Assembly: GCA_024653485.1 (NCBI GenBank)
Contig: JANLFY010000018.1
Location: 1-53,641, forward strand
Length of the DNA stretch: 53,641 bases
Reading direction: 5' to 3'
Source: Bacillota bacterium
GTDB taxonomy: Bacteria; Bacillota; SHA-98; UBA4971
Shown here: positions 1-53,641 of the stretch, one piece after another
How positions within the stretch are numbered: position 1 is the first letter of the stretch
How the letters are laid out: each line of letters starts with the position of its first letter
The notes under the pieces: model-generated
Told to the model about the DNA's origin: nothing
Seen by the model: only the letters and a program-made list of their open reading frames with translations
Database searches by the model: none
Position numbers and translations under genes: made by a program

Positions 1-70
1 CGCCGCCCAGGAAGTGGTGGTAACCCCTAGACGCCACAAACGCTACACGCACCCGCATCTTGGCGTGCGC

Positions 71-99
71 TTGACATGATCCGGCCGCGACGGTACAAT
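71..99 (+). promoter_or_regulatory. Sigma-A-type promoter for tRNA-Thr(TGT)
   Basis: TTGACA (71-76) and TACAAT (94-99) are separated by exactly 17 bases. The -10 box ends 47 bases before the first base of the tRNA, which suits a stable-RNA promoter. Nothing else lies between them. Confidence 0.75.
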
Positions 100-146
100 T
101 TCATGTGGGTTTCTCCAAATTCGAATTTCCCGTCAGGCAAAGAGGT

Positions 147-221
147 GCCGACGTAGCTCAACGGTAGAGCAGCTGATTTGTAATCAGCAGGTTGGGGGTT
201 CGAATCCGCCCGTCGGCTCCA
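147..221 (+). tRNA. tRNA-Thr (anticodon TGT)
   Basis: A full cloverleaf can be folded by eye. Acceptor arms gccgacg/cgtcggc pair over seven bases, the anticodon loop TTTGTAA sits on a CTGAT/ATCAG stem, and the T arm carries the GTTCGAATC core. Discriminator T218 is followed by an encoded CCA (219-221). Anticodon TGT reads Thr ACA-type codons. It is separated by two protein genes from three further tRNAs that begin at 3689. Confidence 0.95.
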
Positions 222-382
222 GGATTTCGAGGGCGTGCGAGGTCGACTAGACGCGGCAGGCCTTCTTCTTTTCCTGTATGGGGCGGGCTTGCCACCATCA
301 GTGCCATGGTGGACGCGATCTATCTGGATCCCGGTTGCATGCCTGCCATGAATTCACGATTGCTCATGGGACCGGCGTGCCA

Positions 383-428
383 AGATAGCGGTAGCGGCAA
401 CCACAGAGCAGCTCCGCTACCGCTATCT
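383..428. repeat. Perfect 15-bp inverted repeat
   Basis: Arms 383-397 and 414-428 are perfect reverse complements (AGATAGCGGTAGCGG on the left) around a 16-base loop. The hairpin lies 161 bases after tRNA-Thr and 59 bases past the stop of the minus-strand ARPP-1-like gene, so it may terminate transcription from either side. Neither side has a clear T-run. The rest of 222-487 holds no gene that I can support. Confidence 0.6.
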
Positions 429-487
429 GTGAGGTGCTACTTGGTCCCGGCAACTGCCATGACGAGCACGTCCGTCAAAGCCAAGAG

Positions 488-1474
488 TCACCAGACCCGG
501 ACGCGTCTGCGGCTGGGTCTGGCCATGGGCGTCTCGTTGGTCTCGTGTTCGCTATCGGTTGCGCCGAAAACGCATAGGTGGAGCAGCTGCCCCTCGTCTA
601 CCAGCCCGGCGCCTACGAGACCTTTTCCGCGAAGGCGGATGTCGGTTCCTCTCCCAACTGAAGGATACTCCTGACACTCCATCCTCTTGATTGCGTCGAG
701 CACCTGATCCATGTTGGCGGTCAGCCGGCCATCCTTGGTCTGAGCAAGTTCCAGCGCCTCCATTGCATAGCTGCGGATGAGTTTGGGCCACACCTTCGCC
801 AATGTGTCCGGAGGCGCGAACAAGTCAAGGCAGCTGAACCGCCCGTTGATGAACGCCGCGACCCCAGACTGTCCATCCGTCGGACTCAGCCCCTCAACAT
901 ACTCTCGCAGCTTCTCCTCGAAGCCGACGTAGATGTCGTGGACTGCGTCAGTAGCCGAATGCGCGTGCATCCGAGCCTGTTTGCGGTCGATCTCTTCCCA
1001 TATCGCCCCCTGGTCCGCAGTGAAGGCCATCCCCTGTCTCAGGCTGGAGCCCACCTGCGCGGCCTTCTGGCGACGGAGTGTGGCGTAGCCGAAGATGCCG
1101 GTCTGCTCAAACGTGCGGGCGCCATATTGCCAGCGTCCGCGCTCGACACAGCTGACTGGAACCCTGATCTTGCTCTTGGGAGGAACGAGCAAAGTCGCAT
1201 TGACCATCCTGTTCTGCTTGGCGCCGACCAGTTCTTCGCCGTCAAGGATGAGCACTGCTTGCTCAGACTTGTTCTCGACCATGACGGCGTTGACCAATCC
1301 TCCTTCACCTACTTCCATGACGACAAGCACTCTTCGCTGCAGTGCTTCGTCCAGGAGCAGATAGGATACCGCAGTCTTGCATTCCATGAAGAGCGGAAAC
1401 AGCGTGAGGTTCAGCCTTTGCTCGGGCGTGCCGTGCTTGACAGTATCCACGAGACTGCTGATGGAGAACCCCAT
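488..1474 (-). CDS. ARPP-1-like domain protein (unknown function)
   Basis: This 328-residue protein resembles the ARPP-1 family (ARG and rhodanese/phosphatase-superfamily-associated protein). The recognisable part holds a block with LILDGEELVGAKQNRMVNAT near residues 75-95 and a following VPPKSKIRVPVSCVERGRW segment. No catalytic role is known to me. There is no signal peptide or membrane helix, so it should be cytosolic. Start ATG at 1474 is chosen because AGAGGTGAT lies just upstream on the minus strand, and a longer frame reaching 1525 has no such site. The last roughly 20 residues are rich in Arg. The gene is on the opposite strand to the tRNAs on either side and follows the desulfurase-like gene in the same direction after a 445-base gap, so co-transcription is doubtful. 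Confidence 0.7.
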   Translation of the reverse strand: MGFSISSLVDTVKHGTPEQRLNLTLFPLFMECKTAVSYLLLDEALQRRVLVVMEVGEGGLVNAVMVENKSEQAVLILDGEELVGAKQNRMVNATLLVPPKSKIRVPVSCVERGRWQYGARTFEQTGIFGYATLRRQKAAQVGSSLRQGMAFTADQGAIWEEIDRKQARMHAHSATDAVHDIYVGFEEKLREYVEGLSPTDGQSGVAAFINGRFSCLDLFAPPDTLAKVWPKLIRSYAMEALELAQTKDGRLTANMDQVLDAIKRMECQEYPSVGRGTDIRLRGKGLVGAGLVDEGQLLHLCVFGATDSEHETNETPMARPSRRRVRVW

Positions 1475-1919
1475 GTTTATCACCTCTCGGAATGTGATGC
1501 GGGCCACCATTGGCCGTGAAACCACATTGGACGCCAGCCCAAACGGTGGTTTTCATCCATCCATGGGCTCCAGGGGAATGAGGCCCAAACGCGTGTCCAT
1601 CGCAATCCAACACCCAGCGCGAATTCTGCGTGACCTGGTCTTCAAGCCACAGACTGCCATCAGGGGTGGTCTCGCAGGATCTCTACTGAGCCTCATCGTC
1701 ATTGTCGCCGGCCACGAGAGCTGAGCAGAGAACGCAGCGAGACTTTCCCCGCCGCGCAGCGGCCATACCTTCGCGTTGAGGGGCACGAGTGGTCCCAAGT
1801 GGCAGAGCCGAAAGCCAGGCCGCCATGCCGGCGCGGTCTCGCACCGGCATTGTCCCCGCTTCCCCTCGACAGCAGATGGTCTCGCCTCGGACTCAGACGT
1901 ACCAATCGTGTCGCCCGGA
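1475..1919. other. Gene-free gap with a small inverted repeat
   Basis: I see no supported gene in these 445 bases between two minus-strand genes. A 7-bp inverted repeat, ATGCCGG (1825-1831) and CCGGCAT (1844-1850) with a 12-base loop, lies downstream of the desulfurase-like gene and could be a weak terminator. No good promoter was found for the ARPP-1-like gene. Confidence 0.4.
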
Positions 1920-3239
1920 CTAGCTCGCAAAGCCTCGCCTGCGCGAGCACTCCTCCAGCGTCGACAGCAGGCGGTCCACTTCCTCATCGGTGTTGTACGG
2001 CGCCAGGCCCACCCTCACGACACCGCCCCTCTCAGCCAGACCGAGCCGCTCGATGAGGGTGGTCGCGTAGAAATCACCGTGCCAGACGAAGATGCCCCGG
2101 TCTCCGAGGAACCTTGCGACGTCCACGGGGCGTTCGCCTTCTACGGTGAATGAAACGGTGGGCGTGCGCTCGGCGCAGGCGGGGAGCCCGTAAACGGTGA
2201 GCCCGGGGATTGCCGCGAGGCCTTCCATGAGTCTCGAGAACAGCTGCCTTTCATGGAGGTCGATTGCACGCATCCCGTCCAGGATGCGCGACCTGTGGGT
2301 GCTTCCGCCGAAGGCGAGGTCATGTCTTTTCCCCAGCGTCGTCGCAGCGCCGCCGTTTCCCGACGACTGAACTGCTGTGCCCGGTGCTGTCCCCAGGCTT
2401 GCTATGAACTCTACTGCTTGGATCGCGCCCGCGATGCCCTCGAAATTGAGCGTGCCCGTCTCGATCTTGTACGGAGGCGCGGAGTTCTGTGGACGCACCT
2501 TGTACGCAGCAAGGCGCTCGAATGCCTCACGACGGCCGTAGAGAACGCCTATGTGCGGTCCGAAGAACTTGTACGCCGAGCACAGCAGGAAGTCGCACCC
2601 GATGTCCTGCACATCGATGGCCCCGTGCGGCGCATAGTGAACCGCGTCGACGACACATACGGCTCCAACGGCGTGAGCGAGGGACGATGCACGCTTCACG
2701 TCATTGATCGTCCCGACGGCGTTCGATGCGTATCCCAGAGCTACGATCTTGGTGCGAGTCGTTATTGTTCTTTCCAAGTCATCGTAGTCAAGGGTGCACT
2801 CAGGCACTTTCACGCGCACGGACCTCACGACAACGCCTCTTTCCGCCAGTGCCTGCCATGGGCTGCGGTTTGCCTCGTGGTCCAGGTCCGTGATCACGAT
2901 CTCGTCGCCAGACGTGAGCGTGCGGCCCAAGGCTCTCGAGAGGGCGAAGTTCAGCGTGGTCATGTTGGCGCCGAAGGCGATCTCGTCAGCGGAAGCCGCA
3001 CCGAGCATATTGGCCATGGCCTGACGCGCTGCAGCGATGATCTCATCGGTGCGCCGGCTCGTCGCGAACTCGCCGTGGCTATTGGCATTGGCCTCCTTGT
3101 AGTAGCGCTCCACCGCCTCTATCACCCGGATTGGGACTTGTGTGCCGCCGGGGCCGTCGAAGTAGGCGGCTGTCTGCCCGTTGACGTGTAAGCTGAGAGC
3201 TGGGAATTCCCGTCTGCAGAAAGAGAGATCGACATGCAT
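1920..3239 (-). CDS. Cysteine desulfurase-like PLP enzyme
   Basis: A 439-residue fold-type I aminotransferase-class V protein. It most resembles the cysteine-desulfurase-related subfamily rather than housekeeping IscS or SufS. Visible landmarks are the N-terminal FDGPGGTQVP segment, the PLP-contacting VVDAVHYAPH (Asp198 and His201 counted from this start) and SAYKFFGPHIG, whose Lys224 should form the internal aldimine. A C-terminal small domain ends in VRVGLAPYNTDEEVDRLL, typical of the superfamily. Start ATG at 3239 follows GAGGAGGAAG. An upstream in-frame extension of 68 residues is Arg/Lys-rich and looks non-coding. The substrate is not known: members may release sulfur from cysteine or act as related lyases. 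No SufU or IscU partner is in the window. Confidence 0.85.
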   Translation of the reverse strand: MHVDLSFCRREFPALSLHVNGQTAAYFDGPGGTQVPIRVIEAVERYYKEANANSHGEFATSRRTDEIIAAARQAMANMLGAASADEIAFGANMTTLNFALSRALGRTLTSGDEIVITDLDHEANRSPWQALAERGVVVRSVRVKVPECTLDYDDLERTITTRTKIVALGYASNAVGTINDVKRASSLAHAVGAVCVVDAVHYAPHGAIDVQDIGCDFLLCSAYKFFGPHIGVLYGRREAFERLAAYKVRPQNSAPPYKIETGTLNFEGIAGAIQAVEFIASLGTAPGTAVQSSGNGGAATTLGKRHDLAFGGSTHRSRILDGMRAIDLHERQLFSRLMEGLAAIPGLTVYGLPACAERTPTVSFTVEGERPVDVARFLGDRGIFVWHGDFYATTLIERLGLAERGGVVRVGLAPYNTDEEVDRLLSTLEECSRRRGFAS

Positions 3240-3437
3240 CCGCTGCTTCCTCCTCTTCCTTCCCTTCCTTTTCCCTGCCATATACCTTCGACGGTCTCTG
3301 ACCAAGTCCTGTCGCACTTGCCTGCCCAGCACTACAGCAGTGCGCCGCTCATGCGCAAGCGGAGGGCTCTGTCGGGACCACGAGCTAGGTGCCGCCAACG
3401 GGCTTGGGTGCCGTCCGGCGGCGCGAGCAACAGACTC

Positions 3438-3466
3438 TTGCATAGCTGCAACGTCTGTGCTAATAT
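3438..3466 (+). promoter_or_regulatory. Promoter for the tRNA-Tyr-Gly-Thr cluster
   Basis: TTGCAT (3438-3443), a 17-base spacer and TAATAT (3461-3466), preceded by TGC as in extended -10 promoters. The site faces the tRNAs, about 220 bases upstream of tRNA-Tyr. The remaining 3240-3688 sequence shows no supported gene. A promoter closer to the tRNAs cannot be excluded. Confidence 0.55.
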
Positions 3467-3688
3467 AGAGACGCGGTGCAGGGCGTTCGGCTTCGCCCGC
3501 CTGGCCTGTGAGGCTGAGTTACCGGGTCTTTCCCGACAGCCAAAGGCGCCAGGGAGCGCCGCGGGCGTCTGTGCGTGGTATGCTCGCCAGCCCGTGTCGG
3601 TCGTGGTTTTGCAGCGGGCGCAAGTTCGCGGACGCACCAGACGCACCAGTCGAACGGGATGCGCAGCTAGCAGCTGGACGAAGTTTGT

Positions 3689-3774
3689 GGAGAGGTTCCC
3701 GAGTTGGTCAAAGGGGGCAGACTGTAAATCTGTTGGCTCAGCCTTCGGTGGTTCGAATCCACCCCTCTCCACCA
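3689..3774 (+). tRNA. tRNA-Tyr (anticodon GTA)
   Basis: A class II tRNA with a long variable arm (GGCTCAGCC region). Acceptor GGAGAGG pairs with CCTCTCC. The anticodon loop is CTGTAAA on a CAGA/TCTG stem, the T arm has GTTCGAATC, and CCA is encoded at 3772-3774. It is the first of three closely spaced tRNAs, with gaps of 15 and 14 bases. Confidence 0.96.
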
Positions 3775-3789
3775 TCTGTTACGCGGTGA

Positions 3790-3866
3790 GCGGGAATAGC
3801 TCAGTTGGCTAGAGCGTCAGCCTTCCAAGCTGAATGTCGCGGGTTCGAATCCCGTTTCCCGCTCCA
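3790..3866 (+). tRNA. tRNA-Gly (anticodon TCC)
   Basis: Acceptor GCGGGAA pairs with TTCCCGC. The anticodon stem TCAGC/GCTGA encloses CTTCCAA, giving anticodon TCC. The T arm is CGGGTTCGAATCCCG, the discriminator is T3863 and CCA is encoded at 3864-3866. Confidence 0.96.
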
Positions 3867-3880
3867 GGTTATCTTTGGGA

Positions 3881-3956
3881 GCCCATGTAGCTCAGCAGGC
3901 AGAGCACATCCATGGTAAGGATGGGGTCGCCGGTTCGATTCCGGCCGTGGGCTCCA
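3881..3956 (+). tRNA. tRNA-Thr (anticodon GGT)
   Basis: Acceptor GCCCATG pairs with CGTGGGC (one T-G pair). The anticodon stem CATCC/GGATG encloses ATGGTAA, giving GGT. The T arm is CCGGTTCGATTCCGG and CCA is encoded at 3954-3956. Together with the TGT isoacceptor at 147, the window decodes most Thr codons. Confidence 0.96.
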
Positions 3957-3974
3957 GATGTGTAATCGATCGAT

Positions 3975-4003
3975 GCGCCTTCAGCTGTGGCGCTGTTTTT
4001 TTT
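3975..4003 (+). terminator. Intrinsic terminator after the tRNA cluster
   Basis: GCGCC (3975-3979) and GGCGC (3989-3993) form a short stem, and TGTTTTTTTT follows (3994-4003). The strong T-run 19 bases after the last tRNA supports termination of the tRNA transcript. The rest of 4004-4139 shows nothing I can name. Confidence 0.75.
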
Positions 4004-4139
4004 GTACCGGTGGGATCTCGTCAGGGCGCGACGACGCAAGGGCTCGGCATGCGGGGGTGCGCTAACACATCATGCGGCCGACCGGCGCGTCCGAAGCGTC
4101 ACGATGGCATAGTGGAACGCGGCACGCGGCAGTCCGTTA

Positions 4140-4168
4140 TTGACATGCCTGCTGCGGTATGCTAGATT
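4140..4168 (+). promoter_or_regulatory. Extended -10 promoter for rpmG-secE-nusG
   Basis: TTGACA (4140-4145), 17 bases, then TAGATT (4163-4168) preceded by TGC. It ends 31 bases before the rpmG start codon and is the only good promoter between the tRNA terminator and rpmG, so it probably drives rpmG, secE, nusG and perhaps rplK-rplA. Confidence 0.75.
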
Positions 4169-4199
4169 CTAGGAGTGACGTGCCGGGAGGTGTGGAAGA

Positions 4200-4349
4200 A
4201 TGCGCGAGGGCATCACTCTTGAGTGCACCAAGTGTAAACAACGGAACTACCGCACCGAGAAGAACAAGCGGAACGATCCCGACAGGATCGAGCTGAAGAA
4301 GTACTGCAAGTTTTGCCGGAGCCACACTGTCCATAAGGAGACTCGGTAA
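4200..4349 (+). CDS. rpmG: 50S ribosomal protein L33
   Basis: A 49-residue zinc-ribbon protein of the large subunit near the E site. Two CxxC pairs are present (Cys9/Cys12 and Cys36/Cys39), so this is the zinc-binding (C+) form. The sequence reads [13 protein letters not shown] near the start and ends in KETR, as in the family. GGGAGGTG (4185-4192) lies seven bases before ATG 4200. It heads the transcription unit to secE and nusG, as in many Bacillota. The tRNA-Trp often found between rpmG and secE is absent here. Confidence 0.95.
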
Positions 4350-4503
4350 GCGGCGGCGCGTGCCGTCGCCAGGCAGATGTGGGTTGAGCGTCAGCGTGAC
4401 GTGCGTGGCGCGGACGTGCGTGGCGCGTCGGGAGATTGGCTGACTGTCGTAAGGGCCAGCGTTTGAGCCGGCAGGCGACGAAGCGACGAGGAAGGGAGCC
4501 GTT

Positions 4504-4704
4504 ATGCAGATCAAAGAGAGGCTTGGCCGCACCGGCAAGTTTCTTCGAGAGGTTCGGGCGGAGATGAAGAAGGTCTCCTGGCCTGACCGGAAGGAGCTCG
4601 TGTCGTCGACGGTGGTCGTGGTCACCGTTGTCGTCGTGGCCAGCGCGTTCATTGGGCTCATCGACCTGGTGTTCTCTCAGGGCTTGCAGCTCTTCGTGCG
4701 GTGA
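4504..4704 (+). CDS. secE: Preprotein translocase subunit SecE
   Basis: A 66-residue single-span SecE of the short Gram-positive type. The conserved amphipathic motif with EMKKVSWPDRKEL (about residues 20-32) precedes one hydrophobic helix (about 35-58). It clamps SecY in the SecYEG channel. Its partner secY lies at 31180. The stop overlaps the most upstream possible nusG start by three bases (GTGA), which suggests translational coupling. Confidence 0.95.
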   Translation: MQIKERLGRTGKFLREVRAEMKKVSWPDRKELVSSTVVVVTVVVVASAFIGLIDLVFSQGLQLFVR

Positions 4705-5468
4705 TATGGCGGAAAACTTCAGTAGGGGGTGGAGGGCTGCGGTCTCAAAGCGACGCGGCCCCTTGTGAGGTGGATGAAAGAGAGATAACCCGGACTGCTG
4801 AAGATGAACTCGCAGCCTCCACAATGGAAGAAGGCCCGGGGATCGTGCCACAGTCGGAGCGGGCGGCCCGCGGTCCTGCCCAGGAGCAGGAGCCCGGCGA
4901 GGCGTCTGCGGAATTGGGAGGAGAATTCCCGGAGCCTGAGAACCCAAACAAGAAGTGGTACGTCATCCACACGTACTCGGGTTACGAGAACAAGGTGAAG
5001 GCGAACCTCGAACGGCGGGTCAAGACGATGGAGAAGGAAGACAAGATCTTCCGGGTGCTCGTTCCCACCGAAGAGGAGTACGAGTTCAAGGACGGCAAGA
5101 AGAAGGTAGTCAAGAAGAAGATCTTTCCGGGGTACGTGTTGGTTGAAATGGTGATGGAGGACGACTCCTGGTATGTCGTCCGGAATACCCCGGGCGTGAC
5201 CGGGTTTGTGGGGTCAGGTTCCAGGCCGGTCCCGCTCCAGGAAACGGAGATGCACGATATCCTCAGGCGCATCGGGGTCGAGGAGGCTCGTCCCAAGATC
5301 GACTTCTCGGTCGGGGAGGGCGTGAGGGTGATCTCCGGCCCGTTCCAGCACTTCTCCGGAATCATCGAGGAGATCCAGCCTGACAAGGGGAAGGCGCGGG
5401 TGCTCGTGTCGATGTTTGGGCGGGATACTCCCGTGGAGCTGGACTTCAGTCAGATAGAGAAGTTGTAG
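4701..5468 (+). CDS. nusG: Transcription termination/antitermination protein NusG
   Basis: NusG binds RNA polymerase through its NGN domain and links it to Rho or the ribosome through its KOW domain. The NGN domain begins at KKWYVIHTYSGYE near residue 84 and contains FPGYVLVEM and the NTPGVTGFVG signature. The KOW domain (GEGVRVISGPFQHFSGIIEEI) lies near residues 203-223 and the protein ends VELDFSQIEKL. The 255-residue frame leaves about 80 residues before the NGN domain, rich in Glu, Gly and Pro. The start is uncertain: GTG 4701, GTG 4770 and ATG 4824 are all in frame and none has a strong Shine-Dalgarno site. The core call is firm, the N-terminus is not. Confidence 0.93.
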   Translation: MIWRKTSVGGGGLRSQSDAAPCEVDEREITRTAEDELAASTMEEGPGIVPQSERAARGPAQEQEPGEASAELGGEFPEPENPNKKWYVIHTYSGYENKVKANLERRVKTMEKEDKIFRVLVPTEEEYEFKDGKKKVVKKKIFPGYVLVEMVMEDDSWYVVRNTPGVTGFVGSGSRPVPLQETEMHDILRRIGVEEARPKIDFSVGEGVRVISGPFQHFSGIIEEIQPDKGKARVLVSMFGRDTPVELDFSQIEKL

Positions 5469-5570
5469 AGAGGGGCGTCGGCCGCTGGCGGGCCGCCTTC
5501 GGCTTTGAATTGGCGGGTCGGCGGGCAGGCGCTGTCACTGGGTCTCAAGAGCTCAGGAGGGAAGCATTCC

Positions 5571-6002
5571 ATGGCCAAGAAGAAGATAGCGGCGATTGTG
5601 AAGTTGCAGATACCGGCGGGCAAGGCAACCGCGGCGCCTCCGGTGGGGCCGGCTCTCGCGCAGCACAGCGTGAACATCATGGAGTTCGTTCGATCGTTCA
5701 ACGAGAAGACCGCCGCGCAGGCCGGGACCATCATCCCTGTGGAAATAACGGTTTACGAGGACAGGTCTTTCACGTACGTGCTCAAGACCCCTCCAGCCTC
5801 TTTCCTCATCAGGAAAGCCGCTGGTATCGAGAAGGGCTCTGGCAAGCCAAACAGGGACAAGGTGGCGAGACTATCGCGTGCGCAGTTGCGCGAGATAGCC
5901 GAGCTCAAGATGAAGGATCTCAACGCGACGACCATCGAGGCAGCGGAGCGGATGATCGCGGGAACGGCGAGGAGCATGGGTGTCGAGGTAGAGGCCCAAT
6001 AG
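5571..6002 (+). CDS. rplK: 50S ribosomal protein L11
   Basis: A 143-residue protein of the GTPase-associated centre of 23S rRNA. The N-terminal domain reads [29 protein letters not shown], with the proline-rich stretch that binds thiostrepton-type drugs, and the C-terminal RNA-binding domain ends with [10 protein letters not shown] 5571 follows AGGAGGGAAG. A longer frame from 5505 adds 22 residues with no family similarity. It pairs with rplA downstream as the classic L11 operon. Confidence 0.96.
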
Positions 6003-6175
6003 ATCGCCCAATACCCAATGGACGACCGCAGGTGCGCCGCATTTGAACGGTTGGCCGACTGCCGGTAAGCGTGTGGCGCGAACCCTGCATGACCCGTGAC
6101 ACGACGCACACATTTCTCTGATACGTGGTTTTGGTGGGAGGAGCAATCCGTTAGTACCACAAGGAGGTTTGGTTG

Positions 6176-6886
6176 ATGGCTGGTCATGGCAAGAGATATC
6201 AAGAGGCGCTGAAACAGTACGATAGGCAGGAGCTCTATGCGCCTTCCGACGCCGTTGAGATCGTCAAGAAGACGGCGACCGCGAAGTTCGACGAGACAGT
6301 TGAGGCCGCGGTTAGGCTCGGCATAGACCCGAAGCGCTCCGACCAGCAGGTGAGGGGGGCGGTGGTGCTCCCGTTCGGTACCGGAAAGGCCGTGAGAGTG
6401 GCGGTCTTCGCCAAGGGCGAGAAAGCCAAGGAGGCAGAGGCCGCGGGGGCCGACTATGTCGGCGCCGAGGACCTCGCCGAGAGAATCCAGGGCGGCTGGA
6501 TGGATTTCGACGTGGCGGTAGCGACTCCTGACATGATGGGAATCGTTGGCAAGCTGGGGCGCATCCTGGGCCCGAGGGGGCTGATGCCCAACCCCAAGAC
6601 GGGCACGGTTACATTCGAAGTAACCAAGGCGATTCACGATATCAAGGCCGGTAAGGTTGAGTACCGCGCTGACAAGGCAGGCATCGTCCATGTGCCTATA
6701 GGAAAGGCGTCGTTCGAGTCTCAGAGGCTTCTCGGGAACCTGGGGGCGCTCATGGACGCGCTCGCCAAGGCGAAGCCGCCGGCGGCGCGCGGCACGTACT
6801 TCAGGAGCGTCGTCCTATCCACGACCATGGGGCCTGGCGTGAAAGTAAGCCCGGTGCAGGCCATGACGCTCTCTGCGGAGCAGTAG
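6176..6886 (+). CDS. rplA: 50S ribosomal protein L1
   Basis: A 236-residue protein that forms the L1 stalk and gates E-site tRNA release. Diagnostic blocks are [20 protein letters not shown], the second-domain [21 protein letters not shown] signature (around residues 120-140), and the C-terminal [17 protein letters not shown] (6161-6167) sets ATG 6176, and the adjacent TTG 6173 is less likely. In many bacteria L1 represses its own operon by binding the mRNA. I could not identify such a site by eye in the 173-base rplK-rplA gap. Confidence 0.96.
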
Positions 6887-7056
6887 CGAGAAAGGGTCAT
6901 CGCGCAGCCCCGGTGGTCGGGAGCTGGCTTCTGAGGTCCGGTTGTGTTGTCGGCCCATGTTCAAGGTGAACTCCGGGATCGCGACGGGCTCCGGGCGGGC
7001 CCCGGAGGCAGTTCGCGACCGGCGCCCTTCCTGGGCGGGGCTCGTCGCTCGTATAG

Positions 7057-7078
7057 TGCACCTCTTGACAACTGAATA
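7057..7078 (+). promoter_or_regulatory. boxA-like element in the rplJ leader
   Basis: TGCACCTCTTGACA followed by ACTGAATA resembles the boxA region of rRNA leaders and spacers (consensus near TGYTCTTTRA, often followed by AAACTGAAT in Bacillota). It lies about 355 bases before rplJ in a 547-base gene-free leader (6887-7433). A TTGACA inside it has no matching -10, so I do not call it a promoter. A 7-bp hairpin (6989-6995 with 7001-7007) lies a little upstream. Confidence 0.35.
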
Positions 7079-7314
7079 AGTGAAAGAGCGTTTTCCATGA
7101 CCCAAGACAGCGGGTGCTCGAGCGACGTCGGAGCTCTCCGACCCGCTTGAGCTTAATGAGCAGCCCAGGGCGACAATGCCCGGCGTCAATGCTTGCCCGC
7201 CGAGGTCGGGGGACAGGCGTACATGAGCAGAGCGGTTTCGCGTACGCGTGCGGTTGCTCCAAGCCGTGCCTTTGAGCCGCTCCTTTGGCTCACATCTGTT
7301 TGTGGTCGCTTGTC

Positions 7315-7347
7315 GAGAGGCCCCCGCGTGTCTTGCGGGGGCCTCTC
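7315..7347 (+). terminator. Attenuator-like hairpin in the L10 leader
   Basis: A perfect 13-bp stem (GAGAGGCCCCCGC, 7315-7327, with 7335-7347) encloses a 7-base loop. A smaller hairpin TGAGCC/GGCTCA (7273-7292) lies just upstream. In Bacillota the L10 leader binds L10-L12 and controls rplJ-rplL by attenuation, and this layout is consistent with that. The T-run after the stem is short, so termination may be partial. Confidence 0.6.
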
Positions 7348-7433
7348 TCGATCCGTCGACCCGTGCGATCCCGACCCGGCTTGGCGGGCGATCCGACGTG
7401 CGAAAGACTTATGAAAGGAGGTGCCAGTGGAAA

Positions 7434-7970
7434 TTGCCGAAGCCGGAAAAGGAAGCTGCAGTACAAGAAATCAGGGATAAGTTGTCGAAGTCCCAGGCCG
7501 TGGTGCTCGCCGACTATCGCGGGCTCAACGTGGCTGCTATCACCGAGCTCCGAAGGAAGCTCGGCGAAGCGGGGATCGAATTCAAAGTCGTGAAGAACAC
7601 CCTTGCGCGTATCGCGTCAAGGCAGGTTGGCTTGGGAGATCTGGAACGGTACCTGGAAGGACCGACTGCCGTCGCGTTCACCTCGGGCGACCCGGTGGCG
7701 CCTGCCAAGATCATCTCCGAGTTCGTCAGGGAACACAAGGAAATGGAGATCAAAGGCGGTGCGCTCCAGGGCAAGGTCATCGGTCCAGACGACGTGAGGA
7801 GCCTCGCCGAGCTGCCGTCGCGCGAAGTCATGCTGGGGCGCGTGGCGGCTACAATGGCAGCGCCAATATCTGGCCTTGCTCGCGCTCTTGCGGGCACGAT
7901 CCGGAACTTCGCGTACGCGGTGGACGCTGTCAGGAGGCAAAAGGAAGAGCAGCAAGGTGCTCCTGCGTGA
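7434..7970 (+). CDS. rplJ: 50S ribosomal protein L10
   Basis: A 178-residue base of the L12 stalk. Recognisable parts are KLSKSQAVVLADYRGLNVA and the FKVVKNTLARIA motif near the N-terminus, the GPTAVAFTSGDPVAPAKI block, and a C-terminal helix (LARALAGTIRNFAYAVDAV) that holds L12 dimers. The frame is open from 7248, but codons before 7434 lie in the leader. TTG 7434 is the first sensible start after AAAGGAGG (7414-7421) and yields the family N-terminus PKPEKEAAVQEI. It is followed by rplL after 147 bases. Confidence 0.94.
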   Translation: MPKPEKEAAVQEIRDKLSKSQAVVLADYRGLNVAAITELRRKLGEAGIEFKVVKNTLARIASRQVGLGDLERYLEGPTAVAFTSGDPVAPAKIISEFVREHKEMEIKGGALQGKVIGPDDVRSLAELPSREVMLGRVAATMAAPISGLARALAGTIRNFAYAVDAVRRQKEEQQGAPA

Positions 7971-8117
7971 GACGGCGGCATTTCGGCGCCACGGCCGCCT
8001 AGCTCGGTCCGGCCTGAATCGTGGGGCCGGTCGCGGCGAGGGCTGACGCCGTGTCGCCTGGTGCCGATGGATGATGCGTAAAGACTGCGAAAACCACAAG
8101 AAGGGGAGAGACACAGA

Positions 8118-8495
8118 ATGACGAAAGAAGAGATCATTGAGGCCATCGCCAACATGACAGTGCTCGAGCTCGCCGAGCTCGTCAAGGCCATCGAAGAGAA
8201 GTTCGGCGTGAGCGCGGCGGCGCCTGTGGCCGTGGCGGCCGGTCCTGCCGTCGCTGCGGCCCCCGCTGCCGAGGTTGAGGAGAAGACCGAATTCGACGTC
8301 ATCCTCGTGACCGCTGGCGACAAGAAGATCCCCGTGCTGAAGGTCGTCCGCGAGCTGACTGGTCTTGGGCTCAAGGAGGCCAAGGATCTAGTGGAGGGCG
8401 CGCCGAAGCCCGTCAAGGAAGGCATCAAGAAGGAAGAGGCTGAGGCGATAAAGGCGAAACTCGAAGAGGCAGGGGCGACGGTGGAGATAAAGTGA
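8118..8495 (+). CDS. rplL: 50S ribosomal protein L7/L12
   Basis: A 125-residue acidic stalk protein that recruits elongation factors. The N-terminal dimer domain (about 1-32) is followed by a flexible Ala/Val/Pro hinge (about 33-52). The C-terminal domain carries [22 protein letters not shown], which contacts EF-Tu and EF-G. ATG 8118 follows AAGGGGAGAG. It ends just before a strong hairpin that separates it from rpoB. Confidence 0.97.
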
Positions 8496-8518
8496 GGGAA
8501 TCCGGCATACACGGACAA

Positions 8519-8548
8519 GGGGCGCCCGTGACGACACACGGGCGCCCC
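8519..8548 (+). terminator. Hairpin between rplL and rpoB
   Basis: A perfect 12-bp GC-rich stem (8519-8530 with 8537-8548) encloses ACGACA. Only a weak T-rich tail follows (AGTTACGCTT). In well-studied bacteria an attenuator at this position lowers transcription into rpoBC. The new promoter starts nine bases later. Confidence 0.65.
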
Positions 8549-8556
8549 AGTTACGC

Positions 8557-8585
8557 TTGACAGAGGGAAGATCGTCTGCTAGCAT
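8557..8585 (+). promoter_or_regulatory. Extended -10 promoter for rpoB-rpoC
   Basis: TTGACA (8557-8562), 17 bases, TAGCAT (8580-8585) with TGC directly before the -10. It implies an untranslated leader of about 180 bases before rpoB, and lets rpoBC be expressed apart from the L10-L12 transcript. Confidence 0.75.
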
Positions 8586-8770
8586 AAAAGAATGCGGCAA
8601 CCTTACTTAGGGGCATACTGTCTATCTGACTTAGTTATACTACACGAGACCCTTCTTTTCCTTCATCCAAAGAGAATTTCTCAACAGCTGACGGCAGGGA
8701 ACTCTTGGTGACCTGCTTCTTATAGTGTTGTCATCCGCTCATATTCGGTGGGAGATAGGAGCGTGACAGG

Positions 8771-11700
8771 ATGGCTGTTATGACACAGGTCGGCAGGCGG
8801 CAGAGGCTCAGTTTCTCCAAGATAGATGAAGTGCTCGATGTGCCGAACCTCATCGAGATACAGCAGCGCTCGTACGACTGGTTCCTTTCCGAAGGCCTGC
8901 TGGAGACGTTTCGGGACATATCGCCCATCCAGGACTTCACCGGCAACCTCATCCTCGAGTTCGTGGACTACTCGCTTGGAGACCCAAAGTTCTCGGTGGA
9001 GGAGTGCAAGCAGAGGGATGTAACCTACTCGGCTCCCCTCAAGGTGCGGGTCAGGCTCATCAACAAGGAGACGGGTGAAGTCAAGGAACAAGAGGTCTTC
9101 ATGGGTGAGTTCCCGCTCATGACCGACAAGGGCACGTTCATCATCAACGGTGCTGAACGGGTCATCGTGAGCCAGCTCGTCCGCTCGCCGGGAGTGTACT
9201 ACGGCCGCACCATCGACCCCAACGGGAAGGCGCTGTACTCTGCCAGTGTCATCCCGAACAGAGGTGCGTGGCTGGAACTCGAGATGGACTCCCAGGAGTG
9301 CATCTGGGTCCGTGTCGACCGCACACGAAAGCTTCCTGTCACAGTCCTTGTCCGTGCTCTTGGATATGGAACCGAGGCCCAGATCATTGATCTCTTGGGT
9401 GATAGCGAAGCTATTCGCAATACCCTCGAGCGAGACAACACGGAATCCGAGGCAGATGGGCTCATAGAGATTTACAAGCGTCTACGCCCGGGCGAGCCGC
9501 CGACCGAGGAGAGCGCGCGCTCGCTATTCGAGACGCTCTTCTTCGACCCGAGGCGGTACGACCTCGCGCCGGTTGGGCGCTACAAGCTCAACAAGAAGCT
9601 GTCCCTCAGCGAAAGGCTTGTGGGATGCACGCTGATCGAGCCCTTCGTAGACCCATCTACAGGCGAAGTCGTCGTTGACGCAGGGCAGAGAGTCGACCGT
9701 AAGGCCGCGACGGGAATTCAGAAGGTGGCCGACTCCAACCGCGGGACGGTTCTCGAGGCGGTAGTGGCCGATGCCGATGGCAGACCCGTCAAGGTGATTG
9801 ACAACGGCAGTCCGTCGCCTGAGCTGAAAACCATCACGCGCGAAGACATAATTGCCGTGGTCAACTATCAGCTCGGCCTCATTCGAGGCGTGGGGAGCGT
9901 AGACGATATAGACCACCTGGGCAACAGACGACTTAAGTCCGTGGGAGAGCTATTGCAGAATCAATTCAGGATAGGGCTCTCCCGGATGGAGCGCGTTGTG
10001 AGGGAGCGCATGACCATCCAGGACGTCGACGTGGTGACCCCACAGACGCTGATCAACATCAGGCCGGTGGTGGCGGCCATCAAGGAGTTCTTCGGGTCGA
10101 GCCAGCTCTCGCAGTTCATGGACCAGACCAACCCCCTTGCAGAGCTGACGCACAAGCGCCGTCTGTCGGCGCTCGGTCCTGGCGGGCTCAGCCGCGAGCG
10201 GGCGGGGTTCGAGGTAAGGGACGTGCACCACTCGCACTACGGACGCATGTGCCCTGTGGAGACGCCTGAAGGTCCGAATATCGGGTTGATTGGGGCCTTG
10301 TGCACGTACGCCCGAATAAACGAGTACGGGTTCATAGAGACGCCGTATCGTAGAGTCGTGGATGGCAAGGTAACCGAAGAGATCCTTTACCTCACCGCGG
10401 ATGAAGAGGACAAGTACGTGATAGCCCAGGCCAACGAGCCCATAGGCGAGGATGGATCGTTCGCCAATCCGAAGGTCGCCGCGCGCTACAAGGATCAGAT
10501 CGTGGAGGTGCCAGGCGACCAGGTTGACTTCATGGACGTTTCTCCGAAGCAAATCGTGAGTATCGCCACGGCGCTCATCCCGTTCCTGGAGAACGACGAC
10601 GCGGGGCGCGCGCTCATGGGCTCGAACATGCAGCGGCAGGCGGTGCCGCTCGTGCGTACGGAGGCGCCTCTCGTCGGCACGGGGATGGAGTACAAGGCTG
10701 CCATCGACTCCGGTGCCGTGGTCCTCGCCAAGAATCCCGGCCGCGTTGCGCGTGTGGCCTCTGATGAGATAATCGTGGAAACCGACGCCGGAACGATCGA
10801 TACGTACAGGCTGCTGAAGTTCATGAGGTCGAACCAGGGGACGTGCATAAACCAGAAGCCAGTCGTCAAGAAAGGGGATCGGGTCGAGAGCGGGGACGTG
10901 ATCGCGGACGGTCCATCCACTGACAACGGAGAGATGGCCCTCGGTAGGAACGTGCTGGTGGCTTTCCTTCCTTGGGAGGGATACAACTATGAGGACGCCA
11001 TCCTCATAAGCGAGAAACTCGTGAAGGAAGACATCTTCACGTCGGTCCACATAGAGGAATACGAGTGTGAGGCGCGTGATACGAAACTGGGATCCGAGGA
11101 GATAACGAGGGACATACCCAATGTGGGTGAGGAAGCTCTCAAGGACCTGGACGAACGCGGAATCATCCGCGTGGGCGCGTACGTGCGTCCCGGTGACATC
11201 CTCGTTGGAAAGGTGACGCCCAAGGGCGAGACGGAGCTCACTGCGGAGGAGCGCTTGCTCCGTGCGATCTTCGGTGAGAAGGCCCGGGAAGTGAGGGACA
11301 CGTCTCTACGGGTCCCTCACGGCGAGTCCGGCAAGGTCGTGGCGGTGTACGTGTTCTCGCGCGAAGCCGGCGATGAGCTAGGACCGGGAGTGAACCGGCT
11401 GGTCCGCGTGTATATAGCGCAGAAGCGCAAGGTATCCGAGGGCGACAAGATGGCGGGACGTCACGGGAACAAGGGTGTGATAGCAAGGATCCTGCCCGAA
11501 GAGGATATGCCGTTCATGCCCGATGGGACCCCCATCGAAGTGGTCTTGAACCCGCTAGGTGTGCCGTCGCGTATGAACCTCGGCCAGGTGTTGGAGACAC
11601 ACCTCGGGTGGGCGGCGAAAGTAGAAGACACTCCGGTGGCGAGCGCGGTGTTCGACGGCGCTACGGAGGAAGAGATCCTCGCTGCACTCAAGGAGGCGGG

Positions 11701-12667
11701 GCTTCCCGCCAACGGCAAGACCATTCTGTACGACGGCCGCACAGGAGAGCCTTTCGACAGCCCGGTGACGGTGGGGTACGCTTACTTGATGAAGCTCCTC
11801 CACCTCGTGGATGACAAGATCCACGCGCGTTCTACGGGGCCATACTCGCTCGTTACGCAGCAGCCTCTGGGAGGAAAGGCGCAGTTCGGTGGGCAGAGGT
11901 TCGGAGAGATGGAGGTTTGGGCGCTCGAGGCTTACGGTGCGGCCTACACTCTCCAGGAACTCCTCACGGTCAAGTCCGATGATGTCGTGGGGCGCGTGAA
12001 GACCTATGAAGCAGTGGTGAAAGGGGAGAACGTGCCCGAACCCGGCGTACCGGAGTCGTTCAAGGTCCTCATGAAAGAGCTGCAGAGCTTGGCGTTGGAT
12101 GTCAAGGTCCTCAGCGAGGACGAGCGTGAGATCGAGATAGGCGAGACGGACGACGACATCGTCGACACCGCGAGAGATCTTGGTATCGACATCGAGGGCA
12201 GAGAGACGGACGAGCTATCACCGGAGGAACGTCTCTTCGGCACTCGTCGACCTTCGCCCGGCATCTTGGAAGGGGCCGACGAAACTGACGCAGAGGCCGA
12301 GGAGAACGAGGACGCTCTCACCATGGCGATTCACCCGAGCCCCATGCCGGGGCGGGATGAGGAAGAAGGGGATGAGGAGCCATTGGAGCAAGCGAGTGAG
12401 GAGATAGCGGGAGCGGAAGAGGCTGCTATGATGGAAGGAAGGCGTGCCTCGCGCGGCCCGACCAGGTCCGGCCGAATTGAGGACGAGTTCGCAGGCGATG
12501 CAGGCGACGACGAACTCGAGGCCGAAGATGAACCCTTGGACGAGGAAGAGCTCGGTGAGGACGAGGAAGACGACGCCTACTTCGAAGAAGACGAGGACGA
12601 CGAGTTGAGGGATGTCTTCGACGGTGACGACGAGGGTGACGTTGACGATGACGACGATCGCGCGTAG
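8771..12667 (+). CDS. rpoB: RNA polymerase beta subunit
   Basis: A 1298-residue beta subunit. The rifampicin-binding region [22 protein letters not shown] and the following LSALGPGG are intact near residues 440-475. The catalytic-cleft block [13 protein letters not shown] is near residue 892, and the [23 protein letters not shown] clamp motif is near 1030-1055. After the normal end of homology (about residue 1125) comes a roughly 170-residue tail made mostly of Asp and Glu, far longer than the short acidic tail of Bacillus RpoB. ATG 8771 follows a GGAG site. It lies 24 bases upstream of rpoC. Confidence 0.98.
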
Positions 12668-12691
12668 GATGCGGGAGAGGAGGAGAGGCCG

Positions 12692-15600
12692 GTGCTAGAC
12701 GTTAACAACTTCGACAAGATCCGTATTGGCCTCGCGTCCCCTGAGCAGATCAGGCAATGGTCGAGCGGCGAGGTGAAGAAGCCGGAGACGATCAACTATC
12801 GCACGCTCAAGCCCGAGCGCGAGGGGCTGTTCTGCGAGAAGATCTTCGGGCCAACCCGCGACTGGGAATGCCATTGCGGAAAGTACAAGAGGGTGCGCTA
12901 CAAGGGAATCGTCTGCGACAAGTGCGGTGTGGAGGTGACCCGTTCCAAGGTGCGGCGCGAGCGCCTTGGTCACATCGAGCTTGCGGCGCCCGTAACGCAC
13001 ATTTGGTACTTCAAAGGCATTCCGAGCCGGATGGGGCTTTTGCTCGACATGTCGCCGCGCGCTCTCGAGAAGGTCGTGTACTTCGCATCCTACATCGTGA
13101 TCGATCCGGGCGACACGCCCTTAACGAAGAAGCAGCTTCTGTCGGAGGCTGAGTACCGTGAGCATCGAGAGCGGTTCGGGAACCTGTTCGAGGCAGGCAT
13201 GGGCGCGGAGGCCATAAAGAAACTCCTCGAGGAGATCGACCTCGACGAGCTAGCGGAGGAACTTCGCGCCGAGATTAGGGACTCCACAGGCCAGAAAAGG
13301 CTGCGCGCCACAAGGCGCCTCGAGGTCGTGGAGGCTTTCCGCAAGTCGGGCAATCGACCAGAGCGGATGATTCTGGACGTCATTCCCGTCATCCCTCCCG
13401 ACCTGCGTCCCATGGTGCAGCTGGATGGAGGCAGGTTCGCCACGTCCGACCTCAACGATCTCTATCGTAGGGTCATAAACAGGAACAATCGTCTGAAAAG
13501 GCTTCTGGAGCTCAAGGCGCCTGACATCATCGTCAGGAACGAGAAGCGCATGCTCCAAGAGGCAGTGGACGCGCTCATCGACAACGGGAGGCGCGGACGG
13601 CCCGTGACCGGCCCGGGCAGCCGTCCGCTCAAGTCGCTCTCTGACATGCTCAAGGGCAAGCAGGGACGCTTCCGCCAGAATCTCTTGGGGAAGCGTGTCG
13701 ACTACTCCGGCCGGTCGGTGATAGTAGTTGGACCTGAGCTCAAGCTTCACCAGTGCGGCCTTCCCAAGGAAATGGCGCTCGAGCTCTTCAAGCCTTTCGT
13801 CATGAAGAAGCTCGTGGACAGGGGTTACGCTCACAACATCAAGAGCGCCAAGAGAATGGTGGAGCGGGTGCGCGACGAAGTGTGGGACGTGCTCGAGGAG
13901 GTCATCAAGGACCACCCGGTGCTGCTCAACCGTGCGCCGACCCTGCACCGACTGGGTATCCAGGCGTTCGAGCCCGTGCTCGTAGAGGGCAAGGCCATAA
14001 AGATCCATCCACTGGTCTGTGCGGCTTACAACGCCGACTTCGACGGTGACCAAATGGCTGTGCACGTTCCGCTCTCCGCGGAGGCGCAAGCCGAGGCGAG
14101 GCTGCTGATGCTTTCGGTGAACAACATCCTTTCACCGGCGCACGGCAAGCCTATCGCCACCCCCGGGCAGGACCTCGTCCTCGGCTGCTACTACCTGACT
14201 TTGGAACAGCAGGGAGCCAAGGGTGAGGGAAAGGTCTTTGCGAGCGCCGACGAGGCGATGATGGCCTACACTGAGGGCGCCGTATCGCTACACGCGCGCA
14301 TCGCCGTGAGGATGCCCGCGCATAAGAACGTTCTGGGGATGAACACCGAAGACAGGAAGAGAAAGCTCCTCGTCACGACCGTCGGAAAGCTCGTGTTCAA
14401 CACGATATTCCCTGACGACTTCCCATACATCAACAACGCCGTGGAGAACCCAGTGGACGAGACGGTGTTCACGGGCACGCTCATCGAGGCGCGAGGTGGG
14501 AGGCCCATTCTCGATCAGATAAGGGAGGCGCCGGCGACTCGGCCGACGAGCAAGGGGTTCCTCGCACAACTAGTGGCGATGTGCCAGCGAAAGTACGGCA
14601 ACACGAGGACGGCTGAGATCCTCGACAACTTGAAGCGAATCGGATACAGATACGCGACTCAGTCCGGGACCACCGTGGGCATCGAGGACATCAACATTCC
14701 CCCGGAGAAGCAGGACATCATAGCGGAAACCGAAAAGAAGATCGAGGCCATCGAGCAGCAGCACAAGCGCGGGCTCATCACGAGCGACGAGCGTTACCAG
14801 CTGGTGATAGACCGCTGGACCGAAGCCAGGGAGAGGGTCCAGGAAGCCATGCTCGCGCACCTCGACAAGTTCAACCCGGTGTATATGATGGCGACTTCCG
14901 GGGCGCGAGGTAACGTCTCACAGCTCAGCCAACTGGCCGGGATGAGGGGACTCGTGGCGGACCCGTCCGGGCGGACCATCGACTTTCCGATCAAGGCCAA
15001 CTTCCGCGAGGGCCTTACGGTGCTCGAGTACTTCAGCTCCACTCACGGCACACGAAAGGGCCTCGCCGACACGGCGCTCCGGACCGCGGACTCGGGGTAC
15101 CTCACGAGGCGTCTCGTGGACGTGGCTCAGGACGTCATCGTCCGCGAGGAGGACTGCGGCACCGATGACGGCGTGAGCGTGGGGGCCATCAGGCAGGGCG
15201 ATGACATAGTCGAGACTTTGCGCGAGCGAGCGGTCGGACGCGTCGCTGCCGAGGACGTAGTGAATCCCGAGACCGGCGAGGTGCTCGTGAGGGCCGGGGA
15301 GGAGATCCTCGAGGAGCACGCCAAGGCGATCGAGCTCTTGGGCATCGAAGAGGTCAAGGTGCGTTCTCCTCTCACTTGCCGAACGAGGTACGGCGTGTGC
15401 GTCAAGTGCTACGGACGCAACCTCGCGACCGGAAGGATGGTGGAGGTAGGCGAGGCAGTCGGCATAATCGCCGCTCAGTCCATTGGGGAGCCGGGCACGC
15501 AGCTCACGATGAGGACGTTCCACACCGGCGGTGTGGCTGGCGATGACATCACGCACGGTCTCCCGAGGGTGGAAGAGCTCTTCGAGGCGCGGAAGCCCAA

Positions 15601-16576
15601 GGGTCAGGCGATAATCAGCGAGGTCGACGGCGTCGTGCGCGTGACCGAGGCCAAAGGCACGCGTAAGGTCATCGTCCGCACCGAACAGGGAGACGAGAAG
15701 GTGTACACCGTGCCATACGGCGCCAGGCTGGAGGTCAAGGAGGGCGACAGAGTCAGCGCCGGCGACCAGATCACCGAGGGCTCGCTAAACCCCCACGACA
15801 TACTGAGGGTCAAGGGCGTCAGGGCGGTCCAGAACTACCTCGTTCGCCAAGTACAGGACGTATACAGGTCGCAAGGCGTCGAGATCAACGACAAACACAT
15901 AGAAGTGGTCATCCGACAGATGCTTCGCAAGGTGCGGGTGGACGATCCGGGTGACACGGACCTGCTCATGGGCGGGCTCGTCGACATGTTCGATTTCGAG
16001 GACGAGAACAGACGTGTCGTCGAAGCCGGTGGGCGTCCGGCGACGGCGCGCCCGGTCATCCTGGGCATAACGAAAGCGTCTCTCGCCACCGACAGCTTCC
16101 TTTCGGCAGCATCATTCCAGGAGACGACGCGTGTGCTTACGGAGGCGTCGATCAAGGGGCGAACAGACCCGCTCATCGGGCTCAAGGAGAACGTCATCAT
16201 CGGGAAACTGATCCCGGCCGGAACAGGCATGACGCGTTACCGCGGCGTCAAGCTGGTGCTGCCTGAGGAGGCCCGCGATGAGCGAGAGAAGCCCGCTGAG
16301 TCAGACGGCGAAGCGCAACCTGACGAGAGAGCCCTTGAACCGGCGGCGGATGGAGAAGCATCCGAAGTTGCAGCTTCAGACAGGGACGGCGAAGTGAAAG
16401 AGGGCGAAGAGGCGGAGCGAACTGAAGAGGGGCCGGACCTTCTCGAAGACGTATTCGACGCGGGCGGGCCGACTCTGGAATCGGTAGGCACTGCTCCCGG
16501 GGCGACGAGCCGCGCCATGGGCGAAGTCTCGCAGGCCAAGGCGAACGTAGAGGGCGAGAGCGAGCGCGAGCGCTAG
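12692..16576 (+). CDS. rpoC: RNA polymerase beta' subunit
   Basis: A 1294-residue beta' subunit. The N-terminal zinc finger has Cys60, Cys62, Cys75 and Cys78. The catalytic Mg-binding motif NADFDGDQM carries Asp449, Asp451 and Asp453. The trigger-loop/bridge-helix region includes [25 protein letters not shown], and the second zinc site lies around [16 protein letters not shown]. The homologous part ends at [16 protein letters not shown], and the last 100 or so residues are an acidic, low-complexity tail like that on RpoB. GTG 12692 follows a GGAGGAG Shine-Dalgarno site. Confidence 0.98.
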
Positions 16577-16599
16577 AAAGGCTAACTCTCGAAGGATTA

Positions 16600-16628
16600 T
16601 TGACACGCTTGTGGGTCGATGCTAAAAT
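16600..16628 (+). promoter_or_regulatory. Extended -10 promoter for the str operon
   Basis: TTGACA (16600-16605), 17 bases, TAAAAT (16623-16628) preceded by TGC. It lies 24 bases after the rpoC stop and about 80 bases before the L7Ae-like gene, and could drive transcription through tuf. Confidence 0.8.
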
Positions 16629-16706
16629 GTGAACGTGTGTGAAAAGCCATGTCCTCGGGTGTCTTGGGTCTGGGAGAAGGGCTCCAAGGAGGAAAGAAGA
16701 CGCAAG

Positions 16707-16958
16707 ATGTCCCACGATGAGTTGAAGATGGCGAAGCGTAAGGCTGTGGGCACGAAGCAAACCATCAAGGCTCTCGAAAGGGGAGAAGCAAGAGTCATCT
16801 ACCTGGCCAAGGATGCTGAGGAGCGAGTCATAAGGAACGTAATAGAGTTGTGCAAGGCAAATGGTGTCAAGGTCGTCCACGTAGATACCATGGCGCAACT
16901 CGGGAAAGCATGCGGAATAGAAGTAGGTGCAGCTTCGGCCGCAATCCTGATGGATTAG
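16707..16958 (+). CDS. L7Ae/L30e-family RNA-binding protein (YbxF-like)
   Basis: An 83-residue member of the L7Ae/L30e/Gadd45 fold, which binds kink-turn RNA. The core reads AVGTKQTIKALERGEARVIYLAKDAE and ends with GIEVGAASAAILMD. Bacillota usually have such a gene (YbxF) between rpoC and rpsL, exactly as here. ATG 16707 follows AAGGAGGAAAG (16687-16697). The frame extends upstream to 16629 without family similarity. Its cellular role is unsettled, and it could mark an ancestral r-protein position or a regulator of structured mRNA. Confidence 0.9.
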   Translation: MSHDELKMAKRKAVGTKQTIKALERGEARVIYLAKDAEERVIRNVIELCKANGVKVVHVDTMAQLGKACGIEVGAASAAILMD

Positions 16959-16993
16959 GGCCGAAGTCCAAAGGACCGGAGGAGACGATCCTG

Positions 16994-17027
16994 CATGCCC
17001 CTTGCACCTTGAGGTGGAAGGGGCATG
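16994..17027 (+). terminator. Hairpin between the L7Ae-like gene and rpsL
   Basis: CATGCCCCTT (16994-17003) pairs with AAGGGGCATG (17018-17027), and the stem continues with CACC/GGTG after one G-G mismatch, closing on TTGA. The short tail TTATGT is only mildly T-rich. It may be a partial terminator or a control element for rpsL, 40 bases upstream of its start. Confidence 0.5.
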
Positions 17028-17067
17028 TTATGTGTGAAGGACTCAAGGGAAGGAGGTGCCAAGTCGG

Positions 17068-17487
17068 ATGCCAACCATCAATCAGCTAGTCCGGAGAGGC
17101 CGCGAGAAGGTGGCGGAGAAGTCTTCCGCTCCAGCTCTAAGGTGGCACTACAATTCTTTCACCAGGCGGTCGGAATTCACGGCGAAGGGATCTCCTCAGA
17201 AGAGAGGAGTATGCACCGTCGTGAGGACTACCACGCCCAAGAAGCCGAATTCCGCGCTGCGCAAGATCGCCAGGGTGCGGCTCACCAACCAACTCGAGGT
17301 AACTGCGTACGTCCCGGGAATCGGCCATAACCTCCAGGAGCACTCTGTAGTGCTCATCAGAGGCGGAAGGGTGAAGGATCTCCCTGGGGTCCGTTATCAC
17401 ATCGTCCGTGGGACTCTCGACGCATCCGGGGTTGCCAACCGAAAGCAGGGACGCTCGAAGTACGGAGCCAAGCGACCCAAGTCGTAA
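17068..17487 (+). CDS. rpsL: 30S ribosomal protein S12
   Basis: A 139-residue decoding-centre protein. It starts [11 protein letters not shown], contains the conserved [26 protein letters not shown] block with the lysines where streptomycin-resistance changes occur, the [21 protein letters not shown] block, and ends [18 protein letters not shown] (17050-17057) fixes ATG 17068. The in-frame GTG 17056 overlaps that site and is unlikely. Confidence 0.97.
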
Positions 17488-17529
17488 GCGTCACGAGTCA
17501 TTCTGGAGGCGGCAAGTGTTTGTCTGGTT

Positions 17530-17566
17530 TGGCCGTAGCCGGCATGCGCCGGCGCCGGCTAGGCCA
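17530..17566 (+). promoter_or_regulatory. Strong hairpin in the rpsL-rpsG gap
   Basis: TGGCC (17530-17534), a bulged G, and TAGCCGGC (17536-17543) pair with GCCGGCTA and GGCCA (17554-17566), a 13-bp stem. In enterobacteria the rpsL-rpsG gap carries the S7 repressor site, so this may be an analogous feedback element. That role is inference from position only. Confidence 0.45.
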
Positions 17567-17616
17567 TTCGGATACTGATACTAAGAAGAATGCTTCTTTT
17601 GAAGGGAGGGGTGCGG

Positions 17617-18087
17617 ATGCCCAGGAGGGGCGGAGTGGTACAGCGTGAGCCTGTGCCAGATCCAGTGTTTCAAAACGTCCTAGCGGCCCAAATGATCAAC
17701 AAGCTGCTCTTGAGGGGCAAGAAAGGCGTTGCGGAGTCGATTTTCTACGGGGCGATGGATATCGTCCGGGAGAAGACCGGCAAGGAGCCGGTCGAGGTTT
17801 TCGAGCGAGCGGTCAAGAACGTCATGCCCGTGCTCGAGGTGAGGCCCAGGAGGGTCGGCGGCTCCACCTATCAGGTTCCCGTCGAGGTGCGTCCCGAGAG
17901 GCGTACCGCGCTTGCGCTGCGGTGGCTGGTGCAGAACGCGCGAGCTAGGGCAGAGAGGGGCATGGCTGAGAAGCTCGCGGCGGAGATTCTTGACGCGTCC
18001 GCTGGCCAGGGGGCTTCCGTCAAGAAGAAGGAAGACACCCACAGAATGGCCGAGGCAAACAAGGCGTTCGCCCATTACAGATGGTGA
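17617..18087 (+). CDS. rpsG: 30S ribosomal protein S7
   Basis: A 156-residue protein that initiates assembly of the 30S head. It begins [17 protein letters not shown] and has the [24 protein letters not shown] signature near residues 76-97, ending [12 protein letters not shown] 17617 follows GAAGGGAGGGG. A longer frame to 17590 adds nine residues that include the Shine-Dalgarno site, so it is rejected. Confidence 0.97.
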
Positions 18088-18171
18088 GCCCCCACCGGGG
18101 CGGGGGGACGGAAGTCGCGTCCGGCTTCAAGTGTTGCATTCGCAGCCTGACATGAAAGGAGGGGATGGAAG

Positions 18172-20250
18172 GTGGACGAGAGGTTCCCCCTCGAGAGAAC
18201 TAGAAACATCGGCATAATGGCCCACATCGACGCGGGGAAGACGACGACCACCGAGCGCATCCTCTTCTATACGGGGCGGGTGCACAGAATCGGAGAGGTG
18301 GACGATGGCGCCGCGACGATGGACTGGATGGTTCAGGAGCAAGAGCGCGGCATTACGATAACCGCGGCTGCCACCACATGCTTCTGGAAGGAGCACCGTA
18401 TCAACATCATAGATACGCCCGGGCACGTGGACTTCACTATGGAAGTTGAGCGGTCGCTTCGCGTGCTAGATGGTGCGATCGCCGTGCTGTGCGCCGTGGG
18501 TGGCGTGGAGCCGCAGACGGAGACAGTGTGGCGCCAAGCGGATCGGTATCGCGTTCCGAGGATAGTCTTCGTCAACAAGATGGACCGAGTCGGAGCGGAC
18601 TTCGATCGAGCAGTGGAGATGATTCGTGGAAGGCTCGGCGCCCGCGGGGTTCCTCTGCAGATCCCGATAGGATCCGAGGACAGCTTCAAGGGCGTCGTCG
18701 ACCTCCTTGAACAAAAGGCAGTGCTCTACCTTGACGACCTAGGCATTCAGCAGGAGGTCACGGACATACCTCCCGAACTTCGGAAGGAAGCCTCGAAGCG
18801 CCGCGAAGAGCTCATCGAGGCTGTCGCCGACGCCGACGACGGCATTATGGCCAAGTACATTGAGGGTGAAGAGATCACCACCGCCGAACTCAAGCAGGCG
18901 CTCCGGCGAGCTACTCTCGCCGTGAAGATAGTCCCTGTGCTGTGCGGCGCCGCCTTCCGCAACAAGGGAGTCCAGCTTCTTCTGGATGCAGTGGTAGATT
19001 ACCTCCCTTCTCCGAACGATCTGCCTCCCGTCATGGGGGTCAGCCCCAAGACCGGAGAGGAGGAGGCGAGGGCACCAGATGATAATGAGCCTTTCTCCGC
19101 TCTCGCCTTCAAGATAGCGGTGGACCCGTACGTCGGCAAGCTGACGTACTTCCGGATTTACTCGGGGGTCGTGCGGGCGGGGTCCTATGTCTACAACGCG
19201 ACGAGGAACAAGAAGGAAAGATTGGCGCGGATCCTCTTGATGCACGCGAACCACCGCGAAGACATAAACGAGGCCCGTGCCGGAGACATCGTCGCTGGTG
19301 TGGGACTGCGGGAGGTCGGCACCGGTGATACGCTCAGCGACGAGGAGAAGCCCGTGATTCTCGAGGCGATAGAATTCCCGGAGCCCGTGATCTCGGTAGC
19401 GGTGGAGCCCAAGAGCAAGGCGGACGAGGACAAACTGGCCGCCGCTCTGGCTAAGCTGGCTGAGGAAGACCCGACCTTCCGCGTCAGGCAGGACCCCGAG
19501 ACGGGGCAGACCGTGATATCGGGCATGGGCGAGCTCCACCTGGAAATCATCATAGACAGGCTCGTCCGCGAGTTCAGAGTGGAGGCCAATGTGGGCAAGC
19601 CCCAGGTGTCCTATAGGGAGACCATACGGTCCGCAGTGGAAACCGAGGGCAGGTTCATCAGACAGACGGGCGGCAGAGGCCAGTACGGCCACGTGAAGCT
19701 GCTGCTGTCGCCGCTGCCTGCGGGGAGCGGGTTCGAGTTCGAAGACAGAGTGACGGGAGGCGCCATACCCAAGGAATTCATTCCAGCGGTGGAGGCTGGT
19801 GCCCGCGAAGCGATGGAGTCTGGCACGCTTGCCGGCTACCCCATCGTGGACGTCAAGGTGACACTGTTCGACGGAACCTATCACGAGGTGGACTCGTCTG
19901 AAATGGCCTTCAAGATAGCGGCGTCCATGGCCGTCAAAGACGGGACGAGGCGGGCCGACCCTGTCTTGTTGGAGCCTCTGATGCGCGTGGAAGTGGTCGT
20001 TCCGGAGGAATTCACCGGCGACGTCATCGCCGACATAAGCGCCAGGCGTGGCAGGGTTCAGGGCATGGAAAGAAGGGGTCCTACTCAGATCATTCGGGCC
20101 CACGTTCCTCTTGCGGAGATGTTCGGGTACGCCACGGATTTGCGTTCGCTCACGCAGGGGAGAGGAACCTACGTCATGCATTTCGATCGTTATGAAGAGG
20201 TTCCCGCGCAGATCGCTGAGGCCGTGTCCGCGCGCGGGAGGTACTCGTAG
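18172..20250 (+). CDS. fusA: Elongation factor G
   Basis: A 692-residue translocase GTPase. G1 is AHIDAGKTT (17-25), the switch region holds [15 protein letters not shown]3 is DTPGHVDF and G4 is NKMDR. Domains II-V follow, including GMGELHLEI and the domain-IV tip [11 protein letters not shown]. The end [15 protein letters not shown] is typical. GTG 18172 lies downstream of AAAGGAGGGG (18155-18164). No second fusA is present in the window. Confidence 0.98.
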
Positions 20251-20288
20251 TAGAGTCAAGACCTATGCCAAGGGAGGATGACTTGAGA

Positions 20289-21494
<1,206 letters not shown>

Positions 21495-21555
21495 GGGCGT
21501 GGGCGATTCATCGGGAGCGCCCGCCTCGCGAGGCGTCGCGACCGAGGGAGGAAAC

Positions 21556-21645
21556 GGGGCAGGCACGCCGGAGCGGCTCACTGGCGCGGCCTGCCCCTCG
21601 GAGCGATGATGCCGGAGGTTGCCTGCGCGGCAGGGGAATTCCGGC
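21556..21645 (+). promoter_or_regulatory. Structured leader before rpsJ
   Basis: Two hairpins lie in the 201-base tuf-rpsJ gap. The first pairs GGGGCAGGC (21556-21564) with GCCTGCCCC (21589-21597). The second pairs GCCGGA/TCCGGC (21611-21616 with 21640-21645) and CCTGC/GCAGG (21622-21634) inside. This is where an S10-operon leader would be expected, but no known L4-binding fold can be assigned by eye. Confidence 0.4.
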
Positions 21646-21695
21646 GGAGTACGTCTGTCAACATGATCAGGCGATGACTGGGAGGTATGCTGAAC

Positions 21696-22004
21696 ATGCC
21701 TGAGCAAAGGATCAGGATAAGGCTGAAAGCGTTCGACCACCGTCTATTGGACCAGTCGGCGGAGAAGATCGTGGAAACGGCCAGGCGCAGCGGGGCGCGG
21801 GTTTCCGGTCCCATACCGCTTCCGACTGAGAAGAGCATATTCACCGTCCTGAAGTCGGTTCACGTCGACAAGGACTCGCGTGAGCAATTTGAGATGAGGA
21901 CTCACAAGAGGCTTATTGACATAATCGATCCCACGCCCAAGACCGTTGACGACCTCATACGGCTGGACCTTCCTGCCGGAGTGGGCATCGAGATCAAGCT
22001 CTAG
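21696..22004 (+). CDS. rpsJ: 30S ribosomal protein S10
   Basis: A 102-residue head protein that also serves as NusE in antitermination complexes. The core reads [23 protein letters not shown], then GPIPLPTEK and [17 protein letters not shown] (21681-21685) fits ATG 21696, while ATG 21687 is too close. It opens the S10-spc-alpha supercluster. Confidence 0.97.
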
Positions 22005-22085
22005 CCTTGTGACCGAGGCGGGGCGGATACACATGCCCTCAGGGGGAGACGCAAGCCACATGTACAGCAGGGAGGTGCGGGGCAG

Positions 22086-22733
22086 ATGCCCAAAGGCATA
22101 CTCGGACGAAAACTAGGCATGACCCAGGTGTTCGGCGAAGACGGGGAGGTCATCCCCGTGACCGCGATAGAGGCCGGGCCGTGTGTTGTCGTCCAGAAGA
22201 AAACGAAGGATACCGACGGCTACTCAGCCATTCAACTCGGTTTCGAGGACATCAGGGAAGGCCTCCTGACGAAGCCGGAGCGGGGGCACTTCAAGAGAGC
22301 GCACGTCAAGCCCAGGCGGTACCTGAGAGAGATCCGCGTGAAGGAAGACGACGGCTCTTACGATGTTGGCGCCGAGATCAAGGTCGACATCTTCAACAAG
22401 GGCGACCGGGTGGACGTAATCGGCACGTCGCTTGGTAAGGGCTTCGCCGGCGTCATCAAACGGTGGAACTTCAAGAGGGGCCCGATGGCTCACGGTTCGA
22501 TGTACCATCGAAGAGTCGGTTCCCTTGGGGCGACAGACCCGGCACGCGTGTTCAAAGGGCGGAAGCTGCCGGGGCGCATGGGCGCGAGACGCGTGACCAT
22601 TCAGAACCTGGAGATCCTGAAGGTGGATCCTGAGAGAAACCTTCTCTTGGTCAAGGGATCCGTCCCGGGACGACGCGGAGGCTTGCTCCTCGTGAAAGAG
22701 GCAGTCAAGACCACCGTGAAAAAGAAGAAGTGA
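22086..22733 (+). CDS. rplC: 50S ribosomal protein L3
   Basis: A 215-residue protein near the peptidyl-transferase centre. It starts [14 protein letters not shown] and contains [36 protein letters not shown], the central loop, followed by [17 protein letters not shown] precedes the ATG by about eight bases. The final residues TTVKKKK are basic. Confidence 0.97.
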
Positions 22734-22748
22734 GGCAGGTGGGAGCAA

Positions 22749-23375
22749 GTGCCAACAGCGCCTCTGTACAACATGAACGGTGAAAAGATAGGCGAATACG
22801 AGCTGCCTGACTCCGTCTTCGGCGTCCCGGTCAACGAGGCCGTTCTCCACGAGGCGGTCGTAATGCAGCTTGCGTCGAGGCGGCGGGGGACCGCAAAGAC
22901 GAAGACCATAGGAGAGGTATCAGGCGGAGGGATCAAGCCCTGGAGGCAGAAAGGGACCGGCCGAGCCAGGCATGGGAGCCGAAGATCGCCGCTGTGGCGG
23001 GGAGGAGCCACGTTGTTCGGACCTGTCCCGCGGGACTACGCGTACCGACTCCCGAAGAAGGTTCGAAGGCTGGCTCTCCTGTCAGCGCTTTCATCGAAGG
23101 CCCAAGCCAACGAGGTGGTCGTCCTCGAGAGCCTGATGCTTCCGGAGCCGAAGACGAAAGCAATCGCGACCGTCCTGGAGAAACTGGATGCGGACGGGAC
23201 AGCGCTCGTCGTGACGCGGCAGCCCGACAGAAACGTGGAGCTTTCAGCGAGGAACCTGCCCGGCGTCAAGACATTGGTGCCATCGGCCCTTAACGTCTAC
23301 GACATCCTGGACCACGAAAAGCTGGTCTTTACGCGCGAGGCGGTGGAAGCGGTCGGGGAGGTGCTTTCCAAGTGA
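22749..23375 (+). CDS. rplD: 50S ribosomal protein L4
   Basis: A 208-residue protein lining the exit tunnel. The extended loop [39 protein letters not shown] is intact near residues 59-97. In some bacteria L4 represses the S10 operon. It starts at GTG 22749 behind GGTGGGAG and its stop overlaps the rplW start. Confidence 0.96.
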
Positions 23376-23659
23376 AGTCACCCAGAGACGTGATCAAGCG
23401 GCCGCTCGTCACTGAGAAAAGCACGAGGCAGCTTGAGGAGAACAAGTACGCCTTCATGGTCGACGTAAGGGCGACCAAGACCGAGATAAGAGAGGCTATC
23501 GAAGAGATCTTCAAGGTCAAGGTGAAGGAGGTCAACACCCTCCGCGTGCCGGGCAAGACGAAGAGGATGGGCAGGTTTGAGGGAAAGACCCCCGAGTACA
23601 AGAAGGCTGTTGTGACCCTGGAGAAGGACAACAAGATCCCGCTCTTTGAGGGTGTGTAG
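23372..23659 (+). CDS. rplW: 50S ribosomal protein L23
   Basis: A 95-residue tunnel-exit protein that docks trigger factor and SRP. It begins with a short run before [23 protein letters not shown] and has a basic loop ([13 protein letters not shown]). GTG 23372 overlaps the rplD stop (GTGA), suggesting coupled translation. Confidence 0.96.
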
Positions 23660-23730
23660 TCCCTGTAGCAGCCGGCTGTGTCAGTCGGCTCCCCCTCTGG
23701 CGGTATCGGTGAGTTGAGGAGGGGCGAAAG

Positions 23731-24555
23731 GTGGCAGTGAAGAGGTATAGGCCGGTCACTCCGGGGAGGCGGTTCATGACCGCTCCTACGTTCGAGGAGA
23801 TCACCGCGAAGGAGCCCGAGAGGTCTCTTCTCGCGCGCAACCCGAAGACCGGCGGCCGCAACGTATACGGCAGAATCACGGTGAGGCACAGGGGCGGTGG
23901 CGCCAAACGGAAGCTGAGGATCATCGATTTCAGGCGCGACAAGGACGGGGTGCCCGCGACTGTGGCGAGCATCGAATACGATCCGAACCGCTCCGCGAGG
24001 ATCGCCTTATTGAACTACGCGGATGGTGAGAAAAGGTACATCGTGGCGCCGCTCGGGCTCGAGGTGGGCAACAAGGTAATGTCCGGCTCGGGCGCCGACA
24101 TAAGGCCAGGCAATGCCCTCCCGCTGCGCGACATCCCGGTGGGAACGATCATCCACAACCTTGAGCTCGTTCCCGGAAAAGGAGGCCAGCTCGCAAGGGC
24201 TGCAGGCATGAGTGCGCAGCTCATGGCGAAAGAGGGCGACTACGCGCACGTGAGGCTCCCTTCTGGAGAGGTCCGGCTGGTGCGCCTCGAGTGCAAGGCT
24301 ACCATTGGTCAGGTGGGCAACGTCGAGCACGAGATCGTTCGCGTCGGCAAGGCGGGCAGGAAGCGCCACATGGGATGGAGACCGGAGGTTCGCGGCGTCG
24401 TGATGAACCCCGTTGACCACCCGCACGGCGGCGGAGAAGGCCGCGCACCCATAGGGCATCCGTCGCCTCTCACGCCATGGGGCAAGCCGACGCTAGGCTA
24501 CAAGACCAGGAAGAGAAAGCCGTCAGACAGACTCATTGTCAGAAGGCGGAAGTAG
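23731..24555 (+). CDS. rplB: 50S ribosomal protein L2
   Basis: A 274-residue protein needed for subunit joining. It starts [13 protein letters not shown] and contains [22 protein letters not shown]. The C-terminal [20 protein letters not shown] block carries the conserved histidine linked to peptidyl-transferase function. GTG 23731 follows a GAGGAGGGG site. Confidence 0.98.
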
Positions 24556-24576
24556 CGAGGGGAAGGAGGCGGGCTG

Positions 24577-24861
24577 ATGTCACGGTCGCTCAAGAAGGGC
24601 CCCTACGTAAACGAGAAGCTGCTTGCGAAGGTGCGCGCGTTTAACGAGAAGGGGCACAAGGAAGTCATAAAGACGTGGTCGAGAGCCTCAACCATCTTCC
24701 CCGAGATGGTGGGCCACACTATCGCGGTCCACGACGGCCGCAGGCATGTGCCGATCTACATCACCGAGGACATGGTCGGGCACAAGCTGGGGGAGTTTGC
24801 TCCGACGAGGACCTTCCGCGGGCACGGCGCCCACACCGAAAGGTCCACGGCGCTCAAGTAG
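24577..24861 (+). CDS. rpsS: 30S ribosomal protein S19
   Basis: A 94-residue head protein that forms a complex with S13. The family sequence [15 protein letters not shown] starts it, then [24 protein letters not shown] and [20 protein letters not shown] site precedes ATG 24577. Confidence 0.97.
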
Positions 24862-24894
24862 GGTGCCTGTCGAGGTCTGGAGGGGATGGCTAGC

Positions 24895-25233
24895 ATGGAA
24901 GCTCGCGCGGTTGCACGTTACGTCAGGATAGCGCCGAGAAAGGCGAGGCAGGTCATGGACCTGATAAAGGGAAAGAGCGCCAAGGACGCCATGGCGATTC
25001 TCAGGTTCACTCCGAAGAAGGGCGCACGGCTCATAACCAAGGTCCTGAAATCCGCCATGGCCAACGCGGAACACAACTTTGAGATGAACAAGGACGACCT
25101 CTACGTGGCGGAGGCCAGAGTCGACGAAGGGCCCACCATGAAACGGTGGCGGCCGAGGATGCGTGGGATCCCGGTGCGGATCATGAAGCGCACAAGCCAC
25201 ATCACGGTAGTTCTGAAAGAGAAGGAGGGATGA
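24895..25233 (+). CDS. rplV: 50S ribosomal protein L22
   Basis: A 112-residue protein with a hairpin in the exit tunnel. It starts [20 protein letters not shown] and has [23 protein letters not shown] in the hairpin that bears macrolide-resistance changes in other bacteria. GGAGG (24879-24883) fits ATG 24895, and ATG 24886 is only two bases from it. The stop is three bases before rpsC. Confidence 0.96.
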
Positions 25234-25236
25234 CTA

Positions 25237-25896
25237 GTGGGTCACAAGGTTCATCCCCTTGGCATGCGTCTCGGGATAATCAAAGACTGGCCCGCGAAAT
25301 GGTACGACAAGAAAGCCTATCGTGAGCTGGTTCACGAGGACCGCGAGATCAGGCAGTTCGTGAAGACCAGGTTCTTCAATGCGGGGGTCTCGCGGGTGGA
25401 GATAGAGCGGGCGGCCACGCGCGTGAAGGTGAACATCCACACTGCGCGCCCTGGCATGGTCATCGGAAGGGGCGGTCAGGAGGTGGAGCAGCTCAGGCGC
25501 GATCTCGAGGCTATCACTGGCAAGCACGTGTCGGTGAACATCGTCGAGGTGAAGAACCCGGAGATCGACGCGCAGCTCGTGGCGGAGAACATCGCGGCCC
25601 AGATCGAGAAGAGGATCTCCTTCCGCCGGGCGATGAAGCAGGCCATGGCGAGAGCCATGAAGATGGGAGCCCAGGGCATGAAGGTGAAGGTCGGCGGCCG
25701 GCTGGCGGGGGCGGAGATCGCGCGTACCGAAGGTTATAGCGAGGGTAAGATCCCCCTTCACACGCTGAGGGCGGACATAGATTACGGATTCGCCGAGGCG
25801 CACACCACTTACGGCAGGATCGGTGTCAAGGTGTGGATATACAAAGGCGACGTGCTTCCTGAGAAGGAGAAGGCCGCCGGCGAAGGGAGTCGGTGA
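25237..25896 (+). CDS. rpsC: 30S ribosomal protein S3
   Basis: A 219-residue protein at the mRNA entry. It begins [17 protein letters not shown], carries the KH-domain signature [13 protein letters not shown] near residue 73, and has the C-terminal [13 protein letters not shown]. The start is GTG 25237 with GGAGG just upstream. The C-terminal tail is short. Confidence 0.97.
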
Positions 25897-25898
25897 AC

Positions 25899-26333
25899 AT
25901 GCTTCAGCCGAAGAGAGTCAAGCACCGAAAGGTTCAGCGAGGGAGGATGACGGGAAAGGCCGTGCGTGGGTCTGAGCTCTTCCTCGGGGAATACGGCCTT
26001 CAAGCCCTCGAACCCGGCTGGATCACCGACCGGCAGATAGAGGCTGCAAGGATCGCCATGACCAGGTACATCAAGAGGGGCGGCAAGGTCTGGATCAAGA
26101 TCTTTCCCGACAAGCCCGTTACGAAGAAACCCGCCGAGACGCGCATGGGGAGTGGAAAGGGCAATCCTGAGTACTGGGTAGCTGTGGTGAAGCCGGGGAG
26201 GATTATGTTCGAGATCGCGGGAGTCCCGGAGGAAGTGGCGCGTGAGGCGATGCGACTCGCCGGGTTCAAGCTTCCCATAAAGACCAAGTTCGTCAAGCGA
26301 GAAGAAGTAGGTGGTGAGGCAAGTGAAGGTTAA
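25899..26333 (+). CDS. rplP: 50S ribosomal protein L16
   Basis: A 144-residue protein near the A site. The N-terminus [20 protein letters not shown] and the [20 protein letters not shown] segment are typical. GTG 25893 is also in frame, but ATG 25899 gives the family N-terminus and better spacing from GGGAG. Its 3' end overlaps the upstream part of the rpmC frame. Confidence 0.97.
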
Positions 26334-26526
26334 GGACATCCGTGACCTCACCAGCGAGGAGCTCCAGCGTAAGCTCGAGTCGCTGAAAGAGGAGCTTTTT
26401 AACCTTCGGTTTCAGGTTGCCACCGGTCAACTCGATAATCCCATGCGCATGCGCGAGGTCCGCAGGACGATAGCGCAGGTCAAGACGGTCCTGCGCGAGC
26501 GGGAGCTTGGCATCAACCAGGCATAA
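26323..26526 (+). CDS. rpmC: 50S ribosomal protein L29
   Basis: A 67-residue two-helix protein beside the tunnel exit. It reads [20 protein letters not shown], then [19 protein letters not shown], typical of the family. GTG 26323 behind GGTGGTGAGG gives the usual length; GTG 26311 would add four residues and overlap rplP. Confidence 0.94.
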
Positions 26527-26539
26527 GGAGGGTTGCTTT

Positions 26540-26797
26540 GTGATTGACCGGGGTATGCGCAAGAGTCGCGTGGGCACCGTCGTCAGTGATAGAATGGATA
26601 AGACCGTTGTGGTCGCCGTGGAGAGGACTGTCAGGCATCCGCTCTACAAGCGGACGTTGAAGAGGACCACGAAACTCATGGCCCACGACGAGGAGAACAA
26701 CGCGAAAGTCGGCGACAAGGTGCGTCTCATGGAGACCAGGCCTCTCAGCAAGCGCAAGAGATGGCGCGTTGTTGAGATCGTCGAGAAGGCGAAGTAG
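26540..26797 (+). CDS. rpsQ: 30S ribosomal protein S17
   Basis: An 85-residue OB-fold primary binder of 16S rRNA. Visible are [23 protein letters not shown] and the C-terminal [28 protein letters not shown] (26526-26533) sets GTG 26540. A longer frame would overlap rpmC. Confidence 0.96.
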
Positions 26798-26864
26798 CAG
26801 CAGAGCGGGCGGTGGGGACCCCTGCTTGGCGCTTCGGGCGCCTTTTGTCGAGGAGGTGGGCGAG

Positions 26865-27233
26865 ATGATTCAACCGCAGACTATGCTGTCCGTTGCGGAC
26901 AACACCGGCGGCAAGAAGATCATGTGCATACGGGTGCTTGGCGGAGGCAACAGGAGATTCGCCGGCATAGGCGACGTCATCATAGCGAGTGTCAAGGAGG
27001 CCGCGCCCGGGGGCGTGGTCAAGAAAGGCGAGGTCGTGAGGGCGGTGATAGTCCGGACGAAGAAGGAGATCCCGCGCCCGGACGGATCGTACATCAAGTT
27101 CGACGAGAACGCCGCGGTGATCATCAACGATCAGAACAATCCCAGGGGCACCAGAATCTTCGGTCCCGTTGCGAGAGAGCTGCGGGATAGGGACTTCATG
27201 AAGATAGTCTCTCTCGCCCCTGAAGTGCTGTAG
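26865..27233 (+). CDS. rplN: 50S ribosomal protein L14
   Basis: A 122-residue intersubunit-bridge protein. It begins [26 protein letters not shown] and ends REKD-like with [17 protein letters not shown] 26865 follows GAGGAGGTGG. The frame is open further upstream but without similarity. The rpsQ-rplN gap is 67 bases. Confidence 0.97.
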
Positions 27234-27254
27234 AGCCACAAGGAGGCGGGCGTT

Positions 27255-27584
27255 TTGAGCCGGATGAAACCTCATGTGAAGAAGGGCGACATGGTCATCG
27301 TCCTGTCAGGAAAGGACAAGGACAAGAAGGGCAAGGTCTTGCGGGTGCTTCCAGCGGAAGGACGCGTGCTGGTGGAGGGTGTCAACGTGGTGAAGCGCCA
27401 CACCAAGCCGACACGCCTCGTCCCTCAGGGCGGCGTCATCCAGAAGGCGGAGCCGGTGCCCCTGGCGAAGGTCATGGTGGTCTGCCCCAAGTGCAGCAGA
27501 CCCGCGCGGGTGGCGAGGCGCACCGCTGAGGACGGCGAGCACGTTCGAGTGTGCAAGGAGTGCGGGCGAGAGATAGACAAGTAG
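27255..27584 (+). CDS. rplX: 50S ribosomal protein L24 with zinc-ribbon-like tail
   Basis: A 109-residue assembly-initiating protein. The KOW part reads [26 protein letters not shown]. The C-terminal part contains CPKC and CKEC pairs, a possible zinc ribbon seen in many Bacillota L24 proteins. AAGGAGGCGG (27240-27249) favours TTG 27255, and ATG 27264 is an alternative that would remove three residues. Confidence 0.95.
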
Positions 27585-27604
27585 GACATCGGGGGTGACG
27601 GCAA

Positions 27605-28147
27605 GTGGCGGCGCGGCTCAAGGAGAAATACCTCAAAGAAGTTGCACCTGCCCTCCGCGAGAAGTTCGGGTACAAGAGCGTCATGCAGATCCCCAAGATC
27701 GACAGGGTCGTCGTGAACATGGGCGTCAGCGACGCTGTCGCGGATCCCAAGATGCTCGACTCAGCCGTGGCCGATCTCACGGCGATATCGGGGCAGAAGC
27801 CCCTCGTGACGCGGGCAAAGAGATCGATAGCTGCCTTCAAGCTGAGGGCGGGGGTTCCCATCGGGTGCAAGGTAACTCTCCGGGGGGAGAGGATGTACCA
27901 CTTCCTCGACAAGCTGTTCAACGTGGCCCTTCCCAGGATTCGCGACTTTCGAGGGGTCTCGCCCGATGGGTTTGACGGCAGGGGGAACTACTCCCTGGGG
28001 ATCAAGGAGCAGCTGATCTTTCCGGAGATCGTTTACGACAAGGTCGACAAGATAAGGGGCATGGACATCACCATCGTCACGACGGCAAGGACCGACGAAG
28101 AGGCATTCGAGCTCCTGAGAGCCATGGGGATGCCTTTCAGGAAGTAG
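27605..28147 (+). CDS. rplE: 50S ribosomal protein L5
   Basis: A 180-residue 5S rRNA-binding protein. It has [38 protein letters not shown] and the C-terminal [27 protein letters not shown]. The start is GTG 27605 with a GGGGGTGA site upstream. A 135-base gap before rpsN holds no other gene. Confidence 0.97.
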
Positions 28148-28282
28148 GCCTGGGTCGTGGCGGGCGGGCTGGCTGCGGCGCCTTCGGGAGGTGCGACGTG
28201 CGGCCGATCGGTGCCGTCACAACGCGAAGGCGAGGGCGAGCCCGGGTGGGCCCGGCTCCAGTACTTCAGTGGAGGGATGGCT

Positions 28283-28468
28283 TTGGCCAAGAAAAGCCTG
28301 ATAGAGAAGCAAAAGCGGCCGCAGAAGTTCCGCGTCAGGGCGTATCACAGATGCCCCATATGTGGACGGCCGAGGGCGTACATGCGGAAGTTCGACATGT
28401 GCAGGATCTGTTTCCGCAGGCTCGCTCTTCGGGGAGAGATCCCTGGAGTGACGAAGGCGAGCTGGTGA
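28283..28468 (+). CDS. rpsN: 30S ribosomal protein S14, zinc type
   Basis: A 61-residue S14 type Z. It starts [20 protein letters not shown], and CPICGR plus CRIC form the four-cysteine zinc site. TTG 28283 gives exactly the family start, six bases after GGAGGG (28271-28276). ATG 28277 is directly adjacent to that site and is the alternative. Confidence 0.95.
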
Positions 28469-28511
28469 ATGGTGCGGCGGGCAGGCCTGCAAGTGGAGGA
28501 GGTCGATGTGA

Positions 28512-28910
28512 ATGGTAACGACGGACCCCATTGCTGACATGCTGACGAGGATCCGGAATGCCAATACCGTGGCACGGGACGTCGTTGAAGTCCCCTCCTC
28601 GCGGGTGAAACGCGAAATTGCGAAGATCCTCAAGGAAGAGGGATTCATCAGGGACTTTGAGGTCATAGGCGACGGCAAGCAAGGAATGCTTCGCATCTAC
28701 CTCAAGTTCGGTCCCAACAAGCAGAAGGTCATAACGGGCCTGAAGAGGATAAGCAAGCCCGGACTGCGGGTTTACGCGGGGAAGGATGAGCTTCCCCGGG
28801 TCCTGGGTGGTCTGGGGATCGCCGTCATCTCGACGCCCAAGGGGATCATGGCGGATAAGAGGGCCCGCAAAGAGGGCGTGGGTGGCGAAGTCATCTGCTA
28901 TGTCTGGTGA
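28512..28910 (+). CDS. rpsH: 30S ribosomal protein S8
   Basis: A 132-residue 16S rRNA central-domain binder. The N-terminus is [20 protein letters not shown] and the C-terminus is [24 protein letters not shown], both diagnostic. GGAGGAGG lies about ten bases before ATG 28512. S8 represses the spc operon in some bacteria. I did not identify its target here. Confidence 0.97.
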
Positions 28911-29010
28911 GCCGAGCCCGGCGGACCTGCGTGCGTGCCCCAGACAACGGGTGACATCTGCGCAAGGTGGCGCCGGAAGGCTCCTGGGCAGGTTCTGAGG
29001 GGGTGAAACG

Positions 29011-29568
29011 ATGTCCCGGATTGGGAAGATGCCGATTCCAGTGCCGAAAGGCGTTGAGGTTGAGATCTCGGGGAACACCGTGGTTGTCAAGGGTCCCAAA
29101 GGGAAGCTGCAGAGGGACGTCTCCCGGGATGTGAAGGTTTCCCTTCAGGGCGACAAGATCGTGGTCGAACGGCCCAGTGACGATAAGCAACACAGGGCGC
29201 TGCACGGTCTGACGCGGACGCTTGTGGCCAATATGGTCAAGGGCGTCACGGAAGGTTATGAGAAGTCGCTCGTCATTGCGGGAACCGGGTACAAGGCCGC
29301 CAAACAAGGCAGGAAACTCGTGCTGAGCATGGGGTTTTCCCATCCCGTCGAGGTGGAACCGGTCGAAGGCCTTGAGATCGAGGTCCCGCTTCCCACGAAG
29401 ATCGTGGTGAAGGGGATAGACAAGGAACTCGTTGGCCAGACCGCCGCGAATATTCGTGCGGTGCGACCGCCTGAGCCGTACAAAGGAAAGGGTATCATGT
29501 ATGAGGGCGAACACATCCGCAGGAAAGCGGGCAAGGCTGGCAAGGCGGCTGCAGGCGGGAAGAAGTAG
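29011..29568 (+). CDS. rplF: 50S ribosomal protein L6
   Basis: A 185-residue protein near the factor-binding site. It starts [18 protein letters not shown] and has the C-terminal [27 protein letters not shown] signature. GAGGGGGTGAAACG precedes the ATG. Confidence 0.97.
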
Positions 29569-29597
29569 GCTCGGAGCACGGGAGGTGGGGATGAGCT

Positions 29598-29966
29598 ATG
29601 TTCAAACGCAAGGATAGGAAGGTCGCGCGGGCCAGGCGGCACCTGCGGATCAGGAAGAAGGTGTCCGGCACGTCCGAGGTGCCCAGGCTGTCAGTAGCGA
29701 GAACTCTGAGGCACGTCTACGCCCAGATCATCAACGATGAGGCGGGCACCACCCTCGCGTTTGCATCGAGCCTTGACCCCGAGGTGAAGGCTCAGGTCAA
29801 GAACGGGGGCAACGTGGAGGCCGCGCGGCTGGTCGGAAAGATCGTCGGTCAACGGGCGCAGGCCAAGGGCATCAAGAGGGTGGTGTTCGACCGCGGGGGC
29901 AACCTGTTTCACGGCAGGGTTGCCGCGGTGGCCGAGGGCGCGCGCGAAAGCGGACTCGAGTTCTAG
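29598..29966 (+). CDS. rplR: 50S ribosomal protein L18
   Basis: A 122-residue 5S rRNA protein. It reads RARRHLRIRKKVSGTSEVPRL, with KRVVFDRGGNLFHGRVAAVAEGARESGLEF at the end, as in the family. GGAGGTGGGG lies upstream of ATG 29598. Confidence 0.97.
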   Translation: MFKRKDRKVARARRHLRIRKKVSGTSEVPRLSVARTLRHVYAQIINDEAGTTLAFASSLDPEVKAQVKNGGNVEAARLVGKIVGQRAQAKGIKRVVFDRGGNLFHGRVAAVAEGARESGLEF

Positions 29967-29991
29967 CGTCCGGGGGAGTTGGTGAAAGACG

Positions 29992-30483
29992 ATGATGGAG
30001 TTTGAGAGCCAAGAGCTCAAAGAGAAGGTTGTCAGCATTGACCCGGTAGCCAAGACAACCAAGGGCGGTCGCACCCGGAGCTTTCGCGCTCTGGTCGTGG
30101 TGGGTGACGAGAACGGGCACGTAGGCACGGGTATCGGAAAGGCGTCGGAGGTCTCGGAGGCGATCCGAAAGGGCGTCGAAGAGGCGCGCAAGAACATGTT
30201 TGACGTCCCGGTCGTGGGGACGACCATTCCTCACGAGATCACAGGTGAGTTCGGCGCGGGCAGAGTCCTCCTGAAGCCCGCGGCACCCGGCACGGGCGTG
30301 ATAGCCGGAGGTCCCGTCAGGGCGGTCTTGGAGCTTGCCGGCGTGAAGGACATCCTGACCAAGTCCCTCGGATCATCCAATCCCTTCAACATGGTGGGCG
30401 CCACCGTGAAAGGCCTCAAGTCTTTGAGAAAGGCCGAGGACGTGGCTCGGTTGCGTGGAAAGTCCGTGTCGGATCTGCTTTGA
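29992..30483 (+). CDS. rpsE: 30S ribosomal protein S5
   Basis: A 163-residue fidelity protein. The signature region [41 protein letters not shown] and [14 protein letters not shown] is intact. Two adjacent ATG codons (29992 and 29995) are equally possible. rpmD follows closely. Confidence 0.97.
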
Positions 30484-30505
30484 TGAAACTTGGGGGGTGG
30501 ATCGG

Positions 30506-30724
30506 GTGTCCTTGGGGGCAAACGACGTGGGCAAGGCTGCGAAGATGTTGAAGATCACGCTGATACACAGCACGATTGGGGTTCCGAAAGTCCAGAGGGC
30601 GACAGTGCGAGCTCTCGGCCTCACGAGGCTGAACAAGGCCGTCGTCCTCCCGGACAATCCTCAAGTCCGTGGTATGGTGCGAAGAGTCGACCACCTGGTC
30701 GACGTGGAGGAAGTCACGGGGTAA
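30506..30724 (+). CDS. rpmD: 50S ribosomal protein L30
   Basis: A small L30. The family core LKITLIHSTIGVPKVQRATVRALGLTRLN begins at the ATG codon 30545, which would give 59 residues but has no Shine-Dalgarno site. GTG 30506 lies six bases after GGGGGGTGG and gives 72 residues with a 13-residue N-terminal extension. I chose GTG 30506 on that basis. The start is uncertain but the identity is not. Confidence 0.9.
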   Translation: MSLGANDVGKAAKMLKITLIHSTIGVPKVQRATVRALGLTRLNKAVVLPDNPQVRGMVRRVDHLVDVEEVTG

Positions 30725-30737
30725 GGGGGTGGCAGAT

Positions 30738-31178
30738 GTGAGGCTCGAAGAACTCGCCCCGCCCGAAGGCGCCCGTCATCACCTGAAGAGGGTGGGCAGG
30801 GGGATCGGAAGCGGTCACGGCAAGACTGCCGGAAGGGGACACAAGGGTCAGAAGGCGCGCTCCGGAGGCGCGAAGGGCGCAATGTTTGAGGGCGGCCAGA
30901 TGCCGCTCGTCAGGAGAGTCCCGAAGAGGGGCTTTACCAGCCGTTTCAGGGAAGACTTCACCGAGGTCAAGCTCTCCTCTCTGAGCGCATTCGAGGAAGG
31001 GTCGCAAGTCTCGCCCGATGACCTGAGGAAGTCTGGTATAATAAAGCGAGCTGGCGCCCGCGTGAAGATACTGGGCGACGGGGAGATAACTCGACCGCTC
31101 GTCGTGAAGGCCCACGCCTTCACACGCTCGGCGCGGGAGAAGATAGAGCAAGCGGGCGGCAAAGCAGAGGTGATATAG
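30738..31178 (+). CDS. rplO: 50S ribosomal protein L15
   Basis: A 146-residue protein with a long basic N-terminal arm. It starts RLEELAPPEGARHHLKRVGRGIGSGHGKTAGRGHKGQKAR and ends in a globular domain. GGGGGTGG (30724-30732) favours GTG 30738 and gives the family length. The secY start follows after one base. Confidence 0.95.
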   Translation: MRLEELAPPEGARHHLKRVGRGIGSGHGKTAGRGHKGQKARSGGAKGAMFEGGQMPLVRRVPKRGFTSRFREDFTEVKLSSLSAFEEGSQVSPDDLRKSGIIKRAGARVKILGDGEITRPLVVKAHAFTRSAREKIEQAGGKAEVI

Positions 31179-31179
31179 G

Positions 31180-32430
31180 TTGCTGGGAGCACTTGCGAGC
31201 GCCTTCAGGATTCCGGACCTGAGAAAGAAGATCCTCTATACCGCGCTTCTGCTTGCGGTGTTCAGGATCGGCTCGTTCATCCCGGTCCCGGGCGTCAATG
31301 TGGCCAGGCTGATCGAGACATATGGCGAGACGAGTCTTTTCCAGTTCCTCGACCTCTTCTCCGGTGGAGCGCTGCAGAGGTTCACGGTGTTCGCGATGGG
31401 CGTGAACCCGTACATCACAGCCTCCATAATACTGCAGCTCCTTGCGCTCGTCATTCCGAGTCTGGAGGAGCTGTCGAAGGAAGGCGTCGAGGGAAGGCGC
31501 AAGATCGCTCAGTGGACCCGCTACGGCACGGTTGTGCTGGGTGTCATACAGGCACTTGGCATCACCGTAGGAATACGGGGTGCGGTTGAGGATCCCGGCA
31601 TCCTCCCCGTGCTTCTCATCGTGGTCACTTTGACAGCTGGCACTTCGTTCCTGATGTGGCTTGGCGAGAAGATCTCCGAGCATGGCCTCGGAAACGGGAT
31701 TTCGCTCATAATCTTCACCGGCATCATAGCGAGGCTTCCGGCCGGCGCGCATACTACGGCGATCAGCATCGGCAGGGGCGGTATCAGCCCGCTCAACGTT
31801 GTGCTGTTCCTAGTGCTCGGGCTCGCCTCGGTTGTCGGCGTCATCTGGATCACGCTGGGTGCTAGGAGGATTCCCGTTCAGTACGCGAAGAGGGTCGTCG
31901 GAAGGCGGGTTTACGGCGGGCAGACAACCCACATTCCCCTGCGCGTGAACCAGGCTGGGGTGATACCGGTCATCCTTGCTTCGTCGCTGTTGACGTTCCC
32001 TCTCACCATTGCCCAGTTCGTTCCGAGGCTCGCGTTCCTGGTGGATTGGCTCCGAGGCGACAGCGTGTCGTACATGGCGATCTATGCGGTGCTAGTGGTG
32101 GTGTTCACTTACTTCTACACGGCGATAACCTTCAACGTGACTGAAGTCGCGAACAACATGAAGAAGTATGGAGGATTCATTCCCGGACTTCGGCCGGGAA
32201 GGCCTACGGCTGAGTACCTCGACCGGGTGCTGACGAGGATAACTTTGGTCGGCGGGCTGTTCCTCGCGGTGATCGCCGTCCTGCCGAACGTCATGACGAG
32301 CATCACGCGTCTCAGCACCATCTCTTTCGGGGGCACGGCCCTGCTCATAGTGGTGGGCGTAGCGCTCGACACGATGAAGCAGATCGAAGCGAACCTGCTC
32401 ATGAGACAGTACGAGGGGTTCATGAAGTAG
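31180..32430 (+). CDS. secY: Preprotein translocase subunit SecY
   Basis: A 416-residue channel protein with about ten membrane segments. The N-terminus LRKKILYTALLLAVFRIGSFIPVPGV is typical, as are the plug-region and lateral-gate stretches with GINPYITAS-like GVNPYITASIILQLL. Cytosolic loop residues NMKKYGGFIPGLRPGRPTAEYL lie near 325-345. TTG 31180 follows GAGGTGAT inside the rplO end. It acts with the SecE at 4504. Confidence 0.97.
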   Translation: MLGALASAFRIPDLRKKILYTALLLAVFRIGSFIPVPGVNVARLIETYGETSLFQFLDLFSGGALQRFTVFAMGVNPYITASIILQLLALVIPSLEELSKEGVEGRRKIAQWTRYGTVVLGVIQALGITVGIRGAVEDPGILPVLLIVVTLTAGTSFLMWLGEKISEHGLGNGISLIIFTGIIARLPAGAHTTAISIGRGGISPLNVVLFLVLGLASVVGVIWITLGARRIPVQYAKRVVGRRVYGGQTTHIPLRVNQAGVIPVILASSLLTFPLTIAQFVPRLAFLVDWLRGDSVSYMAIYAVLVVVFTYFYTAITFNVTEVANNMKKYGGFIPGLRPGRPTAEYLDRVLTRITLVGGLFLAVIAVLPNVMTSITRLSTISFGGTALLIVVGVALDTMKQIEANLLMRQYEGFMK

Positions 32431-32459
32431 GCCGGAGGAGCTGGAGGAGGCAGTTTGCT

Positions 32460-33143
32460 ATGCGCCTTGTGTTACTGGGGCCGCCTGGGGTCGGCAAAGG
32501 AACGCAGGCGGCTCGGCTCGGGTCGCGATTCCGGGTCCTCCAGGTCTCCACAGGCGAGATGTTCCGGGAGGCGCTCTCACAAAAGACGCCCCTTGGCTTG
32601 GAGGCCCGGAAATACATGGACGCCGGCAAGCTGGTCCCGGACGAGGTCACCATCGAGCTCGTGAGGGAGAGGCTCAGCCGCTCGGACGTTTCGTCAGGCT
32701 TCATCCTGGACGGGTTTCCGAGGAACCTCGTGCAGGCTCGGGCGCTCGAGGGCGTGTTGCGGGACCTCGGAGCGAGGCTTGACGCCGCCGTAAGCATCGA
32801 GGCTGGAACGGAAACGCTTGTGCGCAGGCTATCCGGGCGTAGGCAGTGCAAGCGATGTGGGGCCGTGTACCACATGCAGTTCAATCCGCCATCTGAGCCG
32901 GGGAAGTGTCCCAAGTGTGGCGGGGAGCTATACCAGCGAGATGATGACCGTGAGGAGACGGTGAGGGAACGGCTCAAGGTGTTTGCAGCTGAGACCGCGC
33001 CGGTGAAGGATTTCTATCGGGACAAGGGCGTTCTCGTGTCGGTTGATGGCGAGCGAGGCATCGACGAGGTCACCCAGTCGATCATATCGGCAATTGAAGA
33101 AGGCAATGCTGTTGAAGAAAGTGTCTCCGATGGTGATTCGTAA
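32460..33143 (+). CDS. adk: Adenylate kinase, zinc-lid type
   Basis: A 227-residue enzyme that interconverts ATP, AMP and two ADP. The P-loop is GPPGVGKGT (7-15), the AMP-binding part holds STGEMFR and GFPRN, and the LID carries Cys130, Cys133, Cys150 and Cys153, the structural zinc site of the long Gram-positive form. The 3' end overlaps the map start by 14 bases. Position after secY is standard. Confidence 0.97.
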   Translation: MRLVLLGPPGVGKGTQAARLGSRFRVLQVSTGEMFREALSQKTPLGLEARKYMDAGKLVPDEVTIELVRERLSRSDVSSGFILDGFPRNLVQARALEGVLRDLGARLDAAVSIEAGTETLVRRLSGRRQCKRCGAVYHMQFNPPSEPGKCPKCGGELYQRDDDREETVRERLKVFAAETAPVKDFYRDKGVLVSVDGERGIDEVTQSIISAIEEGNAVEESVSDGDS

Positions 33144-33879
33144 GACACCCGTAGAGATAGCCAGCATGAGGAAGGCAGGGCGGGTGCTCGCAAGGCTCCT
33201 CAAGGAGCTGGCCGGCCTGATCAAGCCCGGCCTCACAACCGGCGAGATCGATAGGTTTGCCGAGGCTTACATCAGGGGTTGCGGGGCGGTGCCATCCTTC
33301 AAGGGCTTGTATGGTTTTCCTGCAAGCGCGTGCGTCTCAGTGAACGACGAAGTCGTGCACGGCATCCCGGGAGGCCGGCGACTGCGCGAGGGAGATATCG
33401 TCAGCGTAGACGTTGGGGCCATGGTGGACGGCCTACACGGGGACTGTGCCGCAACGTTTGCGGTGGGAGAGGTTCCTGACGAGACTGTGCGCCTCCTCCG
33501 TGTCACTGAGGAGTCGCTTTACCAAGGTATCCAGCAAGCCTGCCCGGGGAAACGCGTGGTCGACATATCCAGGGCGATCCAGGAGCATGTGGAGGCGAAC
33601 GGCTTTTCCGTCGTCAGGGCGCTCGCTGGCCACGGTATCGGACGTAGCGTTCACGAGGAGCCCAGGATCCCCAATTTCGTGGTGCGGAACGATCCGGGAC
33701 CTGAGCTCAGGCCCGGGGCCACGCTTGCGATAGAGCCCATGGTCAACGCGGGAAGCCATGATGTCTTGACGCTTGACGACAACTGGACGGTGGTTACGCG
33801 CGATGGATCGCTGTCAGCCCACTTCGAGCACACCGTGGCGGTGACGTCAGACGGGCCTGAGATATTGACCGCTCTCTAG
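33130..33879 (+). CDS. map: Type I methionine aminopeptidase
   Basis: A 249-residue enzyme that removes N-terminal Met from new proteins. The metal ligands Asp94, Asp105, His168, Glu202 and Glu233 and the substrate His78 are all in their family motifs (VSVDVGA, DCAATF, AGHGIG, IEPM, EHTV). There is no N-terminal zinc-finger extension. ATG 33130 is preferred. ATG 33106 further inside adk is possible. Confidence 0.97.
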   Translation: MVIRKTPVEIASMRKAGRVLARLLKELAGLIKPGLTTGEIDRFAEAYIRGCGAVPSFKGLYGFPASACVSVNDEVVHGIPGGRRLREGDIVSVDVGAMVDGLHGDCAATFAVGEVPDETVRLLRVTEESLYQGIQQACPGKRVVDISRAIQEHVEANGFSVVRALAGHGIGRSVHEEPRIPNFVVRNDPGPELRPGATLAIEPMVNAGSHDVLTLDDNWTVVTRDGSLSAHFEHTVAVTSDGPEILTAL

Positions 33880-33902
33880 GTGTGTGGGAGGTCGGTGCGA
33901 AA

Positions 33903-34199
33903 GTGGAGATGCGACCGGGTCAGGTTGTCGTGTCGATCGCCGGAAGGGACAGAGGAAGACGGTACATCGTGGTGCGCGTCATCGACGATACGTTCGTTGC
34001 CGTCGTTGACGGGACCTATCGGAGGGTGTCCAATCCCAAGAAGAAGAACGTGCGCCATCTCATGTGGACCCGCAAGGTGGATAGTGGCGTCGGGGCGAAG
34101 GTCCTGGTGGGCGCGCGCGTCACCGACGAGGAGGTCCGGGAAGCTTTGAGGTCAGCTGAAGATGATTCCTGCGGGAAGGCGGACTGGTCTCATGAGTAA
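33903..34199 (+). CDS. KOW-domain RNA-binding protein
   Basis: A 98-residue protein of the KOW/L14e-like group that commonly sits between map and infA in Bacillota. The KOW part is [25 protein letters not shown], followed by a basic stretch ([10 protein letters not shown]). GGGAGGTC (33886-33893) favours GTG 33903 over GTG 33882. Its last eight bases overlap infA. The exact role is not established. Ribosome association is a reasonable guess. Confidence 0.85.
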
Positions 34200-34410
34200 G
34201 AAGGATGCCATCGAGGTCGAGGGAACCGTCATCGAGGCGCTGCCCAACGCGATGTTCCGGGTCGAACTCGAGAATGGGCACAGGGTACTTGCTCACGTCT
34301 CAGGCAAGATGCGTATGAACTTCATTCGCATCCTGCCCGGAGACAGGGTGAGCGTTGAGCTGTCGCCCTACGATCTCACCCGGGGCAGGATCACATACAG
34401 GTTCAAATGA
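34192..34410 (+). CDS. infA: Translation initiation factor IF-1
   Basis: A 72-residue OB-fold factor that binds the 30S A site. It reads [28 protein letters not shown] and ends [18 protein letters not shown] 34192 lies inside the end of the KOW gene. Confidence 0.97.
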
Positions 34411-34493
34411 GGCGTGTGGGCCATCTCCTGGAGGCGGGGCGTGGAAGCGGGAAATCGCGCGCCGCGAACCGGGAACGTCAAGGGGGAGTTTGC

Positions 34494-34607
34494 ATGAAAG
34501 TCCGGCCATCGGTCAAGAAGATATGCGACAAGTGCAAGATAGTGAGACGCAAGGGCGTCCTTCGGATCATTTGCGAGAATCCCAAGCACAAGCAGCGGCA
34601 GGGCTAG
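34494..34607 (+). CDS. rpmJ: 50S ribosomal protein L36
   Basis: A 37-residue zinc protein. The sequence [20 protein letters not shown] is typical, and Cys11, Cys14, Cys27 and His32 make the zinc site (C+ form). AGGGGGAG lies upstream of ATG 34494. The longer frame from 34407 has no similarity before this start. Confidence 0.96.
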
Positions 34608-34627
34608 GCTGGAGGTGAGATGAGAGA

Positions 34628-34999
34628 ATGGCTAGGATTGCGGGTGTGGACCTTCCACGGGACAAGAGGATCGAGATAGCCCTGACTTATATATACGGGC
34701 TGGGTCTTACGACTTCTCAGCAGATTCTGGAGAAGACCGGTGTAAATCCCGATACGAGGGTCCGTGACCTCACAGAGGAAGAGATCACGCGTCTACGCGA
34801 GGTCATAGACAAAGAGTACAAGGTCGAAGGTGAGCTGCGCTCGGAGCAAGCGGGGAACATCAAGAGGCTCATAGATATCGGCACGTACAGAGGCCTGCGG
34901 CACCGCAGGGGCTTACCCGTCAGAGGTCAGCGTACCAGGACCAACGCCAGGACACGGAAAGGTCCCAGGAAGACCGTGGGCGTGAGGAGATCCAAGTGA
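34628..34999 (+). CDS. rpsM: 30S ribosomal protein S13
   Basis: A 123-residue head protein contacting P-site tRNA. It starts [25 protein letters not shown] and ends [20 protein letters not shown]. It begins the alpha operon portion: rpsM, rpsK, rpsD, rpoA, rplQ. Confidence 0.97.
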
Positions 35000-35017
35000 G
35001 AAAGGAGGGCATGAGGC

Positions 35018-35407
35018 GTGCCCAGGAAAACCACGAGAGTGAAACGGCGTGAGCGCAAGAACGTCGAAAGCGGAGTTGCGCACATCCGATCGACGTTTAA
35101 CAATACCATCGTCACGATAACGGACCCGCAGGGCGGAGTGATCTCATGGTCGAGCGCCGGCAAGCAGGGCTTCAAAGGCTCCAGGAAAGGGACCCCCTTC
35201 GCCGCGCAGATGGCGGCCGAGGCGGCCGCTCGGGCGGCCATGGATCACGGCATGCGCCAGGTGGAGGTGCTGGTGAAGGGGCCAGGATCCGGCAGGGAGG
35301 CGGCCATCAGGTCGCTACAGGCCACCGGCCTTGAGGTGAGCATGATCCGCGACGTGACTCCGATTCCTCACAACGGGTGCCGGCCGCCGAAGCGCAGAAG
35401 GGTATGA
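35018..35407 (+). CDS. rpsK: 30S ribosomal protein S11
   Basis: A 129-residue platform protein. It has [21 protein letters not shown]-type sequence, [18 protein letters not shown] and the C-terminal [27 protein letters not shown] precedes GTG 35018. Confidence 0.97.
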
Positions 35408-35452
35408 TAGGACTGAACGGATGGGCGGACAATTTCAGGAGGTGAGGGCTGA

Positions 35453-36079
35453 ATGGCCAGGTACACAGAGTCCGTGTGCAGGCTGTGCCGGCGTGAAGGG
35501 TTGAAGCTATACCTGAAAGGTGACAGGTGCTATAGCGATAAGTGCGCAGTTGACAAGAGGCCGTACGCGCCCGGGGAGCACGGGCAGGGCCGAAAGAAGA
35601 TGTCGGAGTACGCGGTTCAGCTACGCGAGAAGCAGAAACTGCGTCGCATATACGGGGTTCTCGAGAGGCAGTTCGAACGCTACTTCGAGATGGCCTCCAG
35701 GAAACGGGGCGTCACGGGCGAGGCGCTCCTCCAGATACTCGAGTCCCGGCTCGATAACATCGTGTACCGGATGGGGCTGGCGGCCTCAAGGGCGGAGGCG
35801 CGGCAGATGGTGAGGCACGGCCACATGGCTGTGAACGGCGAGAAAGTCAACATTCCGTCGTATCTCGTCAAGCCGCACGATGTCGTGTCCGTTCGCGAAG
35901 GGAGCCGCGAGCTCACGCGGTTCAAGATGGCTGCGGAGTCGGCCGGGGAGCGCACAGTGCCCGCGTGGCTGTCCCTCCACGCAGACGGCTTGAGCGCAAC
36001 CGTTCTCAGCCTGCCCACAAGAGATCAGATCGACGTTCCGGTACAGGAACACATGATCGTCGAGCTCTACTCCAGATGA
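35453..36079 (+). CDS. rpsD: 30S ribosomal protein S4, zinc type
   Basis: A 208-residue 16S rRNA primary binder. The N-terminus [23 protein letters not shown] contains four cysteines of the zinc-binding form. The S4 RNA-binding domain follows with [38 protein letters not shown] precedes ATG 35453. Confidence 0.97.
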
Positions 36080-36175
36080 AGGTGGTCGTGCGTCGACCTA
36101 CGACGGTGTGCCGCATGACAGAAGGCTAGTGGCAAACGGTGCGCGGTCCGCACAAGCCAGAAGGGAGAGTTGCGG

Positions 36176-37123
36176 ATGATCGAGATTGAGAAGCCCAGAA
36201 TCGAGTGTCAGGAGGCCACCGAAGAGTACGGCAAGTTCGTGGTCGAGCCCCTCGAAAGGGGCTACGGCATAACCCTGGGGAATGCCCTTCGGAGGGTTCT
36301 CCTATCGTCCCTCCCGGGGGCCGCGGTCACTTCTGTGAAGATAGAGGGCGTCCTCCACGAGTTCTCCGTGATACCGGGGGTGGTGGAGGACACCATAGAC
36401 ATACTTCTGAATCTCAAGGGACTTCTGGTCAAGCTGCATTCAGACGGACCGAAGATCGTGAGGATCGAAGCTCAGGGCGAAGGGGAGGTCAGGGCAGCGG
36501 ACATCATTGCCGATCCTGACGTGGAGATCCTAAACCCGGAACTCCACATCGCAACGCTCGACAAGGACGGCCGGCTTTTCGCCGAGATAACCATCGAGAA
36601 AGGCAGAGGATACGTCCCGGCTGAAAAGCGCAGGACTGAGCCGGTGATCGGCGTTATCCCCATGGACTCCATCTTCACTCCTGTCCGCAAGGTAAACTAC
36701 CAGGTGGAGAACACGCGAGTCGGTCAGGTCACGGACTACGATAGGCTCATCCTCGAGGTCTGGACGGACGGAAGCATATCGCCCAAGGAGGCCACGAGTC
36801 TCGCAGCGAGGATCATCTCGAGCCATTTGGCGCTCTTCACGAGTCTCACGGAGACTGCCGATCGGGTAGAGATGATGGTGGAGAAGGCTGAGGATGAGAA
36901 GGACAAGATCCTGGACATGCCAATCGAGGAGCTGGACCTCTCGGTGCGCTCATACAACTGCCTGAAGAGGGCCGGCATAAATACCGTGCAGGAACTCATC
37001 AGAAAGACCGAGGAAGACATGATGAAGGTCAGGAACCTCGGAAAGAAGTCGCTCGAGGAAGTCAAGGGCAAGCTAGCGAACCTCGGTCTTTCCCTCCGTC
37101 CATCGGAAGACCAGGAGGACTGA
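36176..37123 (+). CDS. rpoA: RNA polymerase alpha subunit
   Basis: A 315-residue subunit that assembles the core enzyme and contacts activators. The N-terminal domain shows [28 protein letters not shown]. The C-terminal domain shows [23 protein letters not shown] and [12 protein letters not shown], which binds UP elements. GGGAGAG lies upstream of ATG 36176; TTG 36170 is a minor alternative. Confidence 0.98.
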
Positions 37124-37190
37124 AACCCAGAGTCGAACGGAACAAGACCCTAAGAGCGTATTGGCGCTCTGGTCCGGGAGGGATCTCGTC

Positions 37191-37529
37191 ATGAACCAGG
37201 CGAAACTTGGGCGCACGAGCGCCCATAGGAAGGCGATGCTTCGCAGCATCATTACATCACTGTTTGAGCATGAGCGCATTCGGACGACCGAGGGCAAGGC
37301 GAGGCAGCTCGAGCCCGTCGCCGAGAAGCTGATCACACTGGCCAAGAGAGGCGATCTTCACGCCCGAAGGCTGGTGGCGGGGTACGTAAGGAGCGACACC
37401 GTGACGAAGAAGCTGTTTGATACGATTGCGCCGCGTTACAGGGATCGTCAGGGTGGCTACGTTCGAACTGTGAAGCTCGGAGAGCGTCGAGGAGACGCCG
37501 CGCCGGAGGTCATAGTCGAGCTCGTGTAG
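37191..37529 (+). CDS. rplQ: 50S ribosomal protein L17
   Basis: A 112-residue tunnel-exit protein. It starts [36 protein letters not shown], as in the family, with the Bacillota-length C-terminus [19 protein letters not shown] (37176-37182) sets ATG 37191. It is the last gene before the operon terminator. Confidence 0.96.
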
Positions 37530-37633
37530 TCCGGCCGTTGCGGTCGAACCCCGCGCGCGGGCGGACCCGCGCCGGGCTGTGCCGAGCGGTTGTCGTTGAG
37601 GGGCGGGGCAAACGAGCCATCTCTTCCTGCAAG

Positions 37634-37655
37634 AGTGCGCGATTGCGCACTTTTT
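37634..37655 (+). terminator. Intrinsic terminator after rplQ
   Basis: AGTGCGC (37634-37640) pairs with GCGCACT (37645-37651) around GATT, and TTTTG follows. It closes the S10-spc-alpha supercluster 104 bases after rplQ and lies 26 bases before ecfA1. Confidence 0.8.
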
Positions 37656-37680
37656 GTGGGTTTTAGGGGGCGTCTCCTTG

Positions 37681-38670
37681 ATGGAGATGATCACCGCTGA
37701 GAACCTAGTGTACGAATACGGACCTACCGAAGACAGGAGGAACCCTGCGCTTGGGGGCGTAAACCTTGCCATATCGCCAGGGGAGTTCGTGGCCATAATC
37801 GGCCACAACGGGTCCGGCAAGTCGACTCTTGCGAAGCACTTCAACGCCCTTCTTCTGCCGACCTCAGGGGTTGTGACTGTCAAAGGAATGAGAACGAGCG
37901 ATCCGCGTAACCTCTGGAGGATCCGTCAGACCGTGGGCATGGTGTTCCAGAACCCCGACAACCAGATAGTGGCCACCACTGTCGAGGAAGACGTGGCTTT
38001 CGGCCCTGAGAACCTGGGTGTACCTCCAGCGGAGATCCGGCGTCGCGTCCGGGAGGCGCTTGAGTGCGTCGACATGGTTGACTACACGCGGCACCCTCCG
38101 CATCTCCTGTCCGGGGGGCAGAAGCAGCGCGTCGCCATCGCCGGCGTGGTCGCAATGAGGCCTGAGTGCATCGTGCTTGACGAGCCTACTGCCATGCTCG
38201 ATCCGTCGGGAAGGCGAGAGGTCCTGGGAACCATCACCAGACTGAACAGGGAAGAGGGTATCACCATCGTCCTCATTACCCACTTCATGAACGAGGCTGT
38301 TCAGGCTGACCGCGTGATAGTGATGGAAGCCGGGCGGATCGTCCTCGAAGGCAGCCCACGCCGGGTGTTCGCCCAGGTTGAGACTCTGAGGGCGTTGCAC
38401 TTGGACGTGCCGCAGGTGACGGAACTCGCGTACGAGCTGAACAAGGAAGGAGCGGGCCTTGCCCCTGACATCCTCACCGTGGAGGAGTTCGCCGACGCAA
38501 TCACGGGTGCTGACGGTGAGGGCGACCCGCGTCAAGAATCTGAGGAGAGGTGCTCGCCTGGGACACGAGTGGCACGTGCGGGGGGTTGCACCGCGAGCCG
38601 ACGAACCGGAGAAGGTCGCACGAGCGGCCGCGAGGGTCGTGTCGCCGCGACACGGTCCGGGGGCGGGTGA
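37681..38670 (+). CDS. ecfA1: ECF transporter ATPase A1
   Basis: A 329-residue ABC ATPase of an energy-coupling-factor vitamin/metal importer. Walker A is GHNGSGKST (41-49), the Q-loop is VFQNPDNQ, the signature is LSGGQ (143-147) and Walker B is IVLDEP (164-169). The [10 protein letters not shown] segment and the DEPTAMLDP stretch are typical of EcfA. After about residue 275 comes a roughly 50-residue Arg/Gly/Ser-rich tail not normal for the family. ATG 37681 is chosen; TTG 37678 is possible. Confidence 0.95.
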
Positions 38671-38679
38671 AGTAGCGCC

Positions 38680-39546
38680 GTGGCCATAAGAGTGGAAAAC
38701 CTTTGCTTCACGTACAATCCGGGCACGCCTTTCGCCCGGCCGGCTCTCGAGGACGTAAACCTGGAAATCGGCGACGGGGAGTTCATCGGCATAATTGGGG
38801 AGACGGGTTCGGGAAAGTCGACGCTGATCCAGCATTTCAACGGGCTGCTTAGACCCTCACGCGGACGCGTGCTGGTCGACGGCGTGGACATATGGGGGAA
38901 GGACGTACGTCTCAGGGACATTCGCCAGCGGGTTGGTTTGGTGTTCCAGTACCCTGAGCACCAGCTGTTCGAGGAGAGCGTGTTTGCCGATGTCGCCTTC
39001 GGCCCCAGGAACATGGGCCTGGGCGATGACGAGGTCGCAGAGCGTGTGAGACGGGCTTTGGAGATGGTGGGCCTTGACTTCCAGGCTGTCAAGGACCGGT
39101 CACCATTCGAGCTCTCGGGCGGTGAAATGAGGCGCGTCGCGATAGCGGGAGTACTGGCCATGGAGCCATCCGTGCTCGTTCTGGACGAGCCCGTGTCAGG
39201 GCTGGATCCACGGGGCAGGGACGAGTTGCTTAGGGAACTCGCGAGGTTGCACGAGGAATTCGAATACACAGTCGTGCTGGTGTCCCATAGCATGGAGGAC
39301 GTTGCGAGACTCGCCAAGAGGCTTGTAGTGATGCACAAGGGGAGGGTGGCGGCCGACGGGTCCGTACGAGAGGTCTTCCGAATGAAGAATCTCCTGACAG
39401 ATGTCGGTCTCGGGGTTCCGCAAGTGACGGAACTCATGCATGAGCTCGTGAGGCGCGGCAAGGACGTGAAGACAGACGTCCTGACGGTGGGAGAGGCCAA
39501 GGAGGAGCTCCTGAGGCTGCTGAGGGGTGAAGGTCGTGCTCGGTAA
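38680..39546 (+). CDS. ecfA2: ECF transporter ATPase A2
   Basis: A 288-residue partner ATPase that forms the EcfA1-EcfA2 heterodimer. Walker A is GETGSGKST (40-48), the Q-loop is VFQYPEHQLFEE, the signature is LSGGE (145-149) and Walker B is VLVLDEP (165-171). It starts at GTG 38680, nine bases after ecfA1, and overlaps ecfT. Confidence 0.95.
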   Translation: MAIRVENLCFTYNPGTPFARPALEDVNLEIGDGEFIGIIGETGSGKSTLIQHFNGLLRPSRGRVLVDGVDIWGKDVRLRDIRQRVGLVFQYPEHQLFEESVFADVAFGPRNMGLGDDEVAERVRRALEMVGLDFQAVKDRSPFELSGGEMRRVAIAGVLAMEPSVLVLDEPVSGLDPRGRDELLRELARLHEEFEYTVVLVSHSMEDVARLAKRLVVMHKGRVAADGSVREVFRMKNLLTDVGLGVPQVTELMHELVRRGKDVKTDVLTVGEAKEELLRLLRGEGRAR

Positions 39547-40327
39547 CGTGACCATCGGGCAGTACATACCTGGCGATTCGCCGGTACACAACGTCGATCC
39601 CAGGGTGAAGATACTAATCACACTGGTCGCCATCACCGCCCTGTTCATGGTGCAGACCATGGAGGGCTACGGTCTGATGCTCCTCCTCATTCTTGGCACG
39701 GTGCTCCTCGCCCGACTTCCGGTGAGGTACGTACTGCGGGGTGTGAGGCCGCTAGCCTTCATCCTCGTGCTCACGTTCGGTCTGCACCTCTTCATGAACG
39801 AAGGCCGCGTTCTCTTCAGGATGGGGCCTCTCGTGGCGACGTATGAGGGAGCGTTCAGAGGGTTCGCTATGTCCATGAGACTGGTGCTGCTCGTCCTAGC
39901 CACGTCCATCCTGACTCTCAGCACGTCGCCAATTCAGCTCACGGACGGCATCGAGAGCCTCCTCTCGCCGGCAAGGGTGTTGGGAATACCTGCGCACGAG
40001 CTCGCTATGATGATGACGATCGCGTTGAGGTTCATCCCCACTCTTCTCGAGGAGACGGACAAGATCATGAAGGCCCAGATGGCGAGGGGAGCCGACTTCG
40101 AGACCGGCAACGTCCTGCAGAGAGCGAAGAACCTGGTGCCGCTCCTCGTGCCCCTTTTCGTGAGCGCGTTCCGACGGGCGGATGAGCTCGCCATGGCTAT
40201 GGAAGCCAGATGCTACAAGGGAGGCCAAGGACGCACGAGAATGAAGCAGCTTCACATCGGGATGAAGGACGTGCTGGCGGCCGTAGGATCGTCGGCCGTC
40301 CTGGTTGCGGTGGCGGTGTACCTCTAG
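39536..40327 (+). CDS. ecfT: ECF transporter transmembrane subunit EcfT
   Basis: A 263-residue integral membrane protein. Early GQYIPGDSPVHNVDPRVKI is typical, then about five hydrophobic segments, and coupling motifs with AQMARGADFET and MEARCYKGG in the C-terminal half. GTG 39536 fits GAGGGGTG, while GTG 39527 overlaps that site. No substrate-binding S component lies next to it, so the module probably serves several S components encoded elsewhere. Confidence 0.95.
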   Translation: MLGNVTIGQYIPGDSPVHNVDPRVKILITLVAITALFMVQTMEGYGLMLLLILGTVLLARLPVRYVLRGVRPLAFILVLTFGLHLFMNEGRVLFRMGPLVATYEGAFRGFAMSMRLVLLVLATSILTLSTSPIQLTDGIESLLSPARVLGIPAHELAMMMTIALRFIPTLLEETDKIMKAQMARGADFETGNVLQRAKNLVPLLVPLFVSAFRRADELAMAMEARCYKGGQGRTRMKQLHIGMKDVLAAVGSSAVLVAVAVYL

Positions 40328-40349
40328 CACAGAGGCGGAGAGCGCAGCC

Positions 40350-41165
40350 ATGAGGAATGTCAAGCTCATTCTCGAGTATGACGGCACCGCGTACTGCGGC
40401 TTCCAGCGCCAGGACGGCCTTCGGACCATCCAGGCTGAGCTGGAAAGGGCGGCTGCCGTCATCATCAAGGCGCCCGTGAGCGTCGTTGGGGCGGGACGAA
40501 CCGACGCGGGGGTGCACGCTCGCGGCCAAGTAGTGAACTTCAGAACGGGCGCGAGGATGCCCGTGGAGAGGTTTGTCCCAGCGCTCAACAGTGTGCTCCC
40601 GGCCGACATCAGGGTGCTCAGCGCGGAGGAGGTACCTTGGGAGTTCCACGCGCGTTACGACGCGCGCGGGAAAACGTATGAGTACACCCTTGACACAAGG
40701 GCGGTCCCTTCGGTATTCCTCCGGAACTACGCTTACCACGTCCCGCTTGACCTTGACCTCGAGGCGATGAGCGAAGCGAGCCGGCACATAGTGGGACGGC
40801 ACGACTTCCGATCGTTCGCGGCCTCCGGCGGAGGGGCGAAGACGTTCACGCGGGAGGTAAGACGGTGCTCGCTCGAGTCCGAGGGGGGCCTTGTCAGGCT
40901 TACGGTCGAGGCCGACGGGTTTCTCTACAACATGGTGCGGATAATCGTGGGGACTCTGCTGCTGGTGGGCGCGGGGAAGCTGTCTCCCGCCGACGTGGAG
41001 CGGATCCGGGACGCGCGTGATAGGCGCCTCGCCGGACCTACCGCTCCCGCAAAGGGTTTGTGCTTGGTTCAGGTGGACTACGGGGGCGACGGATGGCGTC
41101 GCGGGCATAGCGTGCAGGCGGTCGGCGGATCGGCGGGGTTCGACTCGGCGGGGGTTCGTTCTTGA
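40350..41165 (+). CDS. truA: tRNA pseudouridine(38-40) synthase
   Basis: A 271-residue enzyme that modifies the anticodon arm of tRNAs. The catalytic Asp52 is in GAGRTDAGVHA. Other conserved parts are NSVLPADIRV, ARYDARGKTYEY, HDFRSFA and FLYNMVRIIVGTLL. ATG 40350 follows GGCGGAGAG. The tail after about residue 247 is short and low in similarity. Its last bases overlap the next promoter. Confidence 0.95.
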   Translation: MRNVKLILEYDGTAYCGFQRQDGLRTIQAELERAAAVIIKAPVSVVGAGRTDAGVHARGQVVNFRTGARMPVERFVPALNSVLPADIRVLSAEEVPWEFHARYDARGKTYEYTLDTRAVPSVFLRNYAYHVPLDLDLEAMSEASRHIVGRHDFRSFAASGGGAKTFTREVRRCSLESEGGLVRLTVEADGFLYNMVRIIVGTLLLVGAGKLSPADVERIRDARDRRLAGPTAPAKGLCLVQVDYGGDGWRRGHSVQAVGGSAGFDSAGVRS

Positions 41166-41190
41166 CACGCTGACGAGGCTATATTAGAAT
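41162..41190 (+). promoter_or_regulatory. Promoter for rplM-rpsI
   Basis: TTGACA (41162-41167), 17 bases, TAGAAT (41185-41190). It begins inside the truA stop region and leaves about a 110-base leader before rplM, so rplM-rpsI can be expressed separately from the ECF-truA genes. Confidence 0.75.
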
Positions 41191-41304
41191 ACGCTTTGGG
41201 GCTTGAGGCCCGCATTTGGCTTATCTGGCCGTTTTCGCTACGCGTGACAAGGCTCGTTCGTAGTATAGGAGTATCAGGTCAAAGGGTTGTGAGGTGGGTT
41301 TCTT

Positions 41305-41739
41305 ATGGCTGGCACTGGGCCCAGGCCCGACGCACAGGGCGGAGAGTGGTACGTGGTCGACGCTGAGGGGAAGACCCTCGGCAGGCTCGCGAGCCAGGTT
41401 GCAGAGATCCTACGGGGCAAACACAAGCCCACATACACTCCGAGCCTCGACACAGGCGATCACGTGATCGTCATCAACGCTGAGAAGGTCAAGGTCACCG
41501 GCAGCAAGGCGCAAGACAAGATCTACTACACGCACAGCGGCTATCCTGGGGGGCTTCGGGCCGTTCCGTACGAAGTGATGATCTCGAAGAAACCCGAGGT
41601 CGTCATAGAACATGCCGTGATGGGGATGCTTCCGCACAACCGGCTCGGCCGTTCGCTTCGAAGGAAGCTCAAGGTGTACCGCGGCGCTGAGCACCCGCAC
41701 GCCGCGCAGAAGCCGAAACCCCTTGACATCGAGGAATAG
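41305..41739 (+). CDS. rplM: 50S ribosomal protein L13
   Basis: A 144-residue early-assembly protein. It reads [33 protein letters not shown], with [22 protein letters not shown] and MLPHNRLGR, all diagnostic. GAGGTGGG lies upstream of ATG 41305. It pairs with rpsI. Confidence 0.97.
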
Positions 41740-41780
41740 TGATGAGGGGCCATGGCGTAGGCACGAAAGGGGGGTAAGGC

Positions 41781-42191
41781 ATGGCACTAGCGGAGATCGG
41801 AAACTCATCGGCCGTGCTCGCGACCGGCAGGCGCAAGTGTTCCGTGGCGAGGGTCCAGTTGAGACCGGGCCGCGGGGAGATCGTTGTCAACGGAAAACCC
41901 GTTTCCGAGTACTTTGGCCGCAAGATCCTAGAGATACTCGTGAGGCGGCCGTTCGCGGTTACTGAAACCGCCGGAAAGTACGACGTGGTAGCCAAGGTCG
42001 AGGGCGGAGGCCCTACAGGACAGGCGGGAGCAGTCACGCACGGTATCGCCAGGGCGCTCCTGTCGGTGAACCCTGATCTGCGCTCGACTCTGAAAGTGGC
42101 CGGGCTTCTCACCCGAGACCCGCGCATGAAAGAGCGGCGCAAGTACGGCCTCAAGAAAGCGCGTAAGGCACCGCAGTACTCCAAGAGATAG
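41781..42191 (+). CDS. rpsI: 30S ribosomal protein S9
   Basis: A 136-residue head protein whose C-terminal tail touches P-site tRNA. It has [45 protein letters not shown] and the tail [12 protein letters not shown]. It starts 42 bases after rplM. Confidence 0.97.
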
Positions 42192-42238
42192 GACGCCGTC
42201 GCTCCCGCGACGAGACTCAGTGACATTGGGTTGCAGAT

Positions 42239-42283
42239 GAGGACCGGTCCCTCCACGCCAACGGCGGGAGGAGACCGGTCCTC
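42239..42283 (+). terminator. Long hairpin after rpsI
   Basis: GAGGACCGGTC (42239-42249) pairs with GACCGGTCCTC (42273-42283), and CCTCC/GGAGG continues the stem past a bulged A. There is no T-run, so it may be a Rho-assisted terminator or processing site. Its presence argues against the longest start of the next gene. Confidence 0.55.
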
Positions 42284-42416
42284 TGGCTCTATGGAGTTTC
42301 GCTGGCCACGAGTGATGGCAGGGCTAGGCAGGGCTGGGGGAGAAAGTCGCCTGGCGAGGCGGGACCTTGCTGGCAAGCCGGCGACGTCCTCGCGGAGTCG
42401 GCGAGATGTCAGTGAG

Positions 42417-43010
42417 ATGAAGGAAATGCGGGCCATGCCCCGAACTATACACAAAGTGCAGGCTGACGGCTCTGGAGGGAACGGGTTGCGAAGGTACGTG
42501 CCTCGGAAGGCCAGACAGCGACGGAGAGCTCTCGTCACGATCGCGATTTGGCTCATCGCCGCGTGCGCAGCGGCGGGGCTCGTCGTGGCCCGAAACCCCG
42601 CGCTGCTTCCGGGGGCACGCGAGCTTCTGGAGCGTGCCAGGGTCGTCCTCGATCTCCTGTGCCTTCGGCGCACTTTGCAGGTGACCGTGAGGAGCGCTGA
42701 GTTCTGGGGGCCGGATCTCCTCGTGGTAGACATGGAGATCGTGAACCACTCTCGAGTCTTCATCCTCTGTCAGGACCTGCGGCTCGTCGACAGATGGGGA
42801 CGGGTGTTCCAGCCCAGCAGCACGAGCGTTTATTATGTGAACCGGCAGGAATCCCTGTGGATGCGACAGATAAACCCCGGCCGGACCGTGTCGGGGAAAT
42901 TCGCCTTCGTCGTGCCTGACGGGACCTTCGCACTCGCGTGTGCCGTCGAGACCGAGGTGGGCTTGGTCTGGCTGGCGCCCATTCGGGAGATCGCGAGACG
43001 GAAGGGGTAA
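42417..43010 (+). CDS. Membrane-anchored protein of unknown function
   Basis: A protein of up to 197 residues. A basic stretch (RKARQRRRA) precedes one hydrophobic helix (LVTIAIWLIAACAAAGLVVA, near residues 40-60). The rest is predicted outside the membrane and has a beta-rich look (LLVVDMEIVNHSRVFILCQDLRLVD, then PGRTVSGKFAFVVP), reminiscent of the DUF4352 immunoglobulin-like fold. That assignment is tentative. The start is uncertain (ATG 42417, 42426 or 42435), and the frame stays open to 42231 across the hairpin. It lies 52 bases before the enoyl-CoA hydratase-like start. Confidence 0.7.
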   Translation: MKEMRAMPRTIHKVQADGSGGNGLRRYVPRKARQRRRALVTIAIWLIAACAAAGLVVARNPALLPGARELLERARVVLDLLCLRRTLQVTVRSAEFWGPDLLVVDMEIVNHSRVFILCQDLRLVDRWGRVFQPSSTSVYYVNRQESLWMRQINPGRTVSGKFAFVVPDGTFALACAVETEVGLVWLAPIREIARRKG

Positions 43011-43062
43011 ACGAGATCCGATGCTGAGGCTGCGGAGACGCTTGCGCCAGGAGGTGGCGGCT

Positions 43063-43851
43063 GTGGAGGGAGAGTGCGTCAAGTTGACCCGGTCCGGCAG
43101 GGAAGAGGGTATAGCGATCGTTACCATCGACCGGCCTCCCGTGAACGCGTTGGACCTTCGGACGGTGGATGAACTTGACCGGATGTTTTCGCGGCTCACA
43201 CTCGACGAAGCTTTGAAAGTCGTCATAGTCACGGGCGCGGGCGACCGCGCCTTCGCCGCAGGGGCGGACGTTCGAGAGTTTCCCGGGCTTACGCGTGAGG
43301 CGGCGATCGAGATGTCCCGGAGAGGCCATGCAGTGATGAATCGCATCTCGTCCTTCCCCCGTCCGGTCATCGCCGCGGTGAACGGCGCGTGCCTCGGCGG
43401 CGGGTGCGAGCTCGCAATGGCGTGCGATGTGCGGATAGCGTCGGATGCCGCGACGTTCGGCCAGCCTGAGGTCAACCTGGGGCTCATTCCGGGTTATGGA
43501 GGCACGATACGCCTCCCGAGATTGGTGGGGCCGGCCGCCGCGAAGGAACTCCTCTTCACCGGGGGGACAATAGACGCTCACAGGGCGCTCGCCATCGGCC
43601 TCGTCAACAGGGTAGTGCCTCACTCCGATCTCATGCAAGTCTGCATCGAGCTTGCGCGCACCATGGCTTCGAAGGCTCCGATTGCCGTAAGGCTGGCGAA
43701 GACCATGGTGAACGAAGGGGCTGACGCCCGCTTAGAGGACAGCCTGGACATGGAAGCTAGGCTGTTCGGGGACGCATGCGCCACGGAAGACATGCGGGAG
43801 GGGGTGCAAGCGTTCCTCGAGAAGCGCAAGCCGAAGTTCGCGGGCAGATAG
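43063..43851 (+). CDS. Enoyl-CoA hydratase/isomerase family protein
   Basis: A 262-residue crotonase-fold enzyme. The oxyanion-hole region has FAAGADVREF and NGACLGGGCELAMACDVRIAS; the two glutamates expected for hydration appear in GGCELA and QPEVNLGLIPGYGGT. Substrate is probably an acyl-CoA of fatty-acid or butyrate-type metabolism, but no other beta-oxidation genes are nearby. AGGAGGT (43049-43055) supports GTG 43063 over ATG 43021. Confidence 0.9.
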   Translation: MEGECVKLTRSGREEGIAIVTIDRPPVNALDLRTVDELDRMFSRLTLDEALKVVIVTGAGDRAFAAGADVREFPGLTREAAIEMSRRGHAVMNRISSFPRPVIAAVNGACLGGGCELAMACDVRIASDAATFGQPEVNLGLIPGYGGTIRLPRLVGPAAAKELLFTGGTIDAHRALAIGLVNRVVPHSDLMQVCIELARTMASKAPIAVRLAKTMVNEGADARLEDSLDMEARLFGDACATEDMREGVQAFLEKRKPKFAGR

Positions 43852-44061
43852 GCGCGCACGGCGGGCACACTAGCGGCGCACACTAACGGCGAATGGCAAG
43901 TGGCAAGTGGATCCGCCGATCTGGAGCGCTGACGAGCCCGGGCGGCTCCAAGCGCACGCGCGAGAGCTGGCGGCAGGGGGCGCGGGTGGTGGCTCGCCGG
44001 GTGTTCAGTGTGGGACGTGACCATAGGGAACGTCCTTCTCGAGGGAGGCAGAAGATGGGCG

Positions 44062-44955
44062 ATGCAGTACGGGTCGATCAATGTCCCAGGGCTTGAACTG
44101 GATCTCGAGGAAGTCCAAGCTGCCCTAGTTGAGTTTGTGCAGGTCCAAGTGGCTCTCACAGGGTACAAGAAGGTGGTCATCAACCTGTCCGGGGGGTTGG
44201 ATTCCTCCGTAGTCCTGTACCTGTGTGTTCAGGCCATCGGGCCGGAGAACGTGTTCGGTGCGATGTTGCCTTATCGTACGTCGGACCCTGCGAGCCTGGC
44301 CGACGCGAAGCAGGTAGCAGCCATCCTGGGAATAGATTACTGCGTCATGGACATCTCCGGGCCAGTGGATGCCTACTTCGCGGCTTTGCCACCCGAGGCA
44401 GATCCGTGCGTGGACAGGCTCAGACGGGGCAACAGGATAGCGCGTGAGAGGATGGCCGCCATCTACGACCTTTCCGCGGCGAAACGTGGGATAGTTGCGG
44501 GAACGAGCAATAAGACAGAACTCCTTCTCGGCTACGGCACCCTTCACGGCGACCTCGCGTTTGCCTTCGACCCCATAGGCGACCTTTACAAGACGCAAGT
44601 GCGCGCACTCGCGCGTCACCTCGGTGTGCCTGCGGGGATCATCGCCAAGCCGCCCAGCGCCGATCTCTGGGTCGGACAGACCGACGAGGGTGAACTCGGC
44701 TTCACCTATGACGATGTCGACAAGCTGCTGTACCTCATGATCGATGAACGGCGGAAGAAGCCGGATCTTGTTGCCCAGGGGTTCAGCCCAGAGTTCATCG
44801 ATGCCGTAGAAAGGCGCGTCAAAGCGATGCGCTTCAAGGCGCGCATGCCCGTCCTCGCTCGGGTCATGCACCACGGAGTGGGAGGTGACTTTCGATACTG
44901 GGAGAGCACTACTTCACGGAGGCGCCAAAGGCGGCCCATGCCGAGAAGGAGATAG
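44062..44955 (+). CDS. nadE: NAD(+) synthetase, ammonia-dependent type
   Basis: A 297-residue enzyme that converts deamido-NAD to NAD with ATP. The PP-loop SGGLDSS is at 43-49, and GIVAGTSNKTELLLGYGTLHGD plus DLYKTQVRALARHLGVPAGIIAKPPSADLWVGQTDEGELG follow. There is no glutaminase domain, so ammonia is the likely nitrogen donor. The last 15 or so residues are Arg-rich and overlap the start of the methyltransferase in another frame, so they may be non-conserved. GGGAGGC lies upstream of ATG 44062. Confidence 0.93.
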   Translation: MQYGSINVPGLELDLEEVQAALVEFVQVQVALTGYKKVVINLSGGLDSSVVLYLCVQAIGPENVFGAMLPYRTSDPASLADAKQVAAILGIDYCVMDISGPVDAYFAALPPEADPCVDRLRRGNRIARERMAAIYDLSAAKRGIVAGTSNKTELLLGYGTLHGDLAFAFDPIGDLYKTQVRALARHLGVPAGIIAKPPSADLWVGQTDEGELGFTYDDVDKLLYLMIDERRKKPDLVAQGFSPEFIDAVERRVKAMRFKARMPVLARVMHHGVGGDFRYWESTTSRRRQRRPMPRRR

Positions 44956-45524
44956 AAGTGGAGATAAGAGGGCGGCGCCTCAGTTTCGTGACGGATGCCG
45001 GGGTTTTCGCCAGAGGCAAGCTGGACCGGGGCACGCGGCTCCTCATCGATGCCGTGGACGTGCCGGAGGGAAGCGACGTGCTCGACCTGGGCTGCGGCTA
45101 CGGGCCCATCGGGATCGCCGTGGCTGTCATGTGCCCGACGTGCCGGGTGTACATGACTGACGTGAACGAGCGCGCGTGTGAACTTGCCCATAGAAACGCC
45201 CTACGAAACGGAGTCCCCAACGTACAGGTCCGTCGAGGGCCAGGCTTTCAGCCTGTAGCGGGGATGAAGTTCGACCTCGTCCTCTCCAACCCGCCCATCA
45301 GAACGGGGAAGCAAGTGCTGTTCGGGATCATCGAGGAAGCCACAAAGCATCTCAAGCCTGGGGGAAGACTCGTCCTCGTGGCAAGGACGAGGCAAGGAGC
45401 GAAAACCCTCCTACGCAAGCTGGCCGAGGTGTTCCCGACCGCGCGCGAGGTGGAGAAAGGCGGAGGGTATCGCGTCATGGAAGGAGCCGTTGAGAGGAGC
45501 ATTTTCCCGGGCGAACGCGCATAA
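44895..45524 (+). CDS. RsmC/YbxB-type methyltransferase
   Basis: A class I S-adenosylmethionine-dependent methyltransferase. The SAM site is VLDLGCGYGPIGIAVAV and the substrate-site motif is SNPPIRTGK, which fits the RsmC/RlmG-like N2-guanine rRNA group and Bacillus YbxB. The first canonical start is GTG 44958 (188 residues), but homologous sequence continues upstream in frame as GEHYFTEAPKAAHAEKEIEVEIRGRR, back to a stop at 44886. GGAGGTGA (44881-44888) sits nine bases before an ATA codon at 44895 and twelve before CTG 44898. I give the start as ATA 44895 with low certainty. Confidence 0.85.
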   Translation: MLGEHYFTEAPKAAHAEKEIEVEIRGRRLSFVTDAGVFARGKLDRGTRLLIDAVDVPEGSDVLDLGCGYGPIGIAVAVMCPTCRVYMTDVNERACELAHRNALRNGVPNVQVRRGPGFQPVAGMKFDLVLSNPPIRTGKQVLFGIIEEATKHLKPGGRLVLVARTRQGAKTLLRKLAEVFPTAREVEKGGGYRVMEGAVERSIFPGERA

Positions 45525-45645
45525 CTGTGGTATCGAGCGGGCCCCGCGCTCGTCGCCGCGCGTCCCGCGCAAGGAGCGCGGGCCAAGCTGGCGCGAGCGG
45601 GCGGGCTGGGCTTCCGGACGCGCGCAGCAGGGGGGTGAAACCCTG

Positions 45646-46929
45646 TTGAAGAAGCCCGTCGTCATCATGTGGACACCCAAGGCATGGTTGGTGACCACCG
45701 CGGCGGTTGCGGCGGTGGTCATCGTGCTGCTTGTGCTCGCGCGAACGGCTGTGAGGGTGAATGCCCCGCTGTCAGAGGCGGTGTGCGGAAAGGTCGTGGT
45801 CATCGATCCAGGGCACGGCGGAGACGACTGCGGGGCGCGCGGCAGATCAGGACTCGCCGAGAAGGACGTGGTGCTTGACATCGGGCGCCACCTGGCCAGC
45901 CTCCTCAATCGCGCCGCGGTATACACGGTCATGACGAGAACCGACGGCGAAAGCCCCGCGGGAGGGGCCAACTCGGGTTCTGGGCGGCGCGAACCCCTGG
46001 ATCTCGAAAGCAGGGTGGACCTTGCGGTCCGCAGCAGGGCTGACCTGTACATAAGCGTCCACGCCAACAGCTTCCCGGAGCCGGTGTGGTCGGGAGCTCA
46101 GACCTTCTACCACAGCCGGTCCGACGAAAGCAAGGCGCTCGCTCAAGCCATTCAGAAGGAACTCGTGGCACGCCTGGGTCCGAACTTGCGGAAGGCCAAG
46201 CCCGGTGACGACTACTTCGTGCTCAGGAAGACCACTATGCCCGCTGTCATTGTAGAGGTGGGCTTCCTTTCGAACCCCCGTGAGGAATCGCTCTTGGCTC
46301 AGCAGGACTATAGGAGGCGAGTCGCGGAAGCTGTTTTCCGCGGAGTCGTGGCCTACCTGGTGGAATCCCATCTCAAGAGCAGGACTCGCGACGCGCGCGC
46401 GCCAGACCAACGCGGGCATGCCGACGGGGCAAAGCCGGTGTCCGAAACCGGTACTCAGGTGAAGGCGTCCCATGTCAATCACGCCGATGATGAGGTCATA
46501 CTGTACTTCGCCGGTCCTACGAATTTCGACGACGACCTCATGCCCGAGGTACGGAGGGTTCCCGGAATCAAGAAGGACTCCTCGCCCTCTGAACGTGCGT
46601 CGATGATTGTGGAGGAACTGATCAAGGGGCCGGCCAACGGGAGCGTGCTGTGCCCGACCGTCCCAAGGGGAACGCAGCTTAGGTCCCTTCGCATCGAAGA
46701 CGGAGTGGCTTACTTGGATTTCAGCCATGAACTAGCATCAAGCCACTGGGGGGGTAGCAGGGCAGAGGAACTCACGGTGTACTCGATCGTCAACACCCTG
46801 GCTGAACTGCCAGAGGTGGAGCGAGTCCAGATTACGATTGAGGGCGCGTGGCCCGTGACAATCGCGGGACACGTCGTCCTGGACGCTCCGCTCGAGCCCG
46901 ATTACGGACTCGTGAGGTTCACCAACTAG
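45646..46929 (+). CDS. N-acetylmuramoyl-L-alanine amidase fused to GerMN
   Basis: A 427-residue cell-wall protein. An N-terminal hydrophobic anchor (about residues 12-33) is followed by an Amidase_3 domain. His57 (DPGHGG), Glu72, His139 (SVHAN) and Glu204 (VEVGFLSN) are in the zinc and catalytic positions. After a linker, residues about 285-420 match a GerMN domain (VILYFAG and IVEELIKGP). In B. subtilis CwlD (amidase) and GerM are separate proteins involved in spore cortex and germination, so this fusion suggests spore-related cell-wall work. TTG 45646 follows GGGGGTGAAA. Confidence 0.88.
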   Translation: MKKPVVIMWTPKAWLVTTAAVAAVVIVLLVLARTAVRVNAPLSEAVCGKVVVIDPGHGGDDCGARGRSGLAEKDVVLDIGRHLASLLNRAAVYTVMTRTDGESPAGGANSGSGRREPLDLESRVDLAVRSRADLYISVHANSFPEPVWSGAQTFYHSRSDESKALAQAIQKELVARLGPNLRKAKPGDDYFVLRKTTMPAVIVEVGFLSNPREESLLAQQDYRRRVAEAVFRGVVAYLVESHLKSRTRDARAPDQRGHADGAKPVSETGTQVKASHVNHADDEVILYFAGPTNFDDDLMPEVRRVPGIKKDSSPSERASMIVEELIKGPANGSVLCPTVPRGTQLRSLRIEDGVAYLDFSHELASSHWGGSRAEELTVYSIVNTLAELPEVERVQITIEGAWPVTIAGHVVLDAPLEPDYGLVRFTN

Positions 46930-46930
46930 C

Positions 46931-46960
46931 GGAGCGGTGATGAGGATGCTCCCCCTTTTT
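46931..46960 (+). terminator. Weak terminator after the amidase gene
   Basis: GGAGC (46931-46935) pairs with GCTCC (46948-46952) and is followed by CCCTTTTT. The stem is short but the T-run is clear. The next 200 bases hold no other supported gene. Confidence 0.4.
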
Positions 46961-47172
46961 GGCGGTCCGGTCCCTCCTTCGACCTCAATTGACTTCTCCC
47001 GATGGGTTCGTGCCGAATTCGCGAGGAACGCGAAGACCGTGAAAGGATATGGTCGCGCTGTGTAGAATACCCAAGAGAACCGGGCCGACGCTCGTGGCCG
47101 TGGGTGGACGCGGCGAGGGGCGACCGGCGGTCGTGGTTCTCGCAGGAGACCGGGCAATGGGAGGAGAGCGGT

Positions 47173-47913
47173 GTGAACCTGAGGGACGAGTATTCCACCA
47201 TGATAAGGCGCCTCATGGACGAGATCGACTCCGCCGAACAGGAAGGTATTGAGAAGACTGCCGAGGCTATCGCGACCACGGTGGCAGCGGGTGGAGTGCT
47301 CCACGTCTTCGGTGCAGGACACTCCCACATGCTCGCGGAGGAGATATTCTACCGCGCGGGTGGCCTCGTGCCGGTGAACGCGATGTTCGACGCAGGGCTC
47401 ATGGTGCATGGCGGGGCCGCAAAGAGCACGATACTGGAACGGCTCCCAGGTTACGCTGTGGCAATCATGGGGGATCACGAAACCTCGGCGGGCGAGCCGA
47501 TCATAATCGTCTCCTATTCCGGAATCAACCCCGTACCCATAGAGATGGCTTTGGAGGCGCGGGCGAGGAGCCTTGTGCTCGTTGCCCTCACGTCCGTGCA
47601 GGCGTCGGCCGCGTCGAGACCAAGGCATCCCTCGGGATACCGGCTTTACGAGCTTGCAGACATAGTGTTGGACAACCACGCGCCTCCTGGGGACGCGCTC
47701 GTCGACGTGCCCGGCTACCCAGGACTCAGAACGGGGCCTGTGTCGACCATACTTGGGGCATACATCTTGAACAACGTCATCGTGAGGGCGGTGGAGAAGT
47801 TGGCCGCCGGGGGCCAAGAGCCTCCCGTGTTCACCAGCGCCAACGTGCCGGGCAGCGCCGAGAGGAACGCCTGGCTGGTGTCGCACTATAGAAGGCAGGT
47901 GAAGAGCTTCTAA
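47173..47913 (+). CDS. SIS-domain protein (UPF0309-like)
   Basis: A 246-residue protein with one SIS (sugar isomerase) fold, close to the UPF0309 group. It has GGVLHVFGAGHSHMLAEEIFYRAGGLVPVN near the N-terminus and IIIVSYSGINPVPIEMAL, the phosphosugar-binding segment. The likely ligand is a phosphosugar, but the reaction is unknown. GGGAGGAGAG sits just before GTG 47173. The frame continues upstream to 47002 without family similarity. It is followed by the racemase-like gene after 66 bases. Confidence 0.9.
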   Translation: MNLRDEYSTMIRRLMDEIDSAEQEGIEKTAEAIATTVAAGGVLHVFGAGHSHMLAEEIFYRAGGLVPVNAMFDAGLMVHGGAAKSTILERLPGYAVAIMGDHETSAGEPIIIVSYSGINPVPIEMALEARARSLVLVALTSVQASAASRPRHPSGYRLYELADIVLDNHAPPGDALVDVPGYPGLRTGPVSTILGAYILNNVIVRAVEKLAAGGQEPPVFTSANVPGSAERNAWLVSHYRRQVKSF

Positions 47914-47979
47914 TTGGAGGAGTAGGGCGTTCGCAGGCGACTCGGGGAACGCGGGAGAAGCAGGAACGACGGGGGTGCT

Positions 47980-49077
47980 GTGGAGGTGTCGGTCTCTGTT
48001 CCTGGGGCAGCACCCAGGGTGGAGATATCCCTGGACAAAGTGGAGGAAAACGCCAGAACCGTCGTGGAAATGTGCCGCAGGCACGGCATCGAGGTGGCCG
48101 GGGTCAGCAAAGTGACCTGCGGCGATCCTGACGTGGCGAAGGCCATGCTGAGGGGCGGCGTGAGATGGATAGCCGACTCGCGCCTGGCGAACCTCGCGCG
48201 TCTCAGGGACGCCGCCGTTGGCTGTGAAACCGTTCTCTTGCGCGCACCCATGCTCTGCGAAGCCACAAAGGCTGTCGAACTGGCGGACATGAGCCTCATA
48301 TCCTCCATCGAGACTGCAAGGGCACTCGGCGAGGCGGCCCGCGCTCGCGGCGTGGAGCACAAGGTCATACTCATGGTCGACGTGGGAGACCTGCGCGAAG
48401 GGGTGTTGCCCGACGTGGCGGTCGACGCCGCGGCCCGCGTGTCGCGCGTGGAGGGAATCGGGCTGCATGGCATCGGGACGAATGTAGCATGCTATGGCGG
48501 GGTGGTCCCGACGCGCGAGAACATGAGCGTGCTCCTTCACCTGAGGGACCGGATCCGCGCGGACCTCGGGCTCGACCTCGAAGTGATATCCGGCGGCAAC
48601 TCCAGCGTCCTTCCTCTAGTCGCCGCGGGTCAGGTGCCACAAGGCGTAAACCAGCTTCGCATAGGAGAGTCCATGCTTCTGGGCAGGGACGTGACGCATC
48701 GTCGTCCTCTTCCGGGCATGCATCTCGACGCGTTCGTGTTTGTCGCGGAGGCAATAGAGGTGGCGAGGAAGCCTTCCGTTCCCCAGGGACAGGTCGGGCA
48801 GGACGCTTTCGGTAGAGTGCGCGTGTTCAGGGATAGAGGCATCAGGCGGAGAGCTATCCTGGCATGCGGCAGGCAGGATGTCGACCCAGAGGGTCTGGCA
48901 CCGCTCGAAGCGGGCATCGAGGTGCTCGGAGCCTCCAGTGACCACCTGATCCTGGACGTTGAGGATGCGGACCGCGAGATCAAGGTCGGCGACGAGGTAA
49001 GGTTCACGTTGAGCTACGGCTGCCTCTTGGCCGCCATGACATCGCCTTATGTCCACAAGGTTTTCGTTGGAAGCTGA
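47980..49077 (+). CDS. Alanine/ornithine racemase-family PLP protein
   Basis: A 365-residue fold-type III (alanine-racemase N-terminal) protein, most like ornithine racemase and YhfX. RVEISLDKVEENARTVVEMC opens it; GVSKVTCGDPDVAKAMLRGGVRWIADSRLANL carries the PLP lysine (SK). HGIGTNVACYGG and GGNSSVLPL follow. Substrate is not determined: an amino acid racemase or a related PLP protein both fit. GTG 47980 follows GGGGGTG. It sits between the SIS and Memo-AMMECR1 genes in the same direction. Confidence 0.88.
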   Translation: MEVSVSVPGAAPRVEISLDKVEENARTVVEMCRRHGIEVAGVSKVTCGDPDVAKAMLRGGVRWIADSRLANLARLRDAAVGCETVLLRAPMLCEATKAVELADMSLISSIETARALGEAARARGVEHKVILMVDVGDLREGVLPDVAVDAAARVSRVEGIGLHGIGTNVACYGGVVPTRENMSVLLHLRDRIRADLGLDLEVISGGNSSVLPLVAAGQVPQGVNQLRIGESMLLGRDVTHRRPLPGMHLDAFVFVAEAIEVARKPSVPQGQVGQDAFGRVRVFRDRGIRRRAILACGRQDVDPEGLAPLEAGIEVLGASSDHLILDVEDADREIKVGDEVRFTLSYGCLLAAMTSPYVHKVFVGS

Positions 49078-49122
49078 TGCGGCCTGACGCAGGGCTTACG
49101 CTCCTCGCAGGAGGGATTGAGA

Positions 49123-50544
49123 GTGACAGGGGAAGGCCAGGTGGTTCTGTGTGCGCTTGCGCCGCATCCGCCTCTTCTCATTCCGGAGATCGGTTCCAGG
49201 CGCGATCTCGACGCCGTGAGGCAGACGATGAGCGCCATGAAAAGGCTGGCAGCCATCGTTAGGGACGCTCGGCCGGAAGTCGTGGTCGTAATAAGCCCGC
49301 ACTCGCCCCTCTTCGAGGATGCGGTGGCCATCCACGCTGCGAACCCTCTTGAGGGAGACTTCTCCATGTTCGCGGCGGGCGAGGTGAGCCTCTCGTTCGA
49401 AAACGACCTTGCGCTAGCGCGGGAGGTGGTAAGTCGCGCCCGCGCCATGGGCGTGTCCGCGCTCCTGCTCGATGAGCGGGGGCGACAAACCTACCGTGTG
49501 CAAGGCCGTCTGGATCACGGGGTTTTGGTTCCCATGCATTTCATCGCAGGAGCAGGGGTGAGTGTCCCGCTCGTCGTCATGGGCATGGCGCTCCTGCCTC
49601 GTGAGAAGCTCTACGCGTTCGGGGCGGCGGTGTCCCAAGCCGTCAGGACACTGGGGCGAAGGGCGGTGGTCGTAGCGAGCGGGGACTTGTCGCACCGGCT
49701 TACGCGCGGTGCGCCCGCGGGGTACGATCCTCGGGGCGCGGAGTTCGATGCTCGAATAGTAGACCTCCTCCGGGGAGGCGACGTTGACGGGATACTGTCT
49801 CTCGACGAATCGCTTGTGGACCGAGCCGGGGAGTGCGGGTACAGGTCACTCATCATTGCCCTCGGAACGCTCGAGGGTCGTGTCTTCGAGCCGGAGGTGT
49901 TGTCGTACGAGGGGCCGTTCGGTGTCGGGTACGCAGTCGCCGTTCTGCGTCCAGGCGAAGAGGTGGAGCAGAGGAGACTCCTCGACAAGCTGATCGCAGG
50001 GCGCAGGGAGGCGATGTCGAGGGCGAGAGAGGGGGAGAGCTCCCTGGTTCGTCTCGCGCGAAGGGCGGTTGAGGAGTACACGAGGAGCGGGCGAGTGATC
50101 GAGCCGCCCAAGGACCTGCCCGAGGAGATGCGTGGAAGGGCGGGGGTGTTCTGCTCCATCAAGAAAGCGGGGCAGCTTCGGGGGTGCATCGGGACGATCC
50201 GCCCCACGACGCGCTCCATTGCTGAAGAGGTAATAAGGAACGCCATCGCGGCCGCTACCGACGATCCTAGGTTCGTGCCGGTGGGGCCGGACGAATTGGA
50301 CGATCTCGTGTACTCCGTGGACGTTCTTACGCCGGCTGAGCGAATCGCTGGCATCGACCAGCTGGATCCCCGAATCTACGGGGTCATCGTCAAGAAAGGA
50401 CCGAGGAGCGGGCTTCTCCTTCCGGATCTCGAAGGGATCGAAGACGCCCGCGAGCAGGTGGAGATAGCGAAACGGAAGGCCGGTATACCGCGTGACGACG
50501 ATGACGTTGAGCTCTTCAGGTTCAGGGTCAAGAGGTACACGTGA
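49123..50544 (+). CDS. AmmeMemoRadiSam system: Memo-AMMECR1 fusion
   Basis: A 473-residue two-domain protein. The N-terminal part (about 5-280) is the class III extradiol-dioxygenase/Memo fold with ALAPHPPLLIPEIG, VVVISPHSPLFEDA and VVVASGDLSHRLTRGAPAGYDPRGAEFD. The C-terminal part (about 290-473) is AMMECR1, with GVFCSIKKAGQLRGCIGTIRPT and VKKGPRSGLLLPDLEG. The system couples with a radical SAM enzyme encoded next. Its biochemical product is not fixed by sequence. AGGAGGG (49109-49115) supports GTG 49123. The stop overlaps the next start. Confidence 0.93.
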   Translation: MTGEGQVVLCALAPHPPLLIPEIGSRRDLDAVRQTMSAMKRLAAIVRDARPEVVVVISPHSPLFEDAVAIHAANPLEGDFSMFAAGEVSLSFENDLALAREVVSRARAMGVSALLLDERGRQTYRVQGRLDHGVLVPMHFIAGAGVSVPLVVMGMALLPREKLYAFGAAVSQAVRTLGRRAVVVASGDLSHRLTRGAPAGYDPRGAEFDARIVDLLRGGDVDGILSLDESLVDRAGECGYRSLIIALGTLEGRVFEPEVLSYEGPFGVGYAVAVLRPGEEVEQRRLLDKLIAGRREAMSRAREGESSLVRLARRAVEEYTRSGRVIEPPKDLPEEMRGRAGVFCSIKKAGQLRGCIGTIRPTTRSIAEEVIRNAIAAATDDPRFVPVGPDELDDLVYSVDVLTPAERIAGIDQLDPRIYGVIVKKGPRSGLLLPDLEGIEDAREQVEIAKRKAGIPRDDDDVELFRFRVKRYT

Positions 50545-51611
50545 TGCGAGAGGCGTCATATTGGCAAGCGGAAGGAGAGACGGGCGCGGTCAAGTGCCTG
50601 CTCTGTCCTCAGTACTGCAGGATCAGGCCGGGCCGCGTCGGAGTGTGCCGTGCCCGCAAGAACATAGAGGGAAGGCTCTACTCTCTCGTGTACGGCGAGA
50701 TCACGTCCTTCGGGCTCGACCCGATCGAGAAGAAGCCGCTCTACCACTTCTATCCCGGGTGGGAGATCCTCTCTGTGGGCACGAGGGGCTGCAACCTTGC
50801 GTGTGGGTTCTGTCAGAATTGGCATATCTCTCAGGTGGACGCTCCCACCCAAGCCATCACACCCCAAGGGCTCGCTTCGGCGGCGACGGAACAGACGCGT
50901 CGAAGGCCATGCGTGGGCGTGGCGTACACTTACTCTGAGCCGCTGATTTGGTACGAGTTCGTGATTGACGCGGCGAAGCTCGTGCGCGAACGCGGGCTCA
51001 AGAACGTCCTCGTCACGAACGGAGAGATCAATGAAGACCCACTGGAAGAGCTGTTACCGCACATCGATGCCATGAACATTGACGTGAAGGCGTTCACCGA
51101 GTCGTTTTACGCAAAGATATGCCACGGCAAGCTGGCTCCAGTCCTCCGCACTGCGGAGCTCGCGAAAGCCGCCGGGTGTCACGTCGAGATCACGAACCTC
51201 ATCATTCCGCGCCACAACGACGATCCGGGCGAGATAGAGAGGCTGGCGCGTTGGGTGGCGTCATCGCTAGGAGACGATACGCCCTTGCACTTCTCCAGGT
51301 ACTTTCCGGCGTACGAGTTCAAGGAGCCCCCGACTCCCGTCGCCACGCTGCAATCGGCTGTCGAGACAGCCCGTAGAGTGCTCAAGTACGTTTACATGGG
51401 GAATGTGCCGGGAGGTCAGGGAAACGACACGCGATGCTACGAGTGCGGTGACACGCTCATCAAACGTGACGGGTTCAACGTTCTCGTGTATAGGCTGGAG
51501 GACGGCAAGTGCCCGACGTGCGGAGCGAAGATCCACGTCGTCGGCGCACCTCCGTCAGATGCGCGTCGGGGTGAAGACACATGGCTTCCGCCTCAGGAGG
51601 AAACCCGGTAA
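50541..51611 (+). CDS. amrS: AmmeMemoRadiSam system radical SAM enzyme
   Basis: A 356-residue radical SAM protein. The iron-sulfur motif CNLACGFC gives Cys84, Cys88 and Cys91. An N-terminal CLLCPQYCR...GVCR cluster (Cys19, Cys22, Cys26, Cys36) precedes it, and a C-terminal zinc-ribbon-like CYECG and CPTCG pair is near 298-335. Other features are GTRGCN and VTNGEINEDPLEELLPHIDAMNIDVKAF. GTG 50541 (or ATG 50544) overlaps the Memo-AMMECR1 stop, so the two are translationally coupled. Confidence 0.94.
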   Translation: MMREASYWQAEGETGAVKCLLCPQYCRIRPGRVGVCRARKNIEGRLYSLVYGEITSFGLDPIEKKPLYHFYPGWEILSVGTRGCNLACGFCQNWHISQVDAPTQAITPQGLASAATEQTRRRPCVGVAYTYSEPLIWYEFVIDAAKLVRERGLKNVLVTNGEINEDPLEELLPHIDAMNIDVKAFTESFYAKICHGKLAPVLRTAELAKAAGCHVEITNLIIPRHNDDPGEIERLARWVASSLGDDTPLHFSRYFPAYEFKEPPTPVATLQSAVETARRVLKYVYMGNVPGGQGNDTRCYECGDTLIKRDGFNVLVYRLEDGKCPTCGAKIHVVGAPPSDARRGEDTWLPPQEETR

Positions 51612-51796
51612 CCTTCTTCCTCAATGGCTTTCGCCATCTCTGCACGACTGGTCCTGGCGGGGTCGAACGTGACTTTCGCCGTCCCTGCCTCAAGGTTCAC
51701 TTGCGCTCGCCTCACACCGGGCACGCCAAGGAGCGCCCTCTCCACTGCCGCGCGGCAGTGGCCGCTTCTCTCGGCCTGTCACCGCGTCACGGCCAC
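51593..51796 (-). pseudogene. Decayed CopZ-like heavy-metal-binding protein
   Basis: On the minus strand a frame reads GHCRAAVERALLGVPGV, then NLEAGTAKVTFDP and AIEEEGYRV, clearly an HMA (copper-chaperone/CopZ) domain. A GTG at 51796 starts MAVTR, but TGA at 51781-51779 then stops the frame. Where the family has the metal motif MxCxxC only SGHC remains: the first cysteine and the methionine are missing. A gene of normal length (about 68 codons) has therefore lost its start segment and metal site. The 3' end overlaps amrS by 19 bases in antisense. A 20-bp perfect palindrome lies at 51732-51751. Confidence 0.7.
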
Positions 51797-51947
51797 GGGC
51801 CTCGCCAGGCCGCTCCGTCCGAGGGAAGCCCTACCTCCTTCGCATGAATCGCATGAATTGAGTTGCTCAGAAGAGTATGGTCGCAGAGTCCGGTGGCCGG
51901 CTCACGGCCGCCTTCCCTTCGCCCTTGACTTGCGTCATCGGGCCACT

Positions 51948-52136
51948 CTACTCGATCTTTATGGCTTCCACGGGGCACGATTCCGCCGCATCGGCACAAC
52001 AAGGGAGACCTGGGCATTTCTCGGGGTGCACCGCATGCGCCTGGCCATCGTCTCCCATCTCGAACACGTCAGGGCATATCTCCACACACAGTCCACAGCC
52101 GATGCACAGGTTCTCGTCCACGGTAACTTGAGCCAC
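51948..52136 (-). CDS. Small ferredoxin
   Basis: A 62-residue ferredoxin. Cys11, Cys14 and Cys17 (CIGCGLC) and Cys54 in ESCPVEAI make a 4Fe-4S cluster site; Cys21 and the CPGLPCC cysteines are extra. This single-cluster type resembles Desulfovibrio/Thermotoga ferredoxins. The start is GTG 52136 and lacks a clear Shine-Dalgarno site. It probably carries electrons for metabolism or for radical SAM enzymes. It is convergent with amrS and has the same orientation as the CodY-like gene, 177 bases upstream. Confidence 0.9.
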   Translation of the reverse strand: MAQVTVDENLCIGCGLCVEICPDVFEMGDDGQAHAVHPEKCPGLPCCADAAESCPVEAIKIE

Positions 52137-52313
52137 TCGACTTGCGCGCCATCCCAGGACTACACCAGGACTCAGGATCAGTGTCGGGACGGCCGCTTCC
52201 CTCCTCTCGTGGTCGGTGTTTCGCGGTCATGTTCCTGGCAGCCTCGATGAACATGGAGGCGAGTCAGCCGCCCGTCGTCGCCTGTCATGTATCTTCCTAC
52301 ACTCGCCTTGCTA

Positions 52314-53225
52314 CTATACACGAGCCGCCTGGTGCCCAAGAACCAAGCTCCTTCCTCTCGCGACCCTCCCTCTCCGTTTGCCGCCCTCGGCTGGATGGTG
52401 CGCCTTCCCTGAAGCTGTGGTAGCCGAGGCGCCGGCGTTGAGTCCCCGCAAGGCCTCTCGTCCGAGGCCTGTGTTATCGAGCTCCGCTCGGAGCTCTGGG
52501 TTGAGGATCCTGACGAAGGTGCCCTTCATTCCCAGGGACTTCGTCTTGACTAGGTCGGCGGAAGAGAGCTTTCGAAGGGCGTTGACCACCACCGAACGTG
52601 TCATGCTAGTGCTGTCTGCGATCCTGCTCGCCACCAGGAAACCTTGATCGCCATCGAGGGCGTCGACGATCGCGCGAACAGCCACCAGCTCTGAGTACGA
52701 CAGGTTTTGGACGGCCGATCTTGCGGCTCGTCGGTCCCTTGCGCGCTGATCCTCCTCCCGCCGGTGCGTGACGGCGAGTACCGCTCCAGCGGCCACGGCC
52801 AGCGGACCGAGCATGTCCAGGCAATCCCGAGAGCTCTCGACACTGGGCAGGGCGACCAGCAAACCGACGGTTTCCTGGAGCGCTGTCATCGGTGCGACCG
52901 CGTTCGTTCTGCCGTTCACGGTGATCGCTGCAGCTTGCTTCCCTGCGACCGCCGCCCAGAGCGACGCCAATGTGCGGGGGGCGAGGACGTCTCCCAAGCG
53001 CCAGTCATCGTCATGCGCCCCAGCGGACTGTCCATCTGACCCTCCTGATCCTTCACGGCCGACCACGACTGAATCGCCGGCGACGCGCCCGTTGGTGTCC
53101 ACAAATAAGACTCGGACCCCGTTGAGGAGCTTGCTGACAATGGAGCAAACTCCGCTGCCCGTCGAGCCAGGTTGGCTCCGCTGAAGTATCTCCATCATGC
53201 CCTTGAGTGCCTGCCGGCACTTCAT
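52314..53225 (-). CDS. CodY-like transcriptional regulator (divergent)
   Basis: A 303-residue protein. Residues about 175-245 (LSYSELVAVRAIVDALDGDQGFLVASRIADSTSMTRSVVVNALRKL and SLGMKGTFVRILN) match the winged-helix DNA-binding domain of CodY, which represses genes of nitrogen and carbon metabolism when branched-chain amino acids and GTP are high. The N-terminal 150 residues have only weak resemblance to the CodY GAF domain and include a Gly/Ser/Asp-rich stretch. There is also a 55-residue C-terminal tail. AGAGGGGGCATCAAC precedes ATG 53225 on the minus strand. Ligand and targets are unknown. Confidence 0.85.
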   Translation of the reverse strand: MKCRQALKGMMEILQRSQPGSTGSGVCSIVSKLLNGVRVLFVDTNGRVAGDSVVVGREGSGGSDGQSAGAHDDDWRLGDVLAPRTLASLWAAVAGKQAAAITVNGRTNAVAPMTALQETVGLLVALPSVESSRDCLDMLGPLAVAAGAVLAVTHRREEDQRARDRRAARSAVQNLSYSELVAVRAIVDALDGDQGFLVASRIADSTSMTRSVVVNALRKLSSADLVKTKSLGMKGTFVRILNPELRAELDNTGLGREALRGLNAGASATTASGKAHHPAEGGKRRGRVARGRSLVLGHQAARV

Positions 53226-53313
53226 GTTGATGCCCCCTCTTGCCTTGCGCATGCTTGCCTTGAAACCTGGCAAGTCGGAATTCGGGAAGTGTCGAGAGCG
53301 GATGACTGAAAAC

Positions 53314-53335
53314 GACCGCTGCTTGTCCAGCGGTC
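53314..53335 (-). terminator. Attenuator-like hairpin in the CodY-like leader
   Basis: Read on the minus strand, GACCGCTG pairs perfectly with CAGCGGTC around GACAAG, and GTTTTCAG follows. The hairpin lies about 90 bases before the start codon inside a roughly 310-base leader. Such placement suits transcription attenuation. No T-box or known riboswitch motif was recognised. Confidence 0.5.
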
Positions 53336-53443
53336 AGCGATGCGGGGCCGGCCTGGGATTGCCGACTCTAATGTTTGTGGCCCCTTTCAGCGTCTGGACC
53401 GCGGTCAGCCCGGGAACCGCCGAAAGACCTTCGCAGAATGAGC

Positions 53444-53459
53444 CATGTCGGTCGACATG
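53444..53459. promoter_or_regulatory. Short inverted repeat, possible operator
   Basis: CATGTCG (53444-53450) and CGACATG (53453-53459) are separated by two bases. The 7-bp dyad sits downstream of the CodY-like promoter and could bind a dimeric regulator, possibly the protein itself. That is inference. Confidence 0.35.
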
Positions 53460-53469
53460 ACGCGCAAGG

Positions 53470-53493
53470 TCTTTGGAATCTTCTTTGGAATCT
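53470..53493. repeat. Perfect 12-bp tandem duplication
   Basis: TCTTTGGAATCT occurs twice head-to-tail (53470-53481 and 53482-53493) within the CodY-like leader. Confidence 0.7.
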
Positions 53494-53542
53494 ACGGTCC
53501 CAACCGACCACGAGCAGGACAAGTGTCCACATTTCCGCACAT

Positions 53543-53571
53543 ATTGTACGACACAGATGATCAATTGTCAA
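53543..53571 (-). promoter_or_regulatory. Promoter for the CodY-like gene
   Basis: On the minus strand TTGACA (53571-53566), 17 bases, TACAAT (53548-53543). It is close to consensus and points toward the CodY-like gene, giving a long structured leader from about 53535 to 53226. I see no supported protein gene in that leader. Confidence 0.75.
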
Positions 53572-53598
53572 CGAATGCATAAGAATGTGTCGTCGGCC

Positions 53599-53641
53599 TG
53601 TGATAATGTCACCCTGTAAGCGGTCTGAGAAAATGTCACCC
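53599..53641. mobile_element. Possible end of an IS21-type insertion sequence
   Basis: AATGTCACCC occurs at 53605-53614 and again at 53632-53641, within TGTGATAATGTCACC and GAGAAAATGTCACC contexts. Repeated motifs of this kind are found at the ends of IS21-family elements in clostridia-like genomes. The window stops here, so no transposase can be seen and the call is tentative. Confidence 0.35.

Follow-up and report, generated by a model that had tools for sequence, protein, structure and literature searches.

The window, a whole contig of 53,641 nucleotides (C18, one of the 41 contigs of genome G000), carries on its reverse strand a gene for a CodY-family protein, CodY being the textbook example of nutrient regulation in Gram-positive bacteria, together with the genes and signals listed in Table 1. 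The start position is the same in five orthologues, which have ATG or GTG followed by K/T-C. The ferredoxin and Memo/AMMECR1 neighbours named in an earlier, sequence-only reading of this DNA are real, Memo and AMMECR1 being parts of one fused gene.

Table 1. Features of the codY-copy locus, in window coordinates
Feature	Position	Strand	Remarks
LigB(MEMO)-AMMECR1, one fused gene (context)	49117..50544	(+)	Convergent to the codY copy
Radical SAM enzyme (context)	50541..51611	(+)	Convergent to the codY copy
Ferredoxin, Fer4_13 (context)	51948..52136	(-)	Occurs in the sister genus too, with no codY copy
CodY paralogue of 303 aa, on the short-GAF side	52314..53225	(-)	ATG 53225, stop at 52314
Residues 251-303, low-complexity tail	52317..52475	(-)	pLDDT < 50 from residue 265; dN/dS 0.31-1.14
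Residues 151-250, linker helix and CodY winged HTH	52476..52775	(-)	PF08222, contact residues, dN/dS 0.07-0.19
Residues 1-150, diverged GAF, most GTP/BCAA residues gone	52776..53225	(-)	hhalign, residue table, AF2
Residues 53-79, variable loop, predicted disordered	52989..53069	(-)	pLDDT < 50; length differs between orthologues
Inverted repeat TGTSC-N8-GRACA, candidate operator	53524..53541	(-)	Directly after the -10
-10 TACAAT	53543..53548	(-)	5/6 (TAAAAT in G002); 17-base spacer in the window
-35 TTGACA	53566..53571	(-)	Identical in 6/6 orthologues, upstream alignment

The CodY-type DNA-binding domain claimed in that reading is borne out by a match of HTH_CodY (PF08222) to residues 194-250 of the window protein (E 5e-19, 68.1 bits, cut-off 27), and by the contact residues described below; the model is matched by 6/6 members of the window group, that is, the window protein and its orthologues. 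The claim that the N-terminal ligand domain is highly diverged also holds, as the classical ligand residues are lost (see below) and the CodY GAF model (PF06018) gives no match in the window protein up to E 10, nor in any of the six window-group members at E 1. Thus no classical CodY GAF domain with conserved ligand residues was clearly matched. The scores of the window protein against the NCBIfam CodY equivalogs lie below the cut-offs (133.4 of 255 bits for NF003170 and 118.2 of 267.2 bits for TIGR02787), and in a phmmer search of PDB sequences the significant matches were CodY chains only, aligned from residue 110 or later. The extra tail, first put at 55 residues, is present and by our count comprises 53 residues after residue ~250.

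A second, classical codY, for which the earlier reading had proposed a search, was found on contig C3. It is the sole PF06018 match in the window's genome (182 bits) and adjoins a gene read by motif as hslU. A search of the same genome with the HTH model returned two genes only, the window gene and the C3 codY. Two CodY-family genes are present in 6/6 genomes of the genus, the second having been read in the window's genome and assigned by score in the other five.

Relationship to classical and short-GAF CodY

The distribution of the paralogue was followed with a profile built from the alignment of six window-group orthologues. Among the 17 genomes of the class searched, the paralogue is present in 6/6 genomes of the genus, at 486-549 bits, and in 0/11 of the others, each of which gives one match of 104-130 bits, a score typical of classical CodY. 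The orthologues are 51-64% identical, and their presence in all six genomes of the genus allowed us to dismiss a chance open reading frame. Across the phylum, 331/398 genomes match the profile; outside the genus, 14 stand out at 145-184 bits, the next best of the 398 scoring 141. These 14 genomes, all from one other class, carry a CodY with a shorter GAF domain. PF06018 is matched by all 14 short-GAF CodYs (34-100 bits), and the NCBIfam CodY models match the 13 that were read. A similarity search of genome contigs with the window protein alone returned one Lachnospiraceae CodY only.

When the alignment of the 13 short CodYs was used as a model, 62 of the 72 genomes of their class scored at least 278 bits (the 13 are included in the 62 and the rest were judged by score), one genome (G444) scored 259, and further copies scored at most 252, the classical level. 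The short gene is the single PF06018 gene in 10/14 short-GAF genomes, and in family f56 two matches, one of each score level, are found in 7/9 genomes. At 14/14 loci (L109-L122) the short-GAF codY adjoins dinB and/or hflX; one of each was confirmed in Pfam and the others were named by motif. One of the 14 short genomes, G375, is absent from the tree, alignments and residue counts, and its dinB neighbour is counted here. At 0/6 loci does the window gene lie beside dinB or hflX, and the window's genome has a dinB to which the codY copy is not adjacent. The proximity of short-GAF codY to genes for a translesion polymerase (dinB) and a GTPase (hflX) hints at a connection to DNA damage or ribosome stress. 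We found no description of a short-GAF CodY in the literature searched, which took in few subscription papers.

Two CodY relatives were also seen in viral catalogues. An IMG/VR contig of 175 kb (L126) encodes a CodY relative with a short N-terminal half, and a 13-kb viral-catalogue contig (L129) has a 97-aa open frame comprising little beyond the CodY HTH.

Maximum-likelihood trees, which are unrooted, place the window group away from classical CodY. In the 50-row tree, classical CodY is split from the short-GAF type plus the window group with support 100/99, the short row L060 lying next to the classical clade on an unsupported branch (82/43). A second tree of 47 rows, which leaves out the long rows L056, L081 and L023, recovers the classical clade at 100/100, with the window group and the short rows outside. 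The short-type rows, both here and in the residue table, were taken as whole stop-to-stop frames, and some include residues upstream of the start. The branch to the window group is very long (2.7-3.2 substitutions per site), two to three rows were flagged for their composition, and a long-branch warning was given; because of this branch length, the composition flags and the meeting of long branches, the exact place of the window group on the short side is unsure. Diagnostic alignment columns point the same way as the trees, with nine common to the window group and the short type and three common to the window group and classical CodY (the x rows L065 and L081 were excluded from these columns and from the residue counts). 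The row L081 (also L123; G182, contig C111) is a further case of a diverged second CodY. It has a long branch, on the classical side of the tree, and a classical codY next to hslU is present in the same genome.

Comparison of N-terminal profiles by hhalign links the window group to the short type at 96.3% (E 1.9e-9, 140 columns) and the short type to classical CodY at 99.9%; the direct comparison of the window group with classical CodY gives 38.4% (E 3.3e-4). Given this chain of profiles, the N-terminal half is most likely a remodelled CodY GAF domain, and a foreign domain was rejected on the strength of the linkage through short-GAF CodY. Attachment of an unrelated N-terminal domain to the CodY HTH could account for the 0/6 matches to PF06018 and for the low direct hhalign value; with the short-GAF link in between, and with secondary-structure elements in the AF2 model following the same order as in CodY, we consider it highly improbable.

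The AF2 model built with four CodY rows has a mean pLDDT of 69, with the loop at residues 53-79 and the tail at residues 265-303 below 50. It aligns with CodY over residues 1-255 (the nine best Z scores are 17.4-15.1, for a model that was built using CodY rows), and ranks 1-20 in Foldseek are CodY; beyond CodY, the structure searches matched generic GAF or HTH domains. The GAF part of the model scores Z 12.3 against the CodY GAF domain (2gx5), tied with some other GAF domains (12.0-12.5), and prediction without relatives in the alignment gives a pLDDT of 43; the model therefore supports the fold weakly.

Sensor and DNA-contact residues

We compared ligand and DNA-contact positions in 29 classical, 13 short and six window-group rows. 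Residue numbering and roles follow the S. aureus and E. faecalis CodY structures as given in the accessible part of PMC10415144, and the list of branched-chain amino acid (BCAA) pocket residues is that quoted in the accessible part of PMC9318921. Glu153, which reads guanine, is present in 27/29 classical rows and in none of the short (0/13) or window-group (0/6) rows. Other positions are kept by most or many short rows and by none of the window group: Phe24 (25/29 classical; 8/13 short, with Tyr in three more; 0/6), Lys or Arg at 44 (at least 22/29; 11/13; 0/6), Arg122 (29/29; 13/13; 0/6) and Glu144 (29/29; 12/13; 0/6). The T96-V97 segment is deleted in 13/13 short rows and in 6/6 of the window group. 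In the window protein, the GTP motif residues F24, S43-R44-R45, K47 and E153 are replaced by G, D-T-N, R (a conservative change) and V, respectively, and F71, P72 and Y75 of the BCAA pocket by L, A and T, with F98 and P99 falling within the deleted segment (T96-P99). On the short-GAF side, the ligand switch appears to have disappeared stepwise.

According to the accessible part of PMC10415144, Gln replaces Glu153 in E. faecalis CodY, Leu alone promotes DNA binding and Leu is bound in the GAF pocket. The loss of Glu153 in the window group fits GTP independence, given that the E. faecalis protein is activated by Leu alone; E. faecalis CodY, which likewise lacks the guanine-reading residue, yet binds Leu in its GAF pocket. 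With most of the GTP- and BCAA-reading parts lost, the window protein probably responds to a different signal, if it responds at all; sensing of another ligand, as the earlier reading proposed, is plausible, and loss of sensing fits equally.

We gave no weight to the loss of Arg61, since there are classical rows without Arg61 too. The classical CodYs read (e.g. L001:1255-2040) lack Arg61, and Cys occupies the Thr96 column in 21/29 of them, with further cysteines nearby; their BCAA pocket may therefore differ from that of Bacilli.

On the DNA-binding side, S180, Y181, S182, A203, T213, S215, V216, V218, R222, G236 and M237 are kept in 6/6 of the window group, and S204 and T240 in 5/6; the window protein itself has every checked DNA-contact residue of the list taken from the accessible part of PMC10415144. 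The same source describes stacking of Tyr181 and Phe241 across CodY dimers, and both positions are retained as Tyr and Phe in the window protein. Among the dimer residues, R8 and E144 are altered in 6/6 and T148 in 4/6 of the window group, so dimerisation could differ. These findings bear on the possibility that the window protein acts as an anti-CodY, a ligand-blind partner that would form heterodimers with classical CodY or take one of two overlapping sites and so tune its regulon. The retention of DNA-contact and cross-dimer stacking residues by a protein that has lost its sensor would suit such a role, as would the two CodY-family genes in 6/6 genomes of the genus (the second mostly judged by score); the differences at R8, E144 and T148 in the GAF-helix interface speak against it, and we regard it as decidedly unlikely.

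Rates of substitution were estimated by the Nei-Gojobori method for five orthologue pairs, all with G004. The dN/dS is 0.25-0.35 in the GAF domain (0.23-0.47 in the GAF core), 0.07-0.19 in the linker and HTH, and 0.31-1.14 in the tail. The GAF and HTH domains are under purifying selection and the tail is near-neutral; the latter, together with its predicted disorder, ruled out the tail as a conserved domain. A paralogue decaying towards a pseudogene, to which the very long branch and the almost neutral evolution of the tail might point, is very unlikely given an open frame in 6/6 genomes, a dN/dS well below 1 in both domains and a conserved promoter.

Purifying selection on the GAF core would also be expected if this domain had gained a new small-molecule or redox ligand, in the sensing of which C3 and C27, two cysteines invariant in 6/6 of the window group, could take part. 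Against such a regulator stand the strong rearrangement of the pocket side (the T96-P99 deletion and the variable, disordered loop) and the sister-genus loci in which the redox neighbours occur with no codY copy (see below), and the selection on the GAF domain may act on dimerisation alone; on balance we find this reading rather unlikely.

The window protein thus resembles classical CodY (PF06018 plus PF08222, as in B. subtilis, S. aureus and the C3 copy) in the order GAF, long linker helix and winged HTH, in its checked contact residues and in the whole-length fold match of the AF2 model. It differs from classical CodY in the missing PF06018 match, the sub-threshold NCBIfam scores and the other locus, in the absence of E153 and most GTP-motif residues, in the deleted pocket segment, and in the disordered loop and the 53-residue tail. 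With short-GAF CodY it shares, besides the T96-V97 deletion and the lack of E153, Trp at Sa65, Ala-Arg at Sa172-173 and Arg at 205 and 250; unlike short-GAF CodY, it additionally lacks R122, E144, the GGG turn and basic residues at 44-45, its gene is not beside dinB or hflX, and its branch has the length given above.

CodY paralogues and a CodY-like protein with a diverged GAF domain are already known. The accessible part of PMC3412718 describes CodZ of Lactococcus lactis, encoded by a codY paralogue beside codY, and the window gene is likewise a codY paralogue present in addition to codY, a likeness drawn from that description. The Synergistetes CodY-like protein, in the accessible part of PMC9318921, has a conserved HTH and a diverged GAF domain without the key BCAA residues F40 and F71; its gene lies in a putative xerC-led operon, and binding to CodY-box-like DNA is reported for the protein of one species. 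The window protein resembles it, by description, in the conserved HTH and diverged GAF domain.

Genomic setting and proposed role

The sequence-only reading had taken the neighbours of the codY copy to suggest a link with redox or metal biology. In the sister genus, both of the loci read (G007 and G009, from seven genomes) have a small gene and the ferredoxin, radical SAM and MEMO/AMMECR1 genes contiguous without the codY copy or the GH18 gene, and we rejected a redox or metal regulator because this neighbour set stands without it. In the genus of the window, the codY copy and a divergent GH18 gene lie between the ferredoxin and the small gene, followed by alanine dehydrogenase and argC (the names hslU, argC, argJ, alanine dehydrogenase, SIS and amidase come from motif reading, with no family search). 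The ferredoxin was found by motif at 4/6 loci of the genus; the G004 contig stops short of it, and the motif gave no hit in G003. The small gene next to GH18 has no Pfam match and is "outer-membrane-like" by reading only. A GH18 orthologue (78-100% identity) is present in the same six of the 17 class genomes as the codY copy, and in the window's genome the GH18 side resumes where contig C4 begins.

From this gene order, the codY copy and the divergent GH18 gene look to have been inserted as a pair, which would make the GH18 gene the likeliest target nearby. G016 (L192, contig C8, ~4978-5311, reverse strand), from a different family of the class, carries broken GH18 fragments that are 54-59% identical to the GH18 of the genus; no codY match was found in the 10 kb surrounding them (tblastn, E 1e-3). 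The pair may owe its distribution to horizontal transfer or to loss in other genomes.

Upstream of the codY copy, a block of 78 alignment columns contains 34 invariant columns and 56 with at least 5/6 alike, and outside it 10 of 111 ungapped columns are invariant. The -35, the -10 and the inverted repeat (53524-53571) all fall within this block. The inverted repeat after the -10 is perfect in G001, G003 and G004 and has one arm altered in the window, G005 and G002; it may be an autoregulatory operator. No significant CodY box was found upstream, the best candidates having 5-6 mismatches and being equalled in 11-55 of 100 shuffles. The inverted-repeat pattern, made from the six sites, has no exact match beyond the codY-copy locus in the six genomes, and no regulon therefore follows from it. 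Three sites with one mismatch were found, two in G004 and one in G000. With up to two mismatches (exact sites included), G000, G001 and G002 have 8, 14 and 13 sites versus 11, 9 and 10 for the reversed control. The corresponding numbers in G003, G004 and G005 are 17, 25 and 18 versus 5, 4 and 9.

The reading that we put first, tentatively and at a little less than even confidence, is that the window gene encodes a diverged CodY-family DNA binder from the short-GAF side, freed from the GTP/BCAA switch and working beside a normal CodY. The protein would dimerise via its linker helices and recognition helices and would read A/T-rich, shape-defined operators of the CodY type without the GTP/BCAA switch, its binding being either constitutive or gated by another signal taken up by the remodelled GAF domain. 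Operators could be shared with, or competed for by, classical CodY. The likeliest local target would be the promoter region that separates the codY copy from the divergent GH18 glycosidase gene, and the protein would also regulate its own gene.

A broader picture, possible if on balance doubtful, is that CodY comprises two families, the GTP/BCAA sensor and a short-GAF type that is spread through one class of the phylum, is tied to dinB/hflX and lacks the known means of reading guanine. The window gene would be the most extreme offshoot of the second, uncoupled from nutrients, which arrived with GH18 and shares operators with the normal CodY. The database models that match CodY relatives label them GTP sensors; a whole subfamily without the guanine-reading residue and part of the amino-acid pocket counsels caution in transferring the GTP/BCAA label. 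As at least one genus has both kinds of CodY, ligand-free CodY function could be tested directly in one organism.

Two minor features of the window were also recorded. The contig end at 53600-53641, TGATAATGTCACC...GAAAATGTCACCC, reads like the end of an insertion sequence, and synteny resumes at the start of contig C4. At ~51590-51770 on the reverse strand lies a remnant of an HMA metal-chaperone gene, whose matching frame is interrupted by a stop ahead of the MSCNHC motif present there in G005, G001 and G002.
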